The translations under genes and the position numbers were made by a program. Positions 1 through 64,000 of a stretch of 64,000 nt of DNA are shown here, in pieces. Position 1 is the stretch's first letter, and every line of letters begins with the position of its first letter. This stretch comes from Gramella sp. MT6 (GTDB taxonomy: Bacteria > Bacteroidota > Bacteroidia > Flavobacteriales > Flavobacteriaceae). Location: positions 1,240,001-1,304,000 of the forward strand of contig NZ_CP048410.1 of assembly GCF_019357415.1 (NCBI RefSeq). Reading direction: 5' to 3'. The notes under the pieces are model-generated. The model saw only the letters and a program-made list of their open reading frames with translations, did no database searches and was not told the DNA's origin.

Positions 1-816
1 CGTAAAAGTTATGAAGAGACCACCAAAAGGGGCGCGAAATCATATGTTGAGCCTTACGAGATCGAAGATAGTAACGGGAAGGCAGTAATTTCCGGAATCC
101 ATACATATGGTGAAACCATTCACCTTTTTATTGAAAGAGGGGAGTACGAAGGTCCTTTTTTACCTGGTTACAGGGCTTATCATACCAAAGCTAAATCTAC
201 AGATACAGGTTTGAAATTCATTGACCATATGGTTGGAAACGTTGGATGGAATGAAATGAATAAATGGGTTGAGTTCTACGGAAAAGTGATGGGATTCGCG
301 CAATTGGTATCATTCGATGATAAAGATATTTCTACAGACTACACTGCTCTTATGAGTAAGGTGATGAGTAACGGGAATGGTCGTATTAAATTCCCTATTA
401 ATGAACCTGCAGAAGGAAAGAAAAAATCACAGATCGAGGAATATATAGACTTCTATAATGGAGCAGGAGTACAGCATATCGCCTTGGCTACAGATAATAT
501 TATCGAAACCGTTACCCAGTTAAGAGATCGTGGAGTAGAATTTCTGTATGTTCCAGAAACCTATTATGATGATCTTTTAGACAGGGTAGGCGAGATCGAC
601 GAGGATCTTGAGCCTTTAAAAGAACTTGGTGTTTTGGTAGACAGGGATGATGAAGGTTATCTTTTACAGATCTTCACAAAACCTGTTTTAGACAGGCCAA
701 CCATGTTTTTTGAGATAATTCAGAGAAAAGGAGCTCAATCTTTTGGAAAAGGGAACTTTAAAGCTCTTTTTGAGGCTATAGAAAGAGAGCAGGATTTACG
801 AGGTACATTAAATTAG
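1..816 (+). CDS. hppD: 4-hydroxyphenylpyruvate dioxygenase, 3' part (start lies outside the window)
   Basis: This enzyme turns 4-hydroxyphenylpyruvate into homogentisate in tyrosine catabolism. The frame is open from base 1, so only the last 271 residues are present. The C-terminal vicinal-oxygen-chelate domain is complete: the three expected iron ligands are visible as His (FIDHMVGN, codon 226-228), His (VQHIALAT, codon 475-477) and Glu (FFEIIQR, codon 712-714). The family is usually about 350-390 residues, so roughly 100 N-terminal residues are missing. The neighbouring tryptophan 2,3-dioxygenase gene fits an aromatic amino acid degradation region. The identification is firm; the true start cannot be seen. 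Confidence 0.95.
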   Translation, partial: RKSYEETTKRGAKSYVEPYEIEDSNGKAVISGIHTYGETIHLFIERGEYEGPFLPGYRAYHTKAKSTDTGLKFIDHMVGNVGWNEMNKWVEFYGKVMGFAQLVSFDDKDISTDYTALMSKVMSNGNGRIKFPINEPAEGKKKSQIEEYIDFYNGAGVQHIALATDNIIETVTQLRDRGVEFLYVPETYYDDLLDRVGEIDEDLEPLKELGVLVDRDDEGYLLQIFTKPVLDRPTMFFEIIQRKGAQSFGKGNFKALFEAIEREQDLRGTLN

Positions 817-898
817 GATTAAAAAATTGCTAAAACTTAGGTGTAAAAATTGAAATATTGATAATTAAATAAATTTTTAGTTAAACTTAATTATGCTG

Positions 899-929
899 TT
901 GTGGGTAAGGTAGAAATATCAGACTTTTG
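899..929 (+). promoter_or_regulatory. Promoter of a short transcript downstream of hppD
   Basis: TTG at 899-901 is followed by a 20-base spacer and GACTTTTG at 922-929, one mismatch from the Bacteroidetes -7 element TAnnTTTG with ideal spacing. Transcription would start near 934-936. No ORF lies between here and the terminator at 1014-1046. Confidence 0.5.
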
Positions 930-933
930 CACC

Positions 934-1046
934 GCATTTTTGGAGTGGTTACCAAAAATCATATTTAAATTTTTTTCATAATTTAAGTTTTAGTTGGTTA
1001 ATAAGATAAAATTCCCCGTCATTAATTTGATGGGGTTTTTTGTTTT
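934..1046 (+). ncRNA. Candidate small RNA of about 110 nt
   Basis: The segment has its own upstream promoter (899-929) and ends in an intrinsic terminator (1014-1046). Its 5' end can form a perfect hairpin with arms ATTTTTGG (936-943) and CCAAAAAT (952-959). It is AT-rich and has no start codon giving a usable ORF. A separate promoter for the next operon starts inside the terminator, so this need not be a leader. It could also be a 3'-UTR product of hppD, because no other terminator is seen after that gene. The family is not recognised. Confidence 0.4.
1014..1046 (+). terminator. Intrinsic terminator after hppD and the small RNA candidate
   Basis: Arms CCCCGTCA (1014-1021) and TGATGGGG (1028-1035) pair over 8 bp with one wobble and are followed by a T-rich tail to 1046. 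Confidence 0.7.
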
Positions 1047-1056
1047 AATACTTTTG
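1027..1056 (+). promoter_or_regulatory. Promoter of the DUF3108-kynA-M23-pgi operon
   Basis: TTG at 1027-1029, a 19-base spacer and TACTTTTG at 1049-1056 match the Bacteroidetes consensus exactly. The -33 element lies in the right arm of the preceding terminator. The leader to the ATG at 1115 would be about 53 nt. Confidence 0.6.
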
Positions 1057-1114
1057 GAATAGTAATTGTAATTAGGGTATTAATCCCAGAAATACTGATA
1101 CTTAGTAACAAATT

Positions 1115-1894
1115 ATGATGAAAAAACTCTTTGCAATTACCATTCTTTTCTGTCTGGTTGGTACCGCCCAGTTATATTCTCAGCAAGCTTTCGAAGAAGG
1201 CGAATGGTTTAAATTTCGCATTCATTACGGTATTTTCAATGCCAGCTATGCAACTCTTGAAGTTGACGAGACTAAATTGGGTAACAAACCGGTTTACCAT
1301 ATTAAAGGAAAAGGTAAATCTACCGGACTCCTTAGCCTTTTTTTTAAGGTTGATGATGATTATCAGACCTATATAGATAAAAGGACAGGTAAACCCTACA
1401 AATTCATCAGAAAAATAAATGAGGGTGGTTATACTAAAGATCTCGAAATAGACTTTGATCACGACGAAAACAAAGCTCATGTTCATAATAAGGAAAATAA
1501 TCAGCGGCAAAGCTACTCGGTACCCAATAATGTGCACGATATGTTATCGGCATTTTATTATATTCGCAACCAAATTGACACTGATGGTTTGAAGCCGGGT
1601 AAAGAGATGCGCCTTAACATGTTCATCGATGATGAAAATCTCGATTTTAAACTCGTATTTCTAGGCAGGGAAGTGATCAAAACTAAATTCGGAAAGCTGG
1701 CAACACTTAAATTCAGACCCTATGTATTAGCGGGTCGTGTATTTAAGGAAAAGGAAAGTCTAACTTTTTGGGTTAGTGATGATAAGAATAAAATTCCTGT
1801 AAAGATCGAAGCAGATCTGGCAGTTGGATCACTGGACGCAGATCTGGATGCTTATAAAGGTCTCAAACATCAGTTTAGCATCATAATGAATTAA
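1115..1894 (+). CDS. Secreted DUF3108 domain protein
   Basis: The protein has 259 residues. An N-terminal signal peptide (MMKKLFAITILFCLVGTAQ, cleavage probably near LYSQ) sends it to the periplasm or outer face. The rest is beta-rich and matches my memory of the DUF3108 family, a periplasmic family of unknown function (residues about 25-250). ATG codons at 1115 and 1118 are adjacent, so the start may be three bases later. It is the first gene of a four-gene operon: the stop is two bases before the kynA start, and the promoter is at 1027-1056. No catalytic motif was recognised. A link to tryptophan catabolism is suggested only by position. Confidence 0.75.
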   Translation: MMKKLFAITILFCLVGTAQLYSQQAFEEGEWFKFRIHYGIFNASYATLEVDETKLGNKPVYHIKGKGKSTGLLSLFFKVDDDYQTYIDKRTGKPYKFIRKINEGGYTKDLEIDFDHDENKAHVHNKENNQRQSYSVPNNVHDMLSAFYYIRNQIDTDGLKPGKEMRLNMFIDDENLDFKLVFLGREVIKTKFGKLATLKFRPYVLAGRVFKEKESLTFWVSDDKNKIPVKIEADLAVGSLDADLDAYKGLKHQFSIIMN

Positions 1895-1896
1895 GC

Positions 1897-2856
1897 ATGG
1901 AGATAAAACCCGAGATCGCGGAACGAATCATAAAACTTGAAGAAAAGTTTAAAAATTCGGGTCAGGATATGGGGTCCTATTTGGATGGTCTTCTTTACGA
2001 CCGATATTTATCCTATTGGGATTATATAGAGGTAGACACTCTTTTAAGTCTGCAAAAAACCAATACACATTTTCCTGATGAAATGATCTTCATTACTTAT
2101 CATCAGATCACCGAACTGTATTTCAAACTCATTATCCATGAGCAAAAACAGATCATAGAAAGTGCTACTTTAACGGCTTCATACTTTATTGAAAAGCTAA
2201 ATAGAATAAATCGCTATTTCAGGATCTTGATAGATTCATTTGACGTGATGATCAAGGGAATGGAAAGAGAGCAGTTCCTGAAGTTCAGGATGGCTTTGCT
2301 TCCTGCGAGCGGATTTCAATCGGCACAATTCAGAATGATAGAATTATATTCTACCCCGCTGGAAAATCTTGTTTCCTCAGATATCCGTGAGAATTTTTCT
2401 GAGAGGAACACTCCAGAGGAACTTTACGAAAATATCTACTGGAAAAAAGGCGGAATAGATTTGGAAACCGGTGAAAAAACACTCACTTTAAAACAATTCG
2501 AAAAGAGATATACTCCCCGGTTCTTAAGGATCGCTAATGGAGTATATGGAAATACTATATATCATCGTTACTTAAAGATGCATGAAGATGATCGCAATAA
2601 TGAAGACCTTGTGAAAGCTATGCGTAATCTTGATGTAAATGTAAATATCAATTGGCTTTTAATGCATATGGGGGCGGCCTACAGATATTTGAGCAAAGAC
2701 AAAACAACCGTGAAAGCGACTGGAGGTACCAACTGGAAAAAATTTCTTCCTCCAAGTTTTCAAAGAATATCTTTCTTCCCAGACCTATGGACAGAGGAAG
2801 AAAAACAAGATTGGGGCAAACAATGGGTGAACCATACGTTTAATACAGAAAAATAA
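1897..2856 (+). CDS. kynA: Tryptophan 2,3-dioxygenase
   Basis: This cytosolic heme enzyme opens the indole ring of L-tryptophan to give N-formylkynurenine, the first step of the kynurenine pathway. The 319 residues hold family blocks: ITYHQITELYFKL near residue 66, the substrate-pocket block SGFQSAQFRMIE near residue 144, and the C-terminal HMGAAYRYLSKD with TGGTNWKKFLPP. The length suits the bacterial enzymes (280-320 residues). The ATG is two bases after the DUF3108 stop, so translation is probably coupled. With hppD just upstream, the region handles Trp and Tyr breakdown. No other kyn genes are in the window. Confidence 0.92.
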   Translation: MEIKPEIAERIIKLEEKFKNSGQDMGSYLDGLLYDRYLSYWDYIEVDTLLSLQKTNTHFPDEMIFITYHQITELYFKLIIHEQKQIIESATLTASYFIEKLNRINRYFRILIDSFDVMIKGMEREQFLKFRMALLPASGFQSAQFRMIELYSTPLENLVSSDIRENFSERNTPEELYENIYWKKGGIDLETGEKTLTLKQFEKRYTPRFLRIANGVYGNTIYHRYLKMHEDDRNNEDLVKAMRNLDVNVNINWLLMHMGAAYRYLSKDKTTVKATGGTNWKKFLPPSFQRISFFPDLWTEEEKQDWGKQWVNHTFNTEK

Positions 2857-2867
2857 AAAGAAAAAAA

Positions 2868-4103
2868 TTGAAGAAACTAGGCTTACTGTTAATGTTGATG
2901 CTGGCTTTTGTTGCCTGCAATGATGAGGAAAAAGACCAGGCTGTTAACGAAGAGGTTAAAGAAAAAAAGTTACCTCCGGTTGAAAAGGAATATGGTTTTG
3001 TTCTAAATGATTTTGAAGTGGTAAAGGATACGATCGAAGCTGGAGACAGTTTTGGTTATATCATGGATAAAAATGGTGTTGGCCATGGAAAAGTCTTTGA
3101 AATTTCCAATAAGGTGAAAGACACTTTTAATCCTGCACGAATTACTGCCGGTAAAAAATATATGATCCTTAAGGCTAAGGATTCAGCAAAGACTCCTCAG
3201 TACTTTATCTACGAAAATGATAAGATCAATTACACTGTTGTCTCTATAGGTGATAGTATCTATGCTGAAACCAAAAAGAGACCGGTGACCGTAAAGCGAA
3301 GAGAAGTTTCCGGAGTGATCGTTTCGTCACTTTCTGAATCTATGCAGGCACAGGGGTTAAGTAATCTACTGGTATATGAACTATCTAATATTTACCAGTG
3401 GAGCATCGATTTCTTTAAACTTCAGAAGGGAGATCAGTTCAAAATGATCTATCATGAGAAATATATAGATGATACTGTTTTTGTAGGTGTAGAAAAAGTT
3501 GATGCTGCGGTTTTCAAACATTCAGATAAGCCTTTCTACGCCTTCAATTATTTGAATGATACAATTTCAGGCAAACCAAGTTTCTATGATGAAGAGGCAA
3601 AAGCTTTGCAGAGCTTCTTTTTAAAAGCACCACTGAATTATTCTAGGATTTCATCAAGATATACCAAAAGACGTTTTCACCCGGTTCAAAAGAGGTGGAA
3701 AGCACATCTGGGAACAGATTATGCTGCAGACTACGGGACTCCAATTGTAAGTACCGCTAATGGTACGGTCATCGCTTCAAGTTATACTTCGGGTAACGGG
3801 AATTACGTGAAAATACGCCATAACAGTAAGTATACTACACAGTATCTTCACATGACCAAAAGGGCGGTGAGAAATGGAGAAACGGTAAAACAGGGAGATG
3901 TCATTGGATATGTTGGTAGTACTGGCTTAGCTACCGGGCCGCATGTTTGCTATAGATTCTGGGTTAATGGAAGACAGGTAGATCCATATCGTCAAAATCT
4001 ACCATCTGCAAAGCATATAGAAGACAACCTAAAGGATGAATATTTTGCATATATCGAACCTTTGAAGGAAGAACTTGAAGAAATACCGTACAAAAATATT
4101 TAG
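2868..4103 (+). CDS. M23 family peptidase lipoprotein with an HxC in place of HxH
   Basis: The start is TTG at 2868, which gives a clean lipoprotein signal with lipobox FVAC (about residues 14-17). The mature protein is anchored in a membrane and would cleave peptidoglycan peptides. The C-terminal LytM/M23 domain (about residues 270-380) has HLGTD with zinc ligands H280 and D284, and the late block GPHVCYRFW. In classical M23 enzymes that block is HxH; here H359 is kept and the second histidine, a zinc ligand, is Cys361. Cys can bind zinc, so activity is possible. I recall similar HVC blocks in other flavobacterial M23 proteins. It follows kynA by 11 bases and abuts pgi, so it shares their operon. 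Confidence 0.88.
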   Translation: MKKLGLLLMLMLAFVACNDEEKDQAVNEEVKEKKLPPVEKEYGFVLNDFEVVKDTIEAGDSFGYIMDKNGVGHGKVFEISNKVKDTFNPARITAGKKYMILKAKDSAKTPQYFIYENDKINYTVVSIGDSIYAETKKRPVTVKRREVSGVIVSSLSESMQAQGLSNLLVYELSNIYQWSIDFFKLQKGDQFKMIYHEKYIDDTVFVGVEKVDAAVFKHSDKPFYAFNYLNDTISGKPSFYDEEAKALQSFFLKAPLNYSRISSRYTKRRFHPVQKRWKAHLGTDYAADYGTPIVSTANGTVIASSYTSGNGNYVKIRHNSKYTTQYLHMTKRAVRNGETVKQGDVIGYVGSTGLATGPHVCYRFWVNGRQVDPYRQNLPSAKHIEDNLKDEYFAYIEPLKEELEEIPYKNI

Positions 4104-5738
4104 ATGAAAAATATCAATCCAACCACTACAGGCGCATGGAGCGAATTAAAAGATCACTATAAAAAGATTGAAAATGAACATATGCGCGATATGTTCGCTA
4201 AAGACGAAGATCGTGCAAATAATTTCACTCTTAAGTGGGAAGATTTCTATGTAGACCTAAGCAAGAACAGGATTACTGAAGATACAAGAGATCTCCTCTT
4301 AAAACTGGCTGAGGAATGTAAACTCGATGAGGCCATAGAAAGTTATTTTTCTGGAGAGGCCATTAACCAGACAGAAAACCGTCCGGTTTTACATACAGCA
4401 TTGAGAGCAGGTAAGGACGCCAATATTAAGGTTAGAGGTGAGAATGTGGTTCCTGAAGTTCAGGAAGTGAAAGAAAATATTCGTGCTTTTTGTGATGAGG
4501 TAATTAATGGTACCAGAAAGGGATATACCGGGAAGGCATTTACCGATGTGGTAAATATTGGTATTGGCGGTTCAGACCTTGGTCCTGATATGGTTACTGA
4601 AAGTCTTGAATTTTATAAGAATCATCTTAAAATTCATTTTATTTCTAATGTAGACGGTGACCATGTTCATGAAACAATAAAAGATCTTAATCCAGAAACC
4701 ACCTTATTCGTTATAGTTTCAAAAACCTTTACTACAATGGAAACATTGAGTAATGCTACCACCGTGAGGGAATGGTTCCTGAAATCTGCGCCTGAAAATG
4801 AAGTTTCCAAACATTTCGTTGCAGTATCCACCAACCTGGAGAAGGTAGAAGCTTTCGGGATAGATCCTGAAAATATATTCCCAATGTGGGATTGGGTTGG
4901 AGGCCGATTTTCATTATGGAGTGCAGTAGGTCTTTCTATTAGCCTGGCGATAGGATATAACAATTTTGCTTCTTTGCTAGAGGGAGCAAGAAAGATGGAT
5001 GATCATTTCAAGTCAACTCCATTCAAGGAAAACATGCCGGTCCAGTTAGCCCTGTTAACGATTTGGTATAACAACTTTTTTGATGCAGAAAGCGAAGCGG
5101 TGATCCCTTATTCTCAATACCTGAGCAAGTTTCCATCTTATCTTCAGCAAGCGATCATGGAGAGTAATGGTAAAAGTGTGGATCGCAATGGTGAAAAAGT
5201 TTCTTATGAAACCGGAACGATCATCTGGGGAGAGCCTGGAACTAATTCGCAGCATGCATTTTTCCAACTTATCCACCAGGGAACAAAATTAATTCCGGCA
5301 GACTTTATTGGATTCAAGAAATCTCTTTTCGATGATAAAGTTCACCAGGACCAGTTGATGGCTAATTACTTTGCACAAACTGAGGCTTTATTGAACGGTA
5401 AAACATCTGGAGAGGTAGAACATGAGCTGAAGTCTAAGGGATTGAGTCAGGATGAGATAGACAGAATCAGTCCTTTTAAGGTTTTTGAGGGGAATAATCC
5501 TACAAATACAATTCTTATTGAAAAACTGACTCCAGAGAGTATGGGGAAACTTATCGCCTTATATGAGCACAAGATTTTTGTGCAGGGAGTGATCTGGAAT
5601 ATTTTTAGTTATGATCAATGGGGTGTGGAATTAGGAAAGCAATTGGCTACTAAGATACTTTCAGAATTCGCAACAAATACGGTCGATGAGCATGATTCTT
5701 CCACTAAAAATCTTCTGAAATATTATCTGGAGAAATAG
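4104..5738 (+). CDS. pgi: Glucose-6-phosphate isomerase
   Basis: The enzyme interconverts glucose 6-phosphate and fructose 6-phosphate in glycolysis and gluconeogenesis in the cytosol. The 544 residues are normal for the long bacterial/eukaryotic-type isomerase. Visible signatures are the phosphate-binding loop NIGIGGSDLGP near residue 150, GEPGTNSQHAFF near 375 with the catalytic Glu, LIHQGTKLIP near 389 with the catalytic His, and DQWGVELGK near 505 with the catalytic Lys. The ATG directly follows the M23 stop. A terminator at 5764-5793 closes the operon. Sharing an operon with a peptidase and kynA looks like simple linkage and not a pathway. Confidence 0.97.
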   Translation: MKNINPTTTGAWSELKDHYKKIENEHMRDMFAKDEDRANNFTLKWEDFYVDLSKNRITEDTRDLLLKLAEECKLDEAIESYFSGEAINQTENRPVLHTALRAGKDANIKVRGENVVPEVQEVKENIRAFCDEVINGTRKGYTGKAFTDVVNIGIGGSDLGPDMVTESLEFYKNHLKIHFISNVDGDHVHETIKDLNPETTLFVIVSKTFTTMETLSNATTVREWFLKSAPENEVSKHFVAVSTNLEKVEAFGIDPENIFPMWDWVGGRFSLWSAVGLSISLAIGYNNFASLLEGARKMDDHFKSTPFKENMPVQLALLTIWYNNFFDAESEAVIPYSQYLSKFPSYLQQAIMESNGKSVDRNGEKVSYETGTIIWGEPGTNSQHAFFQLIHQGTKLIPADFIGFKKSLFDDKVHQDQLMANYFAQTEALLNGKTSGEVEHELKSKGLSQDEIDRISPFKVFEGNNPTNTILIEKLTPESMGKLIALYEHKIFVQGVIWNIFSYDQWGVELGKQLATKILSEFATNTVDEHDSSTKNLLKYYLEK

Positions 5739-5763
5739 TGCAAGTTTCAATATGCCACTTATA

Positions 5764-5793
5764 AAGCCCTTGTAATCAAGGGCTTGTTTTTTT
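5764..5793 (+). terminator. Terminator after pgi
   Basis: Perfect 9-bp arms AAGCCCTTG (5764-5772) and CAAGGGCTT (5777-5785) with a TAAT loop are followed by G and seven T. Confidence 0.9.
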
Positions 5794-5913
5794 ATATCTC
5801 ATTTTGAAAAAGCGGCTTGTTAAATTTTTTAATATTAACATTTGTGAATTTATTTAAATTCCAGAATTGACTTTTTTTGCAAAAATTTTAAAGCAAACAA
5901 CAAATTTTTCAAA

Positions 5914-8646
5914 ATGAGAAAGTTTCTATTTTTAGTGATGCTGCTAGCAACCACTTCGATTTTTGCCCAGGGAACGGTTACCGGTACGGTATTGGATTCC
6001 GAAATGGATGGTCCTTTACCGGGAGCAAATGTTTTGGTAGTTGGTACTCAACAAGGTGCTATGACCGATTTTGATGGGAATTTCAGCCTTGACGTTGAAG
6101 ATGCTACAGGTCAAATTAGAATTAGCTTTGTAGGTTATCAGACCAAAACTGTAAAGTTCAATGTTTCTAATGGTCAAACTCAGGACTTAGGTCAGATAGT
6201 TTTAACTCCAGATGCAAATGCCTTATCTGAAGTTGTGATCACAGGTGTAGTAGACCTTGCCAAGGATCGCCAGACTCCTGTGGCTGTTTCTACTATTCGT
6301 TCTACAGAGATCCAGGAGAAACTGGGGAACCAGGAATTTCCTGAGATCCTTAATACTACTCCATCAATTTATGCTACTAAACAAGGTGGTGGATTTGGAG
6401 ATTCGCGTATTACCATTCGAGGTTTTGATACTCAGAACTCTGCCGTGATGATTAACGGTATTCCTGTGAACGACATGGAAAACGGACAGGTATACTGGAG
6501 TAACTGGGCTGGTCTTAGCGATGTGGCTTCAGCGGTACAGGTACAAAGAGGTTTAGGTTCTTCTAAACTTGCCGTTTCGTCTGTAGGTGGTACTATTAAC
6601 GTGGTAACTCGTTCAGCAGAAAGAAAAGAAGGTGGTTTTGTAAAAGCTAGTTTTGGTAACGATAATTACTTAAAAACAGTTGCTTCTTACAACACCGGAC
6701 TTAATGATAATGGATGGTCTGGATCATTTTTATTCAGCAGAACAGCTGGAGATGGTTATGTGAACGGAACCGAATTTGAAGGCTATAACTACTTCATAGG
6801 CGTTGGTTATAAGGCAAATGAAGATCATGACTTTAACTTCATGCTTACGGGTGCTCCACAGCAACATAATCAAAGAGGTGCATTCACAAGACTTTCAAGC
6901 TACCTTGCCTATGGAGAAAATGGTGAGCCAAATGAAAAATACAATCTTGACTACGGATACAGAAACGGGGAAGAATTTACTTTCGCTGGTAACTTCTATC
7001 ATAAACCTGTAGCTTCTCTTAGCTGGGAATGGGATATAACCAGTCTTTCAAAATTATCTACAACCGCATATGCTTCTTTTGGTAGGGGTGGTTCTATAGG
7101 TTCTATTGGTAGGATCAATGGTAGACAATCGTTTGCCCTTCCATTAACTGAAGATGGTTTAATTCCTATGGATGATATTTTTGCATGGAACTCTGGTCAG
7201 GATGTTCCTGCTTTTGGAGACCCAAGACAACCATATTCTGGTGAAGGCCAGTACCAGGGGCAGTTTGTAAATACTGGAAACGGGGATCGTTCTGGTGAAA
7301 ATGGGATTTCACAACGTTCTTCTGTAAACTCTCACAACTGGTTTGGTGTTATCTCCAACTTCGAAACTGAACTTACAGATAAAATTACTTTAGACCTTGG
7401 AGCAGATCTAAGATCTTATAGAGGTTTCCATTACCGTAGATTAGTAGACCTTATGGGTGCAGATACTTATCTTTCAACTGCAGATAGCAATAATCCAACC
7501 AGGTTCCTTAATGAAACTTACGAGCCTACCATAGGTAATACTTTGAATGTATTCAAGAGTATAGACGATGAGGAGAAGATCGACTATTATAATGATGGAT
7601 TGGTAAGATGGGCTGGTGTTTTTGGCCAGTTAGAATACGCTGGAGATCAGATCTCTGCTTTTATCCAGGGATCATTGTCTAACCAGGGATTCAAAAGAAT
7701 AGAATACTTTAACGAACCTCCTGCTACTCAGGAAACCGACTGGGAGAACATCCTTGGTGGGAATATTAAAGGGGGTATGAACTATAATATAGACGAGAAA
7801 CATAACGTATTCGGGAATGTTGGTTACTATTCAAAACAACCATTATTCGATGCTGTTTATATCAACTTTGGTAATACTTTAAATCCGAATTTAACTAACG
7901 AACAGGTTTTTGGAATTGAATTAGGTTATGGTTTCCGTTCTCAGTACTTCAATGCTAATGTGAATATCTATAGAACATCATGGGCTGATAGATTCGAGTC
8001 TGATGCAGCAACCTTCTTTGAGGATACGCCAAATGAAATTAGAGGAACAGCGAACTTACTTGGTATTACACAGGTTCATAAAGGATTTGAATTCGACTTC
8101 TATGGTAGAGTTGGAGATAAATTCAGATGGAATGGTATGCTTTCTATAGGTGATTGGGAATATAAGGACGATGTGGTAGCTTCATATTTTGATGAAAACC
8201 AGAACCCGATTCCTGGAGTTGACGATGCTGTGCTTAATCTTGACGGAGTTAAAGTTGGGAATGCTGCACAATTAACTGCTAGTTTAGGTGCAGATTATCA
8301 GATCCTCGATAATTTAAGTGTTGATGCAACTTATAGATATGCAGATAATCTATATGCAGATTTCGATGCTACAGATGCCCTGAACGATCCAGATTTCGAA
8401 GTGTTTGAAGTTCCTTCTTACGGTCTTTTAGACCTTGGAGCTTCTTATGGTCTTGATTTAGGAGATAACAGATTGAGCTTTAGATTGAACGTGAATAACG
8501 TGACAGATAATATTTATATTTCTGAATCCAATACTAATATCCTTGCAGGTCCGGAGGATACAACCTATGACGGAGTGAATGTTAATAATAACGTTTTCTT
8601 TGGATGGGGAAGAACCTGGAATGCAAGTGTAGCTTTTAGGTTCTAG
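5914..8646 (+). CDS. TonB-dependent outer-membrane receptor (first of three paralogues)
   Basis: This 910-residue protein would import a substrate across the outer membrane using TonB energy. After a signal peptide ending in IFAQ comes a carboxypeptidase regulatory-like beta-sandwich (about residues 20-100, GTVTGTVLDSEMDGPLPGAN). A plug domain follows (about 115-235, with IRGFDTQNSAVMINGIP and the block VYWSNWAGLSDV). The rest is a beta-barrel ending in Phe (SVAFRF), as expected for BAM substrates. It stands alone between terminators at 5764-5793 and 8672-8710, with no SusD-like partner. It closely resembles the receptor at 8942. The substrate is unknown; the nucleases nearby suggest nucleic acid products. 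Confidence 0.93.
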   Translation: MRKFLFLVMLLATTSIFAQGTVTGTVLDSEMDGPLPGANVLVVGTQQGAMTDFDGNFSLDVEDATGQIRISFVGYQTKTVKFNVSNGQTQDLGQIVLTPDANALSEVVITGVVDLAKDRQTPVAVSTIRSTEIQEKLGNQEFPEILNTTPSIYATKQGGGFGDSRITIRGFDTQNSAVMINGIPVNDMENGQVYWSNWAGLSDVASAVQVQRGLGSSKLAVSSVGGTINVVTRSAERKEGGFVKASFGNDNYLKTVASYNTGLNDNGWSGSFLFSRTAGDGYVNGTEFEGYNYFIGVGYKANEDHDFNFMLTGAPQQHNQRGAFTRLSSYLAYGENGEPNEKYNLDYGYRNGEEFTFAGNFYHKPVASLSWEWDITSLSKLSTTAYASFGRGGSIGSIGRINGRQSFALPLTEDGLIPMDDIFAWNSGQDVPAFGDPRQPYSGEGQYQGQFVNTGNGDRSGENGISQRSSVNSHNWFGVISNFETELTDKITLDLGADLRSYRGFHYRRLVDLMGADTYLSTADSNNPTRFLNETYEPTIGNTLNVFKSIDDEEKIDYYNDGLVRWAGVFGQLEYAGDQISAFIQGSLSNQGFKRIEYFNEPPATQETDWENILGGNIKGGMNYNIDEKHNVFGNVGYYSKQPLFDAVYINFGNTLNPNLTNEQVFGIELGYGFRSQYFNANVNIYRTSWADRFESDAATFFEDTPNEIRGTANLLGITQVHKGFEFDFYGRVGDKFRWNGMLSIGDWEYKDDVVASYFDENQNPIPGVDDAVLNLDGVKVGNAAQLTASLGADYQILDNLSVDATYRYADNLYADFDATDALNDPDFEVFEVPSYGLLDLGASYGLDLGDNRLSFRLNVNNVTDNIYISESNTNILAGPEDTTYDGVNVNNNVFFGWGRTWNASVAFRF

Positions 8647-8671
8647 ACCTAATTTCCAGATAATTAAAAAG

Positions 8672-8710
8672 AAGCTCCGGTGAAATCCGGAGCTTTTTTT
8701 ATTTTTTTTA
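8672..8710 (+). terminator. Terminator after the first TonB receptor
   Basis: Perfect 9-bp arms AAGCTCCGG (8672-8680) and CCGGAGCTT (8687-8695) with loop TGAAAT are followed by a long T-rich tail. Confidence 0.92.
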
Positions 8711-8759
8711 ATAATTGTTATTAAATCTCTTGTTGATAGGACTTGGTCTTCCTTAAAAA

Positions 8760-8789
8760 TTGATATTCAGCTGATTAACAATAATTTTG
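8760..8789 (+). promoter_or_regulatory. Promoter of the second TonB receptor operon, with a long leader
   Basis: TTG (8760-8762), a 19-base spacer and TAATTTTG (8782-8789) match the Bacteroidetes consensus. The start site would be near 8795, leaving a leader of about 147 nt before the ATG at 8942. The leader holds no ORF. A second, weak -7-like element TTTTTTTG is at 8900-8907. No known riboswitch was recognised in the leader. Confidence 0.5.
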
Positions 8790-8941
8790 TAGGATTATTT
8801 TAGCCTTTCCGTCCTAAATTCCTTGAATTTTGGCAAGATTCATAGGTAATAAGTTAAAACTCTTAACACTTAGATAATGCTAGTTATGTAAGAATTGTGT
8901 TTTTTTGCACCGAATTTTAATCAAACACAAACAATTAAAAC

Positions 8942-11476
8942 ATGAGGAAATTATTACTGCTAGCGATGTTCCTTACATCTGCTACAATTTTTGCTCAAGG
9001 AACTATAACTGGAAAAGTTATAGATTCTGAAATGGATGGCCCACTGCCGGGTGCCAATGTTAAAGTTTCTGGCACAAGCAATGGTACCATGACAGATTTT
9101 AATGGAAACTTTAGTCTTACAGTATCTGAAGCTGAAGGGTCTATTGAGATCAGTTTCGTAGGTTATGAAACAAAAACAGTAAAATTCTCCATTACTGGAG
9201 GATCTAAAGATTTAGGAAGTATAATCCTTAGCCCAGATGCAGACGCATTGGATGAGGTTGTTGTAACTAGCTTCTCTCTTGCGATAGACCGTAAGACACC
9301 GGTAGCTGTTTCTACAATAAGTGCTGCAGAGATCGAAACTAAGATTGGTAACCAGGAATTTCCTGAAGTGCTAAAATCTACTCCAGGAGTATATGCTAAC
9401 AAAGCCGGGGGTGGTTTTGGTGATGCTGAACTTCGTATGAGAGGTTTTGAAGGTGAGAATATTGCTGTTATGATCAACGGTGTTCCTGTGAACGACATGG
9501 AAAACGGTCGTGTTTACTGGAGTAACTGGGCTGGTCTTTCAGACGTAACCAGAACTATGCAAACACAAAGAGGTCTTGGTGCTGCGAAAGTTGCCGTTCC
9601 ATCTATTGGTGGTACTGTAAACATCGTAACTAAGTCTACTGATGCTGAAAAAGGTGGAAACATTTATGCTGCAACAGGTAATGATGGTTATACTAAATTT
9701 GGAGCTACCGTTTCTACTGGTAGAACAGAAAATGGTCTTGCTGCTACAGTTTCTGCCTCAAGAACTGTTGGTGATGGATATGTTGACGGAACTGAATTTA
9801 TTGGATATAACTACTTCGTGAACATTGCGAAGGAATTTGGAGAAAACCATGAGCTTTCTTTTACTGCTTTTGGTGCTCCACAAAGACACGGACAACGTCA
9901 AAACAGATATTTGATCGAGACTTACCGTGAAAGTGATAGAGGAATTAAATTCAACGGTGACTGGGGTTACTTAAATGGTCAGGTTACTCACATTGAAGAT
10001 AACTTCTACCACAAGCCACAAATGTCACTTAACCACTACTGGGATATAAATGAAAATACACTTTTATCTACTGCCGTTTATGCTTCATTCGGTACTGGTG
10101 GAGGTGGCGGATGGGCCGGAACAAACAAGTTCGGTCTTGATTCTGAATACAGAGATGGATATTTACAGCCTGTAAATCTTGATCTTATCGTAGATGAAAA
10201 TATCGCGAATGGTGCTCAGGGATCTGAAACTATCCTTAGAGCTTCTAGAAACGACCATAACTGGTTTGGAGCTTTATCTACTCTTTCTACAGATATCACT
10301 GAAGACATCGAATTACTTGCAGGTATCGATCTTAGATACTACAAAGGTAAGCACTTCCAGGAAGTAACAGATCTTTTAGGAGGTCAGTACTGGTATGATG
10401 ATTCTAATGCAAACGATCCGGTAAACCTTGCACAGGTTGGAGATAAGATCAGCTACTGGAATGACGGTATCGTACTTTGGGAAGGTGGATTCCTTCAGGC
10501 AGAGTATACAAAGTCAGATTTTGATGCATTTATCTCTCTTGCCGCTTCTAACACTTCTTATAAGCGTATCGATTATTTCAACTACACAGATTCAGATCCA
10601 TTACAGGAAACAGATTACGTGAACTTCTTTGGATATCAGGTAAAAGGTGGTGCTAACTATAACTTCACTAGAAGTAGTGGTGTATTTGCCAATATTGGGT
10701 ACTTCGAGAAAGCTCCTTTCTTTGATGCGGTATTTCTTAACTTCCAGAATGATATAAACTCTGATGCTAAGAACCAGAAGATCTTTAGTGCTGAAGTTGG
10801 ATATACTTTCAGAACAGACAAGTGGAGAGCTAATGTGAATGCATATAGAACTAACTGGAATGATAGATCTCTTACTTATAGCTATAACAATCCTGATGGT
10901 TCACTTGGTGTAGCAAACATACTTGGAGTAAATGCACTTCACCAGGGTATCGAGGTAGATTTTGAATACCGTCCTTTCGAAGAACTTAGCATTACAGGTT
11001 TCGCTTCCCTAGGAGACTATACTTGGGCAGACGATGTAACTGGAGTTCAGATATTTGACGAGGAACAGAACCTTGTAGATGAAATAAATCTTTATATTGG
11101 AGATACTAAAGTAGGTGGTACTCCACAAACTACTGCTGGTCTTGGTGTAGATTACGAATTCCTTGCAGATATGAGACTTAGAGCTAATTACAACTTCTTT
11201 GGAGACTTTTATTCTGACTTCGATCCAGTAAGCAGAACTAATCCTGAGGCTCCTGAAGTATGGCAGGTTCCAGATTTCGGAACTCTTGATGTAGGTCTTT
11301 CGTATGACTTCTCGGTAGCTGGTTTTGATACTGCCTTGAACGCGAATGTTTACAACATTACAGGTACAGAATATATTGCTAACGCTCAGAATGGTTTAGG
11401 AAACGATGCACGTACTGCATTGGTATGGTATGGTTTCGGAAGAACTTACACTGTAGGAGCAAAACTTAATTTCTAA
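8942..11476 (+). CDS. TonB-dependent outer-membrane receptor (second paralogue)
   Basis: The protein has 844 residues, with the same layout as the receptor at 5914: a signal peptide ending TIFAQ, a carboxypeptidase-like domain (about 20-98, GTITGKVIDSEMDGPLPGAN), a plug (about 112-230, MRGFEGENIAVMINGVP, VYWSNWAGLSDV), and a beta-barrel ending YTVGAKLNF. N-terminal and plug identity with the first receptor is high, so the two arose by duplication; the barrels differ more and may bind different substrates. It is 10 bases upstream of a repeat-containing lipoprotein, which therefore is its likely surface partner in the place a SusD protein often takes. Many codons end in the favoured bases GGT, CTT and AAC, which hints at high expression. 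Confidence 0.93.
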   Translation: MRKLLLLAMFLTSATIFAQGTITGKVIDSEMDGPLPGANVKVSGTSNGTMTDFNGNFSLTVSEAEGSIEISFVGYETKTVKFSITGGSKDLGSIILSPDADALDEVVVTSFSLAIDRKTPVAVSTISAAEIETKIGNQEFPEVLKSTPGVYANKAGGGFGDAELRMRGFEGENIAVMINGVPVNDMENGRVYWSNWAGLSDVTRTMQTQRGLGAAKVAVPSIGGTVNIVTKSTDAEKGGNIYAATGNDGYTKFGATVSTGRTENGLAATVSASRTVGDGYVDGTEFIGYNYFVNIAKEFGENHELSFTAFGAPQRHGQRQNRYLIETYRESDRGIKFNGDWGYLNGQVTHIEDNFYHKPQMSLNHYWDINENTLLSTAVYASFGTGGGGGWAGTNKFGLDSEYRDGYLQPVNLDLIVDENIANGAQGSETILRASRNDHNWFGALSTLSTDITEDIELLAGIDLRYYKGKHFQEVTDLLGGQYWYDDSNANDPVNLAQVGDKISYWNDGIVLWEGGFLQAEYTKSDFDAFISLAASNTSYKRIDYFNYTDSDPLQETDYVNFFGYQVKGGANYNFTRSSGVFANIGYFEKAPFFDAVFLNFQNDINSDAKNQKIFSAEVGYTFRTDKWRANVNAYRTNWNDRSLTYSYNNPDGSLGVANILGVNALHQGIEVDFEYRPFEELSITGFASLGDYTWADDVTGVQIFDEEQNLVDEINLYIGDTKVGGTPQTTAGLGVDYEFLADMRLRANYNFFGDFYSDFDPVSRTNPEAPEVWQVPDFGTLDVGLSYDFSVAGFDTALNANVYNITGTEYIANAQNGLGNDARTALVWYGFGRTYTVGAKLNF

Positions 11477-11486
11477 AAAAATAATA

Positions 11487-13202
11487 ATGAAAAAGTCTTT
11501 TAACCTTTTATTGATGTTATTAGGGCTGGTTGTAGTTAGCTGTAACCCTCTTGATGACATTCATGACGAAATTGACAATGAGCTGGATAATCAACTGGCA
11601 GTCGCTCAGGCAGATTATGTGTTGACTGAAGATGATTATGAAGACCTGGGATTGGACTTCAATAATTTCAGTTCAGAAGAAGATGCAAGAACATTAGTTC
11701 CAACGCTTCTTTCAGATCTTTTTCCAACTTATGGAGCTGGATCTATCCTTAACGTAGGATTTGATCTATTCAATCCTTTAAGAATAGAATCATATACTGT
11801 AGCTTCTTCAGACTATGCTTTAATAGATCTTTCGACAGATTATTTTACTGGTAGAGGAGAAGTTATCGATTTTCTAGATGAAAAGTACCCTCAGGTACAA
11901 GAAGGAGAATATATCGAGCTTACTTACAACATCCTTGCAGAAGAGATTGCTTATACCTTAACTGCAGATGATTTTGATGTGATTGGTGATGAACTTGGGG
12001 ATGTATATCCAGAGCCTGCTTCTAGTGCTGCTCAATACAGCAACTTCGATAGAAGAGACGATAGAGATGCATACTGGAGCAACGATATGATCGTAGAAGC
12101 TCTTGGAGCAGTTATCTCTGAAGAGTTTGGAGATGTTGCTGGTCAAAAATACAATGTGAGCTATGCTATTTACGATGGTAGTTCAGGAACTGAGAGTATG
12201 ACCGTTCAGTTTGACGGGAATGCATATGTTGCTGTTGGTGGAATGGCTTACGAATTCTCTGATGCAGATTATGATGCTGTTGGTGAAGAATTCGCAGATG
12301 AATATCCTGGACCAGCTGGAAATGCTGCTCAATTTGGATCTTTTGATGTAAGATCTACCAGCGATAACTACTGGAGTGAAGATATGCTTCTTGAGGCTAT
12401 CAACTTCACCCTGAAAACTGCATATCCAGATGCTGCAGACGGAAGCAAATTCGTTGTTTCTTATGCGATTTACAATGGATCTGTAAGCACCGCTATCACC
12501 AACGTGGTATTAAGTGGTGATGATTATGTGATCGATGCTGATGCTTCAGTTTCTACAATCGAAGAAACTACTGTATTTGCTTATACTAACGGAGACTGGG
12601 ATGAGCCTTATATGCTACCTGAAAATAGCTATACAGAAGAATTCGGTCAGCGTTTTAGCAACTTTGGTGATGAGGAAGAAGCACTTTCTAAGATCGGTAT
12701 TTTCTTAGGTAGAGAATTTCCTTACGCCGTTGAAGGTGAATACAAAGCGGTTGGTTATAAGTTTTATAATGGCGAAGCTACTGTAACTGAATATGTGAAC
12801 TATGTATTCCAGAATGGATCGTGGATGGCTATTCCAACTGTAACTTCTGAAACACTTCAGTTTGGTTATGAAGACGGAATGTGGGTTCCAGATAACACTA
12901 TCAAGTACACTCTTGCCGGACCAGATTACGGAATTATTGCTGAAGCATTGAGCGGAAATGCAGATCTTTCTACTCAGATCGCCAGTATGGAGCGTTATTC
13001 TAACTTCGATCGTAGACCGGGAGCTTCTGCTTACTGGAGTGACGATTCAATTCTTCTGGCAATGCAGGCATTCCTTAACGAGATTGCTCCAAGTGCACCA
13101 GAAGGACAGAAGTATGTACTTACATTCGATATTTATAATGGATCTAACACTACTGAAGACATTAGTCTTATTAAAGAAGGTGGTGAATGGGTTCGTTTCT
13201 AA
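11487..13202 (+). CDS. Repeat-containing lipoprotein, probable partner of the upstream receptor
   Basis: The protein has 571 residues and a lipobox VVSC (Cys19). The rest is acidic and built from about five degenerate units of 80-95 residues. The clearest are about 158-250, 257-348 and 475-571, with looser copies near 46-157 and 380-449. Typical unit features are an acidic helix with a DYDAVGEE-like start, an aromatic block such as YSNFDRR, a YW-S-(E/D)D-(M/S) block, an EG/DG-(Q/E/S)KY segment, and a (A/D)IYNGS-like strand near the end. I do not recognise the family. It directly follows the TonB receptor and is closed by the terminator at 13232-13264, so the two form an operon. A surface-exposed ligand-binding or lid role is inference from position. 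Confidence 0.8.
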   Translation: MKKSFNLLLMLLGLVVVSCNPLDDIHDEIDNELDNQLAVAQADYVLTEDDYEDLGLDFNNFSSEEDARTLVPTLLSDLFPTYGAGSILNVGFDLFNPLRIESYTVASSDYALIDLSTDYFTGRGEVIDFLDEKYPQVQEGEYIELTYNILAEEIAYTLTADDFDVIGDELGDVYPEPASSAAQYSNFDRRDDRDAYWSNDMIVEALGAVISEEFGDVAGQKYNVSYAIYDGSSGTESMTVQFDGNAYVAVGGMAYEFSDADYDAVGEEFADEYPGPAGNAAQFGSFDVRSTSDNYWSEDMLLEAINFTLKTAYPDAADGSKFVVSYAIYNGSVSTAITNVVLSGDDYVIDADASVSTIEETTVFAYTNGDWDEPYMLPENSYTEEFGQRFSNFGDEEEALSKIGIFLGREFPYAVEGEYKAVGYKFYNGEATVTEYVNYVFQNGSWMAIPTVTSETLQFGYEDGMWVPDNTIKYTLAGPDYGIIAEALSGNADLSTQIASMERYSNFDRRPGASAYWSDDSILLAMQAFLNEIAPSAPEGQKYVLTFDIYNGSNTTEDISLIKEGGEWVRF

Positions 13203-13231
13203 ATAATGATCAAACATAATTGATTATTCTA

Positions 13232-13264
13232 AAAACCTCTTATCCTATGGGTAAGAGGTTTTTT
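13232..13264 (+). terminator. Terminator after the receptor-lipoprotein operon
   Basis: Arms 13232-13245 and 13249-13262 pair over 14 bp with one wobble around a TAT loop. The right arm ends in a run of T. The hairpin lies upstream of the nuclease start chosen at 13313. Confidence 0.92.
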
Positions 13265-13312
13265 AATTCATTGATTTATATGATATTTGCACTCCTGATA
13301 CAAAAATCTACC

Positions 13313-14950
13313 ATGAAAAAAATTATTTATCTAGCCCTTTTCGCTGTCCTTTTAAGTTGTAGTTCAGATGAGAACCCGGCGCCAAAACCAGATCCAACTC
13401 CAGGTGTGAGCAATCCTGAAGCCGTGAACGATTCATTTAATGCAAGAGAGAACCAGGAGCTTAAAATTTCCCTGAGTGATCTAACAAGCAATGATAATAT
13501 AGTAGACAACTCCAGGGTTAGTGATTTTGATGCCGAAACTCAGGAAGGTGGTACGATCACCGATAATCGAGATGGAAGTCTTACTTATGATCCTCCAGCA
13601 GATTTCATTGGAGAAGATAGTTTCTCATATGACCTTTGTGTTCCTGGCGATGACAGTAGATGTTCTACGGCAGTGGTTACACTTACGGTTACAGATGCTG
13701 GTGATCCGGTAGCTAATAACGATTCCTATAGCATTGATGAAGACCAGGATCTTACGATCAGAAATTATCTTGATAATGATGAACTTGTAGATGGTGCCGT
13801 GGCTACTGAAGTTACTTCTGAAAGCGGGAACGCCACCGTGATCCTTAATGAGGATGGAACCATCAGTTATACACCTAATGAAGGTTTTAGCGGAGAAGAT
13901 TCTTTCACATATACTATATGTGATTCAGATGAAACACCCACCTGCTCAACGGCTACGATCAATATGACTGTAGTAGATGAGGGAGCACCGGTAGCTAACG
14001 ATGATACCGTTGTGATCACTACCACAACTACAGAGGTTGTGATAGATAAAATGCTGAATAATGATGACGCTATAGATGATGCAGAAATAACTTCCATAGA
14101 TCTTGCCGGGACTTCTGGAACTGCAGAGCTTAATGGAGATGGGACGATCACCTACAGGCCAGCCGCTGGATTTGAGGGAGACGATACCTTTACCTATACC
14201 TTATGCGACGATGACGCTGAAGCTACTTGTGTAACAGCAACGATCACTGTAAGTATTGTAGAACCGGTAAGTTTTAATGTGCCTGCCAGCTTATCAGATT
14301 ATTATGCGGAGGTAACTTTTACCCAGGATCCTGAACTTTTATATCAGGAATTATCTAGCTTTACAACAACCCAGCATACTAACCTTCTTGAATATTATCA
14401 GAGGCATGATTATCTTTATGATGCAGATGAGGACCTTGATAATCCAGATAATGTAATCCTGATGTATTCAGGAGAAAGCAGACCCGAAGATGAAATTCAG
14501 GTTGGAGATCTTAATGCAGGAGAAACCTTTAATACCGAGCATATTTATCCCCAGTCCAGACTTAATTCAGAAGAAGCTAAGAACGATATGCACCATATGA
14601 GGGCGGCAGATGTCAATATCAATTCTGAAAGATTGAACTTCCCTTTTACCGATGGTAGTGGAGAATATAAACTTGTAGATGATAATTCATGGTTCCCAGG
14701 AGACGACTGGAGAGGAGATGTTGCCAGGATGGTAATGTACGTGAACCTGAGATATGGTGAAGATTTTGCTACCGTAGGTAACCTTGACCTGTTCCTTGAA
14801 TGGAATATAGAAGACCCGGTTTCAGAATTTGAAATGCAACGTAATAATGTAATTGAAGCGGCACAGGGTAATAGAAATCCTTTTATCGATAATCCATTTC
14901 TTGCAACCCTTATCTGGGGCGGTGAGGATGCTGAAAACAGATGGGAGTAA
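13313..14950 (+). CDS. Surface endonuclease I-family lipoprotein with three cadherin-like domains
   Basis: The start at 13313 is chosen because it gives a lipoprotein signal (LLSC, Cys16); the open frame back to 13220 would begin before the terminator hairpin. The 545-residue protein has three tandem cadherin/Ig-like domains (about 36-128, 132-222 and 226-316), each with a G-(E/D)-D-(S/T)-F-(S/T)-Y block. A C-terminal endonuclease I domain follows (about 325-545). Nuclease motifs are NTEHIYPQS with the catalytic Glu409-His410, HHMRAADVNIN (427-437), and RNPFIDNPF (521-529). The family uses one metal ion to cut DNA, or RNA, without strong sequence preference. The likely place is the cell surface, where it would cut extracellular nucleic acid near the receptors. 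Confidence 0.9.
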   Translation: MKKIIYLALFAVLLSCSSDENPAPKPDPTPGVSNPEAVNDSFNARENQELKISLSDLTSNDNIVDNSRVSDFDAETQEGGTITDNRDGSLTYDPPADFIGEDSFSYDLCVPGDDSRCSTAVVTLTVTDAGDPVANNDSYSIDEDQDLTIRNYLDNDELVDGAVATEVTSESGNATVILNEDGTISYTPNEGFSGEDSFTYTICDSDETPTCSTATINMTVVDEGAPVANDDTVVITTTTTEVVIDKMLNNDDAIDDAEITSIDLAGTSGTAELNGDGTITYRPAAGFEGDDTFTYTLCDDDAEATCVTATITVSIVEPVSFNVPASLSDYYAEVTFTQDPELLYQELSSFTTTQHTNLLEYYQRHDYLYDADEDLDNPDNVILMYSGESRPEDEIQVGDLNAGETFNTEHIYPQSRLNSEEAKNDMHHMRAADVNINSERLNFPFTDGSGEYKLVDDNSWFPGDDWRGDVARMVMYVNLRYGEDFATVGNLDLFLEWNIEDPVSEFEMQRNNVIEAAQGNRNPFIDNPFLATLIWGGEDAENRWE

Positions 14951-14998
14951 AAAGAAATACATTTAGTATTTTAGCCATTACTTAAAAACACTATTACT

Positions 14999-15439
14999 AT
15001 GTACGAAACAGTTCAATTCATTCACTCTTATTGGGCATACCTGGTGCTGTTCATGTTATTGATATCGAGTTTTAATGCGATCATTGGATTTGCTACCAAC
15101 AAGGAGTATTCAGCTACCAATTTCAGGTTAGCCCTTTTTACACTGATCGTTTCGCATATTCAACTGCTAATAGGAATCGTTCTTTACTTTACCACTCCGT
15201 ATTTTAAGATGTGGGCCGAAGAAGGAATGGGTGGAGTTATGAAAGATTCAGTGTTAAGACTATATAATGTAGAGCATCCTTTAATTATGATTATTGCGAT
15301 TGTCTTGATCACAATGGGGTATTCCAAACATAAAAAGAAACTTACCTCAAGGCCTAAATTCAAAATGCTGGCTATTTTTTATGGATTCGCTTTGATAGCT
15401 ATGCTTTCAAGAATTCCATGGGCAGCCTGGTTCAATTAG
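14999..15439 (+). CDS. Four-helix membrane protein, often labelled cytochrome b-like
   Basis: The 146-residue protein is largely hydrophobic with about four transmembrane helices: residues 10-30, 42-65, 92-108 and 123-142. Histidines occur near the helices (H9, H53, H93), which may be why relatives carry cytochrome b labels, but no proven heme motif is visible. It is widespread in flavobacteria as far as I recall. It starts 48 bases after the nuclease gene and could be read through from it. The terminator at 15483-15512 follows. The function is unknown. Confidence 0.7.
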   Translation: MYETVQFIHSYWAYLVLFMLLISSFNAIIGFATNKEYSATNFRLALFTLIVSHIQLLIGIVLYFTTPYFKMWAEEGMGGVMKDSVLRLYNVEHPLIMIIAIVLITMGYSKHKKKLTSRPKFKMLAIFYGFALIAMLSRIPWAAWFN

Positions 15440-15482
15440 AAAAATTTTGAGCGATATCCAAATGTGATATTCTGAATGTAAT

Positions 15483-15512
15483 AAAGCCTCCGATCAAATG
15501 GAGGCTTTTTTT
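15483..15512. terminator. Terminator between convergent genes
   Basis: Arms AAAGCCTCC (15483-15491) and GGAGGCTTT (15500-15508) pair perfectly, with T's to 15512 on the plus strand. The minus-strand tail is weaker (TTTATT), so it mainly ends plus-strand transcripts and may also serve the nuclease at 15511. Confidence 0.85.
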
Positions 15513-16575
15513 ATTGGTCGTTCTTAACTTCCCGGATCAGGAACAGGTAGACCGGAAAATGATCACTATACCCTGGCTCATAGCCTGAACTGCCATAAGT
15601 TCTGAAAGGATAGCCTCTATACTGTCCGGTTTGGGTTATTACATACGGAGGATTGAATATTCCGGCTTTATAAAGCTGAAAACCTTCAAAATTTCTCGAA
15701 ACCAGGCTTTGAGAAAGATAGAATTGATCAAAAAGATTCCAGGAATCGCGATAAGCAAGGGTGCCTTTTCCGTTTTTGAGCATTATTTCCATAGGATTAT
15801 ATAGTTCTCTTTCCTTCAATTCGGAAATTTCCGGTTTGGTTTGTAAGAACTTTTTAAAGCTTTTATTGGTAGGATCATCGTTAAAATCTCCCATTCCAAT
15901 GATGCGCGCATTTGGATCCTGCCTATACAGCGAATCTATGATCTTTTTATTCAGTATTGCTGCCTTCTCACGCTTATAACTGCTTTTAGCTTCACCACCA
16001 GACCGAGATGGCCAGTGGTTTACTATAAAATGGATCTCTTCACCATGCATCAATCCGCTTACAACTAATTGGTCCCGGGTGTAATCCCGCTTATCGGCAT
16101 CATAGATCATTAATTTCCTGGGTTGCGAATTCAGGGGGGTAAATCCTGATTTTCGATATAACAGGGCTACATCGATACCTCGTTCATCTGGAGAATCGAA
16201 GTGAATAATTCCATAATTGTATTCTGCCAGGTATTCATGAGAGATTAGGTCTTCCAGCACCAACCTGTTCTCGATCTCACACAATCCAATAATTAGCGGA
16301 GTGTTTCCTGCTTCATCTTTCCCAATCTCTGAAAGTACCCTTGCGATATTTTCTATTTTTCTTGAATAACGATCCTCTGTCCAACGATCTTTTCCTAGCG
16401 CTGTCCTATCATCATCAAAGGTCAAAGTATCGTCTACGGTATCAAAGAGGTTCTCTACGTTGTAGAAAGCTACGGTTTCGATCTGGTAATCTTTCATATT
16501 CTGACAATATACGCCATTGCCGGAATAGAGGATCAGGTTAAAAACTAATATTATCGGTATAAGGTGTAGCTTCAA
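15511..16575 (-). CDS. Secreted endonuclease/exonuclease/phosphatase family protein
   Basis: The 354-residue protein begins at a TTG codon that gives a signal peptide (LIPIILVFNLILYSGNGVYC). It belongs to the EEP superfamily (DNase I, exonuclease III, phosphatases). Key blocks in order are FYNVENLFD (N-terminal Asn), IIGLCEIEN (metal-binding Glu), VNHWPSRSGG near 185 (catalytic His), GMGDFNDDP near 228 (Asp and Asn), and GYSDHFPV near 338 (Asp-His pair). All catalytic residues are kept. It is divergent from the third TonB receptor and convergent with the membrane protein gene. Export together with the nearby endonuclease I suggests a role in nucleic acid breakdown outside the cytoplasm, but a phosphodiesterase or lipid phosphatase role cannot be excluded. 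Confidence 0.88.
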   Translation of the reverse strand: MKLHLIPIILVFNLILYSGNGVYCQNMKDYQIETVAFYNVENLFDTVDDTLTFDDDRTALGKDRWTEDRYSRKIENIARVLSEIGKDEAGNTPLIIGLCEIENRLVLEDLISHEYLAEYNYGIIHFDSPDERGIDVALLYRKSGFTPLNSQPRKLMIYDADKRDYTRDQLVVSGLMHGEEIHFIVNHWPSRSGGEAKSSYKREKAAILNKKIIDSLYRQDPNARIIGMGDFNDDPTNKSFKKFLQTKPEISELKERELYNPMEIMLKNGKGTLAYRDSWNLFDQFYLSQSLVSRNFEGFQLYKAGIFNPPYVITQTGQYRGYPFRTYGSSGYEPGYSDHFPVYLFLIREVKNDQ

Positions 16576-16616
16576 AATATTGTCGGGAATAAAGAAGTTT
16601 AAAGTACTGATATTTT

Positions 16617-16650
16617 GTTAGTTATAATATAATTGACTAACATTATATTA
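16617..16650. promoter_or_regulatory. Interlocked inverted repeats in a divergent promoter region
   Basis: GTTAGT (16617-16622) pairs with ACTAAC (16636-16641), while TAATATAA (16625-16632) pairs with TTATATTA (16643-16650). The two pairs overlap, so only one hairpin can form at a time in RNA; as DNA they may be protein sites. They lie between the divergent nuclease (16575) and receptor (16673) genes. Confidence 0.3.
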
Positions 16651-16672
16651 CATTTCGATGAGAAGGCACTAA

Positions 16673-19498
16673 ATGAAAATTTCGATTTTCTGGGTTTTCA
16701 TCTTCATGCTAATAAGTTTGAAAATGAGTTCCCAGCAACCGGCCATACAGGGCAGGTTAGTAGACGCAATCACCGATGTGCCCTTACCACAGGTTAAAAT
16801 TGCAATTCAGGGTTCATTTCTTGAAACCCTGACCAATACCGATGGAACTTTTTCCATTGGGGTAGAAAAAACTGGGTCTGATGAAATAATTCTGGTGGTT
16901 AGCAGGGCGGGATATATTACCAAACGCTTACCGCTAAAAATAACTTCTGAAAATAAAGATCTGGGTGATATCTTACTACGGCCAGATGAGTTCTATGAAA
17001 GAAGTCAGCAGTCTACGATAAGTCTTTCCGAATCTGAGATCCTTTCTGAAGAAGGTGAATTCGACAATATCTCAGGGCTGCTACAATCCACAAGGGATGT
17101 TTATCTCAATGCTGCCGCTTTCGATTTTAGCCAGACATTCTTCAGAGTCCGGGGTTTAGGTTCCGAATATGGGAAGTTGCTCATTAACGGAGTGGAAATG
17201 AACAAGCTTTATGACGGTCGCCCACAATGGAGCAACTGGGGCGGACTAAATGATGTGCAGCGAAATCAGGTTTTTACCAATGGCATTGCCCCTATGGAAT
17301 ATGGTTTTGGAGGTTTGGGCGGGACCTCTAATATCCTTATGCGGGCCTCAAAATATCAACAGGGTTCGAGAGTTTCATTTGCAGGTTCCAATAGGTCTTA
17401 TTCCGGAAGGATCATGGCAACTTACGCTTCCGGGGAAAAGGGGAATGGATGGTTTTATGCATTTTCTATAGCAAGGCGTTATGCCGAAGAGGGGTATATT
17501 GACGGTACTTTATATGATTCAAATTCCTTTTTTGCTTCTGTCGAGAAAAAAGTAAATGATCGGCATTCTCTTAATTTCACCGGATTTTATACGCCGGTTA
17601 CTCGAGGTAAATCTTCTCCGCTTACCCAAGAAGTACTGGATCTAAAAGGCCGGAAATATAATCCGTATTGGGGTTACCAGGAAGGAGAAATTCGTAATTC
17701 CAGGATAAGGGAGATCAAGGAGCCTGTTTTGATGCTGAATCACTTCTGGCAGGTTTCTGAAAATATTGATATCAACACCAATATTTCTTATCAGTTTGGT
17801 GAAGTAACCAATTCCAGGATAGATTATGGCGGGACCACTTCAGTAGAGCTAGACGGTCAACAGGTTTACCTTGGCGGTGGAGCCAATCCCGATCCAGCTT
17901 ATTATCAAAAGCTACCCAGTTATTATTTGCGGTTCGATGGATCAGAAAATTTTGAAGCTGCCTTTCGCTCACAAAATGATCTTGTTGAAAATGGACAGCT
18001 GGATTGGCAACAATTATACTTCGCAAACCATACTGCTTCTCAAAATGGAACAAATTCCATCTATGCTTTGGCAGAGGATGTAAATCAGGATGATCAACTC
18101 AGTGCAAACATAATTCTGAACTGGAAGTTGCAGGATAATTTTAAGATCAATTCAGGAATTAGATATAGTGCCTTTAAAAGTGAAAATTTCGCGCGTATCA
18201 AAGATAATTTCGGAGGAAATAATTTCCTGGATATAGATGTTTTCGCGGAAGAGATCTCCGGCACTCCTTTGATACTTGCCAGCCAGTCTGACCTTTTGAA
18301 TCCTAACAGATTAGTTGAAACAGGAGATGTTTATAAATATAGTTATGAGGTTAATTCTAATCTTGCCGAAGCCTTTCTCCAGGCGCAATATTATTTTAAA
18401 AGAGTGGAATTGAGCCTTACCGGTAAAATTGGATCAATTCAATATCAACGAGAAGGGAAATACCAGAATGGGATCTTTTCTGAAAATTCGCTGGGGGAGA
18501 GTGAAATAATAGATTTTCTCGATTTTGGATTAAAATCTGGCCTAATCTATAAATTTTCAGGCAGGCAGAATATTGAATTCAATCTTGGCTATTTTAACAA
18601 GCCACCCGGTTTTAGAAATGTATTCGTGAACCCTAGACAGAATAATGAGATAGTGAGAGATAGCGAAGAAGAGATCATCCAGACTTCAGATCTAAGCTAT
18701 AGATATCGATCTTCAAAGTTCAATTTACGTTTAACCGGCTATTTAACTAAGATCAATAATGCCGCTGAAGTATCTTATTATTTCAGCAATGGTTTGGCAG
18801 ACTTGGGAAATGAAAATACGGCGGCATTTGTCCAGGAGGTGCTTGCAGATATAGATAAACAATTATTCGGTTTGGAATTTGGGAGTGAATACCAGGTAAC
18901 TTCTACTATAAAACTGAAGGCAGTGGCTTCATTAGGTCAATTTACCTATGCAAATAATCCTTCTTTGTATTTGAGTTCGGCATCATTTTCCGGTCCCAAA
19001 GATTATGGGAAGGCCTATTTAAAAGATTACTACCTGGCCGGTGGCCCTCAAAGAGCTGCACAATTTGGGTTTGAATACCGAGATCCTCAATATTGGTGGT
19101 TTGGCAGTACCTTGAATTACTTTTCTCATGGATTTATAGATGTTAATCCACTTAGTAGAACTTCAAATTTTCAGACAGATTATGACGGATTTCCCTTGCT
19201 TGAATATGACGAAGAGATTGCTCGGGAACTACTAAAGCAGGAACAATTTGATAGTTATTTCCTGGTGAATGTGGTTGGAGGGAAGTCATGGAGAATCAAA
19301 GATAAATACCTGGGATTTTTCGTGAGTATAAATAACCTTCTGGATAAGGAATATAAATCGGGAGGATTTGAGCAGGCTCGAAATTCGAATTACAGAACTT
19401 TGAGGGAGGATATGGATAGAGATATGCCGGTTTTTGGAAATAAATACTGGCTTGGTTACGGCACCAGCTTTTTCGGGAATCTGAGCCTTAGATTTTAA
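16673..19498 (+). CDS. TonB-dependent outer-membrane receptor (third, divergent paralogue)
   Basis: This 941-residue protein has a signal peptide ending MSSQ, a carboxypeptidase regulatory-like domain (about 23-105, IQGRLVDAITDVPLPQVKIA), a plug (about 125-235), and a beta-barrel ending in Phe (NLSLRF). The block QWSNWGGLNDV aligns with YWSNWAGLSDV of the two other receptors, so it is in the same subfamily. Its plug has RVRGLGSEYGKLLING, and the rest is clearly more distant. Codon choice is more mixed than in the receptor at 8942, which suggests lower expression. A DUF5689 lipoprotein starts 11 bases after it and must be its operon partner. Confidence 0.92.
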   Translation: MKISIFWVFIFMLISLKMSSQQPAIQGRLVDAITDVPLPQVKIAIQGSFLETLTNTDGTFSIGVEKTGSDEIILVVSRAGYITKRLPLKITSENKDLGDILLRPDEFYERSQQSTISLSESEILSEEGEFDNISGLLQSTRDVYLNAAAFDFSQTFFRVRGLGSEYGKLLINGVEMNKLYDGRPQWSNWGGLNDVQRNQVFTNGIAPMEYGFGGLGGTSNILMRASKYQQGSRVSFAGSNRSYSGRIMATYASGEKGNGWFYAFSIARRYAEEGYIDGTLYDSNSFFASVEKKVNDRHSLNFTGFYTPVTRGKSSPLTQEVLDLKGRKYNPYWGYQEGEIRNSRIREIKEPVLMLNHFWQVSENIDINTNISYQFGEVTNSRIDYGGTTSVELDGQQVYLGGGANPDPAYYQKLPSYYLRFDGSENFEAAFRSQNDLVENGQLDWQQLYFANHTASQNGTNSIYALAEDVNQDDQLSANIILNWKLQDNFKINSGIRYSAFKSENFARIKDNFGGNNFLDIDVFAEEISGTPLILASQSDLLNPNRLVETGDVYKYSYEVNSNLAEAFLQAQYYFKRVELSLTGKIGSIQYQREGKYQNGIFSENSLGESEIIDFLDFGLKSGLIYKFSGRQNIEFNLGYFNKPPGFRNVFVNPRQNNEIVRDSEEEIIQTSDLSYRYRSSKFNLRLTGYLTKINNAAEVSYYFSNGLADLGNENTAAFVQEVLADIDKQLFGLEFGSEYQVTSTIKLKAVASLGQFTYANNPSLYLSSASFSGPKDYGKAYLKDYYLAGGPQRAAQFGFEYRDPQYWWFGSTLNYFSHGFIDVNPLSRTSNFQTDYDGFPLLEYDEEIARELLKQEQFDSYFLVNVVGGKSWRIKDKYLGFFVSINNLLDKEYKSGGFEQARNSNYRTLREDMDRDMPVFGNKYWLGYGTSFFGNLSLRF

Positions 19499-19509
19499 TT
19501 TGATTAGTT

Positions 19510-20889
19510 ATGAAGAATAGATCTTTACTGATGATTGTAATAGTCTTACTACTTTGTTCTTGCGTGAAGACAGATGATTATGATTCTCCAGATATCAGCA
19601 TTCCAGATATTACTATTACAGGTGACCTCACCTCGATAATGGCTGTTAAAGGAAATTTTGATCCAGTTACCGGACAGATTTACACCTTTCAGAATTCAGA
19701 AACGTGGTTTGAAGGCTATGTGATCTCAAGTGATGCCGGTGGTAATTTTTATAAAGAAATTATTTTACAGGATAAGCCTGAAGATCCCACTTCAGGAATC
19801 CAGATCCTTTTAGATGATAATTCGCTCTATGAAACTTTTGATATTGGCAGAAAAGTTTTGGTGAAACTAGATGGTTTAAGTCTCGGTTTTAATAATGGTG
19901 TTTTACAATTGGGAATTCAGAATCTTGGCGATGTCGTGGCAATTCCAAATGCTCTTATCCAGGATCATGTTTTTAGGACGGAGGTGAAAAAGGATATCAA
20001 ACCACTTTCAGTGAATATTGATGATTTCTCTGAAGAGTTAAAGAACCTATATATTAAAATAACTAATGTCCAGTTCGATCCGAATCTGGTAAGGACAGAT
20101 AATCTATATTCTTTTGCTTCTAATACAGTAGATCAATATGATGGTAAAAGACAACTCATAAGTTGCGAAACAGGATCCACTTCAATCTTAAGTACCAGTA
20201 CATTTTCAGATTTTAAGTCTTTACTGTTGCCAACTGGTAGTGGCAGTATTGAAGGTATACTAACCCGTGATTTTTATGATGAGCATTATGTTGTGGTTAT
20301 TAATACTCCAGATGCTTTGAAGATGTATGAGGAGCGCTGTGACCCTATCTACCTTGATTGCGGAAATAATTTGATTGGAGGTACTGAAATCTTGCTGGAA
20401 GAAAACTTCGATGGAGTGACTTCCAATACCACTTTGAACTCTCGTGGCTGGACCAATATTAATGTGAGCGGGGGAGAAAAGAAATTTGCACCTACCTTAT
20501 CTGCGGGCAACAGGGTCCTGAGAATTTCGGCCTACAATACTATTGAAAGTCCATTGGAAGCCTGGCTCGTTACTCCAGAGATCAATCTGGATGAAACCAA
20601 TATGGAAGTTTTGATCTTTGATATGCTTTCGTCCTATGATAACGGACTTTTTATGAAGGTCTTTATTACTTCAGACTTCACTGGAGATCCACGAACTACT
20701 CATTGGACTGAGCTGGATGCAAATATTCCTTTAGGTCCTTCGGGTGCAAATTCTAACATTTTCAGGGAATCAAAGATCGATATTTCCTGCCTGGAAGGGG
20801 AGGTGTGGATTGGTTTCAGGTACTTGGGAGCCGCCCCAGATAAAACTACTACCTATGATCTGGATAATATAAGGGTGATTGGAGAATAA
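19510..20889 (+). CDS. DUF5689 lipoprotein with a choice-of-anchor J-like domain
   Basis: The protein has 459 residues, with lipobox LCSC near residue 17. The N-terminal half (about 35-260) fits DUF5689, an OB-fold-like domain seen in Bacteroidetes surface proteins, with GYVISSDAGGNFYKEIILQD as a typical strand pair. The C-terminal part (about 295-459) looks like the choice-of-anchor J beta-sandwich: EENFDG at its start, GW, AWLVTPEINL, and YDLDNIRV at the end. It sits 11 bases after the third TonB receptor. As I recall, DUF5689 proteins often occur beside nucleases and TonB receptors, which fits this locus. A binding role at the surface is inferred. Confidence 0.85.
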   Translation: MKNRSLLMIVIVLLLCSCVKTDDYDSPDISIPDITITGDLTSIMAVKGNFDPVTGQIYTFQNSETWFEGYVISSDAGGNFYKEIILQDKPEDPTSGIQILLDDNSLYETFDIGRKVLVKLDGLSLGFNNGVLQLGIQNLGDVVAIPNALIQDHVFRTEVKKDIKPLSVNIDDFSEELKNLYIKITNVQFDPNLVRTDNLYSFASNTVDQYDGKRQLISCETGSTSILSTSTFSDFKSLLLPTGSGSIEGILTRDFYDEHYVVVINTPDALKMYEERCDPIYLDCGNNLIGGTEILLEENFDGVTSNTTLNSRGWTNINVSGGEKKFAPTLSAGNRVLRISAYNTIESPLEAWLVTPEINLDETNMEVLIFDMLSSYDNGLFMKVFITSDFTGDPRTTHWTELDANIPLGPSGANSNIFRESKIDISCLEGEVWIGFRYLGAAPDKTTTYDLDNIRVIGE

Positions 20890-20944
20890 TAAAACGGATC
20901 ACCCCATCTTGCGGACACCCCTCATATACAGAAATGGTGTATTT

Positions 20945-20977
20945 AAAAAAGCTCCTTCCCTAAAATTTTAGGGAAGG
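20945..20977 (-). terminator. Terminator of mfd (minus strand)
   Basis: A perfect palindrome with 12-bp arms at 20954-20977 is followed on the minus strand by AGC and a T-run (complement of 20945-20950). It lies 58 bases past the mfd stop. A second hairpin, TCAGGC-gca-GCCTGA, is at 20980-20994. Confidence 0.75.
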
Positions 20978-21034
20978 TTTCAGGCGCAGCCTGACGGAAG
21001 GGTCCGATCACAATTTCATTACCCAAGTGAATTT

Positions 21035-24000
21035 TTAACTCACAACCTCTTCCTTCTTCTCTCTAAAATCAAGTGGTTCCAGCACCTTCAGAGCTTTTTC
21101 TACAGAGGTGATCCTGTCAAAGGTTAAAAGTAGCTTTAAGCCGTTTCGGGTTTCTTTTTCTTTCATCGTGCAGTTCTGCCTGTGCGTTTGCACATATTGC
21201 AGCACCTTTGTGAAATTATTGGTCTGATAGAACCTGGATTTTTGGTCAGAAATAAAATAACCTACAAACTTGTTCTTCTTCATGATAACACGCTCCAAAC
21301 CAATTTTCGCAGCGATCCATTTTATTCTTACTGAATTCAGCAGATCAACCGCCCGAGTAGGTAACTCACCAAACCTATCGACCAATTCTGCTTCGAATTT
21401 CTGAAGCTCCTCCTCGGTTTTAAGCTCATTCAGTTTGGTATAAAGATTAAGCCTTTCGGTAATATTATTTATGTAATCATCAGGGAATAAGAGTTCGAAA
21501 TCTGTGTCTATCTGGGTATCCTTGACGAAATCCTTATGTTCCAGGTCTTCGGTTTCGGCATAAAGATCACGGAATTCATTTTCCTTCAATTCCTCTATAG
21601 CCTCGTTCAGGATCTTTTGATAAGTGTCGAACCCAATGTCATTGATGAATCCGCTTTGTTCTCCTCCTAAAAGGTCACCTGCACCACGAATTTCGAGATC
21701 TTTCATTGCGATATTAAATCCGCTGCCTAATTCTGAAAATTGTTCCAGGGCGGTAATTCGCTTTCTGGCATCTTCGGTCATGGCCGAATAAGGTGGCGTT
21801 ATAAAATAACAGAAGGCCTTTTTATTGCTTCGACCTACACGGCCCCGCATCTGGTGAAGGTCAGACAGTCCGAAGTTATTAGCGTTATTTATAAATATCG
21901 TATTCGCTTCTGAAACATCTAAACCACTTTCAACAATAGTTGTGGATACTAATACATCAAACTCACCATTGATGAAGCTCAACATTAGTTTCTCCAGTTT
22001 TTTACCTTCCATCTGCCCATGACCCACGCCAATTTTAGCATCCGGTACCAGGCGCTGTATCATTCCGGCGACTTCCTTGATATTCTCTACCCGGTTATGG
22101 ATAAAGAAAACCTGGCCTCCACGCTGAATTTCGTACGAGATCGCATCCCTGATGGTCTCTTCTGAAAATCGTATCACATGACTTTCTATAGGATAACGAT
22201 TGGGTGGAGGAGTGGTGATAGTGGAAAGGTCACGTGCCGCCATCAAACTGAATTGGAGCGTTCTTGGAATAGGAGTAGCTGTTAGTGTCAAGGTGTCCAC
22301 GTTCTCCTTGATAGTTTTCAGCTTGTCCTTAACCGCAACTCCAAATTTCTGCTCTTCATCTACGATGAGCAATCCAAGATCCTTGAATTTCACCGATTTG
22401 CTCACCAGTTGATGCGTTCCAATGATGATGTCAACCTTTCCTGCCTCCAGATCTGCTAGTGTTTCTTTACGTTCTTTTGCTGTTCTGAAACGGTTTAAAT
22501 AATCTATCCTTACCGGGAAATCTTTCAGTCTTTCAGAAAAGGTCTGATGATGCTGAAAAGCGAGGATAGTCGTAGGTACAAGTATTGCAACCTGTTTATT
22601 ATTATCTACAGCTTTAAAAGCAGCTCTTATGGCAATTTCAGTTTTTCCAAAACCGACATCTCCACAAACCAGGCGGTCCATGGGTCTTTCATTTTCCATA
22701 TCGGCCTTCACTGCTGCAGTTGCAGAGCTCTGATCTGGCGTATCTTCATACATGAAAGAAGCTTCCAGCTCATGTTGTAAATAGGAATCTGGATCATACT
22801 TAAATCCTTTTTCCATTCTTCGTCTGGCATAAAGCTTTATAAGGTCATAAGCGATATGTTTGACCCGGGCCTTGGTTTTCTTTTTAAGATTTTTCCAGGC
22901 GTTACTTCCCAGTTTATAGATCTTGGGAGGTTTTCCGTCCTTTCCGTTGAATTTGGAGATCTTATGAAGAGAATGAATGCTGAGGTATAAAATATCCCGT
23001 TCGCCATAAATCAGTTTAATGGCTTCCTGTTTTTTGCCTTCAACATCGATCTTTTGTAGTCCGCCAAATTTACCAATTCCGTGATCAATATGGGTCACGT
23101 AGTCACCAACTTCAAGATTGGTTAATTCCTTTAGAGTGATCGCCTGTTTCTTGGCGTAACCATTTTTAAGGTGGAACTTATGATAACGCTCAAAGATCTG
23201 GTGGTCTGTATAGCAAACGGTTTTCGAGTTCTCATCAATAAAACCCTGGAACATCGAAAATACCGGGGTTTGATATTCTACTTCTTTCTCCTGATCTTCA
23301 AAAATATCGTGGAAACGCTTTGCCTGCTGCTCGCTTACGCAGCAAATAAAATTGGTGTAACCGGCTTCCTGGTTTTCAATAAGATTTTCTATTAGAAGAT
23401 CAAATTGCTTATTGAAAGAAGGCTGAGGTTTAGTGTTGAATTCTATAAACCTGTCTGCTTTAAAAAATGCCTGGGTACTAAGTTCCACTGAAGAAAAATC
23501 CAACAATTGCTTTTTGATAAGCTCGCCATTACAAAACAGTTCTTTAGGTTCACTATGCTTAATGTCTTCAGAAAGTTGTCTGAATGCGTCTTCGGCTTTT
23601 TTGAATAGCTTGTCGGCCTGTGCCGCAAGCAGATCCAGGTTCTTGATAAAGACAATGGTCTTCTCTGAAATATATTTTAAAAAGCTTTCCCTTACTTCGT
23701 CCAAATGTTTGTTTTCCACATTCGGCATGACTGAGATCTTCTTCTTTTTATCTGTGGAAAGCTGAGTTTCCACATCAAAGGTCCTGATACTGTCTACTTC
23801 ATCTCCAAAAAATTCTATCCGGTAAGGCTCATCATGGCTGAAAGAAAACACATCTATAATTCCACCGCGAACCGAAAATTCTCCCGGCTCAGTAACAAAA
23901 TCCACCCTTTTGAACTGGTATTCAAAAAGCACTTCATTTACAAAATCAATGGATAACTCATCGCCAATGGCAATTTTTAAGGTACTACGGTCAAGTTCTT

Positions 24001-24415
24001 TTCTGGTCACCACCTTTTCGAATAAAGCTTCGGGATAGGTGACGATCAAGGCCGGCTTCTTCCTGGAGTTAATCCGGTTAAGTACTTCCGCCCGTAAAAG
24101 AACATTTGCATTATCGGTCTCTTCGATCTGATAAGGCCTGCGGTAGCTTCCGGGATAGAAAAGCACATTCTTTTCGCCAACTAATTGTTCCAGGTCGTTT
24201 AGATAATATGCGGCTTCTTCCTTATCATTAAAGATCATCAGGAAAGGGTGATCAGACTCCTTAAAAGCATCTGCTGCTACAAAGGATAGGGCTGAACCTA
24301 CAAGACCTTTAAGATGAATATTAGAGCGATTTTTTTCAGAAGCGGCAATAGCTTTTCGCAGTTCCTTTTGTTGAGGGGACTGTGCGAAATTTTGGGCGAT
24401 AAGACTTGTACTCAT
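21035..24415 (-). CDS. mfd: Transcription-repair coupling factor
   Basis: Mfd removes RNA polymerase stalled at DNA damage and recruits UvrA for nucleotide excision repair. The 1126-residue product has the UvrB-like N-terminal part, the RNA polymerase-interacting CarD-like domain near residue 440 (GDYVTHIDHGIGKFGG), and a superfamily 2 translocase with Walker A GDVGFGKTE near 587, DEEQ near 687 and TATPIPRTL. RecG-like (QMRGRVGRS) and C-terminal domains follow. The frame is open up to 24439, but a perfect promoter -7 element occupies 24421-24428, so ATG at 24415 is preferred. That places the start codon at or next to the predicted transcription start. Confidence 0.97.
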   Translation of the reverse strand: MSTSLIAQNFAQSPQQKELRKAIAASEKNRSNIHLKGLVGSALSFVAADAFKESDHPFLMIFNDKEEAAYYLNDLEQLVGEKNVLFYPGSYRRPYQIEETDNANVLLRAEVLNRINSRKKPALIVTYPEALFEKVVTRKELDRSTLKIAIGDELSIDFVNEVLFEYQFKRVDFVTEPGEFSVRGGIIDVFSFSHDEPYRIEFFGDEVDSIRTFDVETQLSTDKKKKISVMPNVENKHLDEVRESFLKYISEKTIVFIKNLDLLAAQADKLFKKAEDAFRQLSEDIKHSEPKELFCNGELIKKQLLDFSSVELSTQAFFKADRFIEFNTKPQPSFNKQFDLLIENLIENQEAGYTNFICCVSEQQAKRFHDIFEDQEKEVEYQTPVFSMFQGFIDENSKTVCYTDHQIFERYHKFHLKNGYAKKQAITLKELTNLEVGDYVTHIDHGIGKFGGLQKIDVEGKKQEAIKLIYGERDILYLSIHSLHKISKFNGKDGKPPKIYKLGSNAWKNLKKKTKARVKHIAYDLIKLYARRRMEKGFKYDPDSYLQHELEASFMYEDTPDQSSATAAVKADMENERPMDRLVCGDVGFGKTEIAIRAAFKAVDNNKQVAILVPTTILAFQHHQTFSERLKDFPVRIDYLNRFRTAKERKETLADLEAGKVDIIIGTHQLVSKSVKFKDLGLLIVDEEQKFGVAVKDKLKTIKENVDTLTLTATPIPRTLQFSLMAARDLSTITTPPPNRYPIESHVIRFSEETIRDAISYEIQRGGQVFFIHNRVENIKEVAGMIQRLVPDAKIGVGHGQMEGKKLEKLMLSFINGEFDVLVSTTIVESGLDVSEANTIFINNANNFGLSDLHQMRGRVGRSNKKAFCYFITPPYSAMTEDARKRITALEQFSELGSGFNIAMKDLEIRGAGDLLGGEQSGFINDIGFDTYQKILNEAIEELKENEFRDLYAETEDLEHKDFVKDTQIDTDFELLFPDDYINNITERLNLYTKLNELKTEEELQKFEAELVDRFGELPTRAVDLLNSVRIKWIAAKIGLERVIMKKNKFVGYFISDQKSRFYQTNNFTKVLQYVQTHRQNCTMKEKETRNGLKLLLTFDRITSVEKALKVLEPLDFREKKEEVVS

Positions 24416-24420
24416 TACCG

Positions 24421-24451
24421 CAAAGATAATTTCCTCCAAATTGCCTTACAA
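24421..24451 (-). promoter_or_regulatory. mfd promoter predicting a leaderless mRNA
   Basis: On the minus strand TTG (24451-24449), a 20-base spacer and TATCTTTG (24428-24421) match the consensus exactly. Five bases separate the -7 element from the ATG, so the start codon is at about +1. Confidence 0.65.
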
Positions 24452-24559
24452 CCAGTTAATTGATTTTTAACGATTAAATAGCATTTGTTGTTTTTTACCA
24501 TTTTTCTAACGCAAAATGCGTTCAAACTTGGCTACTTTCACCTAAAATCAATAGGAATT

Positions 24560-25915
24560 ATGGGATTTGAGGAATTTGATGTTTTTGTGATAGGTACCGG
24601 GACGGCTGGTAAAAGTGTTGCTAAGGAGTGTGTTGCTGAAGGTTTGAAGGTGGCAATTGCCGATAATCGAGAATATGGTGGTACCTGTGCAAACCGTGGT
24701 TGTGATCCTAAGAAAGTTTTAGTTGGACTCACCGAAATCCTGGATAGAGCTGAAAAAATGAAGGGACACGGCATTACGCAAATGCCAGAATTCAGTTGGA
24801 AAGATCTGATGGAGTTCAAGAAAACATTTACCAGTGCGGTACCGGCTGCCACAGAAAAAGATATGGAGAAGCTTGGTATTAAAATGTATCATCAATCACC
24901 AAAATTCCTTGATGAAACTACACTTTCAGTCGAAGGAAAAACAGTTACTGCAAAAAAGATCGTGATCGCTACTGGAAATAAGGCTTTTGAATTGCCTATT
25001 CACGGACGTGATCTTCCTATTATCAGTGATGATTTTCTTGAACTGGAAGAGCTTCCTGAAAGTATGATATTCATCGGAGCAGGTTATATTGGGATGGAAT
25101 TTGCCCATATTGCCGCAAGATGCGGGGTGGACGTTACGGTCATCGATGGAGAATCCAGGGCATTGAATAATTTCGATGAAGATATGGTGAAGCATATACA
25201 GGATGCATCAGAAGATATTGGTATAAAATTCATTTTTGATGCGGAAGTGACCAAAGTTGAGAAGCTGCAAACTAATTATAGAGTTACGGCAGACAGAAAA
25301 GGAAAAAAAGTGCAAATAAAGGCAAAACTGGTCGTGAATGCTGCCGGTAGAGTTCCGTCAATAGAAGATTTGGACCTTGAGAAAGGGAATGTAGAATATA
25401 CTAAGAGGGGAATCACAGTTAATGAGAATTTACAGAACCCAGGAAATAAGAATGTATATGCCTGTGGAGATGTCTCGGCCAGTGAAGGTTTACCTCTAAC
25501 TCCGTTGTCTTCCCAGGAAGCACGTGTTGTTGCGACCAATATTTTGAATAAAGACAGAGCTAAAAAGGTTGATTTTCCGCCACAACCATCGGTAGTTTTT
25601 ACACTTCCTAATCTGGCTTCAGTAGGAATTAACGAAAAGGAAGCGAAGGAAAAAGGCTATAATTTTAAAGTAGAGCAGAAACTGGCGCCAAAATGGTTCA
25701 ATGCCAAAAGGATCAATGATCCCTATTATGCCTATAAGATTCTAGTTGATAAAGATAGCGGACTTGTTTTAGGCGCTCATTTAGTAGGGCCAGAAGCAGG
25801 CGAAATGATCAACATGTTCGTGATGGCCATGTGTGGTAAATTACCTTGTGAAATCCTGAAAGGTATGATCTTTTCTTATCCTAGCTGGGGGAGCGATATA
25901 AAAGCAATGGTCTAG
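24560..25915 (+). CDS. Flavin disulfide reductase-like oxidoreductase lacking the catalytic His
   Basis: The ATG at 24560 starts the FAD-binding strand (FDVFVIGTGTAGKSVA). The open frame back to 24485 adds a non-conserved stretch, so it is rejected. The 451-residue product has FAD (residues 6-20) and NAD(P) (FIGAGYIGMEFA) Rossmann motifs, the redox pair C43-C48 in GGTCANRGCDPKK as in glutathione reductase, and a dimerisation domain. The C-terminal HPT motif of glutathione or dihydrolipoamide reductases is changed to FSYPSWGSD (438-446), so Tyr440 replaces the general base. The substrate is unknown. An inverted repeat AACGCA/TGCGTT lies at 24508-24522. The gene end overlaps the convergent TspO-like gene by four bases. 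Confidence 0.88.
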   Translation: MGFEEFDVFVIGTGTAGKSVAKECVAEGLKVAIADNREYGGTCANRGCDPKKVLVGLTEILDRAEKMKGHGITQMPEFSWKDLMEFKKTFTSAVPAATEKDMEKLGIKMYHQSPKFLDETTLSVEGKTVTAKKIVIATGNKAFELPIHGRDLPIISDDFLELEELPESMIFIGAGYIGMEFAHIAARCGVDVTVIDGESRALNNFDEDMVKHIQDASEDIGIKFIFDAEVTKVEKLQTNYRVTADRKGKKVQIKAKLVVNAAGRVPSIEDLDLEKGNVEYTKRGITVNENLQNPGNKNVYACGDVSASEGLPLTPLSSQEARVVATNILNKDRAKKVDFPPQPSVVFTLPNLASVGINEKEAKEKGYNFKVEQKLAPKWFNAKRINDPYYAYKILVDKDSGLVLGAHLVGPEAGEMINMFVMAMCGKLPCEILKGMIFSYPSWGSDIKAMV

Positions 25916-26709
25916 CTTTTCTTCCCGTGAATAAAGCGGTACATGGGGTTTTCTTTTCGGTTTATAAATCCGTGGTAAGAAATATTCAGAAATAAAAGAA
26001 TAGCTCCTGCTAAAGCTGTTTTAGCGATAAATTCTTCGGTTCCCTGATGTCTTACGTAAATTGCGGCAAGAGCCCAGACTCCTACCAATGCGAATTCACG
26101 CATATTGCGAAGATGTATCATTAAAAGGTTTATTATCACAGCGACCCCTATCATGATCACCGTCCAGTCAACTTCAGAAAATATAGCTCCATCCCAACCT
26201 ATCAAGGTAAGCCAGGACGCCATATTTGCTATACTGGCCACGCTTATCCAACCAGAATAAAGGCATATTGGCCACCAGTAAAAAGCAATAATATTAAAAG
26301 GAGCATCCCATAGTTCCATATCATTGTTTAGAACTATCTTGAGTAGTTTTGCCAGAATAAGGAACATGATGGCGACCGAAAGACCAGTATATTCGTATAG
26401 CCATGCCACGACCCATAGGCTTGTCCCGATATTAGCGATTATGAACCAAAATGATGTTTTGTTTATAAATTCGGTGTATTTCCCGTTGGTAAAAGCCTGA
26501 TGAAGCATGAATCCAGAAAAGGAAAGTAATCCTATATAGATCAATCCCCAAATAGAAAAAGCATAATCAGCAGGGGTAAAAAGGTTGGAATACTTTTTAC
26601 TTAATTCTCCAATGGTCGTGTTATTTATTCTACCGGTTTGCGCATAGAAATTTGTTAGAATAGCAATGATCACTGATAGAAAATTGAGAACGGCCAGTCT
26701 TTTTACCAT
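25912..26709 (-). CDS. TspO/MBR-like tryptophan-rich sensory protein family membrane protein
   Basis: The 265-residue integral membrane protein has about seven to eight predicted helices and many Trp residues, including the block FSIWGLIYIG near residue 52, typical of this family. TspO relatives bind tetrapyrroles and cholesterol-like ligands; the longer flavobacterial form is less studied. The start gives an N-terminal helix (VKRLAVLNFLSVIIAILT). It lies 10 bases downstream of pdeM on the same strand and is probably co-transcribed with pdeM and the aminotransferase. The stop overlaps the convergent oxidoreductase gene. The function here is unknown. Confidence 0.75.
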   Translation of the reverse strand: MVKRLAVLNFLSVIIAILTNFYAQTGRINNTTIGELSKKYSNLFTPADYAFSIWGLIYIGLLSFSGFMLHQAFTNGKYTEFINKTSFWFIIANIGTSLWVVAWLYEYTGLSVAIMFLILAKLLKIVLNNDMELWDAPFNIIAFYWWPICLYSGWISVASIANMASWLTLIGWDGAIFSEVDWTVIMIGVAVIINLLMIHLRNMREFALVGVWALAAIYVRHQGTEEFIAKTALAGAILLFLNISYHGFINRKENPMYRFIHGKKS

Positions 26710-26719
26710 CTGTAGAGAT

Positions 26720-27355
26720 TTAATTTATCAGAATAACTTCTTTGCCCGTAATAGCAAAAACACGATCTCCTTCTTCAGGTTCCATAATGTAATTGCCTGT
26801 AAACTCTCCAAACGCAGGTAAGATCATTTGATTGCTGCTTCTAAAAAAGCATGGGAGTTTTAAAGACTGTTTTCCGGCACCTTTCATTTTAATTCCTGGA
26901 TGAATATGACCACAAATATTGAAATGACCTGGTGTTTCAGTAGGGTGGTGGGTTAAATGGAATCCAGATACTTTAACTTCGGGAAAAATACTGATACCAA
27001 GAGTTTGATATTTTAAAGGAGATATGATATCGTGATTCCCAACGATCAAATGAACACGGTTATCTATACTGGCAATCCATTCTTCAAACATATTCCACTC
27101 CAGGTTCATGGAACTATGGAAAAGATCTCCCAGAAAAACGATATGTTCCGGGTCGAATTCTTTTCGCAGCTGATCCAGTTTTATGAAATTCTCTGAAGTC
27201 GCTTTTAACGGAACCGCACTCCCGTGTTTTCTGAAATGGGATACTTTCCCCAAATGTACATCGGCTACGAGTAAAACTTCCTGTTCTGGCCAGTATGCAG
27301 CCCCATATGGATGTAATACGAAGTCCTGTTCCCGGATCTTAATATTTAAGTTCAT
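26720..27355 (-). CDS. pdeM: Ligase-associated DNA damage response endonuclease PdeM
   Basis: The 211-residue metallophosphoesterase has the dimetal motifs in order: LLVADVHLGK near residue 30 (D-x-H), FLGDLFHS near 74 (GD), LIVGNHD near 104 (GNHD), and NICGHIHPG near 147 (GHxH). The family name comes from its usual linkage to an ATP-dependent DNA ligase, an exonuclease and a DEXH helicase; none of those is in this window, so here it is an orphan copy. The ATG follows the aminotransferase stop with no gap, which suggests translational coupling. Confidence 0.85.
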   Translation of the reverse strand: MNLNIKIREQDFVLHPYGAAYWPEQEVLLVADVHLGKVSHFRKHGSAVPLKATSENFIKLDQLRKEFDPEHIVFLGDLFHSSMNLEWNMFEEWIASIDNRVHLIVGNHDIISPLKYQTLGISIFPEVKVSGFHLTHHPTETPGHFNICGHIHPGIKMKGAGKQSLKLPCFFRSSNQMILPAFGEFTGNYIMEPEEGDRVFAITGKEVILIN

Positions 27356-28507
27356 CTATAGCTTACAAAGTATTTCTGCAGCTTTTTCTAATGTTTCGTC
27401 AGTTTTTGCAAAACAAAATCTAAGCTGGCTGTTATCTTTCTCGTTTATATTGAAGACAGAAACTGGGATAGAGGCTAGTCCTTCTTCCTTTAATAGTCTT
27501 ACTGCGAAATCAACATCATACTCATCTGTGATCGCAGAAAAATTTAATATCTGGTAATAAGTTCCGTCAGAGGGGGTATAACTGAACCTGGAATCTTTGA
27601 TTAAATTTAAGAAAAGATCTCGTTTGTTCTGATAGAATTTTGAAAGTTCGAGATAGTGTTCAGGATCCTTTAAGTATTCGGCATAGGCAACCTGCATTGG
27701 ATGATTCACTGAAAAGACCGCGATCTCGTGTATTTTTCTTACCTCCTTCATTAATGAAGCCGGGGCGACGCAATAACCCGTTTTCCAGCCTGTATTGTGA
27801 AATGTCTTGCCGAAGGATGCGCAAACAATAGCTCTCTCGGCTAATTTTGGATACCTGGAAGCACTCTCATGGGTTTTGCCATCAAAAATAAGATGTTCAT
27901 AAACCTCGTCGCTTAATAGTATGATTTTTGTTCCTGAAAGGATTTTCTGCAATTCTTGCATATCCCTTTCGGTAAGTATTTTTCCGGAAGGATTGTGCGG
28001 AGTGTTAATAATGATCATTTTAGTAGCAGAACTTACTGCCGACCCAACCTCTTCCCAATCAACTTTAAAATCCTCTCCTTTTAACTGGATCTGAACTGGA
28101 ATACCTCCATTTTGTTTAATAGTTGGTTCGTAACTGTCGTAGGCAGGTTTAAGCACGATCACCTCATCATCTCTATGCACAAAGGCCGTGATCGCCGAAT
28201 ATAACGCCTGGGTAGCTCCACAGGTAATGGTTATCTCTGTGTCTGGATCGTAAGTCTTACCATATAATGATACTATTTTTTTAGAGATCTGCTCTCGTAA
28301 TATTTTTACGCCAGGGCCGGGAGGATATTGGTTGTGACCATCATTCATTGCCTTGGTCACAAGCTTTTTTAAAGCCTTATCTGTTTCAAAATTCGGGAAT
28401 CCCTGGGAGAGATTTATGGCATTATAATCATTAGCCATTTTACTCATGATTGAGAAAATACTAGTCTTAATTCCGGGTAATTTAGACTTATGGGTAGTGT
28501 TTTCCAA
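27356..28507 (-). CDS. Methionine aminotransferase (class I PLP enzyme)
   Basis: The 383-residue product is a fold-type I aminotransferase similar to E. coli YbdL, which prefers methionine. It may act in methionine salvage by making methionine from ketomethylthiobutyrate. Evidence: NLSQGFPNF near the N-terminus, TCGATQAL, NTPHNPSGK, LSDEVYEHL with the PLP-binding Asp and Tyr, and SFGKTFHNTGWKTGY with the Schiff-base Lys. The start codon is TTG (28507); it fits the N-terminus of relatives (SKLPGIKTSIFSIMS), and the next Met lies after conserved sequence. It leads the operon aminotransferase-pdeM-tspO. Confidence 0.87.
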   Translation of the reverse strand: MENTTHKSKLPGIKTSIFSIMSKMANDYNAINLSQGFPNFETDKALKKLVTKAMNDGHNQYPPGPGVKILREQISKKIVSLYGKTYDPDTEITITCGATQALYSAITAFVHRDDEVIVLKPAYDSYEPTIKQNGGIPVQIQLKGEDFKVDWEEVGSAVSSATKMIIINTPHNPSGKILTERDMQELQKILSGTKIILLSDEVYEHLIFDGKTHESASRYPKLAERAIVCASFGKTFHNTGWKTGYCVAPASLMKEVRKIHEIAVFSVNHPMQVAYAEYLKDPEHYLELSKFYQNKRDLFLNLIKDSRFSYTPSDGTYYQILNFSAITDEYDVDFAVRLLKEEGLASIPVSVFNINEKDNSQLRFCFAKTDETLEKAAEILCKL

Positions 28508-28534
28508 TATTGGTTAATTTTTAAATAAGTTGCA

Positions 28535-28564
28535 TAAAAAATCCCGGACTGCAAAGTCCGGGAT
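28535..28564 (-). terminator. Terminator of the sdhCAB operon
   Basis: Perfect 10-bp arms ATCCCGGACT (28541-28550) and AGTCCGGGAT (28555-28564) with a 4-base loop are followed on the minus strand by a T-run (complement of 28536-28541). The sdhB stop is 28 bases before it. Confidence 0.92.
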
Positions 28565-28592
28565 GAGGTATATGTTAATAAACAAGTGTTAA

Positions 28593-29336
28593 TTACTTAA
28601 TACTCGCTTTTAGGTATTCCCTGTTCATTCTTGCGATGTTCTCTAAAGAAATTCCTTTAGGGCATTCAATTTCACATGCTCCAGTGTTGGTACAGTTACC
28701 AAAACCTTCCTTATCCATTTGCTCTACCATTTGTAAAACTCTTCGGTCTGCTTCAACTTCTCCTTGCGGTAAAAGTGCGAATTGACTTACTTTCGCTGAG
28801 GTGAATAACATGGCACTTGCATTTTTACATGCGGCTACGCAGGCACCACATCCTATACAGGTGGCAGCATAGAAAGACATGTCGGCATTTTCTTTTTCTA
28901 CAGGAATAGAGTTTGCATCCTGGGTATTTCCTGAAGTATTTACAGATATATATCCTCCTGCCTGTTGTATCCTGTCAAATGCGCTACGATCTACTACCAG
29001 ATCCTTGATCACTGGAAAAGCCTTAGCTCTGAATGGTTCAATAACAATGGTATCACCGTCGTTGAACTTTCTCATATGCAGCTGGCAGGTGGTAACACCA
29101 CGATCTGGACCGTGAGGTTCACCATTTATCTGTAAGTTACATGACCCGCAAATTCCCTCACGACAGTCATGATCAAAAGCTACAGGTTCATCCCCTTTAC
29201 TGATCAGTTGCTCATTAAGAACATCCATCATTTCAAGAAAAGACATATCATTAGAAATGTCAGAAACCTGATAGGTTACCATTTTTCCTTTTGTGTCGGC
29301 GTTTTTCTGACGCCATATTTTTAGTGTAAGGTTCAT
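28593..29336 (-). CDS. sdhB: Succinate dehydrogenase/fumarate reductase iron-sulfur subunit
   Basis: The subunit passes electrons from the flavoprotein to heme and quinone. The 247 residues include the [2Fe-2S] ligands CREGICGSC near 60 with the later Cys in TTCQLHM, and two cysteine sets for the [4Fe-4S] and [3Fe-4S] clusters: [12 protein letters not shown] near 165 and [14 protein letters not shown] near 218. The form resembles that of Bacteroidetes and epsilonproteobacterial enzymes with a single b-type membrane subunit. It is the last gene of sdhC-sdhA-sdhB. A 59-base gap with an inverted repeat (29362-29385) separates it from sdhA. Confidence 0.96.
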
Positions 29337-29361
29337 ACTTTAAGTATTGAGTATTTAGAAA

Positions 29362-29385
29362 TGAGATTGGAATTATCGAATCTCA
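29362..29385 (-). repeat. Inverted repeat between sdhA and sdhB
   Basis: TGAGATT (29362-29368) and AATCTCA (29379-29385) form a 7-bp stem with a 10-base loop in the sdhA-sdhB gap. It could be an mRNA stability or processing element. It has no T-tail and is weak, so it is not a terminator. Confidence 0.35.
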
Positions 29386-29395
29386 TATCTCAAAT

Positions 29396-31399
29396 CTATT
29401 TATAGCTCCTTGTTTTTACCTGGATATTTTCATAGTCTAAATCTTCTTTATGCAGGATTGCATCGGCTGGCTTACCAGTATATTCCCATGCTGCCACATA
29501 CATAAAGTTCTCGTCATCACGAAGGGCTTCTCCTTCTTCTGTCTGGTATTCTTCTCTAAAGTGACCACCACAAGATTCTTCTCGGTGTAATGCATCTTTA
29601 GCGAAAAGTTCACCTAGTTCAAGGAAATCTGCAACGCGTCCTGCTTTTTCAAGCTCAGCGTTCATTTCGTTTGTACTTCCCGGTACTCTAACATCCTTCC
29701 AGAATTCTTCTCGTAATTCCTGGATCTCTTTAATGGCTTCTTTAAGGCCGGTAGCGTTTCTGGCCATTCCAACCTTATTCCACATGATCTTACCAAGTAT
29801 CTTATGGAAATGGTCTACAGACTTAGTCCCTTTGTTATTTACCAGTTTTTCCAGTCTTTCGCGAACTTCAGCTTCTGCAGCTTCAAATTCTGCAGAATCT
29901 GTAGGGATCGCTCCGGTTCTAATGTCCTTAGAAAGGTAATCTCCTATAGTATAAGGTAAAACAAAATATCCATCTGCAAGTCCTTGCATCAAGGCGGAAG
30001 CTCCTAGCCTGTTAGCTCCGTGATCTGAGAAGTTTGCTTCTCCAATCGCATAGCAACCAGGAATTGTTGTTTGCAGGTTATAATCAACCCAAACACCTCC
30101 CATGGTATAGTGAACTGCAGGATAGATCATCATTGGAGTTTCGTATGGATTTTGATCTACGATCTTCTCATACATCTGGAAAAGGTTACCATATTTGGCT
30201 TCTACAACCTCTTTTCCTAACTCCTTTATTTTAGCGTCTGAAGGATTATTTATCTTTCTGGTCGTTGCCTCTTCCTTACCATATCTCATAATGGCAGAAC
30301 TAAAGTCAAGATAAACAGCTTCTCCGGTTTTATTTACTCCGAAACCTGCATCACAACGTTCTTTAGCTGCTCTCGAAGCCACATCACGTGGTACAAGGTT
30401 ACCAAAAGCAGGATATCTTCTTTCCAGGTAATAATCTCTTTCTTCTTCTGAAAGCTCGGTCGGTTTTTTCTTGCCTGCCCTGATAGCTTCAGCATCTTCT
30501 TTTTTCTTCGGAACCCAGATTCTACCATCATTACGAAGGGATTCAGACATCAGAGTCAGTTTAGACTGATGATCTCCTGAAACCGGAATACACGTAGGAT
30601 GTATCTGAGTAAAGCAAGGGTTAGCAAAATAAGCTCCCTTTTTATGTATTTTCCAGCTAGCGGTTACGTTACTTCCCATAGCATTGGTTGAAAGGAAGAA
30701 TACGTTCCCGTAACCTCCTGAAGCAATTACCACGGCATGTGCTGAATGTCTTTCTAATTCTCCTGTAACCAGGTTTCTTGCAATGATCCCGCGGGCTTTA
30801 CCATCAACCTTAACAATGTCAAGCATCTCATGCCTGTTGAAAGGCTGGATCTTTCCACGGTTAATCTGGCGGTTCATAGCTGAATAAGCTCCAAGCAATA
30901 ACTGCTGCCCGGTTTGTCCCTTTGCGTAGAAAGTTCTTGATACAAGTACTCCGCCAAAAGAACGGTTATCTAAAAGACCACCATATTCACGAGCGAAAGG
31001 AACTCCCTGGGCTACACACTGGTCTATAATATTTCCAGAAACCTCTGCAAGGCGGTATACGTTAGACTCTCTTGAGCGGTAGTCACCACCTTTAATAGTA
31101 TCGTAGAATAAACGGTAAACAGAGTCACCGTCTCCCTGGTAATTCTTAGCTGCGTTGATCCCTCCCTGGGCGGCAATTGAGTGTGCTCTACGTGGAGAAT
31201 CCTGGTAGCAGAATGTTTTTACGTTATAACCCAGTTCAGCAAGAGTTGCAGCGGCACTACCACCGGCAAGTCCTGTACCAACTACGATAACATCGATGTT
31301 ACGTTTATTGGCTGGGTTAACAAGATTTATATCATTCTTATGATTGGTCCACTTTTCTGCCAATGGGCCTTTAGGTGCGTTTGATTCGAATATTCCCAT
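29396..31399 (-). CDS. sdhA: Succinate dehydrogenase/fumarate reductase flavoprotein subunit
   Basis: This catalytic subunit holds covalent FAD and oxidises succinate to fumarate in the TCA cycle, or the reverse. The 667 residues include the dinucleotide motif [14 protein letters not shown] near 35, [12 protein letters not shown] near 73 with the FAD-linked His, and the late block [17 protein letters not shown]. The C-terminal region ends normally. It follows sdhC by three bases and precedes sdhB, so all three are one operon under the promoter at 32151-32181. Confidence 0.97.
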
Positions 31400-31402
31400 A
31401 GC

Positions 31403-32119
31403 TTATATTTTTTCTAGTACAAAGTGAATATAAAAAGGTATTACGGCAAATGCCAGTGGTACTAAGACCGCAAAGGCTAAACCGACTTTTTTGATAAACC
31501 CGTTGTATTTAGGATGATTAACTCCAAGTGACTGAAATCCGCTGGCGAACCCGTGAGATAGGTGAAAACCTATTGCCAGCATTGCCACAGCATAAGCTAT
31601 AGCCCAGATCAACCCGTATTGAGCATCCTGAAATGTTTTTATTGTTAAGGTGTAAAGGTCTTTTACCTCTTCGCCATTTGCAGTGGTATAGATAGTTTCG
31701 TCGAGCCCTCCAAACTTCATCTCTCCCCAGAACATCGTCATGTGAATAACAATGAAAGCAAGAATCACGGTACCGAGGATCCCCATATTTCTTGAAGACC
31801 ACATGGTATTGGTTGAAGGTTTAAAACTTACATAACCCTGAGGGCGTGCCTTGCGGTTATGAATAGTAAGCAGCAATCCATCAATAGCATGAAAAAGAAT
31901 ACTGATGTAGGTGAGGTAAGATAAAACCTTAACAGCTGGATTGGTAGTCATGAATAAAGCATATTCATTAAACTGGTCCCTAGCTCCTTCACTTATTGGA
32001 ATTAAAAGTTGTAAATTCCCGAATAGATGTCCTACTAAAAAAAGGCACAGAAAAAGGCCGGTGAAAGCCATCCAATATTTTTTTGCCAGTGATGACTTTA
32101 AAAGCGCAGATTTCGCCAT
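31403..32119 (-). CDS. sdhC: Succinate dehydrogenase cytochrome b subunit
   Basis: The 238-residue membrane anchor of complex II carries two b hemes and the quinone site in the Bacillus/Wolinella-type enzyme. Five transmembrane helices can be seen (about 17-37, 60-82, 105-127, 157-180 and 205-230), with histidines in each of the first four: GHLFGN, FHAIDG, VIHMTMF, and FHLSHGF. No separate sdhD is present, which fits this one-subunit class. It is the first gene of sdhCAB with a strong upstream promoter. Confidence 0.93.
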   Translation of the reverse strand: MAKSALLKSSLAKKYWMAFTGLFLCLFLVGHLFGNLQLLIPISEGARDQFNEYALFMTTNPAVKVLSYLTYISILFHAIDGLLLTIHNRKARPQGYVSFKPSTNTMWSSRNMGILGTVILAFIVIHMTMFWGEMKFGGLDETIYTTANGEEVKDLYTLTIKTFQDAQYGLIWAIAYAVAMLAIGFHLSHGFASGFQSLGVNHPKYNGFIKKVGLAFAVLVPLAFAVIPFYIHFVLEKI

Positions 32120-32150
32120 AAATTTTTTGAATTATTTTGATAAAGTGTAG

Positions 32151-32181
32151 CAAAAATAAGCTTCCTTCTAATTCTTAACAA
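32151..32181 (-). promoter_or_regulatory. sdhCAB promoter
   Basis: On the minus strand TTG (32181-32179), a 20-base spacer and TATTTTTG (32158-32151) match the Bacteroidetes consensus exactly. The leader to the sdhC ATG would be about 27 nt. Confidence 0.7.
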
Positions 32182-32269
32182 ACTTTACAAGTCTTTTTAG
32201 AGTCTATTTAGAACTAATTTAAAGTACTTTATAATTTGTTGAATCTTTGAATCAGAGCGGGTTTGGACC

Positions 32270-32291
32270 AAGCCCATAAATTTATGGGCTT
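32270..32291. repeat. Perfect 22-bp palindrome upstream of the DinB-like gene
   Basis: Arms AAGCCCATAAA and TTTATGGGCTT meet without a spacer. No T-run follows on either strand, so it is more likely a protein site or a stray element than a terminator. Confidence 0.35.
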
Positions 32292-32382
32292 CTGACCTTA
32301 TCATTGCTAAGATCTTGTTTTGGCAAAAACTTAACTGCACCTGAAATCCAATTTTCGTAATTTCATTTTTCATTATTTCCCT

Positions 32383-32892
32383 ATGAATAGTAAAATTAAG
32401 AGTATGATCATGGCGCTTTCAGAAGTGTTTGAAGGAGAGCCCTGGTACGGAGAGTCTGTGATGAGAAAATTGGAGAATGTGCCGTACGTCATCGGATATA
32501 AGACCTGTATTCCCGAGTCTCACAGTGTTTCACAGATTGTAGGACATTTGATAGCGTGGAAAACCTTTGCTGCTGAAAAGATTAAAAATAATAAGGAATA
32601 TTCTATCGACATGGATACCGAGCAGGACTGGCCTGAAATTATTATCAAGTCCCGGGAAGAGTGGGAAGCCTTGAAGAGAGAGCTAGTGGCCGCTCAAAGT
32701 AGTATTTATGAGGCTTTGAATAAGCAGGACAATGATGAATTTCTTTCTGAAAAAGTTCCCGGAAAAGAATATGATTTTGAGTATCTTTTAAGAGGTGTCC
32801 TTCAACATGATATATATCATTTGGGGCAAATAGGATTAATAGAAAGTCAACTTAAAAATAAAGAAGTAGATTCTGGTGTTTTTAAAGCATAA
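32383..32892 (+). CDS. DinB-like superfamily protein
   Basis: The 169-residue protein fits the DinB/YfiT four-helix metal-binding fold. Three histidines that could bind a metal occur in the expected places: VGHLIAW near residue 53 and QHDIYHLGQI near 145. Relatives include damage-inducible proteins and thiol-dependent transferases, but most are uncharacterised, so the activity is unknown. It precedes the cbpA-like gene by 14 bases and may share its transcript. The 263-base region before it holds the sdh promoter and a palindrome. Confidence 0.75.
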   Translation: MNSKIKSMIMALSEVFEGEPWYGESVMRKLENVPYVIGYKTCIPESHSVSQIVGHLIAWKTFAAEKIKNNKEYSIDMDTEQDWPEIIIKSREEWEALKRELVAAQSSIYEALNKQDNDEFLSEKVPGKEYDFEYLLRGVLQHDIYHLGQIGLIESQLKNKEVDSGVFKA

Positions 32893-32906
32893 AAGCATTT
32901 AATTAT

Positions 32907-33827
32907 ATGGAATTCATAGATTATTACAAGCTTTTAGAATTAGATAAATCGGCCAGCAAGGCCGATATCAAAAAGGCATACCGGCGGCTGGCTCGTAAAT
33001 ACCATCCAGACCTTAATCCCAACGATAAAGAAGCCCAGGCCAGATTTCAGCAGATCAATGAAGCGCATGAAGTTTTAAGCGATCCCGAAAAACGTAAGAA
33101 ATACGACGAATACGGGAAAGACTGGCAGCATGCCGATCAGTTCGAAGAGGCTAAACGACAACGAGCTTCTTCCGGTGGCTTTGGAGGAGGATTCGGTGGT
33201 GGCGGACAGTCCTATTCCTATTCCGGTAATTTTGATGATGATACTTTTTCAGATTTTTTTGAACAAATGTTTGGTGGTAGAGCAAGGGCAGAAGGAGCTC
33301 ATCGTGGCAGGCATTTCAAGGGCCAGGACTTTAATGCTGAACTTCAGCTAAGATTAAGTGATGTTTATGAAAGTAGAAAACATACGCTTACCGTTAATGG
33401 TAAGAATATAAGACTTACCATACCTGCCGGCGTGGAAAATGGCCAGACCATTAAAATTAAAGGTCACGGTGGAGCCGGCGTACAGGGAGGTCCAAAAGGC
33501 GACCTTTATATTACCTTCAATATTTCAAATGATACATCTTTCCGCAGGGAAAAGGAAAACCTTTATTCTACCGAAGAGATCAGCTTAAGTACTGCTGCTC
33601 TTGGTGGAGAGATAAGAGTGAAAACTTTCAACGGAGAAGTAAAACTTAAAGTGAAGCCGGGTACCCAGAATGGTAGCAAGGTTAAATTAAAAGGAAAAGG
33701 ATTTCCGAAATATAAAAAGGAAGGGCAGTTTGGAGATCTGTATATCACATATAAGGTAAAGGTGCCCGAAAATTTAACTGAAAAGCAAAAAGAACTATTT
33801 CAGGAACTTAAAAAAACAGGAATATGA
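32907..33827 (+). CDS. cbpA: DnaJ-like co-chaperone, CbpA type
   Basis: The 306-residue protein has an N-terminal J domain (about 4-70) with the HPD motif in KYHPDLNP that stimulates DnaK ATPase. A Gly/Phe-rich stretch (about 88-115) follows, then the C-terminal client-binding domains (about 140-300) without the zinc-finger CxxCxGxG repeats of DnaJ. That makes it a class II, CbpA-type protein. The following small gene overlaps its stop by four bases and encodes a CbpM-like modulator, which supports the call. Confidence 0.9.
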   Translation: MEFIDYYKLLELDKSASKADIKKAYRRLARKYHPDLNPNDKEAQARFQQINEAHEVLSDPEKRKKYDEYGKDWQHADQFEEAKRQRASSGGFGGGFGGGGQSYSYSGNFDDDTFSDFFEQMFGGRARAEGAHRGRHFKGQDFNAELQLRLSDVYESRKHTLTVNGKNIRLTIPAGVENGQTIKIKGHGGAGVQGGPKGDLYITFNISNDTSFRREKENLYSTEEISLSTAALGGEIRVKTFNGEVKLKVKPGTQNGSKVKLKGKGFPKYKKEGQFGDLYITYKVKVPENLTEKQKELFQELKKTGI

Positions 33828-34114
33828 GAAATGAAGATCTGATTCCTGCAGATGAGATCTGTGTGCGTTATAAAGTGGAACGGCAATTTGTGAGTTCTCT
33901 CTATGAAAGCGGGATAATTGAAGTGGTAACCATTCAGGAAACCGAATATATCCACAGTGATCATCTGGCAAATTTTGAAAAGATGATGAGGCTGCATAAC
34001 GAGCTGGAAATAAATCTGGAGGGTTTGGAGGCTATAAACCATTTGCTTAACCAGATAGAAAAACTTCAGAAGGATAATATAAAACTGAAGAACAGGCTTG
34101 GTTTATATGAGTAA
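33824..34114 (+). CDS. CbpM-like chaperone modulator, MerR-type fold
   Basis: The 96-residue protein resembles CbpM, which binds the J domain of CbpA and blocks it. The start codon overlaps the cbpA stop (ATGA), a sign of coupled translation. The N-terminal half (DLIPADEICVRYKVERQFV) looks like a MerR-type helix-turn-helix and the C-terminal half is a coiled coil with a leucine-rich end (INHLLNQIEKLQKDNIKLKN). The role is inferred from gene order and fold. Confidence 0.8.
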   Translation: MRNEDLIPADEICVRYKVERQFVSSLYESGIIEVVTIQETEYIHSDHLANFEKMMRLHNELEINLEGLEAINHLLNQIEKLQKDNIKLKNRLGLYE

Positions 34115-34124
34115 ATGCCCGCCT

Positions 34125-34643
34125 TTAAAACTTTAAAGTAAAAAGCATAAGCTCATTAGGGTCATTTGGTATATGAATGATCTCTTTGAATTCAAAGCCT
34201 AGCTTTTCCAGTAATCTTCTTGAGCTCTTGTTTTCCTGTACAGTGATCGCATTTAATTTTTTCAAGTTGAATTCTTCCTTCGCAGCCCTTTTTAATTCCA
34301 CCGCGGCTTCAAAAGCATATCCTTTACCTTCGAATTCAGGTAAAAAACTATATCCTATATCAATACCATCTACCCCTTCGCGATCATAAAGGCCAACGCA
34401 TCCAATTTTAGTATTATCAGATTTGCGAAGAACCGTATAACTAGAATAACCTAATCTCTCCAGTTGAGTAATCATTCTATCCTCGATATAATTTTCGGCA
34501 TCCTCGGTATTTTTAAGCTTTTTATCTCCTACGAACTGGATGTATTTTGGAGAGTTTAATAGTTCCAGAATAAATTCAGCGTCCCCGGTTGAGGTAGGCT
34601 GGATGATCAATCTCTCGGTTTCAAAATTCTTATAACTTTTCAT
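34125..34643 (-). CDS. GNAT family N-acetyltransferase
   Basis: The 172-residue protein is a GNAT enzyme of the RimJ/RimL-like group: it begins with FETERLIIQPTS, has the acetyl-CoA loop region FEGKGYAFEA, and has NAITVQENKSSRRLLEKLGF near the end. It probably transfers acetyl from acetyl-CoA to an amine on a small molecule or protein N-terminus; the acceptor cannot be read from sequence. The stop is 10 bases from the convergent cbpM-like gene. Confidence 0.87.
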   Translation of the reverse strand: MKSYKNFETERLIIQPTSTGDAEFILELLNSPKYIQFVGDKKLKNTEDAENYIEDRMITQLERLGYSSYTVLRKSDNTKIGCVGLYDREGVDGIDIGYSFLPEFEGKGYAFEAAVELKRAAKEEFNLKKLNAITVQENKSSRRLLEKLGFEFKEIIHIPNDPNELMLFTLKF

Positions 34644-34763
34644 GGAAATTTCTAATAATAAGGTCTAAAGTAGGAAAACCCCGTCTTATCTAAAATTTTA
34701 AATCGCTTTTCTAGCTATTGCATTTAAATCCATTAATTTTGAAAAAATTGAAAAGATTTATTT

Positions 34764-36056
34764 ATGAAATACGATAGAATAGACTCTAAACTCTTTATAA
34801 AGAACCGAAAAAACTTCATGGATAAGATGAAGCCAAAAAGTCTGGCGGTTTTTAATTCAAATGATATTTATCCTATTGGTGCAGATAGTACCATGCCTTT
34901 TCAGCAGAACCGTGATATTTTTTATTTAAGCGGGGTAGACCAGGATGAAAGTATCCTTGTTTTATTTCCAGATGCTCCGGAAGAAAAGCACCGAGAGATC
35001 CTTTTTCTTACTGAAACCAACGAACATATTGCTGTTTGGGAGGGCGATAAACTTACCAAGGAAGATGCTTTTGATGTAAGTGGAATCAAGACTGTTTACT
35101 GGATGAAAGATTTTGAAAAGATCTTCTTCGAGGTGATGACGCAATGTGAAACGGTTTATTTCAATACCAATGAACATTACAGAGCTAACCATAAGACTGA
35201 AACAAGAGATGAGCGTTTTATCAAATGGTGTAAGGAGAAATATCCGGCGCACCAGGTGGCTAAGGCAAATCCAATCCTACAGAGATTACGTTCAGTAAAA
35301 GATCCTATAGAACTGGATTTGATGCAGAAAGCATGTGATATTACTGAAAAAGCTTTCAGAAGAACCTTGAAATTTGTGAAACCCGGAGTTTGGGAATATG
35401 AGATCGAAGCGGAATATTACCATGAGATGATAAGGAACCGTTCAAAAGGTTTTGCTTATACGCCAATTATTGCCAGCGGGAATAATGCGAATGTATTACA
35501 TTATATAGAGAACAGGCACCAGTGTAAGGAAGGAGATCTAATTCTTCTTGATACCGGAGCTGAATATGCTAATTATTCTAGTGACCTTAGTAGGACCATT
35601 CCAGTTTCTGGAAGATATTCAGACAGGCAGAAGCAGGTTTATAATGCGGTGAATAAGGTAAAGAAGGAAGCTACGAAAATGTTGGTTCCGGGAACTATGT
35701 GGAAAGAATACCATGTAGAAGTAGGTAAAATGATGACTTCAGAATTGCTTGATCTTGGATTACTGGAAAAAGCTGATGTTCAGAATGAAGATCCGGACTG
35801 GCCGGCTTATAAGAAATATTTCATGCATGGGACATCTCACCATATTGGGCTGGATACTCATGATTATGGAATCTTAACCGAGCCAATGCAGGCAAACCAG
35901 GTATTTACTGTGGAGCCGGGAATTTACCTTCCAGATGAAGGATTCGGAATCAGGCTTGAAGATGATGTGGTGATACAGGAAAAAGGTGAGCCATTTAATC
36001 TTATGAGAAATATTCCAATTGAGATAGAGGAGATAGAGGACATCATGAATTCTTAG
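34764..36056 (+). CDS. pepP: Xaa-Pro aminopeptidase (aminopeptidase P family, M24)
   Basis: The enzyme removes N-terminal residues that precede proline. The 430 residues have an N-terminal creatinase-like domain (1-170) and the M24 pita-bread catalytic domain with dimetal ligands: LLDTGAEYANYSSDLSRT (Asp pair), HGTSHHIGLDTHD (His), FTVEPGIY (Glu) and IRLEDDVVI (Glu). All ligands are present. A -7 element TAATTTTG lies at 34734-34741 with no good TTG partner. The hairpin at 36096-36137 ends it. Confidence 0.93.
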   Translation: MKYDRIDSKLFIKNRKNFMDKMKPKSLAVFNSNDIYPIGADSTMPFQQNRDIFYLSGVDQDESILVLFPDAPEEKHREILFLTETNEHIAVWEGDKLTKEDAFDVSGIKTVYWMKDFEKIFFEVMTQCETVYFNTNEHYRANHKTETRDERFIKWCKEKYPAHQVAKANPILQRLRSVKDPIELDLMQKACDITEKAFRRTLKFVKPGVWEYEIEAEYYHEMIRNRSKGFAYTPIIASGNNANVLHYIENRHQCKEGDLILLDTGAEYANYSSDLSRTIPVSGRYSDRQKQVYNAVNKVKKEATKMLVPGTMWKEYHVEVGKMMTSELLDLGLLEKADVQNEDPDWPAYKKYFMHGTSHHIGLDTHDYGILTEPMQANQVFTVEPGIYLPDEGFGIRLEDDVVIQEKGEPFNLMRNIPIEIEEIEDIMNS

Positions 36057-36095
36057 TTCCTAGATACTTAAAGGAAATTTAAACTTAAATACTTG

Positions 36096-36137
36096 CCGCG
36101 AATTCCTGAATTTTTATTCTTGGATTCGCGGTTTTTT
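36096..36137 (+). terminator. Terminator after pepP
   Basis: Outer arms CCGCGAAT (36096-36103) and ATTCGCGG (36124-36131) enclose a smaller GAAT/ATTC pair and are followed by TTTTTT. Confidence 0.8.
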
Positions 36138-36147
36138 AATTTATAAC

Positions 36148-36927
36148 ATGGCGGAAATAACTTATCAGGGAGCAAAAATATATTTTGAAGTTGCCGGAGA
36201 AGGGGATAAAGTTCCCCTGGTCCTGTTACACGGATTTTTAGAAGATTCCAGAATATGGGAGGAAATTGTTAAAGAACTCAAAAAAGAACGGCAGATTATT
36301 TGCATTGATTTACCCGGTCATGGAAAGTCTCAGGGAATTGCAGATATCCATACTATGACACTCATGGCAGACGTGGTTAGGGAGGTGCTTAATTCTCTTG
36401 AAATTAAGAGGGTTAGCGTAGCCGGACACAGTATGGGTGGATATGCAAGTTTGGAATTGCTTAGAAATTTTCCTATGATAATAGAGAGCGTAATGTTGAT
36501 AAATTCAACACCTCTTGAGGATACTGTAGAAAAACAGGAAATTCGTGAAAGATCTGTTAAACTGGTGGGTCGAAATAAAAAGGCTTATGTAAGTATGGCG
36601 ATCTCGAATCTTTTTCCAGAAGAAAGCAAGAAAAAATTTGCTTCTGAAATTGAAGATTTGAAAGCCAGGGCTTACGAAATGAAGTCAAAAAATATACAAG
36701 CAACTTTAAAAGGTATGAAAATTCGTACAAATTATTTAGAGGAACTAAATGGCTTTGGCAGACAGAAGATCATCGCGGCTTCAAAAGAGGATCCTATATT
36801 GGATTTCAATGAATTACAAAGGCTTGCCAAGGGATGCGACTGTGAATTCCATTCGCTGGAAAATGGTCATAATTCTTACATGGAGGACCTGAATAATTTA
36901 ACAAAAATCATGCATTTTATCGATTAA
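36148..36927 (+). CDS. Alpha/beta hydrolase
   Basis: The 259-residue protein has the alpha/beta hydrolase core with LLHGFLEDSRIW (oxyanion region), the nucleophile elbow GHSMGGYAS near residue 93, a late Asp (SKEDPILD) and the catalytic His in ENGHNSYMED. The triad therefore looks complete. The substrate is unknown; relatives include esterases and MenH-like enzymes, and no menaquinone genes are nearby. It begins 10 bases after the pepP terminator. Confidence 0.85.
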   Translation: MAEITYQGAKIYFEVAGEGDKVPLVLLHGFLEDSRIWEEIVKELKKERQIICIDLPGHGKSQGIADIHTMTLMADVVREVLNSLEIKRVSVAGHSMGGYASLELLRNFPMIIESVMLINSTPLEDTVEKQEIRERSVKLVGRNKKAYVSMAISNLFPEESKKKFASEIEDLKARAYEMKSKNIQATLKGMKIRTNYLEELNGFGRQKIIAASKEDPILDFNELQRLAKGCDCEFHSLENGHNSYMEDLNNLTKIMHFID

Positions 36928-36999
36928 TTAACGCTTTTTGTCGAACTATTAACTATTTTTTATACTTTAGAAATCTAGAAACCAGAATTTTAACCTTAT

Positions 37000-37251
37000 A
37001 TGAAAAAAGAACATCCTACATTGTTTTCATTCGCAAAGGTTTATTGCAACATTTTTGGACACCGGTTGAGAGTGTCAAAAAACATCACCAATCACGTACA
37101 TGAGTACCAATGTAAAAAGTGCGGAATGGAAATGACAGATACTGCAGACGGCCTATTGGCGAGACTTACTCCCAAGTTCAAGGAAACAAATGCTTACCTG
37201 GCTAAAATCCATCAAAGACGCAAACGCGTTTTCTTAGCAAAGGCTTCTTAG
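37000..37251 (+). CDS. Small conserved protein with a CxxC motif
   Basis: The 83-residue basic protein has a possible zinc knuckle: CNIFGH near residue 17 and HVHEYQCKKCG near 33. The C-terminus is rich in Lys and Arg. I do not recognise a named family, but it looks like a real, conserved flavobacterial gene because of the compact motif pattern. A weak promoter TTG-N22-TACTTTAG lies at 36938-36970. Its stop overlaps the convergent thiL stop by four bases. Confidence 0.65.
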   Translation: MKKEHPTLFSFAKVYCNIFGHRLRVSKNITNHVHEYQCKKCGMEMTDTADGLLARLTPKFKETNAYLAKIHQRRKRVFLAKAS

Positions 37252-38303
37252 TCTTTTTTCTCTTCCATAGAATTCCATCCCCTGGCGATCAATGGCAATT
37301 TTTGATTCGCACGGGTAACCAAATGCATACCTTCATTTTCTTCGGTCATATGGCCGATAACGGTTAAATGCGGATTCCCCTTAATTTTATCATAATCGTC
37401 CTGTGAGATCGTGAATAACAATTCATAGTCTTCACCACCACTCAACGCGATCATGGTGCTATCAATTTCAAATTCCTCACAAACCGATATAACCGCAGGA
37501 TCTAGTGGGATCTTTTCTTCAAACAGGTTGGCTCCAACTTTGGAATTTTTACATAAATGAATGATCTCCGAAGAAAGTCCGTCACTTATGTCGATCATTG
37601 AAGTAGGTTTTACTTCTAGATCTTTTAGCAGGGGAGCGATATCTTTTCTCGCTTCCGGTTTCAATTGTCTTTCGATAAGGTAAGTATATTGATCAAGGTC
37701 TGGTTGCGCATTTGGGTTAGCTTTAAAAACCTCTTTTTCGCGTTCCAGCACCTGTAATCCCATGTAAGCTGCGCCAAGGTCTCCGGTTAGAACAAGAAGG
37801 TCGTTAGGTTTCGCTCCATCTCTGTAAACAACTTCATCCTTTTCAGCCACTCCAAGGGCGGTGACACTAATCATTAATCCAGAGGTTGAGGACGTAGTGT
37901 CTCCTCCAATAACATCAACATTATATAATTTAGCGGCAAGCTGAATTCCTGCATACAACTCCTCAAGTGCTTCTACCGGGAAACGGTTTGAAACCGCAAT
38001 GGAGATCGTCACCTGAGTGGCTGTACCGTTCATAGCATAGATGTCTGAAAGGTTTACCATAACAGCTTTATACCCCAAATGTTTGAGCGGCATATAGGCC
38101 AGGTCAAAATGAACACCTTCAATGAGTAGATCTGTACTCACCAGGGTTTGCTTGTTTTCAAAATTAAGCACAGCGGCATCATCTCCAATAGCTTTAACGG
38201 TAGATTCCAGTTTCGGACTAAAATTCTTAGTTAGATGGTCTATAAGTCCAAATTCTCCTAATTCTGAAAGGTTTGTCCTGCTTTCCTGACTATTCTCAAA
38301 CAT
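37248..38303 (-). CDS. thiL: Thiamine-monophosphate kinase
   Basis: The enzyme phosphorylates thiamine monophosphate to the active cofactor thiamine diphosphate with ATP. The 351 residues show family blocks: IGDDAAVL near 40, STDLLIEGVHFD near 57, NLSDIYAMNG, GGDTTSSTSG and late SGGEDYELLFT with MIDISDGLSSE. The length is normal. No other thi genes are near. A -7 element TACTTTTG lies on the minus strand at 38330-38323, just before the ATG. Confidence 0.94.
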   Translation of the reverse strand: MFENSQESRTNLSELGEFGLIDHLTKNFSPKLESTVKAIGDDAAVLNFENKQTLVSTDLLIEGVHFDLAYMPLKHLGYKAVMVNLSDIYAMNGTATQVTISIAVSNRFPVEALEELYAGIQLAAKLYNVDVIGGDTTSSTSGLMISVTALGVAEKDEVVYRDGAKPNDLLVLTGDLGAAYMGLQVLEREKEVFKANPNAQPDLDQYTYLIERQLKPEARKDIAPLLKDLEVKPTSMIDISDGLSSEIIHLCKNSKVGANLFEEKIPLDPAVISVCEEFEIDSTMIALSGGEDYELLFTISQDDYDKIKGNPHLTVIGHMTEENEGMHLVTRANQKLPLIARGWNSMEEKKD

Positions 38304-38322
38304 GCGATTGAATTTTAAAGTG

Positions 38323-38330
38323 CAAAAGTA
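38323..38330 (-). promoter_or_regulatory. Possible thiL -7 element
   Basis: TACTTTTG on the minus strand matches TAnnTTTG exactly, 19 bases upstream of the thiL ATG. No TTG is found 17-23 bases upstream, so the promoter is only partial. Confidence 0.35.
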
Positions 38331-38448
38331 CGATTATAAAATTCAATGAAGAAGAATGAAGCAAAAGCTTTATTGAGTAACGACGGGTGAAAATGGACTA
38401 TAATACAGGTTGCTTTTTTTGATTGTCATGCTCTATATGTCAATTCTT

Positions 38449-38484
38449 AAAACATATGCTTAGTCTATGGTAAAACACATGCTT
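38449..38484 (+). promoter_or_regulatory. Direct repeats in the suf promoter, candidate operator
   Basis: Two 13-base copies of AAAACAyATGCTT (38449-38461 and 38472-38484, one mismatch) are spaced 23 bases apart, about two helical turns. They flank the -33 region, and the second lies in the promoter spacer. A partial third copy (ATGCT) is at 38428. This is a plausible site for an iron or Fe-S responsive regulator, but no regulator gene is in the window. Confidence 0.4.
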
Positions 38485-38497
38485 TGTAGTATATTTG
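38468..38497 (+). promoter_or_regulatory. suf operon promoter
   Basis: The -7 element TATATTTG (38490-38497) is perfect. At 19 bases upstream stands TGG (38468-38470) in place of TTG, so the -33 element is weak. That suits a regulated promoter. The leader to the sufA ATG is about 26 nt. Confidence 0.5.
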
Positions 38498-38527
38498 TGC
38501 CCAATTTAGAATTAATCTTTATAGCTT

Positions 38528-38857
38528 ATGATTAAAGTTAGCGAAGAGGCTAAAAAGAAAATTTCCGCACTAATGTCTGAGGGAGGATTTAATCCTGGAG
38601 CCGACTATGTTCGAGTAGGCGTTAAGAGTGGCGGTTGTTCTGGCTTATCATACGAATTGAATTTCGATAAAAGTCAGGCAGAAGGCGATAAGGTCTTCGA
38701 AGACAATGATGTAAAGATTGTTGTTGACAAGCGTAGCGTTTTATATCTGGCGGGAACCATTCTGGAGTATTCAGGTGGTTTGAACGGCAAGGGTTTTGTA
38801 TTTAATAATCCTAACGCACAGAGAACCTGCGGATGCGGTGAAAGTTTTTCACTGTAA
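38528..38857 (+). CDS. sufA: A-type iron-sulfur cluster assembly protein
   Basis: The 109-residue protein has the three conserved cysteines of A-type carriers: VKSGGCSGLSY near residue 37 and CGCGESFSL at the C-terminus. These bind a [2Fe-2S] or [4Fe-4S] cluster for delivery to target enzymes. It is the first gene of the suf cluster and stands 138 bases before sufB. The family includes IscA, ErpA and SufA; position in the suf operon favours SufA. Confidence 0.92.
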   Translation: MIKVSEEAKKKISALMSEGGFNPGADYVRVGVKSGGCSGLSYELNFDKSQAEGDKVFEDNDVKIVVDKRSVLYLAGTILEYSGGLNGKGFVFNNPNAQRTCGCGESFSL

Positions 38858-38995
38858 ACTATTCAGATTTCAGAATGTGATTTAATCATTTTGAAATTTG
38901 GCAAAATGCAGTAATTGATCTGCAGAAGAGTTATTTTAAAGGTGATTGATTCAGTTTAATTTGAACTCAAAGCCTTAAATATTGAATAAAGAAAC

Positions 38996-40441
38996 ATGGC
39001 ATATACTGAAGACGATTTAAAGAAAGAGCTCGAAACCAAAGAGTATGAGTATGGATTTTATACAGATATAGAATCTGATACTTTTCCGGTGGGCTTGAAC
39101 GAGGATATCGTGCGGGCAATTTCTAAAAAGAAAGAGGAACCGGAATGGATGACGGAATGGCGCCTTGAAGCTTATCGCGCCTGGGAAGATATGATCGAAC
39201 CGGAATGGGCTAATGTGCATTATCCAAAACCGGACTTTCAAAATATCTCTTATTATTCCGCACCTAATAAAAAACCTAAGTACGATAGTTTAGATGAGGT
39301 AGACCCTGAATTACTGGACACCTTTAAAAAACTTGGTATTTCCCTGGATGAGCAAAAGAAGCTTGCCGGAGTTGCGGTAGATGTGGTAATGGATTCAGTT
39401 TCGGTTACTACTACTTTCAAAAAGACCTTGGCAGAGAAAGGAATTATTTTCTGTTCAATTTCTGAGGCGATCAAAGAGCATCCGGAATTGGTTAAAAAAT
39501 ATTTGGGTACGGTAGTTCCAAAGAAGGATAATTTTTATGCGGCTTTAAATTCAGCTGTATTTAGTGACGGATCTTTCTGTTACATTCCGAAAGGAGTTAG
39601 ATGTCCTATGGAACTTTCTACTTATTTCAGGATCAACCAGGCCGGTACCGGGCAGTTCGAAAGAACTCTTGTAGTGGCAGATGAAGATAGTTATGTAAGC
39701 TACCTTGAAGGTTGTACAGCGCCATCGCGTGATGAGAATCAACTTCATGCGGCAGTGGTAGAGCTGGTAGCCTTAGATGGTTCTGAGATAAAATACAGTA
39801 CGGTTCAAAACTGGTTCCCTGGAAATAAAGAGGGTAAAGGAGGAGTTTTCAATTTCGTTACTAAAAGAGGGCTTTGTGAGAAAAACGCGAAGATCTCCTG
39901 GACGCAGGTAGAGACCGGTTCAGCTGTAACATGGAAATATCCTAGTTGTATCCTTAAAGGAGATAACTCGGTAGGAGAATTTTACTCTATCGCTGTAACC
40001 AATAATTTTCAGCAGGCAGATACAGGTACCAAAATGATCCACCTTGGTAAGAATACTAAGAGTACGATCATTTCAAAAGGTATTTCTGCCGGTAAATCAC
40101 AAAACTCTTATCGTGGTCTGGTTCAGATCAACGGTCGTGCAGAAAATGCAAGGAACTTCTCGCAATGTGATTCCCTGTTGATGGGGAATAAATGTGGGGC
40201 TCATACTTTCCCTTATATCGAGGTTAAGAATAAATCTGCACAGGTGGAGCACGAGGCGACTACCAGTAAGATCGGGGAAGACCAGATATTCTATTGTAAT
40301 CAGCGTGGAATTGATACTGAAAAAGCGATCGCTTTGATCGTAAATGGTTTTAGTAAAGAAGTGCTGAACAAGCTACCAATGGAATTTGCAGTAGAAGCAC
40401 AAAAACTTTTAGAGATTTCACTTGAAGGATCAGTTGGATAA
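38996..40441 (+). CDS. sufB: Fe-S cluster assembly protein SufB
   Basis: The 481-residue protein is the main part of the SufBC2D scaffold, on which clusters are built with SufC ATPase power. Blocks typical of SufB are [27 protein letters not shown] with a conserved Cys, and [20 protein letters not shown] near the end. The length fits. It is followed by an unusual lipoprotein gene and then sufC, so the SufB-SufC order is interrupted. The conserved C-terminal [20 protein letters not shown] is intact. Confidence 0.97.
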
Positions 40442-40466
40442 TCAAAACACCTGTGAGATCTGTGTT

Positions 40467-40853
40467 ATGAAGAAGTTATTTGGATTATTGATAATTAGTA
40501 TAATGCTTTTCTCCTGTCAGGATGAAGAACGAAGAGACCTTATGGATGGGCCGGAAGTTGAAAAAGTTCCGGATAGCATTCAGGTTCTTGAAGGAGAATT
40601 CATTTACGCAGCAGATGCTGCAGTTTTAAGAGGAGATACTTTTGTATATGGGGTGACCCTGGACTCAATGGCTAATGTGCTTTCAGAAAAAATTGCACCT
40701 CTTAAAAATGATGATTTTGATATGATCCCGGTAACGGTAAAAGCTAAAATTGTACCGAACCCTGAACAAGAAGGTTGGGCCGAGGTGATAGAGATCAGGG
40801 AGATCATAGAGATCCCTGAAAGTGAGAAAGTGACAGATACGATTAAAGAATAA
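40467..40853 (+). CDS. Small lipoprotein inserted between sufB and sufC
   Basis: The start at 40467 gives a lipoprotein signal ([17 protein letters not shown]) with lipobox LFSC; the frame extends back into sufB but that stretch has no support. The 128-residue protein is acidic and beta-rich after the signal. No family was recognised. It sits 25 bases after the sufB stop and 46 bases before the sufC start, on the same strand, so it is transcribed with the suf genes. A membrane-anchored partner in an otherwise cytosolic system is unexpected. It could be a passenger. Confidence 0.7.
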
Positions 40854-40868
40854 AAGAATAATAAAACT

Positions 40869-40884
40869 ATCTGCTACGGCAGAT
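40869..40884 (+). promoter_or_regulatory. UACG-tetraloop hairpin upstream of sufC
   Basis: ATCTGC (40869-40874), TACG (40875-40878) and GCAGAT (40879-40884) form a perfect 6-bp stem with a stable UACG loop, 15 bases before the sufC ATG. It has no T-tail. It may mark an mRNA processing or stability point. Confidence 0.4.
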
Positions 40885-40899
40885 TCAGAATTGATAGAC

Positions 40900-41652
40900 A
40901 TGCTTAAAATAAAGAATTTACACGCCAGCATAGAAGATAAGGAGATACTTAAAGGAATTAACCTGGAGATAAATCCGGGAGAAGTTCACGCAATCATGGG
41001 ACCTAACGGTTCTGGTAAAAGTACCTTATCGTCTGTAATTGCAGGAAGGGAAGAATATGAAATGACCGAAGGTGAATTGATCTTTGAAGGTTCAGATCTT
41101 AGTGAAATGGACCCGGAAGAAAGAGCACATAAAGGCATCTTTCTTTCTTTTCAATACCCGGTGGAAATTCCAGGAGTTTCAGTAACAAATTTCATTAAGA
41201 CTGCGATCAATGCTCAGCGTAAAGCGCATGGGAAAGAAGATATGCCGGCGAATGAAATGCTGAAACTTATCCGTGAGAAGTCTGAAATGCTTGAGATAGA
41301 TCGTAAGTTCTTATCCCGTTCCCTTAATCAGGGATTCTCTGGTGGTGAGAAGAAACGTAACGAGATCTTCCAGATGGCAATTCTGGACCCAAAATTATCT
41401 ATTCTTGATGAGACAGATTCAGGTCTGGATATCGATGCTTTAAAAGTGGTGGCTAACGGAGTGAATAAGCTTAGAAGAGAAGACAACGCAGTATTGCTTA
41501 TTACGCACTATCAAAGACTGTTGGATTATATCGTACCAGATGTGGTTCACGTGATGGTAGATGGAAAGATCGTGAAGTCTGGCGGAAAAGAGCTGGCCCA
41601 CGAACTTGAGGAAAGAGGCTACGATTGGGTAAAGCCGGAAAAAACAGTTTAA
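40900..41652 (+). CDS. sufC: Fe-S assembly ATPase SufC
   Basis: SufC is an ABC-type ATPase that drives the SufBCD scaffold. The ATG at 40900 matches the family N-terminus ([11 protein letters not shown]); a TTG three codons upstream is rejected. The 250 residues hold Walker [10 protein letters not shown] near 36, the signature [11 protein letters not shown], Walker [13 protein letters not shown] and the switch His in LITHYQRLL. The protein is soluble and lacks a membrane domain. Confidence 0.96.
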
Positions 41653-41730
41653 ATAATTCAGAATTGAGCATTCAATACGCCCGGAAAAGGGATTATTGAC
41701 TTTTAAATTTTGAAATTGAAATTGAACAAA

Positions 41731-43047
41731 ATGGAATTAAAAGATAAACTTATCTCCTCTTTTTTAGCTTTCGAAGAAGGTCTTGAGCCAGATAGCGGCA
41801 TGGATCTTATAAGAAATCAGGCGATCAAGGATTTTGAAGAACTTGGTTTCCCGAATAAAAAGGATGAGAACTGGAAATATACTTCGCTTAACTCAGTTCT
41901 TAAACATGACTATAGCGTATTCCCGAAGAAAGAAGAAGCAATAGAATACCGTGATATCAAGAAATATCTTATCCATGATATAGATACTTATGACCTGGTA
42001 TTTATCGACGGCATTTTTTCTTCACATCTTTCGCAAACAACTCATGATAAGATCGATGTTTGCTTGATGTCTTCGGCATTAACAAAAGATAAATACAGAC
42101 CGGTTATTGAGAATTACTTTAATAAAGTGGCTCCAAAATCTGGTTTGAATTCTTTGAACACCGCTTTCTCAAGAGAGGGCGCTTTCATACACATTCACAA
42201 GAACAAGCTTGCCGATAAGCCGATACAGATCATCAATTTCGCAACCGGGAATGAGTCTTCATTACTTTTGCAACCAAGAAATCTGGTAGTTGTTGAGGAG
42301 AATTCACATGTACAGATCATCGAAAGACATCAGAGTCTAACAGATCATCCTGTGCTTACGAATTCGGTAACCGAAATTTTCGCAGACCGCAGGGCGATCG
42401 TGGATTACTATAAGATTCAGAACGATAATCTTTCAGCTTCGCTTATCGATAATACTTTTATTGAGCAAAAGGATGAAAGCAATGTGTCTGTTCATACTTT
42501 TTCTTTCGGTGGGAAACTAACGCGTAATAACCTTAATTTCTATCAAAGAGGTGAGCGTATAGATTCTACCATGAAAGGTGTTACCATCATTGAAGGGAAA
42601 CAGCATGTAGATCACAATACACTGGTTCATCATATTGAACCTAATTGTGAGAGCCACCAGGATTATAAAGGAATCTATGGTGATAGTTCAACGGGTGTTT
42701 TCAACGGAAAAGTTCTTGTTGAGAAAGAAGCTCAAAAGACCAACGCTTATCAGTCTAACAATAATATCCTTGCAGACGATAAAGCGACCATCAACTCTAA
42801 GCCACAGCTGGAGATCTTTGCAGATGATGTAGCTTGTAGTCACGGTTGTACTATTGGCCAGTTAGACGAAGATGCATTGTTCTATCTGCAGTCCAGAGGT
42901 ATTCCAAGAAAGGAAGCCCGTGGATTAATGATGTACGCATTTGCTAATAACGTACTGGAAAGTGTGAAGATTCCTGAAGTGAAGAAAAGGATCAATAAAC
43001 TGATCGCTTCTAAACTAGAGGTTGAACTGGGATTCCATAACCTATAA
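41731..43047 (+). CDS. sufD: Fe-S cluster assembly protein SufD
   Basis: The 438-residue protein forms the scaffold with SufB and SufC and is needed for iron uptake into the cluster. The ATG at 41731 matches the family start (MELKDKLISSFLAFEE); the frame extends to a TTG at 41710 that is unlikely. The later part has the SufBD core blocks DHNTLVHHIEPNC, SNNNILADDKATINSKP and SHGCTIGQLDEDALFYLQSRG. It lies between sufC and sufS in the standard order. Confidence 0.95.
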   Translation: MELKDKLISSFLAFEEGLEPDSGMDLIRNQAIKDFEELGFPNKKDENWKYTSLNSVLKHDYSVFPKKEEAIEYRDIKKYLIHDIDTYDLVFIDGIFSSHLSQTTHDKIDVCLMSSALTKDKYRPVIENYFNKVAPKSGLNSLNTAFSREGAFIHIHKNKLADKPIQIINFATGNESSLLLQPRNLVVVEENSHVQIIERHQSLTDHPVLTNSVTEIFADRRAIVDYYKIQNDNLSASLIDNTFIEQKDESNVSVHTFSFGGKLTRNNLNFYQRGERIDSTMKGVTIIEGKQHVDHNTLVHHIEPNCESHQDYKGIYGDSSTGVFNGKVLVEKEAQKTNAYQSNNNILADDKATINSKPQLEIFADDVACSHGCTIGQLDEDALFYLQSRGIPRKEARGLMMYAFANNVLESVKIPEVKKRINKLIASKLEVELGFHNL

Positions 43048-43071
43048 TATAAATTCAAAAAAACATAAAGG

Positions 43072-44310
43072 ATGAGTCATCAAACTCAGGCTAAGACTTT
43101 TGAGGTTGAAAAAATTCGAGAAGATTTTCCAATCCTGAAACGTGAGGTTAATGGCTATCCTTTGGTTTATTTTGATAATGCGGCCACTGCCCAGACCCCT
43201 AAACAGGTCATGGATGTGATCGTGGATTACTATTCAAATTACAACGCCAATATTCATAGAGGCGTGCACTCCCTGTCTCAGGAAGCTACAGATAAGTACG
43301 AGCAGGCGAGAATCAAGATTCAGAAGCATTTTAATGCTGAAAAAGCTCATGAGATCATTTTCACCTCTGGTACCACTCACGGGATCAATCTTGTGGCGAA
43401 CGGTTTTTCATCGATTCTGAAAGAAGGCGATGAGATTCTGGTTTCGGCTATGGAGCATCACTCCAATATAGTTCCATGGCAAATGCTATGTGAAAGGACT
43501 GGGGCTGTTCTAAAGGTGATTCCTATGGATCTTAATGGTGAACTGGTCTATTCTGAATTTGAAAAGCTTTTAAGTTCCAAAACCAAACTGGTTTTTCTTA
43601 ATCATGTTTCCAATGCTTTGGGTACGGTAAACCCCATCAAGAATATTATTGATAAGGCTCATGAGAAGGGGGCGGCTGTATTGATCGATGGAGCCCAGGC
43701 GGCGCCACACATCAAGGCAGATGTGCAGGAGTTGGATGTAGACTTCTATGTGGTTTCAGCGCATAAAATGTGCGGACCAACCGGAGTTGGTGTCCTTTAT
43801 GGAAAAGAAGAATGGCTTGAAAAATTACCACCTTACCAGGGTGGTGGCGAAATGATAGCTACGGTTTCTTTTGAAAAGACCACCTATGCTGGATTGCCTC
43901 ATAAATTCGAAGCTGGGACTCCAAATATTTGCGGAGGTATCGCCTTTGGTGCAGCCATCGATTATATGAATGAGATCGGTTTTGATGCTATCGCTAAATA
44001 CGAGCATGAACTGCTGGAGTATGCTACTGCAAAACTCAGGGAGATCGAGGGTGTGAAGATCTATGGAGAAGCTCCAGATAAGACTGCTGTAATTTCATTT
44101 AATATTGAGGGTTTGCATCCTTATGATATAGGGACTTTGGTAGACAAAATGGGAATTGCAGTAAGAACAGGTCATCATTGTGCGCAACCAATCATGGATT
44201 TCTTTAAGATCCCTGGTACAGTTAGAGCTTCCTTTTCATTCTACAATACTTTTCACGAGATAGATCTTTTTATCGACGCGGTGAAAAAAGCAAAAATGAT
44301 GCTCCAGTAA
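43072..44310 (+). CDS. sufS: Cysteine desulfurase SufS
   Basis: The PLP enzyme takes sulfur from cysteine and passes it to SufE or SufU for cluster assembly. The 412 residues are group II (SufS-type): YFDNAATAQTP near 34, FTSGTTHGINLV, VLIDGAQAAPH with the PLP-binding Asp, SAHKMCGPTGVG near 229 with the Schiff-base Lys, and the short active-site loop RTGHHCAQP near 370 with the catalytic Cys. The sufE gene is 2.2 kb downstream in a second transcription unit. Confidence 0.96.
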   Translation: MSHQTQAKTFEVEKIREDFPILKREVNGYPLVYFDNAATAQTPKQVMDVIVDYYSNYNANIHRGVHSLSQEATDKYEQARIKIQKHFNAEKAHEIIFTSGTTHGINLVANGFSSILKEGDEILVSAMEHHSNIVPWQMLCERTGAVLKVIPMDLNGELVYSEFEKLLSSKTKLVFLNHVSNALGTVNPIKNIIDKAHEKGAAVLIDGAQAAPHIKADVQELDVDFYVVSAHKMCGPTGVGVLYGKEEWLEKLPPYQGGGEMIATVSFEKTTYAGLPHKFEAGTPNICGGIAFGAAIDYMNEIGFDAIAKYEHELLEYATAKLREIEGVKIYGEAPDKTAVISFNIEGLHPYDIGTLVDKMGIAVRTGHHCAQPIMDFFKIPGTVRASFSFYNTFHEIDLFIDAVKKAKMMLQ

Positions 44311-44351
44311 TTTCTTATAGATTTTCCTATATTGCCTTAAATTAAAATTTT

Positions 44352-44543
44352 ATGGCTCCTGAAATCACTATTTTTCTCTGGCAAACCCATTTGATTATTG
44401 CATCCATACTGGGCATTTATATTTTATTAATGGTTAGGAGTGGTATATGGCTTAAAATTGCCTGGATTCTGGCCGTAATTGTCGTTCCAATTTTCGGATC
44501 TTTGGCTTATCTTGGTTTTGGTAGAAAATCTCTAAAGAACTAG
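44352..44543 (+). CDS. Small membrane protein with a PLDc_N-type domain
   Basis: The 63-residue protein has two transmembrane helices (about 7-27 and 33-53) and the PLDc_N signature seen at the N-terminus of cardiolipin synthases: W near the second helix, IVVPIFGSLAYLGFGR at the end. It lacks any phospholipase D domain, so it is a stand-alone copy. It starts 41 bases after sufS and may be read with the suf genes. The function is unknown. Confidence 0.75.
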   Translation: MAPEITIFLWQTHLIIASILGIYILLMVRSGIWLKIAWILAVIVVPIFGSLAYLGFGRKSLKN

Positions 44544-44958
44544 GTCGAAAGAACTTCTACTTTCAGACTATTATTATTTCTAATTCCTTTCCTCTATGAG
44601 TGCTTAAAAATCGATTTTCTGGATTTTTGAAAACCCAATTCAATTCTAAAATCGAGGTAAAAGCCAGATTTCTGCCAAATAACTTTAATTAATTCAAAAT
44701 TTTAACACTCACTCTTAGCCGACGAATAGCCTATATTTATCGGTGAAATACATGTATGAGTTAATAATTGATTGTTTTTACGTTAAGGATAACTTAAATA
44801 TTTATCTATATTCGGCTCGTATTTTTCAGGAAATATCCTGGAATAGTGTCAAAAATTCTAAACAAAAACCAAACAATTAGAAAGTCGGTAATTCTGTTTT
44901 GACCAATACATTTTCGATTACCGAGGAAAACAATTTATTAACTAAATACTTATTCTTA
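44544..44958. other. 415-base gap before the M43 protease gene
   Basis: No ORF of note was found. It holds a small inverted repeat CAGGA-AATA-TCCTG (44827-44840) that could be a regulator site for the protease. No consensus promoter with correct spacing was found, although one is expected here because this gap separates two transcription units. The AT-rich stretch 44760-44830 is the likeliest place. Confidence 0.4.
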
Positions 44959-45933
44959 ATGAAAAGAATTTATTTGCTGGCTTCGGCCCTGACCCTAATT
45001 TTTGCTTCCTGTGAAAAGTCTTCAGAAACAACTGTTGATGAAACTTTAGCAGCAGAACAAGAAACCCTAGCCATTGCTGCAGATCAATGTGGTACCATGG
45101 GAGTTCTTGAAGAAAAAATAGCAGAAAATCCTGAATTAGCTGAAAAAATGGCCGCTGTAGAGAAACATACAGAGATGGCTATTGAAAGAGGATTGACCAA
45201 ACGTTTGGCTGCCGATGGGAAAATAGAAATTCCTGTTGTTTTTCATGTATTGTATAACAGTGACAGTGAGAATATCCCAACTTCTCAGTTGGAGGACCAG
45301 ATCAGTGCATTAAACGAAGACTTTAACCTAAGCAACCCTGGAAGAAATTCAATTCCAGCTGAATTTGCAGCAGTTGAAAGTAATATCGGAGTTCGTTTTG
45401 TACTTGAGGATGTAATTAGAGTTAAGACTAAAAAACGTCAGTGGAGACCAGATGATTCTATGAAGTTCTCTTCAAGCGATGGATCTGATGTGGTAAATCC
45501 ACAGGAATTCCTTAACATCTGGGTGGTAAGTAATATGCCATACCGTGGTGGTAACATCCTTGGTTACGCTCAATTCCCTGGAGGAAGCTGGGCTACAGAT
45601 GGAGTTGTAATGGATCACAGATTTACTGGAACTACTCAGTACTCTACCGGTAGAACTGCAACTCACGAAGTTGGTCACTGGTTGAACCTACGTCACATAT
45701 GGGGTGACGGTGGTTGTGGAGCTACAGATTATGTAGCCGATACTCCGGACTCTGATGGTCCTTCAAGAGGATGTCCTACTTACCCAACAGTTAATTGTGG
45801 TACTACAGATATGACCATGAACTTCATGGACTATTCTGATGACCCATGTCTTAACATGTTTACTGAAGGACAGAAGTCTAGAATGCTTTCTGTATTCTCT
45901 AACGGAGGTTTCCGTGCGACTATGGCTGACTAA
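44959..45933 (+). CDS. Secreted M43 (pappalysin-like) zinc metalloprotease lipoprotein
   Basis: The start at 44959 gives the signal MKRIYLLASALTLIFASC, so the protein is a probable lipoprotein (Cys18); the frame back to 44899 starts with TTG and lacks a signal. The 324 residues include a propeptide-like acidic region (20-90) and the catalytic motif HEVGHWLNLRH near residue 236 (HExxHxxxxxH), with the Met-turn block MNFMDYSDD that marks metzincins. Relatives digest proteins outside the cell. Favoured codons suggest strong expression. It ends with the terminator at 45959-45982. Confidence 0.9.
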   Translation: MKRIYLLASALTLIFASCEKSSETTVDETLAAEQETLAIAADQCGTMGVLEEKIAENPELAEKMAAVEKHTEMAIERGLTKRLAADGKIEIPVVFHVLYNSDSENIPTSQLEDQISALNEDFNLSNPGRNSIPAEFAAVESNIGVRFVLEDVIRVKTKKRQWRPDDSMKFSSSDGSDVVNPQEFLNIWVVSNMPYRGGNILGYAQFPGGSWATDGVVMDHRFTGTTQYSTGRTATHEVGHWLNLRHIWGDGGCGATDYVADTPDSDGPSRGCPTYPTVNCGTTDMTMNFMDYSDDPCLNMFTEGQKSRMLSVFSNGGFRATMAD

Positions 45934-45958
45934 TCTTTCAGTTAATAAAGTTTTAAAG

Positions 45959-45982
45959 AGGCACCCTTGTGGTGCCTTTTTT
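45959..45982 (+). terminator. Terminator after the M43 protease
   Basis: Perfect 7-bp arms AGGCACC (45959-45965) and GGTGCCT (45971-45977) with loop CTTGT are followed by T's. Confidence 0.88.
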
Positions 45983-46014
45983 CGTAATATGCTATCAACC
46001 TAAAAAGATCGATC

Positions 46015-46446
46015 ATGAAAACTACTTTTCTTACTTTTATTATAATTCTGTTTGCGGCGAACGATTGCTCAAACCAGGATGCAGAATCTATTAATTCTAT
46101 TACCTATGAGACCTTTACCAGAGGTTCTACTACTTTATATACAATTACCCCGGAAAAGATCCATCTTAAAAGTACAGGCTTAAACGCTAGCGAAAATGCG
46201 AACAGTATTACAAATAAAGATTGGAAAATGCTTCTTGAAAAACTGGAAGATGTAGATGTTTCCAGGATCAACCAGTTAAAGGCACCATCAGATTCCAGGG
46301 CTTCAGATGCTGCTCCTCACGCCATCCTGAGCATTCGTAAGAATGATACCATTTACAAGACTAATTCATTTGATCACGGGAATGCCCCGGAAACTATAAA
46401 ACCATTGGTTGAGGCTATCTTAAGATTAGCAGAAAATGTTGAATAG
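46015..46446 (+). CDS. Small secreted or lipid-anchored protein of unknown function
   Basis: The 143-residue product starts with a hydrophobic signal (TTFLTFIIILFAAN) followed by DCSNQ; a lipobox is imperfect (AANDC), so anchoring is uncertain. The rest is short beta strands and a C-terminal helix; no family was recognised. It lies 32 bases past the protease terminator, and its last bases contain the -33 element of the sufE promoter. Confidence 0.65.
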   Translation: MKTTFLTFIIILFAANDCSNQDAESINSITYETFTRGSTTLYTITPEKIHLKSTGLNASENANSITNKDWKMLLEKLEDVDVSRINQLKAPSDSRASDAAPHAILSIRKNDTIYKTNSFDHGNAPETIKPLVEAILRLAENVE

Positions 46447-46469
46447 CACTAGTTCTTATTGTACTTTTG
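46439..46469 (+). promoter_or_regulatory. Promoter of the sufE operon
   Basis: TTG (46439-46441), a 20-base spacer and TACTTTTG (46462-46469) match the consensus exactly. The TTG lies inside the end of the upstream gene. The leader to the ATG at 46484 would be only about 9-10 nt. Confidence 0.65.
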
Positions 46470-46483
46470 CGTAAAATTAAAAT

Positions 46484-46906
46484 ATGACGATTCAGGAAAA
46501 ACAACAGGAGGTAGTAGATGAGTTTGCAATGTTCGATGACTGGATGCAGCGTTATGAATATATGATTGAGCTGGGTAAGTCATTACCTTTGATCGATGAG
46601 AAATATAAGATCGATGAGAATCTTATCAAAGGTTGCCAGAGTAAGGTCTGGGTGCATGCTGAACTGGAAGGAGATAAACTTGCCTTCACTGCAGATAGTG
46701 ATGCGATAATCACCAAGGGGATTGTTGCTATTCTAATTAGAGTATTTTCTAATCAGCATCCTTCAGAGATCATAGAGGCAGATACTAAGTTTATTGATGA
46801 GATCGGGCTGAAAGAACATCTTTCTCCAACCCGTGCCAATGGTTTGGTTAGTATGATCAAACAATTAAAAATGTATGCAGTAGCATATCAAACACAATTG
46901 AATTGA
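46484..46906 (+). CDS. sufE: Sulfur acceptor protein SufE
   Basis: SufE accepts persulfide from SufS and passes it to the SufBCD scaffold. The 140 residues include the catalytic Cys in LIKGCQSKVWV near residue 49 and the C-terminal LSPTRANGLVSMI block. It has its own promoter and leads the second suf-linked unit (sufE, DUF59, DUF2480, DUF3078). Confidence 0.94.
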   Translation: MTIQEKQQEVVDEFAMFDDWMQRYEYMIELGKSLPLIDEKYKIDENLIKGCQSKVWVHAELEGDKLAFTADSDAIITKGIVAILIRVFSNQHPSEIIEADTKFIDEIGLKEHLSPTRANGLVSMIKQLKMYAVAYQTQLN

Positions 46907-46907
46907 A

Positions 46908-47231
46908 ATGGAACAGGAAATAAACACACAGGAATTAGGAGAAAAGATCGTGACCGTATTAAAAACAATCTATGATCCGGAAATACCTGTAGATATATAC
47001 GAATTAGGGCTTATCTACGATGTGATGGTGAGTACAGATTATGATGTAAAGATCCTAATGACGCTTACTACTCCAAATTGCCCGGTTGCCGAGACACTTC
47101 CACTTGAAGTTGAAGAAAAAGTGAAGTCTCTGGATATGGTGAAAGACGCTGAGGTGGAGATCACCTTTGATCCACCATGGAGCCAGGACCTAATGAGTGA
47201 AGGCGCAAAACTGGAGCTCGGACTTTTATAA
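46908..47231 (+). CDS. DUF59/MIP18 family Fe-S assembly protein (SufT-like)
   Basis: The 107-residue protein belongs to the MIP18/PaaD family, small factors that help mature Fe-S proteins. Signatures are IYDPEIPVDIYELGLIYDV near 21, TTPNCPVAETLP with a conserved Cys near 64, and the end block ITFDPPWSQDLMSEGAKLELG. It starts one base after sufE, so it is translated from the same mRNA and surely shares the task. Confidence 0.92.
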   Translation: MEQEINTQELGEKIVTVLKTIYDPEIPVDIYELGLIYDVMVSTDYDVKILMTLTTPNCPVAETLPLEVEEKVKSLDMVKDAEVEITFDPPWSQDLMSEGAKLELGLL

Positions 47232-47240
47232 AATAAAATT

Positions 47241-47753
47241 ATGGCGGAAGAGATAATAAATCGGGTCGCTCAAAGTAAATTATTAACCTTTAATCTTGAG
47301 GATTACTATCCAAAAGGTCAAAGGTTTGTTTTTGATCTGAGTGTTTGGCTTCATGAAGGTTTTGTGCTAAGGGAAAAGGATTTCAGGGAACATGCTAAAA
47401 ATCATGACTGGTCACAGTATCAGGATCAGTTCATCGCGTTAACATGTTCTACAGATGCTATCGTACCGGCATGGGCATATATGCTTATTTCCACTTATCT
47501 CGAGCCGTATGCTAAAAAAGTAGTGATAGGTGAGCTGGAAGATCTTGAAAGTCACCTTTATCAGGAGGTGATTGAAAGTCTTGATGTATCAGATCTTAAG
47601 GATAAGCCGGTAATAATTAAGGGTTGTTCAAACAAGCCTGTTCCAAAAAATGCTTATATTTTCCTTATTAAAAAGCTCCAGCCCGTTGTGAAAAGCCTTA
47701 TGTATGGTGAAGCCTGTTCTTCGGTTCCATTATATAAACAACCAAAAAAATAG
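47241..47753 (+). CDS. DUF2480 family protein
   Basis: The 170-residue protein is cytosolic by sequence and matches my memory of DUF2480, a Bacteroidetes family usually found next to suf genes. Conserved patches are FDLSVWLHEGFVLREKDFR near 32, ALTCSTDAIVPAWAYML and IIKGCSNKPVPKNAYI near 127, with two cysteines that could bind metal or sulfur. Constant linkage to Fe-S genes suggests a role in that pathway, but no function is known. Confidence 0.8.
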   Translation: MAEEIINRVAQSKLLTFNLEDYYPKGQRFVFDLSVWLHEGFVLREKDFREHAKNHDWSQYQDQFIALTCSTDAIVPAWAYMLISTYLEPYAKKVVIGELEDLESHLYQEVIESLDVSDLKDKPVIIKGCSNKPVPKNAYIFLIKKLQPVVKSLMYGEACSSVPLYKQPKK

Positions 47754-47755
47754 TT

Positions 47756-48655
47756 ATGAAGAAAACTTTACTTTTCGCTTTTTCATTGCTTTGCATGGGA
47801 ATAGCACAATCTCAAGAGGAAGAAGAAAAAGATACCATACCAAACGGTTGGTCAACAGAAGGAAATGTCCAGTTGCTTTTTAATCAGTCTGCATTCAATA
47901 AAGAATGGACTGGCGGGGGTACTTCCAGTATCGCTGGTAATCTTTCAGTAGACTACCAGTTCAACTATAAAATGGATGATTTTTCCTGGAACAACAGGAT
48001 ATTTGGGAATTATGGTCTAACCAAGGTAAAGGACGACGAATTTATTAGAAAGACCAGTGACCGGTTAGAACTTACCTCTATTGCCGGAAAAAGGATTCAG
48101 GAATCTAACTTTTATTATTCCTGGTTTTTAAATTTCAGAACCCAGTTTGCTAAGGGGTATGAGTTTAGTGAAGATGCTGAAACCGGGGAAACCATCAGGA
48201 CAGAAATTTCAGATTTTATGTCACCGGCTTACCTGCAAACTGGTCCGGGCATCATGTGGAAAAAAAGTGATGATCTTGTGGTCAATTTCGCTCCTGCAAC
48301 GGCCAGATTTATATTTGTAGACAAGGATTTTACTACTGAACCGGGCTATGTAGACGGAGATTATTTTGGTGTGGACGAGGGAAAATCAATGAGATTTGAA
48401 CTTGGTGCTTCTTTAAGTGGATATTCCAAATATGAGATCATGGAAAATGTGGCTATGGAACATACCCTATCCCTTTATTCCAATTACCTTGATAAACCAG
48501 GAAATATCGATATAGATTACCTTTTGAATGTAGAAATGGGAATCAACGATTATTTATCTGCAAACCTTGTGTTTCAGGCCATATATGATGACAATGCCGT
48601 AGGTGCTTTTCAGATCAGGGAAGTGTTTGGCCTGGGTATTAATTTTGGATTCTAA
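47756..48655 (+). CDS. DUF3078 domain protein, probable outer-membrane beta-barrel
   Basis: The 299-residue protein has a signal peptide (LLFAFSLLCMGIAQSQ) and a beta-rich body with alternating strands, ending in Phe (GLGINFGF), as outer-membrane barrels do. It fits DUF3078, a Bacteroidetes family. The start is two bases after the DUF2480 stop, so it is the last gene of the sufE unit. Its link to Fe-S assembly is unclear. The terminator at 48676-48710 follows. Confidence 0.82.
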   Translation: MKKTLLFAFSLLCMGIAQSQEEEEKDTIPNGWSTEGNVQLLFNQSAFNKEWTGGGTSSIAGNLSVDYQFNYKMDDFSWNNRIFGNYGLTKVKDDEFIRKTSDRLELTSIAGKRIQESNFYYSWFLNFRTQFAKGYEFSEDAETGETIRTEISDFMSPAYLQTGPGIMWKKSDDLVVNFAPATARFIFVDKDFTTEPGYVDGDYFGVDEGKSMRFELGASLSGYSKYEIMENVAMEHTLSLYSNYLDKPGNIDIDYLLNVEMGINDYLSANLVFQAIYDDNAVGAFQIREVFGLGINFGF

Positions 48656-48675
48656 AAACCGAATCACCTAATATT

Positions 48676-48710
48676 AAAGCCCCCGTACTTTACTGTGCGG
48701 GGGCTTTATT
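48676..48710. terminator. Bidirectional terminator between DUF3078 and the convergent gene
   Basis: Thirteen-base arms (48676-48688 and 48695-48707) with one wobble and a 6-base loop carry an A-rich left flank and T-rich right end, so it can act on both strands. Confidence 0.88.
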
Positions 48711-48712
48711 TA

Positions 48713-49804
48713 TTATGAGAGAGGTGGTAGGTTATTGATCTTCTCTATCATTTTACGATCATCTTCTACAGTTTTTTTACTTCGGTTATATTCATTCAGT
48801 AATTCAGGATAATCCTTTAATAGGCTTTCCATGCTCTTGTTATTCAATACTGTGGTGATACCTGTCTTTGTATCCAGTACAATTCCGGTATGTCTGTTAG
48901 AGACCGCTGCACCGATTAATCCGAAAGCTGCGGTAGCACTAGGTGAAGAATATTGATCTTCAAAATAAATATATCTGCCAATAAACTTAGACTTGATGAA
49001 ATATTCAGATTGGGTGTATCTCGTGGCGTTCAGGTAAACATTCTCACCATCTGAATATCCAAATAGATTTTTGACTCTCTTATTTTTTTCCTGCTGCAAG
49101 ACCTGAAAATGTTCTGACTTGTAGTTTTTCAAGATTCTTTTTGTTCGGTATGGAAGATCCTGCTTTGGTGAATTATTTACCAGATCTTCAAAATCAAAAT
49201 ATAGTCCTGCTTTCAGAGTTTCCTTTGAATCGAATTCATTTTTGTCCTCTGGCTCAGAAGGTTCCTGGGCAATTTCTGAATTCTGCCAATTACTCGAAGT
49301 AAATTTATTGATGCAATTATTAATAGCTTCTTTGATGCGATCGTCATGTTTGGGTGTTACATCCATTCCTTTTCCCTCTACACTGGATTGAAAAGTCCCA
49401 AAAGAATACAACTTGCCATTTTCGCTTTTGAGGAATTCAACAGATACTTCACAGGAGCCAAGTTCAGACATTGCTGCTGTTCTTTCAGAAATATAAAGCT
49501 TGTGTACTTTTACAATAAGCGGTTGAGCTGACTGTTTTTCTGGTAAAATGGAGTTCAAGTAAGCTTTTAAATGAAGAGAAAAATCTTCGCTAAAATTTGC
49601 CGGTACCTGTTTGTTCATTAGCCCGGTTTGAGCAACACCGATATTTCCCTTGTTCTGCCGAGCATCCTGAACCTCTGTTACGAAAAATTCAAAATTCAGA
49701 TCTGCTTCGGGTTTTAGAGTGATCAAATGCATTTTTTCCTGTGCTGTTATATTTCCAAAGCCAAACACGAGGATTAGTAAACAAAATAGATTTTTTGCTT
49801 TCAT
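48713..49804 (-). CDS. Secreted protein of unknown function
   Basis: The 363-residue protein has a signal peptide (MKAKNLFCLLILVFGFGNITAQ). The N-terminal half is beta-rich and contains EVQDARQNKGNIGV; the C-terminal half includes an uninterrupted small-residue helix (SATAAFGLIGAAVS). There is a Glu/Asp-rich linker near 190-205 (AQEPSEPEDKNEFDS). No family was recognised. It is a single gene with a 226-base upstream region that it shares with hflX and in which no convincing minus-strand promoter was found. Confidence 0.65.
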   Translation of the reverse strand: MKAKNLFCLLILVFGFGNITAQEKMHLITLKPEADLNFEFFVTEVQDARQNKGNIGVAQTGLMNKQVPANFSEDFSLHLKAYLNSILPEKQSAQPLIVKVHKLYISERTAAMSELGSCEVSVEFLKSENGKLYSFGTFQSSVEGKGMDVTPKHDDRIKEAINNCINKFTSSNWQNSEIAQEPSEPEDKNEFDSKETLKAGLYFDFEDLVNNSPKQDLPYRTKRILKNYKSEHFQVLQQEKNKRVKNLFGYSDGENVYLNATRYTQSEYFIKSKFIGRYIYFEDQYSSPSATAAFGLIGAAVSNRHTGIVLDTKTGITTVLNNKSMESLLKDYPELLNEYNRSKKTVEDDRKMIEKINNLPPLS

Positions 49805-50017
49805 GAATATATAAATAAGTTAGAATGTATATGGCTTTCCAGGCCAGAATAGGAAGTTACTACCGGTCTAATCCTCCCGGTTAAGGATGTAAAATACTTC
49901 ACGAATGTATAAAAAAACAAATTGGTGATTATAGCTGTGTATAATATTTTTCATACAGAATTCCAGGAAAAAATCCTAAATAAATGTTGTAAGCAAAACT
50001 GATATGCACCTATTTCT

Positions 50018-50025
50018 TACCTTTG
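50018..50025 (+). promoter_or_regulatory. hflX -7 element predicting a leaderless mRNA
   Basis: TACCTTTG matches TAnnTTTG exactly and ends five bases before the ATG at 50031, the same spacing as for mfd. The best TTG (49987-49989) is 28 bases upstream, too far, so the -33 element is uncertain. Confidence 0.45.
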
Positions 50026-50030
50026 TGCCT

Positions 50031-51254
50031 ATGATTGAAAAGACCGATTTAGCTTATGAAAGAACTGTTCTAATTGGTATCGTTACCAAAGAGCAGGATC
50101 AGGATAAACTGGAGGAATATCTGGATGAACTTGAGTTCCTTACTTATACCGCAGGAGGGGAAGTTGTGAAGCGCTTTTCACAGCGTTTAGACAAGCCAGA
50201 TCCAAAGACTTTTATTGGATCAGGGAAGATGAACGATGTAAAGGAATTTGTAGACGAGAATGATATTGGAGGGGTGATCTTTGATGATGAGCTTTCTCCC
50301 GCCCAGCAAAAGAATATAGAAAAGATCCTGAAGTGTAAGATCCTTGACAGGACCGGTCTTATTCTGGACATTTTTGCCCAGAGAGCTAAAACAAGTTATG
50401 CAAGGACGCAGGTAGAATTGGCACAATATGAATATTTACTACCCAGGCTTGCCGGTATGTGGACTCACCTTGAAAGACAGCGTGGTGGTATTGGTATGCG
50501 TGGTCCAGGGGAAACAGAGATCGAGACCGACCGTAGGATAGTACGTGATAAGATCTCCCTGCTTAAAAATAAACTGAAGACCATCGATAAGCAAATGGAG
50601 GTTCAGCGAGGTAATCGTGGTCAGTTAGTACGTGTGGCTTTGGTTGGATATACCAACGTTGGAAAGTCTACACTTATGAATGTGATTAGTAAGAGCGATG
50701 TTTTTGCCGAAAATAAACTTTTCGCCACCCTCGATACGACCGTTAGAAAGGTTGTTATACGAAACTTGCCATTCTTGTTGAGTGATACGGTGGGATTCAT
50801 TAGAAAGTTGCCTACGCAGCTTGTAGAGTCGTTTAAATCGACTCTGGATGAAGTTAGGGAAGCAGATCTGCTTTTACATGTGGTTGATATTTCACATCCT
50901 AATTTCGAAGAGCATATAGATTCGGTAAATCAAATTCTAACCGAAATAGAAACATTGGGCAAACCAACCATTATGGTGTTCAATAAGATCGATGCTTACG
51001 AACCTGAAAAGATCGATGACGATGATCTTATCACAGAAAAGACCTCGGCTCACTATACTTTGAAAGAATGGAAGAAGACATGGATGAACCGAATGGGAGA
51101 TAACGTACTCTTCATTTCAGCATTGAATAAGGAGAATATGGAAGATTTCCGTAAAAAGGTATACGAAGCCGTGAGAGAGATCCATATCACAAGATTTCCC
51201 TATAATAATTTTCTGTATCCGGAATACGACAAGTACGGCGAGAAGAAGGAATAG
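50031..51254 (+). CDS. hflX: Ribosome-associated GTPase HflX
   Basis: HflX splits stalled or hibernating 70S ribosomes under stress. The ATG at 50031 is preferred over the frame start at 50004, because the -7 element 50018-50025 lies between them. The 407 residues have the HflX N-terminal domain with GGEVVKRFSQRLDKPDPKTFIGSGK, the GPGETEIETDRR block near 160, and the G domain: G1 GYTNVGKST near 206, G3 DTVGFI and G4 NKID. The length is typical. Confidence 0.95.
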   Translation: MIEKTDLAYERTVLIGIVTKEQDQDKLEEYLDELEFLTYTAGGEVVKRFSQRLDKPDPKTFIGSGKMNDVKEFVDENDIGGVIFDDELSPAQQKNIEKILKCKILDRTGLILDIFAQRAKTSYARTQVELAQYEYLLPRLAGMWTHLERQRGGIGMRGPGETEIETDRRIVRDKISLLKNKLKTIDKQMEVQRGNRGQLVRVALVGYTNVGKSTLMNVISKSDVFAENKLFATLDTTVRKVVIRNLPFLLSDTVGFIRKLPTQLVESFKSTLDEVREADLLLHVVDISHPNFEEHIDSVNQILTEIETLGKPTIMVFNKIDAYEPEKIDDDDLITEKTSAHYTLKEWKKTWMNRMGDNVLFISALNKENMEDFRKKVYEAVREIHITRFPYNNFLYPEYDKYGEKKE

Positions 51255-51324
51255 CTTAGCAAAGCTTTAACTGAATAAAGAGAGTATCTTTTTTAAATTT
51301 ATAAGAATCAAAAACTTATAGATC

Positions 51325-52047
51325 ATGAAAAGACTTTTAATATTTAGCATATTCCTTTTATCTACCGGTATGTTTTCCCAATCTGTTGAGGGTTCCTGGA
51401 GGCTTATCGAAGAGAATGGCCGAAGTATCTCAGAAAAAGAGGTCGTAAGGATCTACCAAGATAATTATTTTGCAGAAGGAGCTAAAGAAATAGCTACTAA
51501 CGAATTCCTTTGGGCCCAGGGAGGCGAATATACTTCAGGAGACTATAAAATTACCATCGATTTCAACACCAAAACACCAGAGCTGGTGGGTACGACCCTG
51601 GATCCTGAACTTACCTTTATGGAAGGGGATAAGATTAAGATCAATAATGTAAAAGAAGTGCAGATCTGGGAACGAATTTCTTCAGAGGAAAATAAGCTTA
51701 GTGGAAACTGGGCAATTACTGGCAGAAAAAGGAATGGAGAAATGAACAGGATGCAACCCGGTGAAAGACGAACAATTAAGATACTTGGCGGAAACAGGTT
51801 TCAATGGGTTGCTTTCAATTCAGCTACCAGAGAATTTTTTGGAACCGGAGGGGGAACATATTCAGCTGAAAACGGGAAATATATAGAAAATATAGAGTTC
51901 TTTTCCAGGGATAACAACAGAGTAGGAGCGAACCTCGATTTTGAATTTGAGGTTAAAGAAGGGGAATGGCACCATTCGGGAAAAAGTTCCAAAGGTGACC
52001 CTATATATGAAATATGGTCTCCTTATGCTCAGGTATATTCCGAGTAA
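51325..52047 (+). CDS. Secreted protein with two lipocalin-like halves
   Basis: The 240-residue protein has a signal peptide (MKRLLIFSIFLLSTGMFSQ). It has two similar halves: about 20-118 starts VEGSWRLIEENGR and ends VKEVQIWERI, and about 123-235 starts LSGNWAITGRKRNG and ends DPIYEIW. Each begins G-(S/N)-W and ends with a W strand, as in lipocalin-like sandwiches of Bacteroidetes. Function and ligand are unknown. Confidence 0.7.
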   Translation: MKRLLIFSIFLLSTGMFSQSVEGSWRLIEENGRSISEKEVVRIYQDNYFAEGAKEIATNEFLWAQGGEYTSGDYKITIDFNTKTPELVGTTLDPELTFMEGDKIKINNVKEVQIWERISSEENKLSGNWAITGRKRNGEMNRMQPGERRTIKILGGNRFQWVAFNSATREFFGTGGGTYSAENGKYIENIEFFSRDNNRVGANLDFEFEVKEGEWHHSGKSSKGDPIYEIWSPYAQVYSE

Positions 52048-52197
52048 ATTGTAAGAATATTATTTGGCACCTATTATTTGGACAGATTTTCTCACTGTTT
52101 CATCTAAAAAATACATAAATAATTGAAATTCAGTGTTTTAATATTTATCTTTTAAATACGTAAGACCCTACGAGCGTTTAATTTAAACCAGGGGGAC

Positions 52198-52758
52198 ATG
52201 CGTATTCTTTACAAAATATTATTTCTTTTCTTCCTTTTTATTTCCTGTAGCACAGAAGATGAACATATTATAAATAAGCAGTCAGAACCCGAAACTAAAC
52301 TCTTTAAGACAGAAGATTACCAGGAATATATCCTGCTTCAAGTTGGGCAAAGACAAGTGCTTTTTAGTGACGGAATGAAGAATTATAAAGATGAAAGTCT
52401 CGGGTCTAAATTGGTTGAGAATTATGACTATGCCGGCAATCGTTTTTATACTCTCAATTTGTGGGGAGTTATAGAAGATAATGATACTAAACAGGTAAGA
52501 AGACTAGGTATTACTATCCGCCATTTTTATGGAGAAGGTCTTTATGAAACCGGCCAGCAGTTAAACAATAACTGCAATTTCTTTGATCTTGGTACCGCCT
52601 GGTATTCTCATTATGCTGAAAAAGGAGAAGGATATCTCGAAATAACTTCTGTGAATGAGGAATACATCAAGGGTAGTTTAGATCTTATGGTCCATAATTC
52701 TAATGATAAGGACCAGTACAAAAAGATTTTAGGTGAATTTAAATTACTTCTCGAATAA
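52198..52758 (+). CDS. Lipoprotein of unknown function
   Basis: The 186-residue protein has a clear lipoprotein signal (LYKILFLFFLFISC) with lipobox FISC. The mature part is beta-rich with a conserved-looking strand pair (VRRLGITIRHFYGEG). It may be related to small DUF6252-type lipoproteins, but this is not certain. The 150-base region before it contains a direct repeat TATTATTTGG (52058-52067 and 52072-52081). It is convergent with the next gene. Confidence 0.65.
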   Translation: MRILYKILFLFFLFISCSTEDEHIINKQSEPETKLFKTEDYQEYILLQVGQRQVLFSDGMKNYKDESLGSKLVENYDYAGNRFYTLNLWGVIEDNDTKQVRRLGITIRHFYGEGLYETGQQLNNNCNFFDLGTAWYSHYAEKGEGYLEITSVNEEYIKGSLDLMVHNSNDKDQYKKILGEFKLLLE

Positions 52759-52766
52759 GCAATTAC

Positions 52767-53570
52767 CTAAACCGGGGTTGAGAATTCGAATTTTAATTCT
52801 TTGATCAGTTTTTCTGAACTTATCTTTTTTCCTTTGGAAGGTTGGGAATGATCAAATTCCGGACTTTCTAAATTCCTCTTTTTCGCTATTGCGCTATAAT
52901 ATTCTTCTTTGGTAGGATGTTCAGGATAAACTACGTTCCAAACCGAGTTATCTTTCTCCTTGTCCATCAATTTAAAGACGGCTTTTATACAGTCTTCCTG
53001 GTGCACAAGATTGACCGGTGCTTCAGGATCTTTGATCCCGGTTTTCCCTGATAGATATTTTACCGGATGTCTCTCCGGCCCTATAAGCCCTCCAAATCTT
53101 AAAATTGAAGCACTAAAATGCTCGTTATTCAGAAATAACAATTCTGTATTTCTTAGCTGTACAGAAATATCGTTGGAATTATCTGTTTCTGCGTTCTCGT
53201 CATAGGTAGGGAAGTCTAAAGTGTCTTCATAAACCGAAGTAGAACTGGTAAAAATAACCTTCTGCAGGTATGATTTTTCTATATAAGGAATAAGCTTCTT
53301 GATCTTCTTTACAAAGTTGACCTCCGGATTCTTGCGAAGGCCTGGCGGGATATCAATGATAAGAGTATTTACACCAGATAAAAAAGAACGTATATCCCCC
53401 TGAATTCCTTTTTCATATAGTTTTATTGAATAAGGTACCAGCCCTGCTGCTCTAACTTCCTGCATTCTTTCATGCCTGGTTACCGATCCTCTTACTTCGT
53501 GATTCTGCTCCCGAAGTCTTTTTCCGAGTTCCAATCCAAGCCATCCACATCCTAATATCGCTATTTTCAT
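52767..53570 (-). CDS. NAD(P)-binding sugar-epimerase-like protein (YeeZ type)
   Basis: The 267-residue protein begins with a Rossmann motif (IAILGCGWLGLELGKRL). It resembles the atypical extended short-chain dehydrogenase group with E. coli YeeZ, with TSSTSVYED near 110 and RFGGLIGPERHP near 160. The usual catalytic YxxxK of the family is not evident, so activity is uncertain. It is one base downstream of the M28 peptidase gene and shares its operon. Confidence 0.78.
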   Translation of the reverse strand: MKIAILGCGWLGLELGKRLREQNHEVRGSVTRHERMQEVRAAGLVPYSIKLYEKGIQGDIRSFLSGVNTLIIDIPPGLRKNPEVNFVKKIKKLIPYIEKSYLQKVIFTSSTSVYEDTLDFPTYDENAETDNSNDISVQLRNTELLFLNNEHFSASILRFGGLIGPERHPVKYLSGKTGIKDPEAPVNLVHQEDCIKAVFKLMDKEKDNSVWNVVYPEHPTKEEYYSAIAKKRNLESPEFDHSQPSKGKKISSEKLIKELKFEFSTPV

Positions 53571-53571
53571 T

Positions 53572-55893
53572 CTAGTCTTTTATCTTGATCGTTTTCTTTA
53601 AAATAGTAGCATCATTCAATACGAAAGGTCTTGGGATAATCCCATCCGGACGTTCTTTGACCTTTAAATCCTTATTTCCAATAAGATCGTATGCCGACTC
53701 ATAAAGTACGAATTCTGGTAGATCTCCTTTCTCAACACTGAATTCAATTCTCAAAGTATCCATGTTTGAGGCATAATAGGTCAATAAACGTTCTTTCCAT
53801 CGCCTTTTGAACATATGAAAAGCATTTTCCCCCAGGTAAACTTCTTCAGCTTCAAGACCATTTACTTTGAATTCTTTAAAATCGACATCCTTAATCTCAA
53901 AAAGTTCCATTCTGTTAATGGTTCTATTTGGTGCGATTTTCAGTAAATAACTTTGAAGGTCCAGGCTATCTTTCCCGGTTTCTTCAATTATCACCCCAGG
54001 TTCAGGAATATTGATGGCTGGAGCTTCCGCTTTAAAAGTAAAGTTACTACCATATTTACTGCTGAAATTAGATTCTGTATGAGAACTTTCCCTAGCATCT
54101 TCCCCAAAATATTCTGAGGTCCACTCATCTGGCATATGATCATAAGAATACCAGGTAGAGGTATTCTGGTCCAGGTCCTTAAGATATACCAGACTATCTG
54201 GTTTAGGTCTTTCTACGCTGAATTCTGAATAATAATGCGATACGAATATAAGAACATTAAAAACCAGAAAGCAAAGAACGGCAAATGATTTTAGTCTTCT
54301 GAAATATCCAAAAAGTGGGAGGAAAAAGAAGAATAACAAACTTGTTAATATTCCCGTCGCAAAAAGCATTTTCAAGCCAAGGGCTACGGGGAGGCTCCAG
54401 ATAAATGGAAGAAGTATGAATATAGACGGGACTGAAAGTAAAACCATCAGGATCCTGTTTGGTTTTTCCTGTCGTATCATAACAAAGAGCTGCAATAACC
54501 CGAAATATACCGGAATGATAAAATAAGAAGCTCCTTTTAGATAAACAGATAGAAGTGCGCAAAGCCCAAGCCAGATGGCCAATGGAGCTACAAAAACGGA
54601 AGCTGTTCTGAGGCTTCGACGTAAAAGGTGATAAATAATAAAGCAAACAGCCAGACTAAGAAAAATAGCTATGGCAATATATAGGTAACCATTATAGGTA
54701 AAGCCGTGTTCCATTTCAGAATACTCCGGATATATGAAAAGGCAGAATTTCCAGAATGCCCAAACCAATAAGCCTGAAGATATAAGACTTAATATAACCG
54801 GAATAAAACCTTTTAAAATCCCTATGAAATTGAGACTCTCTCGTTTCAGACCGTAGATAACCAGGATAATAAAAATAATTATAGCCAGGATGAGCATTGG
54901 GTTGATCCAGTCGAAGGGATATTTTACAAATTCTCCAAAGGGTAAAGAAAAGTAAATTAGGTCACGATCGCTCGAAAGGCTCGTTATGTCTTCATTACTG
55001 AAATAATTTAAAAGCGGCATCAAGTAACTTCCCTGGTGCGCCAGTGTTTCTTTATCAAGATTTTCAGGGATATCATTGGCGGTATGATAATCAAAATGAT
55101 CATCTATAAAGGCGAAATTATAACCATTAATATTGGCCTGCTCTCTAAGAACCGTGAGATCTGTGTCGTTTGGCAGCATCTTGTAAATGCTGTATGCTAG
55201 TGAATTGGTAACCGGGTATTCTGTGCCAGCTTTTTCAAAAGCCTCGATAAGGCGGGCATTCTTACCATTAGTTTCGAGAAGCATAAATGGATTACCGCCA
55301 CTTCCGCGGGCTTCAAAATTCAATGCAAGTGCTACATCTTCGGCCCAGGGATGATCCTCAATAAAAAGGCCTGCCCCGTTCAGACCTAATTCTTCAGCGT
55401 CGGTAAAAAGAAGAATAATGTCATTTTTATGGGATGTATCTTTCTCGAGAAATGCCCTTATCCCTTCTAAGATCGTCGCTACTCCGCTGCCTGCGTCGCT
55501 TGCTCCATTAGAGGAATGCATGGCAGAATCATAATGGGTCATCAAAACCAAAGCCTTACCGTCACCCGTACCTTCTATCCTGGAAAGTATGTTTTGCGGT
55601 TTTGCCATAACCCCGTTCTTATTTAAATAATATCCTTCCTGGGTTTGCACTTCCAGACCCATATTCTGAAGCTGATCTACGATATAATTCCTGACCTTGC
55701 TGTGAGCGGGACTTCCAAGATAATGTGGTTCCTGCGCAATCGCTTCTACATGATCAAAGGCTCTGGAGGTAGAAAATTGCGTTAATGAACCGGTTTCATT
55801 GGGTTCAAAATCTGGCTGGTCAAAATTGAAATTGAGCCATACCGCCAGTATAATTAGTAGAAATGCGATGAGGCCGGTTAGTCGGTTATTCAT
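53572..55893 (-). CDS. M28 family membrane metallopeptidase
   Basis: The 773-residue protein has one N-terminal helix (5-22), an M28 zinc aminopeptidase domain (about 35-300) and a block of about eight transmembrane helices (about 325-565), then a soluble C-terminal part (about 575-773). Zinc and catalytic residues can be seen: THYDSAMHS near 118, SDAGSG near 136, DAEELGLNG near 165, NFEARGSGG near 193 and DHFDYHTAND near 266. The peptidase domain probably faces the periplasm. The layout resembles vacuolar PFF1-type M28 proteins. The substrate is unknown. Confidence 0.87.
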   Translation of the reverse strand: MNNRLTGLIAFLLIILAVWLNFNFDQPDFEPNETGSLTQFSTSRAFDHVEAIAQEPHYLGSPAHSKVRNYIVDQLQNMGLEVQTQEGYYLNKNGVMAKPQNILSRIEGTGDGKALVLMTHYDSAMHSSNGASDAGSGVATILEGIRAFLEKDTSHKNDIILLFTDAEELGLNGAGLFIEDHPWAEDVALALNFEARGSGGNPFMLLETNGKNARLIEAFEKAGTEYPVTNSLAYSIYKMLPNDTDLTVLREQANINGYNFAFIDDHFDYHTANDIPENLDKETLAHQGSYLMPLLNYFSNEDITSLSSDRDLIYFSLPFGEFVKYPFDWINPMLILAIIIFIILVIYGLKRESLNFIGILKGFIPVILSLISSGLLVWAFWKFCLFIYPEYSEMEHGFTYNGYLYIAIAIFLSLAVCFIIYHLLRRSLRTASVFVAPLAIWLGLCALLSVYLKGASYFIIPVYFGLLQLFVMIRQEKPNRILMVLLSVPSIFILLPFIWSLPVALGLKMLFATGILTSLLFFFFLPLFGYFRRLKSFAVLCFLVFNVLIFVSHYYSEFSVERPKPDSLVYLKDLDQNTSTWYSYDHMPDEWTSEYFGEDARESSHTESNFSSKYGSNFTFKAEAPAINIPEPGVIIEETGKDSLDLQSYLLKIAPNRTINRMELFEIKDVDFKEFKVNGLEAEEVYLGENAFHMFKRRWKERLLTYYASNMDTLRIEFSVEKGDLPEFVLYESAYDLIGNKDLKVKERPDGIIPRPFVLNDATILKKTIKIKD

Positions 55894-56016
55894 GGAATCG
55901 GATTCAAAGGTCTTAAAGTTAAATAAGTTTTTGATTTATATACAAGGAAAATCCATAAGTAGCTGCTAATCTAAAAATCCTTATATTTAAGTAATTAAGA
56001 ATCAAAAGTTTATACT

Positions 56017-56484
56017 ATGGGTATCAAAAGTTTTATGGGGAAGCGGGCAGCGCCCGAAAAACCTGCAGAAGCACCAATTTTGGTAAAAGATTATATGGCC
56101 GAGAATCTAGTGACCTTCAGGGAACATGAAAATATCATGGATGTAATGGAAAAACTTATTAAGCATGGTATTTCAGGTGGGTGTGTGGTGAATGAAAAAA
56201 TGGAATTACTGGGTATAATTTCTGAAGGGGATTGTATGAAGCAGATCTCAGATAGCCGTTATTACAATATGCCTATGGCAGATCTAACAGTAGGGAAACG
56301 TATGCATACCAATGTTGAAACCATCGATGGGAATATGAACGTGCTGGATGCGGCGAAGAAATTCATCGAGATGAAATTTCGAAGATTTCCAATTATCGAA
56401 GATGGTCGTCTTGTAGGACAGATCAGTCAGCGAGATGTTCTAAGAGCAGCTTTAAAACTAAAAGCACACACCTGGACTTATTAG
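56017..56484 (+). CDS. CBS domain protein
   Basis: The 155-residue protein is made of two CBS motifs (about 28-82 and 92-150), with typical G-(I/M)-(I/V)-S-(E/Q)-(G/R)-D blocks (LLGIISEGDCMK and LVGQISQRDVLR). CBS pairs bind adenosine nucleotides and sense energy state. No effector domain is fused, so the partner is unknown. It abuts the convergent DUF4174-like gene without a gap. Confidence 0.87.
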   Translation: MGIKSFMGKRAAPEKPAEAPILVKDYMAENLVTFREHENIMDVMEKLIKHGISGGCVVNEKMELLGIISEGDCMKQISDSRYYNMPMADLTVGKRMHTNVETIDGNMNVLDAAKKFIEMKFRRFPIIEDGRLVGQISQRDVLRAALKLKAHTWTY

Positions 56485-56910
56485 TTAATTTTCCCTGCGC
56501 ATTTCTGCCTGTCGCATGGGCATGGAATCTATGAGATCGAATAGCTTTTTGGTCTCCAATACTTCGTTTTGCCTTAATTTAACCCCGCCATCAAGCCCTA
56601 TGAGGATCACTTCGAAACTTTCGCCTGATTTTTTCATCTTTTGATATAGGTTGGAATCCTTCCAGCCAGATTCTTCCGGAAGAACCGTCTTGTGTTTTTG
56701 AGGCAGTGATTGAATAATTAAAAGTTTTCTGTCCTTTAAGCCTATTATTTCGCTTTCTAATTCCTTCACTTGTTCCTTATATTCTTTTGAATCCTCGGCT
56801 TCAGTAAAAATGACTAAAAGCCTGTTTTCCCATTGATATTCAGAAAGTGATTGTGCAGACATAGATTTAAATGCTAAAAGGAGAAATGTAAAGATCAATA
56901 CTTTTTTCAT
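56485..56910 (-). CDS. DUF4174-like secreted protein
   Basis: The 141-residue protein has a signal peptide (MKKVLIFTFLLLAFKSMSAQ) and a thioredoxin-like body: YQWENRLLVIFTEAED near 25, EVILIGLDGGVKLRQNEVL near 100 and a C-terminal helix (LFDLIDSMPMRQAEMRR). These blocks match DUF4174. There is no CxxC, so it is unlikely to act as a thiol oxidoreductase. It lies in the same direction as the zinc-ribbon gene, 47 bases downstream. Confidence 0.78.
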   Translation of the reverse strand: MKKVLIFTFLLLAFKSMSAQSLSEYQWENRLLVIFTEAEDSKEYKEQVKELESEIIGLKDRKLLIIQSLPQKHKTVLPEESGWKDSNLYQKMKKSGESFEVILIGLDGGVKLRQNEVLETKKLFDLIDSMPMRQAEMRREN

Positions 56911-56957
56911 ATCCCTTAAGATAAGAATCGGCGGGCATTCTATATCTCAAAAAAATG

Positions 56958-57305
56958 CTAATTCCTTTTCACCAGTGCGTAAAAATCATTTTCCAGCTTT
57001 AGGTATCCCTGGTCATAAACGAAGAAATACTGGTTCCCGGTTTTGGTAACATAGATACTGGTAAAAACCTCGAAACTGAAACCTTTGGCCAGAAGCTTTG
57101 TTCTGGTCACCGAGGTTTTATCATTTGGATTCAGCTCCTCGAGAATGCGATGATTCTTTCTTAGCTGATTATTCGTATTCCTGATGAGGTTGCTACTGTC
57201 TTTATTGGCTTTATTGTGATAAGCGTTGCGGCAATAATCACTGCAAAACTTCTTATCGGTTCGGCCTATGATCTTTTCGCCACATTCCGGGCAAGATTTT
57301 TCCAT
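56958..57305 (-). CDS. Zinc-ribbon protein
   Basis: The 115-residue protein starts with a zinc ribbon (CPECGEK and FCSDYCRNAYHNK, residues 5-30) like that of DUF2116-type proteins. A helical stretch (35-60) and a beta-rich C-terminal part (70-115, with YVTKTGNQYFFVYDQGYLKL) follow. Relatives are common in flavobacteria, but the role is unknown; nucleic acid or protein binding through the ribbon is possible. Confidence 0.75.
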   Translation of the reverse strand: MEKSCPECGEKIIGRTDKKFCSDYCRNAYHNKANKDSSNLIRNTNNQLRKNHRILEELNPNDKTSVTRTKLLAKGFSFEVFTSIYVTKTGNQYFFVYDQGYLKLENDFYALVKRN

Positions 57306-57356
57306 AGTGAAATATAGGGAAAAACCTAAATACCCGGAAATAATTGGGCAATTAGC

Positions 57357-58310
57357 CTATCTGAAAACATGGGTAAGATAAATGGGCATCCATACATCTT
57401 CATAAGTACTCCTGGTGAAGGATTTTTCATCCTCTTCTATCTTAATACCGAAAGTTTCACCTTCTTCACCCACGGCAGCCTTAACTTCTACCTTCCATTC
57501 GTCATCAGATATTTTTGTTCCAGTGATTTCTCCGGTCTCGATTGGTTTTATAAAGCTGGCACTCGACAAAAGGCCTATAATCGCATTGGCATCTTCAAAA
57601 TTATCCGGATTTAAGGTGAATTCTGTCGCTCCAGGATCTATTTCAAAATATACAATTCTTGTTATCTCATCATCGGCGACTGTCTCTTCCGGATCATCGT
57701 AAGTCAGCAACTTAAAGACAAGCTTTTCTCCTGCTACCACATCTATTTCCAAGGATTCTGTATTTACATGTGATTCTTCTTCAGGTTCAATCTGCAACTT
57801 CGAATTTTCAAAAAAAGCATGATAATTCTCTAAACTTTCTCCGGTGATAAGATGGGATCTAATGTCTTTTTTGATCGTATAAATTCCGGTTTCCTCTTCA
57901 AATTCAAATTCTGCGCCCTCGATACTCAGGTCATTGATCATCGTAGTAGAGCAGCAACCTTCAGTTTGTCTTTCAGCGTCTACAGATAGGGTGAATATTT
58001 CCTCATCTCCATAAATTATGCTGTAATCACTACTTTCAGAAAAGAAGATCCTTAAAATATTACTATTGTTTTCAGTTATAAATTCATACTCTGTTTCAGC
58101 TCCTGAGGAAGTATTTATGACCTCTATTGCATCTCCAGAAATTATTGTACCGGCAATATTTTCTTCCGTTTCAATATTTACGATCTGAAAATCAAGAATA
58201 GCATCCGGCTGCGCACACAAAACAGAAGAGCAGTCGTTATCATCGTTGTTACTACAGGACTGCACTACGATTACGGCTAAAAAAAGAAGAAATTTAATTA
58301 AGGTTCGCAT
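57357..58310 (-). CDS. Lipoprotein, longer member of a tandem pair
   Basis: The 317-residue protein has a lipoprotein signal (FLLFLAVIVVQSC, lipobox VQSC). The N-terminal part is Cys-rich after the anchor (DDNDCSSVLCAQPD) and resembles secreted beta-sandwich proteins. The C-terminal part (about 190-300) resembles the downstream lipoprotein at 58345 in order of features: GEKLVF, then a YFE strand, EITGTKISDDEWKVEVKA, then a Glu-rich turn. The pair looks like a duplication with N-terminal gain or loss. The function is unknown. Confidence 0.7.
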   Translation of the reverse strand: MRTLIKFLLFLAVIVVQSCSNNDDNDCSSVLCAQPDAILDFQIVNIETEENIAGTIISGDAIEVINTSSGAETEYEFITENNSNILRIFFSESSDYSIIYGDEEIFTLSVDAERQTEGCCSTTMINDLSIEGAEFEFEEETGIYTIKKDIRSHLITGESLENYHAFFENSKLQIEPEEESHVNTESLEIDVVAGEKLVFKLLTYDDPEETVADDEITRIVYFEIDPGATEFTLNPDNFEDANAIIGLLSSASFIKPIETGEITGTKISDDEWKVEVKAAVGEEGETFGIKIEEDEKSFTRSTYEDVWMPIYLTHVFR

Positions 58311-58344
58311 AAATAAGTATTTCGGTTGATTAATAAGATTTAAA

Positions 58345-58845
58345 TTATTCGGGTTTGAAGGTTCCTGAATTTTGAATGGTTATAGTTTCAACAATTTCTC
58401 CGTCCTCTTCTATAGCGGCTTCAACATCAAAACTTATATTCCATGTATTATTACCAATCTTTTCGCCAGATATCTCTCCGTCTGTAAGCGGTCTAAAATC
58501 GGTAAAAACACAGAAACAGGATCGTCGCAAATATGCGTTGCTAATAGTAATGCCTTCATCAATTAGTCGAAAATCCTCAGTTCCTTCCTCCAGCTCGAAG
58601 TATAGATATTCATCATATCCACTATCGGCAATATCAGGATCTGCTGCTTTGCTTAAATGATATTCAAAAACCAGTTTATTTCCCGGAACGATGTCTACAA
58701 AAGTACCAAATTCTGAATTTTCTAACTCTAATTCTGAATTTCTATGTACAATATACTCTTCTTGTATTCCTCCCGAATGATCGTCTGAACTATCACAGGA
58801 TATGGCAAAAATAATTAGGGATAGAAGTAGAACTATTCTTTTCAT
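58345..58845 (-). CDS. Lipoprotein, shorter member of a tandem pair
   Basis: The 166-residue protein has the lipobox AISC (MKRIVLLLSLIIFAISC). Its body (about 50-160) runs GNKLVF, LYFELEEGTEDFRL, EISGEKIGNNTWNISFDVEA and a Glu-rich turn, the same order as in the C-terminal part of the 57357 protein. It lies 34 bases upstream of that gene on the same strand, so they are probably co-transcribed. No known family was identified. Confidence 0.7.
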   Translation of the reverse strand: MKRIVLLLSLIIFAISCDSSDDHSGGIQEEYIVHRNSELELENSEFGTFVDIVPGNKLVFEYHLSKAADPDIADSGYDEYLYFELEEGTEDFRLIDEGITISNAYLRRSCFCVFTDFRPLTDGEISGEKIGNNTWNISFDVEAAIEEDGEIVETITIQNSGTFKPE

Positions 58846-58923
58846 TGATACGGGATTTATAGAGTAGATGAGGATTTCCTGAAAAGGTTGCGTATTAAAT
58901 TGTTTTAAAATGATAATCGCGTT

Positions 58924-59214
58924 CTACTTTAGTGATCCTGATATGGTATTGTTCGTACCATTTCGCTTTTCCCTGTTTTTTGCAAAAAGATGATCTGCAT
59001 TGTGTTTCCAATGCTTTATACTTTCCAGATCTTTCCAGTAGGAAATGCTTATCCCAACTTTCTCTCTGGCCGATTCAAAACCTAAATATCCCGGTTGGAG
59101 TTTCGCTAATTCTTCCATTTTATCTGCCATTTCTGAATATCCGTCATGAGGGTTGTTCAAGATGGAAGTGAAAATAACGGCGTAATAAGGCGGTTCTGGA
59201 GTATTGGCGATCAT
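58924..59214 (-). CDS. Antibiotic biosynthesis monooxygenase-like (ABM) protein
   Basis: The 96-residue protein has the dimeric ferredoxin-like fold of the ABM family: YYAVIFTSIL at the start, MEELAKLQPGYLGFESAR in the middle and ISYWKDLESIKHWKHNADH near the end. Members include small heme-degrading and quinol monooxygenases, but many have unknown roles. Its start overlaps the methyltransferase stop by four bases (59211-59214), so the two are translated together. Confidence 0.83.
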   Translation of the reverse strand: MIANTPEPPYYAVIFTSILNNPHDGYSEMADKMEELAKLQPGYLGFESAREKVGISISYWKDLESIKHWKHNADHLFAKNREKRNGTNNTISGSLK

Positions 59215-59834
59215 GTTTTTTGAAATAGTAAACTTAAAATTCGAGGGGTTTGATTTCCATCTTCATCAAACCATTCGTTCAATTTTTTCAATTGAAAACC
59301 AGTGGAGTCGGCGGCTTCAAGGAATTCTGAAATATGATGCGTGAAAGTTTCCAGCTCTACTTTTCCTTCTTCGGAATCGAACCTGGCTTTAGAGCCTAAA
59401 TATTGTTTAAAAGGATGAAGTTCAGAAATAAAAAAGTATCCACCGGCTTTTAGTTGATTATTAGCTAAGCAAAAAATGAAATTAAGATCCTTAATGTGTT
59501 CCAGAATAAGATTACAGGTAACGAGCTCAAAATTTCCGGAAGCCCAATCCCAGGTTTTTGTGATATCTGCCTTTAAAAAGGACACATTATTTGAAGTGAT
59601 CTTCTTTTTTGCCATTTTCAGCATTTCATCTGAAAAGTCCACCGCGAGAATTTTCTCTGCTTTTGTTTGAAACCAGCTGGTGTTTTTACCGGTTCCACAA
59701 CCCAGTTCAAGGACAAAGCCGAATTCAGTATTTTCTAATACCTCCCGGGTCAGCTTCTGGTCCATGTCGCGGGTCTTGTTCTTGTTAGAATCATATTGGG
59801 AAGACCATTGATCATATGCTTTTTCGATACTCAT
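59211..59834 (-). CDS. Class I SAM-dependent methyltransferase
   Basis: The 207-residue protein has motif I VLELGCGTGKNTSWF near 42, an acidic residue at the end of strand 2 (ILAVDFSDEML), and motif LVTCNLILEHIKDL near 105. The N-terminus (YDQWSSQYD) is typical of small-molecule methyltransferases. The acceptor is unknown. It is directly after the PepSY-like gene (stop 59835, start 59834), and its stop overlaps the ABM start, so the three genes form an operon. Confidence 0.88.
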   Translation of the reverse strand: MSIEKAYDQWSSQYDSNKNKTRDMDQKLTREVLENTEFGFVLELGCGTGKNTSWFQTKAEKILAVDFSDEMLKMAKKKITSNNVSFLKADITKTWDWASGNFELVTCNLILEHIKDLNFIFCLANNQLKAGGYFFISELHPFKQYLGSKARFDSEEGKVELETFTHHISEFLEAADSTGFQLKKLNEWFDEDGNQTPRILSLLFQKT

Positions 59835-60347
59835 TTATACAAAAAGTAAAATAAGGGTTAATAAAATCCCTCCAATTGTGAAAAAAATTCCTTTTCTAAA
59901 TATTTTGGTGGATGGCATAAACATCCAGAAGGCAGAAATGACGAAGAATAAAAGGGAAAGCCCAAAAATTATATTCAAAAAGAATAAGGGACGTTTAGTG
60001 TTTGCTTTATGAAGTTTGGTTAAGCTTTCCAGGATTACCGGTAACTCCTTCACTTTATAAGTAGCAATTCCGGTAGTTTTATCCAGTTCTCCTTGTTTAA
60101 AATAGACTTTGTCAGCATCTGCTTTTTCAATTTTGAAATCACGGATCTTCAAGGTTTTACCAAGTTGCTCTTCACTTAGGTTAGAGGACACTTCTTTTTC
60201 GATAGTTTTCTCAATTTTAAAGGCATCTGTGCTTCTGAAGATCAGTACAATTCCGCTAATGGCATACATGGCCATTATTCCTGCCAGGAAAAAACCTAAA
60301 TATCTATGATATACTCTAATCTTATTACTGATCTTCCGATTATTCAT
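59835..60347 (-). CDS. PepSY-type membrane protein
   Basis: The 170-residue protein has an N-terminal helix with the block KIRVYHRYLGFFLAGIMAMYAISG, typical of PepSY-associated membrane proteins, a soluble part (about 45-115) and two further helices (about 120-142 and 150-168). Larger relatives are linked to iron uptake and ferric reduction. It leads the PepSY-methyltransferase-ABM operon. Upstream lies the nested palindrome at 60448-60478. Confidence 0.75.
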   Translation of the reverse strand: MNNRKISNKIRVYHRYLGFFLAGIMAMYAISGIVLIFRSTDAFKIEKTIEKEVSSNLSEEQLGKTLKIRDFKIEKADADKVYFKQGELDKTTGIATYKVKELPVILESLTKLHKANTKRPLFFLNIIFGLSLLFFVISAFWMFMPSTKIFRKGIFFTIGGILLTLILLFV

Positions 60348-60447
60348 ACGCTGATTTATTAAAGTTTAAAAATAATGGAATACTTCTAATTCGCCCTTTG
60401 AAGTGGACCGGGTATGAATAAATTATCTAAATAATATTAAAATTAAC

Positions 60448-60478
60448 CGTTTACAAACGTTTGCAAACGAAAGTAAAC
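60448..60478. promoter_or_regulatory. Nested palindromes, candidate LacI-type operator
   Basis: CAAACGTTTG (60454-60463, central CG) and CGTTTGCAAACG (60458-60469) are perfect overlapping palindromes, enclosed by GTTTAC (60449-60454) and GTAAAC (60473-60478). Sites with central CG and AAACGTTT are typical of LacI-family regulators. It lies between the divergent PepSY gene and ssb. Confidence 0.45.
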
Positions 60479-60578
60479 AGATACAAATACTTTCCAGACG
60501 AATAATGCTTGGAGTCGGTCACATCTTTGTCCTGTTGAAATGAACGAATGATTTTCAGCTGCAAAAAATTCTATAGTT

Positions 60579-60911
60579 ATGAGCACTTTAAGAAACACCG
60601 TACAATTGATTGGACATGTAGGTAATGATCCTGAAATAGTAAATCTTGAATCAGGAAAGAAACTGGCTAAATTTTCAGTTGCTACCAATGAGAGTTATAA
60701 GAACGCCAAAGGCGAAAAGATCACCGATACACAATGGCATAATATCGTTGCATGGGGAAAGACCGCCGAGCTTATTGAGAACTATGTGCCTAAAGGTAAG
60801 GAAGTAGGAATAGAGGGTAAGTTAACCAGCAGGAGCTATGAAGACAAAGATGGAGTGAAAAGATATATTACCGAAGTTATTTGCAACGAAATCTTACTCC
60901 TAGGTAAGTAG
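60579..60911 (+). CDS. ssb: Single-stranded DNA-binding protein, short form without acidic tail
   Basis: The 110-residue protein is the OB-fold of SSB: LRNTVQLIGHVGNDPEI at the start, KLAKFSVATNES, WHNIVAWGKTAELI near 52, and VGIEGKLTSRSYEDKDG. It ends right after the last strand (EVICNEILLLGK). The disordered linker and acidic tip (such as DDDIPF) that recruit partner proteins are missing. The housekeeping SSB is probably elsewhere; this may be a secondary, damage- or uptake-linked copy. A -7-like CATCTTTG is at 60522-60529 without a matching TTG. Confidence 0.9.
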   Translation: MSTLRNTVQLIGHVGNDPEIVNLESGKKLAKFSVATNESYKNAKGEKITDTQWHNIVAWGKTAELIENYVPKGKEVGIEGKLTSRSYEDKDGVKRYITEVICNEILLLGK

Positions 60912-60926
60912 GTGATAATATAGTAT

Positions 60927-60957
60927 AAAAAACCCCCGCTTCTCAGCGGGGGTTTTT
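60927..60957. terminator. Bidirectional terminator between ssb and the M16 peptidase
   Basis: Arms ACCCCCGCT (60932-60940) and AGCGGGGGT (60945-60953) with loop TCTC are flanked by A's on the left and T's on the right, so it can act in both directions. Confidence 0.92.
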
Positions 60958-60961
60958 CTTT

Positions 60962-63736
60962 TTATTGATCTACCTGATCTTTCTCTTTCTTAATAGTTTT
61001 TGGTTTTATAGGATTTCCATCCACATCGATTTCCACGATCTCATCAAAATCAAGTTCATCTAATTTTTCAGCGATCTTGGCTCTGTCACCAATGATGAAC
61101 CAGTTCACTTTTTCTGGATCTACCATCTTCTTGCTAACCTTCTGAATATCTTCCGCACTTAGATTTCTTATTTCAGCATCATAAGTTTTATAATAATCGT
61201 CTGGTAAGTCATATTTCACCATATTTCTAAGAGACGCATTCACCGCGGCATTGGTTTCCCATTGTCCTGGAAGTGCCAGTACCTGGTTGGTCTTTACTTT
61301 TTCTACCTCCGCAGCCGTTGCAGGACGGGTAGTGACGAATTCAGCGATCTCTTTTCTTAGTTCAGTCACAGATTCTGCAGATTTATCGGTTTGTACAGGA
61401 GCATATACAAGGAATGGTCTTTCCTCCTTAGTGCCCATTACGAAACCTCCGGCTCCATAAGCCCAGTGTTTATCTTCTCTAAGGTTCATGTTGATTCTGG
61501 AAGTAAATTCACCTCCAAGGATATTCACCATTTGTTCCACCGCATATTCAGGATTTTCCCCGTATTTATCTGTTAAATGCCCTGCAATGATCACAGATTG
61601 TTGAGATTCCGGACGATCCATCAGGTAAAGGGTGTTCTTGGTATCGGTCTTTGGCTTGGTAAATGTAACCTGCGGCACATCACCTTTTTTCCATTTCCCA
61701 AGGGATTTTTCCAGCTGATCTTTTAACTGGTCCATTTCGATATCACCTGTAACAACAAGAGTGGCGTTATTTGGCTTTAACCAGGTGTCGTAGAAATTTA
61801 CAACCTCTTCCCTTGTAAGTTTTTCTACAGTATCCTCATATCCCGTGCCGGTCTGCGGACCGCTATAGGGATGATCCTCGCCGTAAAGATATTTATTCAT
61901 TACCCTTAAAGCCATCGTGATAGGTTGAGACTTTTCTCGTTTTATATCATTTAGCTGATCTGTTTTTAACCTTTCAAATTCCTTTTGAGGGAAAGAAGGA
62001 TTTAGAATCACATCTGAGAATAATTCTAAACTTCCTTCCAGGCTTGGTTTTAAAGTTCTTAGACTTACGGTAGAAATATCCATATCTGAACTTGTGTAAA
62101 GATCTGCTCCCAGTAACTGTAATTTCTCGCTAATTTCCAGGGAGTTTAGATTTTCAGTTCCCTCATCTAGCAGGTCCATAGCTAAAGAAGCAGTTCCCGG
62201 GCTTGCCATGTAATCTGTCTTGTAACCGGCATCGAACATAAGGTCCATCACGATCGTTGGAACTCCTTCGCGTTTTGCCAATACGATCTCCATTCCGTTT
62301 TTCAGGTTAGAACGCTGAACATCGGGAAATTTAGATGGCTTTGCTTCAGCAACTGCAGGAAGCGAAGATCTGTCTACAGAAGTTTCTGTAATACTATATT
62401 CCGGGAATGGCTTTGCGATAAGTGTATGCTTTCCTTTTTTAAGCCATTTTTGTGCGGTGGCCTGAAGATCTTCTATGGTAGCATTTTCTACGAATTGAAG
62501 TTTTTTCTTGTAGTAATCTGCGTCACCATGATATGTTTCATTAGAAGCCAGGATATCTGAAATTCCGCCAAATCCACCAATTCGCTCCATACCTTTAATA
62601 AAATCTGCGAAATATTCAGCTTTTACTCTTTTCAGTTCAGCTTCGGTTGGACCTTCGGCGATAAATTTATTTATTTCTGAAAGCATTTCAGTTTTCACCT
62701 TTTCAATATCCACGCCCGGCTTAACGTTCGCCTGTGCAATAAACCTGCTGGCGATCTCTGAAGAAGCCTGATAAGCTCCTGCGCTGCTGGCGATCTGGTT
62801 TTCATAGACCAGGTTCTTGTATAAACGTGAATTTTTACCGCTGCTCAGGATCGCAGAAATAAGGTCAAAATGAAGGTCTTCTTTTGAACCAAACTCTGGG
62901 CTGTTCCAGGTGTATACCACGCGAGCTTCCGGAACACGGTCTTCATAAACCTGGTAGGTATCTGTAGGATGCTCAGGGATATTTCTTTCCTGTCTTTCAA
63001 TAGTTGGGCCCGCAGGAATATCTCCGAAGTACTTTAAAACCTTTTTGTGAGCCTCATCTGGAGTAATATCTCCTGCGATAGCAATAACCGCGTTGTTTGG
63101 CCCATAATATGACTCGAACCATTCTTTTACATCTTCCACCGTGGCTGCATTAAGATCTTCCATTTCGCCGATCACGGTCCAGGAATATGGGTGTCCTTTT
63201 GGATACATGGCCTTGGTAAGGTAATTCCACTGCTGCCCGTATGGTTGATTTTCTCCCTGGCGCTTCTCGTTCTGAACCACCCCGCGTTGTTCGTCAAGCA
63301 ATTCCTGACTTATCACTCCTTTGAAATGACCCATTCGGTCTGATTCAAGGAATAAAACCTGGTCCAGGGCTGCTACAGGTACATTTTGAAAATAATTGGT
63401 TCTGTCTGTATTAGTTGTACCGTTCACATCGGTTCCCCCAATTCTTTCAATAGCCTGGAAATAGTCGTCTTTGAAGTTTTCGCTACCGTTGAACATGAGG
63501 TGTTCAAATAAATGTGCAAAACCACTCTTACCGGGTTTCTCATTTTTTGAGCCTACATGATACCAAACATTTACGGCAACAATTGGAGCTTTATGGTCTT
63601 CATGAACTAAAAGTGTCAACCCATTGGGGAGAACAAATTTTTCATAGTCGATATTTATATCGTCTGCTTTAAAAGTTTGAGCCTGTGATGAACCTATAAT
63701 GAATAGGCAGGCCATTAGAAATAGGAATCTTTTCAT
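60962..63736 (-). CDS. Secreted M16 family zinc metallopeptidase (two-domain)
   Basis: The 924-residue protein has a signal peptide (FLFLMACLFIIGSSQAQ). The N-terminal M16 domain holds the inverted zinc motif HLFEH (H75, E78, H79) and a downstream Glu in VVQNEKRQGENQ. A second M16 half (about 480-900) lacks the HxxEH motif and probably serves as the lid, as in pitrilysin-like two-domain enzymes. Relatives in flavobacteria are periplasmic or outer-membrane-linked and digest peptides. Its C-terminus is Lys/Asp-rich. The terminator at 60927-60957 ends it. Confidence 0.92.
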   Translation of the reverse strand: MKRFLFLMACLFIIGSSQAQTFKADDINIDYEKFVLPNGLTLLVHEDHKAPIVAVNVWYHVGSKNEKPGKSGFAHLFEHLMFNGSENFKDDYFQAIERIGGTDVNGTTNTDRTNYFQNVPVAALDQVLFLESDRMGHFKGVISQELLDEQRGVVQNEKRQGENQPYGQQWNYLTKAMYPKGHPYSWTVIGEMEDLNAATVEDVKEWFESYYGPNNAVIAIAGDITPDEAHKKVLKYFGDIPAGPTIERQERNIPEHPTDTYQVYEDRVPEARVVYTWNSPEFGSKEDLHFDLISAILSSGKNSRLYKNLVYENQIASSAGAYQASSEIASRFIAQANVKPGVDIEKVKTEMLSEINKFIAEGPTEAELKRVKAEYFADFIKGMERIGGFGGISDILASNETYHGDADYYKKKLQFVENATIEDLQATAQKWLKKGKHTLIAKPFPEYSITETSVDRSSLPAVAEAKPSKFPDVQRSNLKNGMEIVLAKREGVPTIVMDLMFDAGYKTDYMASPGTASLAMDLLDEGTENLNSLEISEKLQLLGADLYTSSDMDISTVSLRTLKPSLEGSLELFSDVILNPSFPQKEFERLKTDQLNDIKREKSQPITMALRVMNKYLYGEDHPYSGPQTGTGYEDTVEKLTREEVVNFYDTWLKPNNATLVVTGDIEMDQLKDQLEKSLGKWKKGDVPQVTFTKPKTDTKNTLYLMDRPESQQSVIIAGHLTDKYGENPEYAVEQMVNILGGEFTSRINMNLREDKHWAYGAGGFVMGTKEERPFLVYAPVQTDKSAESVTELRKEIAEFVTTRPATAAEVEKVKTNQVLALPGQWETNAAVNASLRNMVKYDLPDDYYKTYDAEIRNLSAEDIQKVSKKMVDPEKVNWFIIGDRAKIAEKLDELDFDEIVEIDVDGNPIKPKTIKKEKDQVDQ

Positions 63737-64000
63737 AATGAATTAATGATTAAAATTGATTAAATGGTGAGTAGGGCTCCTAAATATAGAAATTAAAATA
63801 TTATCATTCAGCAGGTTGAATTGAAATTGCGTGTTTTTGCAGTAGAAGGCTAGGAAAACGGATGACACTTCCTTGATTTAGGCAACAGGAAATCTAAGAA
63901 AATTATATGCTGAGGAAGAAAAATGAGGTACCTCTATGAGATATTTATAATGAGACACCGGAATTTCCGGTGTCTTATTTTATATAAAAACTTTAGTGAG
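63737..64000. other. Region upstream of the M16 gene up to the window end
   Basis: No ORF of note was found. A -7-like TATATTTA on the minus strand may serve the M16 gene. At 63953-63980 a plus-strand hairpin looks like a terminator, with no visible gene before it, so a small RNA in 63830-63975 is possible. Confidence 0.3.
63953..63980 (+). terminator. Possible plus-strand terminator at the window end
   Basis: Arms AGACACCGG (63953-63961) and CCGGTGTCT (63967-63975) form a perfect 9-bp stem with a 5-base loop and are followed by TATTTTAT. No upstream plus-strand gene is seen. Confidence 0.5.

Follow-up and report, generated by a model that had tools for sequence, protein, structure and literature searches.

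Which substrates are taken up by three TonB-dependent receptors encoded among nuclease and lipoprotein genes in a flavobacterium, and are these genes inherited as one locus? In the window, i.e. the whole stretch of 64,000 nucleotides that was analysed, a sequence-only reading had placed a single locus for nucleic-acid scavenging. Its gene content was confirmed when the genes were located and checked against Pfam: the region 5914–20889 comprises eight genes, and within these 15 kb lie three receptors, an endonuclease I (EndoI) lipoprotein, an EEP-family nuclease or phosphatase, a repeat lipoprotein and a DUF5689 lipoprotein. The locus consists of two blocks, block A (5914–13202), which encodes receptors R1 and R2 and the repeat lipoprotein, and block B (15511–20889), which encodes EEP, receptor R3 and the DUF5689 lipoprotein. 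All three receptors carry the WSNW-(A/G)-GL block (YWSNWAGL in R1 and R2, QWSNWGGL in R3), but the claim that they form one subfamily holds only loosely, as R3 is distant from R1 and R2 (the best aligned piece of R3 and R2 shows 33% identity over R3 residues 18–396).

R3 (16673–19498, plus strand; Pfam CarbopepD_reg_2 and Plug) and the DUF5689 lipoprotein (19510–20889, plus strand) are orthologs of the products of RA0C_RS04915 and RA0C_RS04920 of Riemerella anatipestifer, with identities of 32.6% (897 aligned columns; E = 7e-149) and 28.9% (E = 4e-35), respectively. The DUF5689 score was 179.7 bits for the window lipoprotein and 192 bits for the Riemerella protein. The Riemerella sequence used was that of strain CCUG25054, whose genes were matched to the RA0C tags by what they encode and how they succeed one another: comEC is followed by two more ORFs, by EEP on the minus strand, and then by R3 and DUF5689 on the plus strand, with the families confirmed. 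The two genes follow comEC (RA0C_RS04895) at a tag spacing that matches this order. According to PMC8459023, clean deletion of either gene takes transformation, 5.4e-5 beforehand, below the detection level of about 4e-10, a total loss as for comEC, dprA and recA; in tonBA and tonBB mutants transformation is reduced, and not described as abolished (PMC8383284). Natural transformation is the sole published phenotype that we found for the pair (PMC8459023), which does not support the nutritional role first ascribed to R3 and its lipoprotein. The two loci share the receptor type, the DUF5689 and choice-of-anchor-J lipoprotein, the gene order and a divergent upstream EEP; they differ in that the window proteins have low identity to their counterparts (33% and 29%) and in that the transformation phenotype is Riemerella's, the window contributing genes alone.

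The lipoprotein is proposed from its sequence and position to be the surface partner of R3. Among 35 homologs, Cys18 is invariant and D22 and D23 are conserved at 90% or more. The C-terminal part matches choice_anch_J (63.9 bits), and matches in a fold search were confined to this C-terminal jelly-roll domain (residues 289–459); the OB-like fold suggested for DUF5689 would lie in the N-terminal half, outside the matched part. The NCBIfam M949_1556 lipoprotein subfamily cut-off of 475 was not reached (221.2). The lipoprotein is acidic (45 of 46 sequences have a pI of 7 or less), a charge that by itself does not favour binding to DNA. Window R3 is likewise acidic.

The EEP gene (15511–16575, minus strand; PF19580, 388.9 bits) is divergent from R3, and the gene upstream of the Riemerella pair was found to be the same EEP nuclease, also divergent. 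In the main text of PMC8459023 this upstream gene, RA0C_RS04910, is mentioned once, as a transcription control, its product not being stated. The motif residues N39, E41, E100, D135, H187, D230, N232, D338 and H339 were identical in 51 of 51 EEP sequences, the window's included, and we take them to have the catalytic roles of their PF19580 counterparts. A hydrophobic N-terminus was present in all 51 and a lipobox-like sequence in two; the window EEP has a signal peptide and lacks a lipobox. The chains end 9–19 residues past the last motif, and 36 of the 51 proteins are basic, the window's own being acidic. In the EEP tree, all R3-linked EEPs, including that of Riemerella, formed one 65-row group (support 100/100), and a second EEP encoded downstream of the lipoprotein formed a separate group (support 100/100). 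The EEP domain is distantly similar to that of the extracellular nucleases ExeM and NucH, but the window protein is short and single-domain, and its score against this kind was 22 bits, far under the cut-off of 300 bits. PDB sequence searches with EEP and R3 gave no match. These features make EEP a candidate periplasmic DNA-processing nuclease. The 97 bp that separate EEP from R3 (16576–16672) are likely, judging by the divergent arrangement, to be a shared promoter region; in the 47 relative loci that have EEP as the immediate upstream neighbour, the gap between the listed ORFs is 5–185 bp. Convergent with EEP lies a gene for a 146-aa membrane protein (14999–15439, plus strand; no Pfam match); in 35 of the 54 loci of the family it stands no more than four genes upstream of R3.

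Judged from gene families and gene order, block B appears to encode a TonB-powered DNA importer for natural transformation, with EEP as a candidate for the strand-processing nuclease, and we regard this reading as reasonably probable. Double-stranded DNA would be captured by a complex of the acidic surface lipoprotein with R3, and TonB energy would drive the DNA through R3, which would act as an outer-membrane DNA channel, into the periplasm. There a helix-hairpin-helix (HHH) protein would hold it and EEP, acting on the incoming DNA, would trim or remove one strand; the remaining single strand would be imported by ComEC and taken over by DprA and RecA. In pilus-based uptake by other Gram-negative bacteria, the inner-membrane and cytoplasmic steps (ComEC, DprA, RecA) are alike, and comEC and dprA are present here, but the outer-membrane step would be carried out by a TonB-type receptor and a lipoprotein instead of a pilus and a secretin. 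The window organism, a Christiangramia/Gramella-like flavobacterium, may thus be competent, although we know of no report of its transformation. Flavobacterium johnsoniae, in which homologs are present, was not transformed under the Riemerella conditions (PMC7965970 and PMC8459023).

The role of the receptor and lipoprotein is already published for Riemerella; for the link to the nuclease we found no paper. The Riemerella authors propose a DNA route through the receptor and lipoprotein together with a nuclease to which no gene is assigned. Our literature search found, among the matches listed, no work tying an EEP nuclease to this pair; subscription journals and preprints were outside its scope, so that this is weak evidence of absence. 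Two observations bear against a role of EEP. First, it is not among the genes reported from the Riemerella transposon screen of 3000 mutants (by our own estimate, the chance of a random miss is about 0.2). Second, the Riemerella genome contains another PF19580 gene. Moreover, PMC8459023 cites the view that one strand is degraded by ComEC itself, in which case no extra nuclease may be needed.

The presence of R3 was compared with that of competence genes in 60 related genomes, of which five lack R3. In the genome of the window organism, comEC lies at 1584471, dprA at 1135536 and the gene for a 299-aa HHH protein at 2077537. As plain counts, uncorrected for relatedness and with just five genomes in the R3-less group, comEC was found in 53 of the 55 R3-bearing genomes versus two of five without R3. 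A partial dprA match in G030 (profile 81–209, 383-aa frame) was counted absent; if it is counted present, dprA is found in 54 of 55 genomes with R3 versus three of five without. A weak HHH match in G037 was counted absent, while G058, in which a contig end truncates R3, and G021, in which the R3 frame is broken, were taken as R3-bearing. Among the five R3-less genomes, three are also without comEC and the approximately 290-aa HHH protein, two of these three being small (G004 and G052), whereas G032 and G046 retain comEC, dprA and HHH. These observations bear on the possibility that R3 and the lipoprotein import another solute (an ion, cofactor or peptide) needed for competence, the phenotype being indirect, and that EEP is a phosphatase or a lipid phosphodiesterase acting on that solute. 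The joint absence in three genomes argues against it, as does the total loss of transformation (PMC8459023), equal to that of comEC, dprA and recA mutants, when transformation was only reduced in 14 of the 23 mutants from the screen; we consider it rather unlikely.

Conserved linkage of receptors with nucleases, the check proposed for the original reading, was borne out for EEP, R3 and the DUF5689 lipoprotein. In the family, the lipoprotein directly follows R3 in 52 of 54 loci and EEP is directly upstream of R3 in 47 of 54, with one more in which EndoI lies in between; EEP is missing in four of 52 uncut loci. At the class level, the lipoprotein is next to R3 in 15 of 19 R3 loci, and EEP is adjacent in 10 of 19; two of the nine loci where it is not adjacent belong to the window's own family. 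This linkage might reflect inherited gene order alone, EEP having an unrelated housekeeping role: much of the surrounding gene set, with pgi and the M23 peptidase, Trp_dioxygenase-like and DUF3108 genes, is kept across the family, and EEP is retained in G032 and G004, both without R3. However, pgi and M23 are absent upstream in 26 loci, and of the 24 that could be judged, 20 retain EEP (one of them with EndoI in between). Furthermore, the EEP–R3–lipoprotein trio occurs in other Bacteroidia families, and in two loci of f33 (L187 and L189) EEP has the opposite orientation. That gene order alone accounts for the linkage is therefore unlikely.

Block A behaves differently. It follows pgi and comprises R1 (5914–8646, plus strand) and R2 (8942–11476, plus strand), both with Pfam CarboxypepD_reg and Plug, and the adjoining R2 partner, the repeat lipoprotein (11487–13202, plus strand). 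Five genomes (G045, G040, G029, G005 and G033; L147–L151) carry block A away from block B, so that the members are not inherited as one unit and neither its assignment to a nuclease locus nor a single nutritional locus of eight genes could be kept. An R1-type receptor (965 bits) is retained in R3-less G032, and the Riemerella R1-type gene (L157) stands apart, no other window gene being matched in the 16 kb compared; R1 and R2 were therefore rejected as parts of the DNA importer, outside of which R1, by these sequence comparisons, probably lies. In G030 and G004, which lack R3, there are receptors that match R3 at 114 and 129 bits, about as well as R1 and R2 do. Homologs of the repeat lipoprotein were found in 17 of 60 family genomes, its own included; it had no match in Pfam, NCBIfam or a PDB sequence search, and a fold search with its model (pLDDT 82.8, pTM 0.49) gave no PDB match at E ≤ 0.001.

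EndoI (13220–14950, plus strand) contains three Big_9 stretches and Endonuclease_1 PF04231 (113.5 bits, profile positions 15–234 of 235). Its His/Asn motif FNTEHIYPQS...N, presumably metal-binding, aligned with four relatives. The ORF is listed from a TTG; in our reading, an ATG start at 13313 would place the lipobox LLSC correctly. Of the 36 EndoI-bearing genomes among the 60, only seven (own included) have EndoI close to the locus or next to R2 and the repeat lipoprotein: it adjoins these two in G000 (the window's own), G007, G036, G044, G037 and G057, whereas G043 has it inserted between EEP and R3. It is an occasional neighbour and was rejected as a core member.

A SusC/SusD-type locus was also rejected. 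R1 and R2 matched SusC-type TIGR04056 in their N-terminal part only (101.9 and 108.6 versus a cut-off of 368.25), R3 did not match, and no SusD partner or nucleoside catabolism gene was found among the eight genes with Pfam and NCBIfam at E ≤ 0.001. In F. johnsoniae, according to PMC8115612, receptors lie near phosphodiesterases in PUSI–PUSIV, phosphate induces receptors and phosphodiesterases, and the endonuclease I proteins EndA1 and EndA2 are phosphate-induced; PUSI and PUSII have SusCD-type pairs, unlike the window, and the EndA genes are listed as 'Orphan'. That the whole 15 kb serves to digest DNA or RNA at the surface and import the products for phosphorus, nitrogen or nucleosides is unlikely, despite the Flavobacterium precedent, the surface-type EndoI lipoprotein and EEP nuclease near receptors, and the fact that a DNA importer could feed the cell too, given the separation of the blocks, the rarity of EndoI, its orphan status in F. 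johnsoniae, the lack of SusD and of a full-length SusC match, and the transformation phenotype of the R3–DUF5689 pair (PMC8115612 and PMC8459023). What stands of nucleic-acid scavenging is nucleic-acid uptake for block B, from its linkage and Riemerella genetics, but not a locus that unites all the genes.

The DNA importer reading of block B addresses how DNA crosses the outer membrane for transformation in Bacteroidota. It is possible, though somewhat less likely than not, that in this phylum an ancient importer made of a receptor, a surface lipoprotein and a periplasmic EEP replaces the pilus and secretin, TonB pulling the DNA and EEP making the single strand for ComEC. Because the same EEP adjoins the pair not only in Riemerella but also in the majority of the family's sampled genera and elsewhere in the class, it is a concrete gene to test. 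DUF5689 lipoproteins adjoining such receptors should not be annotated by default as nutrient-uptake proteins, and the finding bears on the spread of genes by transformation within Bacteroidota.

The eight genes placed at 5914–20889 by the sequence-only reading were confirmed, and the identities of the TonB-dependent receptors (R1, R2 and R3), the endonuclease I (EndoI), the EEP protein and the DUF5689 lipoprotein were supported by Pfam and NCBIfam. No Pfam family matched the repeat lipoprotein (11487–13202) or the 146-amino-acid membrane protein (14999–15439). A domain search also found a choice-of-anchor-J domain in the DUF5689 protein. The genes upstream are pgi, a Trp_dioxygenase-like gene, an M23 peptidase gene and a DUF3108 gene. 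The closest named database relatives were Christiangramia/Gramella proteins (best identities 96%, and 85% to C. gaetbulicola).

Gene order was analysed in 54 relatives, drawn from 60 sampled family genomes, over stretches of up to 20 kb surrounding R3, and in six other stretches. The DUF5689 lipoprotein gene lies directly downstream of R3 in 52 of the 54 family loci, the two exceptions being a contig end and an extra ORF between the genes. The proposed linkage of receptors with nucleases was borne out for the divergent EEP gene (PF19580), directly upstream of R3 in 47 of the 54 loci; of the other seven, one (L139, genome G043) has EndoI between EEP and R3, two are cut and four lack EEP. It did not extend to EndoI (PF04231), present in 36 of the 60 genomes and found near the locus, or next to R2/repeat lipoprotein, in seven of these (the window's own genome, G000, and G007, G036, G044, G037, G057 and G043). 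Elsewhere in G043, a second EndoI copy is at most 350 bp from a receptor whose match to R3 scores 72 bits. In F. johnsoniae, both phosphate-induced endonuclease-I genes are given as orphan (PMC8115612). The R3–DUF5689 pair is duplicated in tandem in one locus (L128, genome G003). In another (L144, G021), R3 is in two reading frames with the EEP and lipoprotein genes still present, possibly a recently lost system.

The locus falls into two blocks, R1, R2 and the repeat lipoprotein (block A) and EEP, R3 and the DUF5689 lipoprotein (block B). Block A adjoins pgi. Where neither pgi nor M23 peptidase is upstream (26 loci, 24 of which could be judged), EEP is kept in 20 (19 adjacent), and an R1/R2-type receptor (at least 500 bits) was absent from all 26 stretches. 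Where pgi or M23 is upstream of R3, such a receptor occurs in 21 of 28 loci; by eye, five of the remaining seven (L096, L101, L102, L133 and L138) carry a different receptor-like protein of about 1080 amino acids in the slot after pgi or M23, and two have none. In five genomes (L147–L151), pgi–R2–repeat lipoprotein is separated from R3 by about 95 kb or more, or is located on a different contig. The repeat lipoprotein, present in 17 of the 60 genomes, gave a predicted model (mean pLDDT 82.8, pTM 0.49) that matched no solved fold at E ≤ 0.001. By eye, several related units can be discerned in it, three of which carry a YWS motif; some homologs bear the UniRef label DUF5017. The whole 15 kb had been read as a nucleic acid scavenging locus; for block A, the only evidence of nucleic-acid handling found was EndoI beside it in six genomes, and this part of the claim is not upheld. 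The 146-amino-acid membrane protein may be a block B member in the window's family, its gene lying close to EEP in 35 of the 54 loci, among them eight with lost or cut pgi/M23 surroundings.

The EEP catalytic motif residues are invariant in 51 sequences, including that of the window. The N-terminus is hydrophobic in all 51, a lipobox-like motif occurs in two, and the chain ends 9–19 residues past the last motif, leaving no space for a type IX secretion domain; because of these three features the protein is predicted to be periplasmic. Its pI exceeds 7 in 36 of the 51 sequences and is 5.5 in the window. In the DUF5689 lipoprotein the lipidation Cys is invariant and acidic residues come after it, a pattern typical of surface-exposed lipoproteins in Bacteroidota.

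A full-text literature search returned one paper naming DUF5689, a transposon screen in Riemerella anatipestifer (PMC8459023). RA0C_RS04915 (a carboxypeptidase-regulatory-like outer-membrane protein) and RA0C_RS04920 (DUF5689 plus choice-of-anchor-J) are described there, and clean deletion of either lowered transformation below detection, as did insertions in comEC, dprA, recA and comF. The record of strain CCUG25054 was located with the comEC primer printed in PMC8383284 and the genome was searched. The order is comEC, two further ORFs, EEP (minus strand), a 935-amino-acid receptor (plus strand) and a 469-amino-acid DUF5689 protein. As CCUG25054 is not by name the strain of the paper, the tags were assigned by order and content; their spacing is consistent (comEC 04895, then EEP 04910, 04915 and 04920). 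Pfam matched the trio (PF19580, 333 bits; CarboxypepD_reg, 35.7; DUF5689, 192), with no Plug match in the receptor at E ≤ 0.001. By BLASTP, identity to the window's proteins was 32.6% over 897 columns for R3 (E 7e-149), 28.9% for the lipoprotein (E 4e-35) and 38.5% for EEP (E 9e-91).

We favour, with moderate confidence, DNA import for transformation as the function of block B. The authors of PMC8459023 speculated that both proteins bind DNA and carry it over the outer membrane, its conversion to a single strand being left to an unidentified protein; ComEC itself is mentioned as an option. EEP would degrade one strand of the incoming DNA, or trim it, a role to which we give roughly even chances. 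One of the main doubts is that ComEC may supply the nuclease activity itself. Another is that EEP was not reported from the transposon screen; the chance of such a miss is about 0.2 if insertions are random and a genome size is assumed, and Riemerella has a second PF19580 gene. The main text of PMC8459023 mentions RA0C_RS04910 a single time, as the gene upstream in a control for transcription, and 'exonuclease' does not occur in it. The other main doubts are that the lipoprotein is acidic, that transformation of tonB mutants is described as reduced, not abolished (PMC8383284), and that F. johnsoniae was not transformed under the conditions tested (PMC7965970).

Co-presence with competence genes was scored in the 60 genomes, 55 with R3 and five without, small numbers uncorrected for kinship. 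comEC was found in 53 of 55 genomes with R3 versus two of five without, full-length dprA in 54 of 55 versus two of five (three counting a partial match in G030), and a helix-hairpin-helix (HHH) protein of about 290 amino acids in 53 of 55 versus two of five. R3, the lipoprotein, comEC and the HHH protein are all missing from G030 (3.6 Mb, with completeness rated at 100%) and from the small genomes G004 and G052. Counting against co-presence, G032 and G046 have comEC, dprA and the HHH protein without R3. All three genes are present in the window's genome.

At class level, R3 was matched (E ≤ 1e-45) in 20 of 119 genomes, the window's own included. Among the loci of the 19 relatives, two of which belong to the window's family and 17 to ten others, 15 have the lipoprotein gene after R3, two lack it and two are cut. 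EEP adjoins R3 in 10 loci, which represent seven other families, and is only a few genes away in another two; the two own-family loci (L179, L180) have no EEP there. In a midpoint-rooted tree of 78 EEP rows, all R3-linked EEPs, including that of Riemerella, form one group (100/100); thus the same nuclease was retained beside the receptor and not captured repeatedly. In 13 loci (L102, L103, L104, L105, L111, L114, L117, L118, L120, L122, L123, L124 and L140), a second EEP is encoded downstream of the lipoprotein and forms a separate group (100/100); it is oriented back toward the lipoprotein, so that the trio there has EEP genes on both sides.

No novelty is claimed for the taxonomic reach of the pair, since PMC8459023 describes its four novel genes as widespread in Bacteroidetes and also states that RA0C_RS04915 homologs occur in Flavobacteriaceae only. 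No mention of the ancient EEP partner was found in the literature searched. In conclusion, the window contains a new member of a receptor/lipoprotein pair already published for Riemerella (PMC8459023); imported DNA may also feed the cell, and transformation and nutrition are therefore not mutually exclusive.
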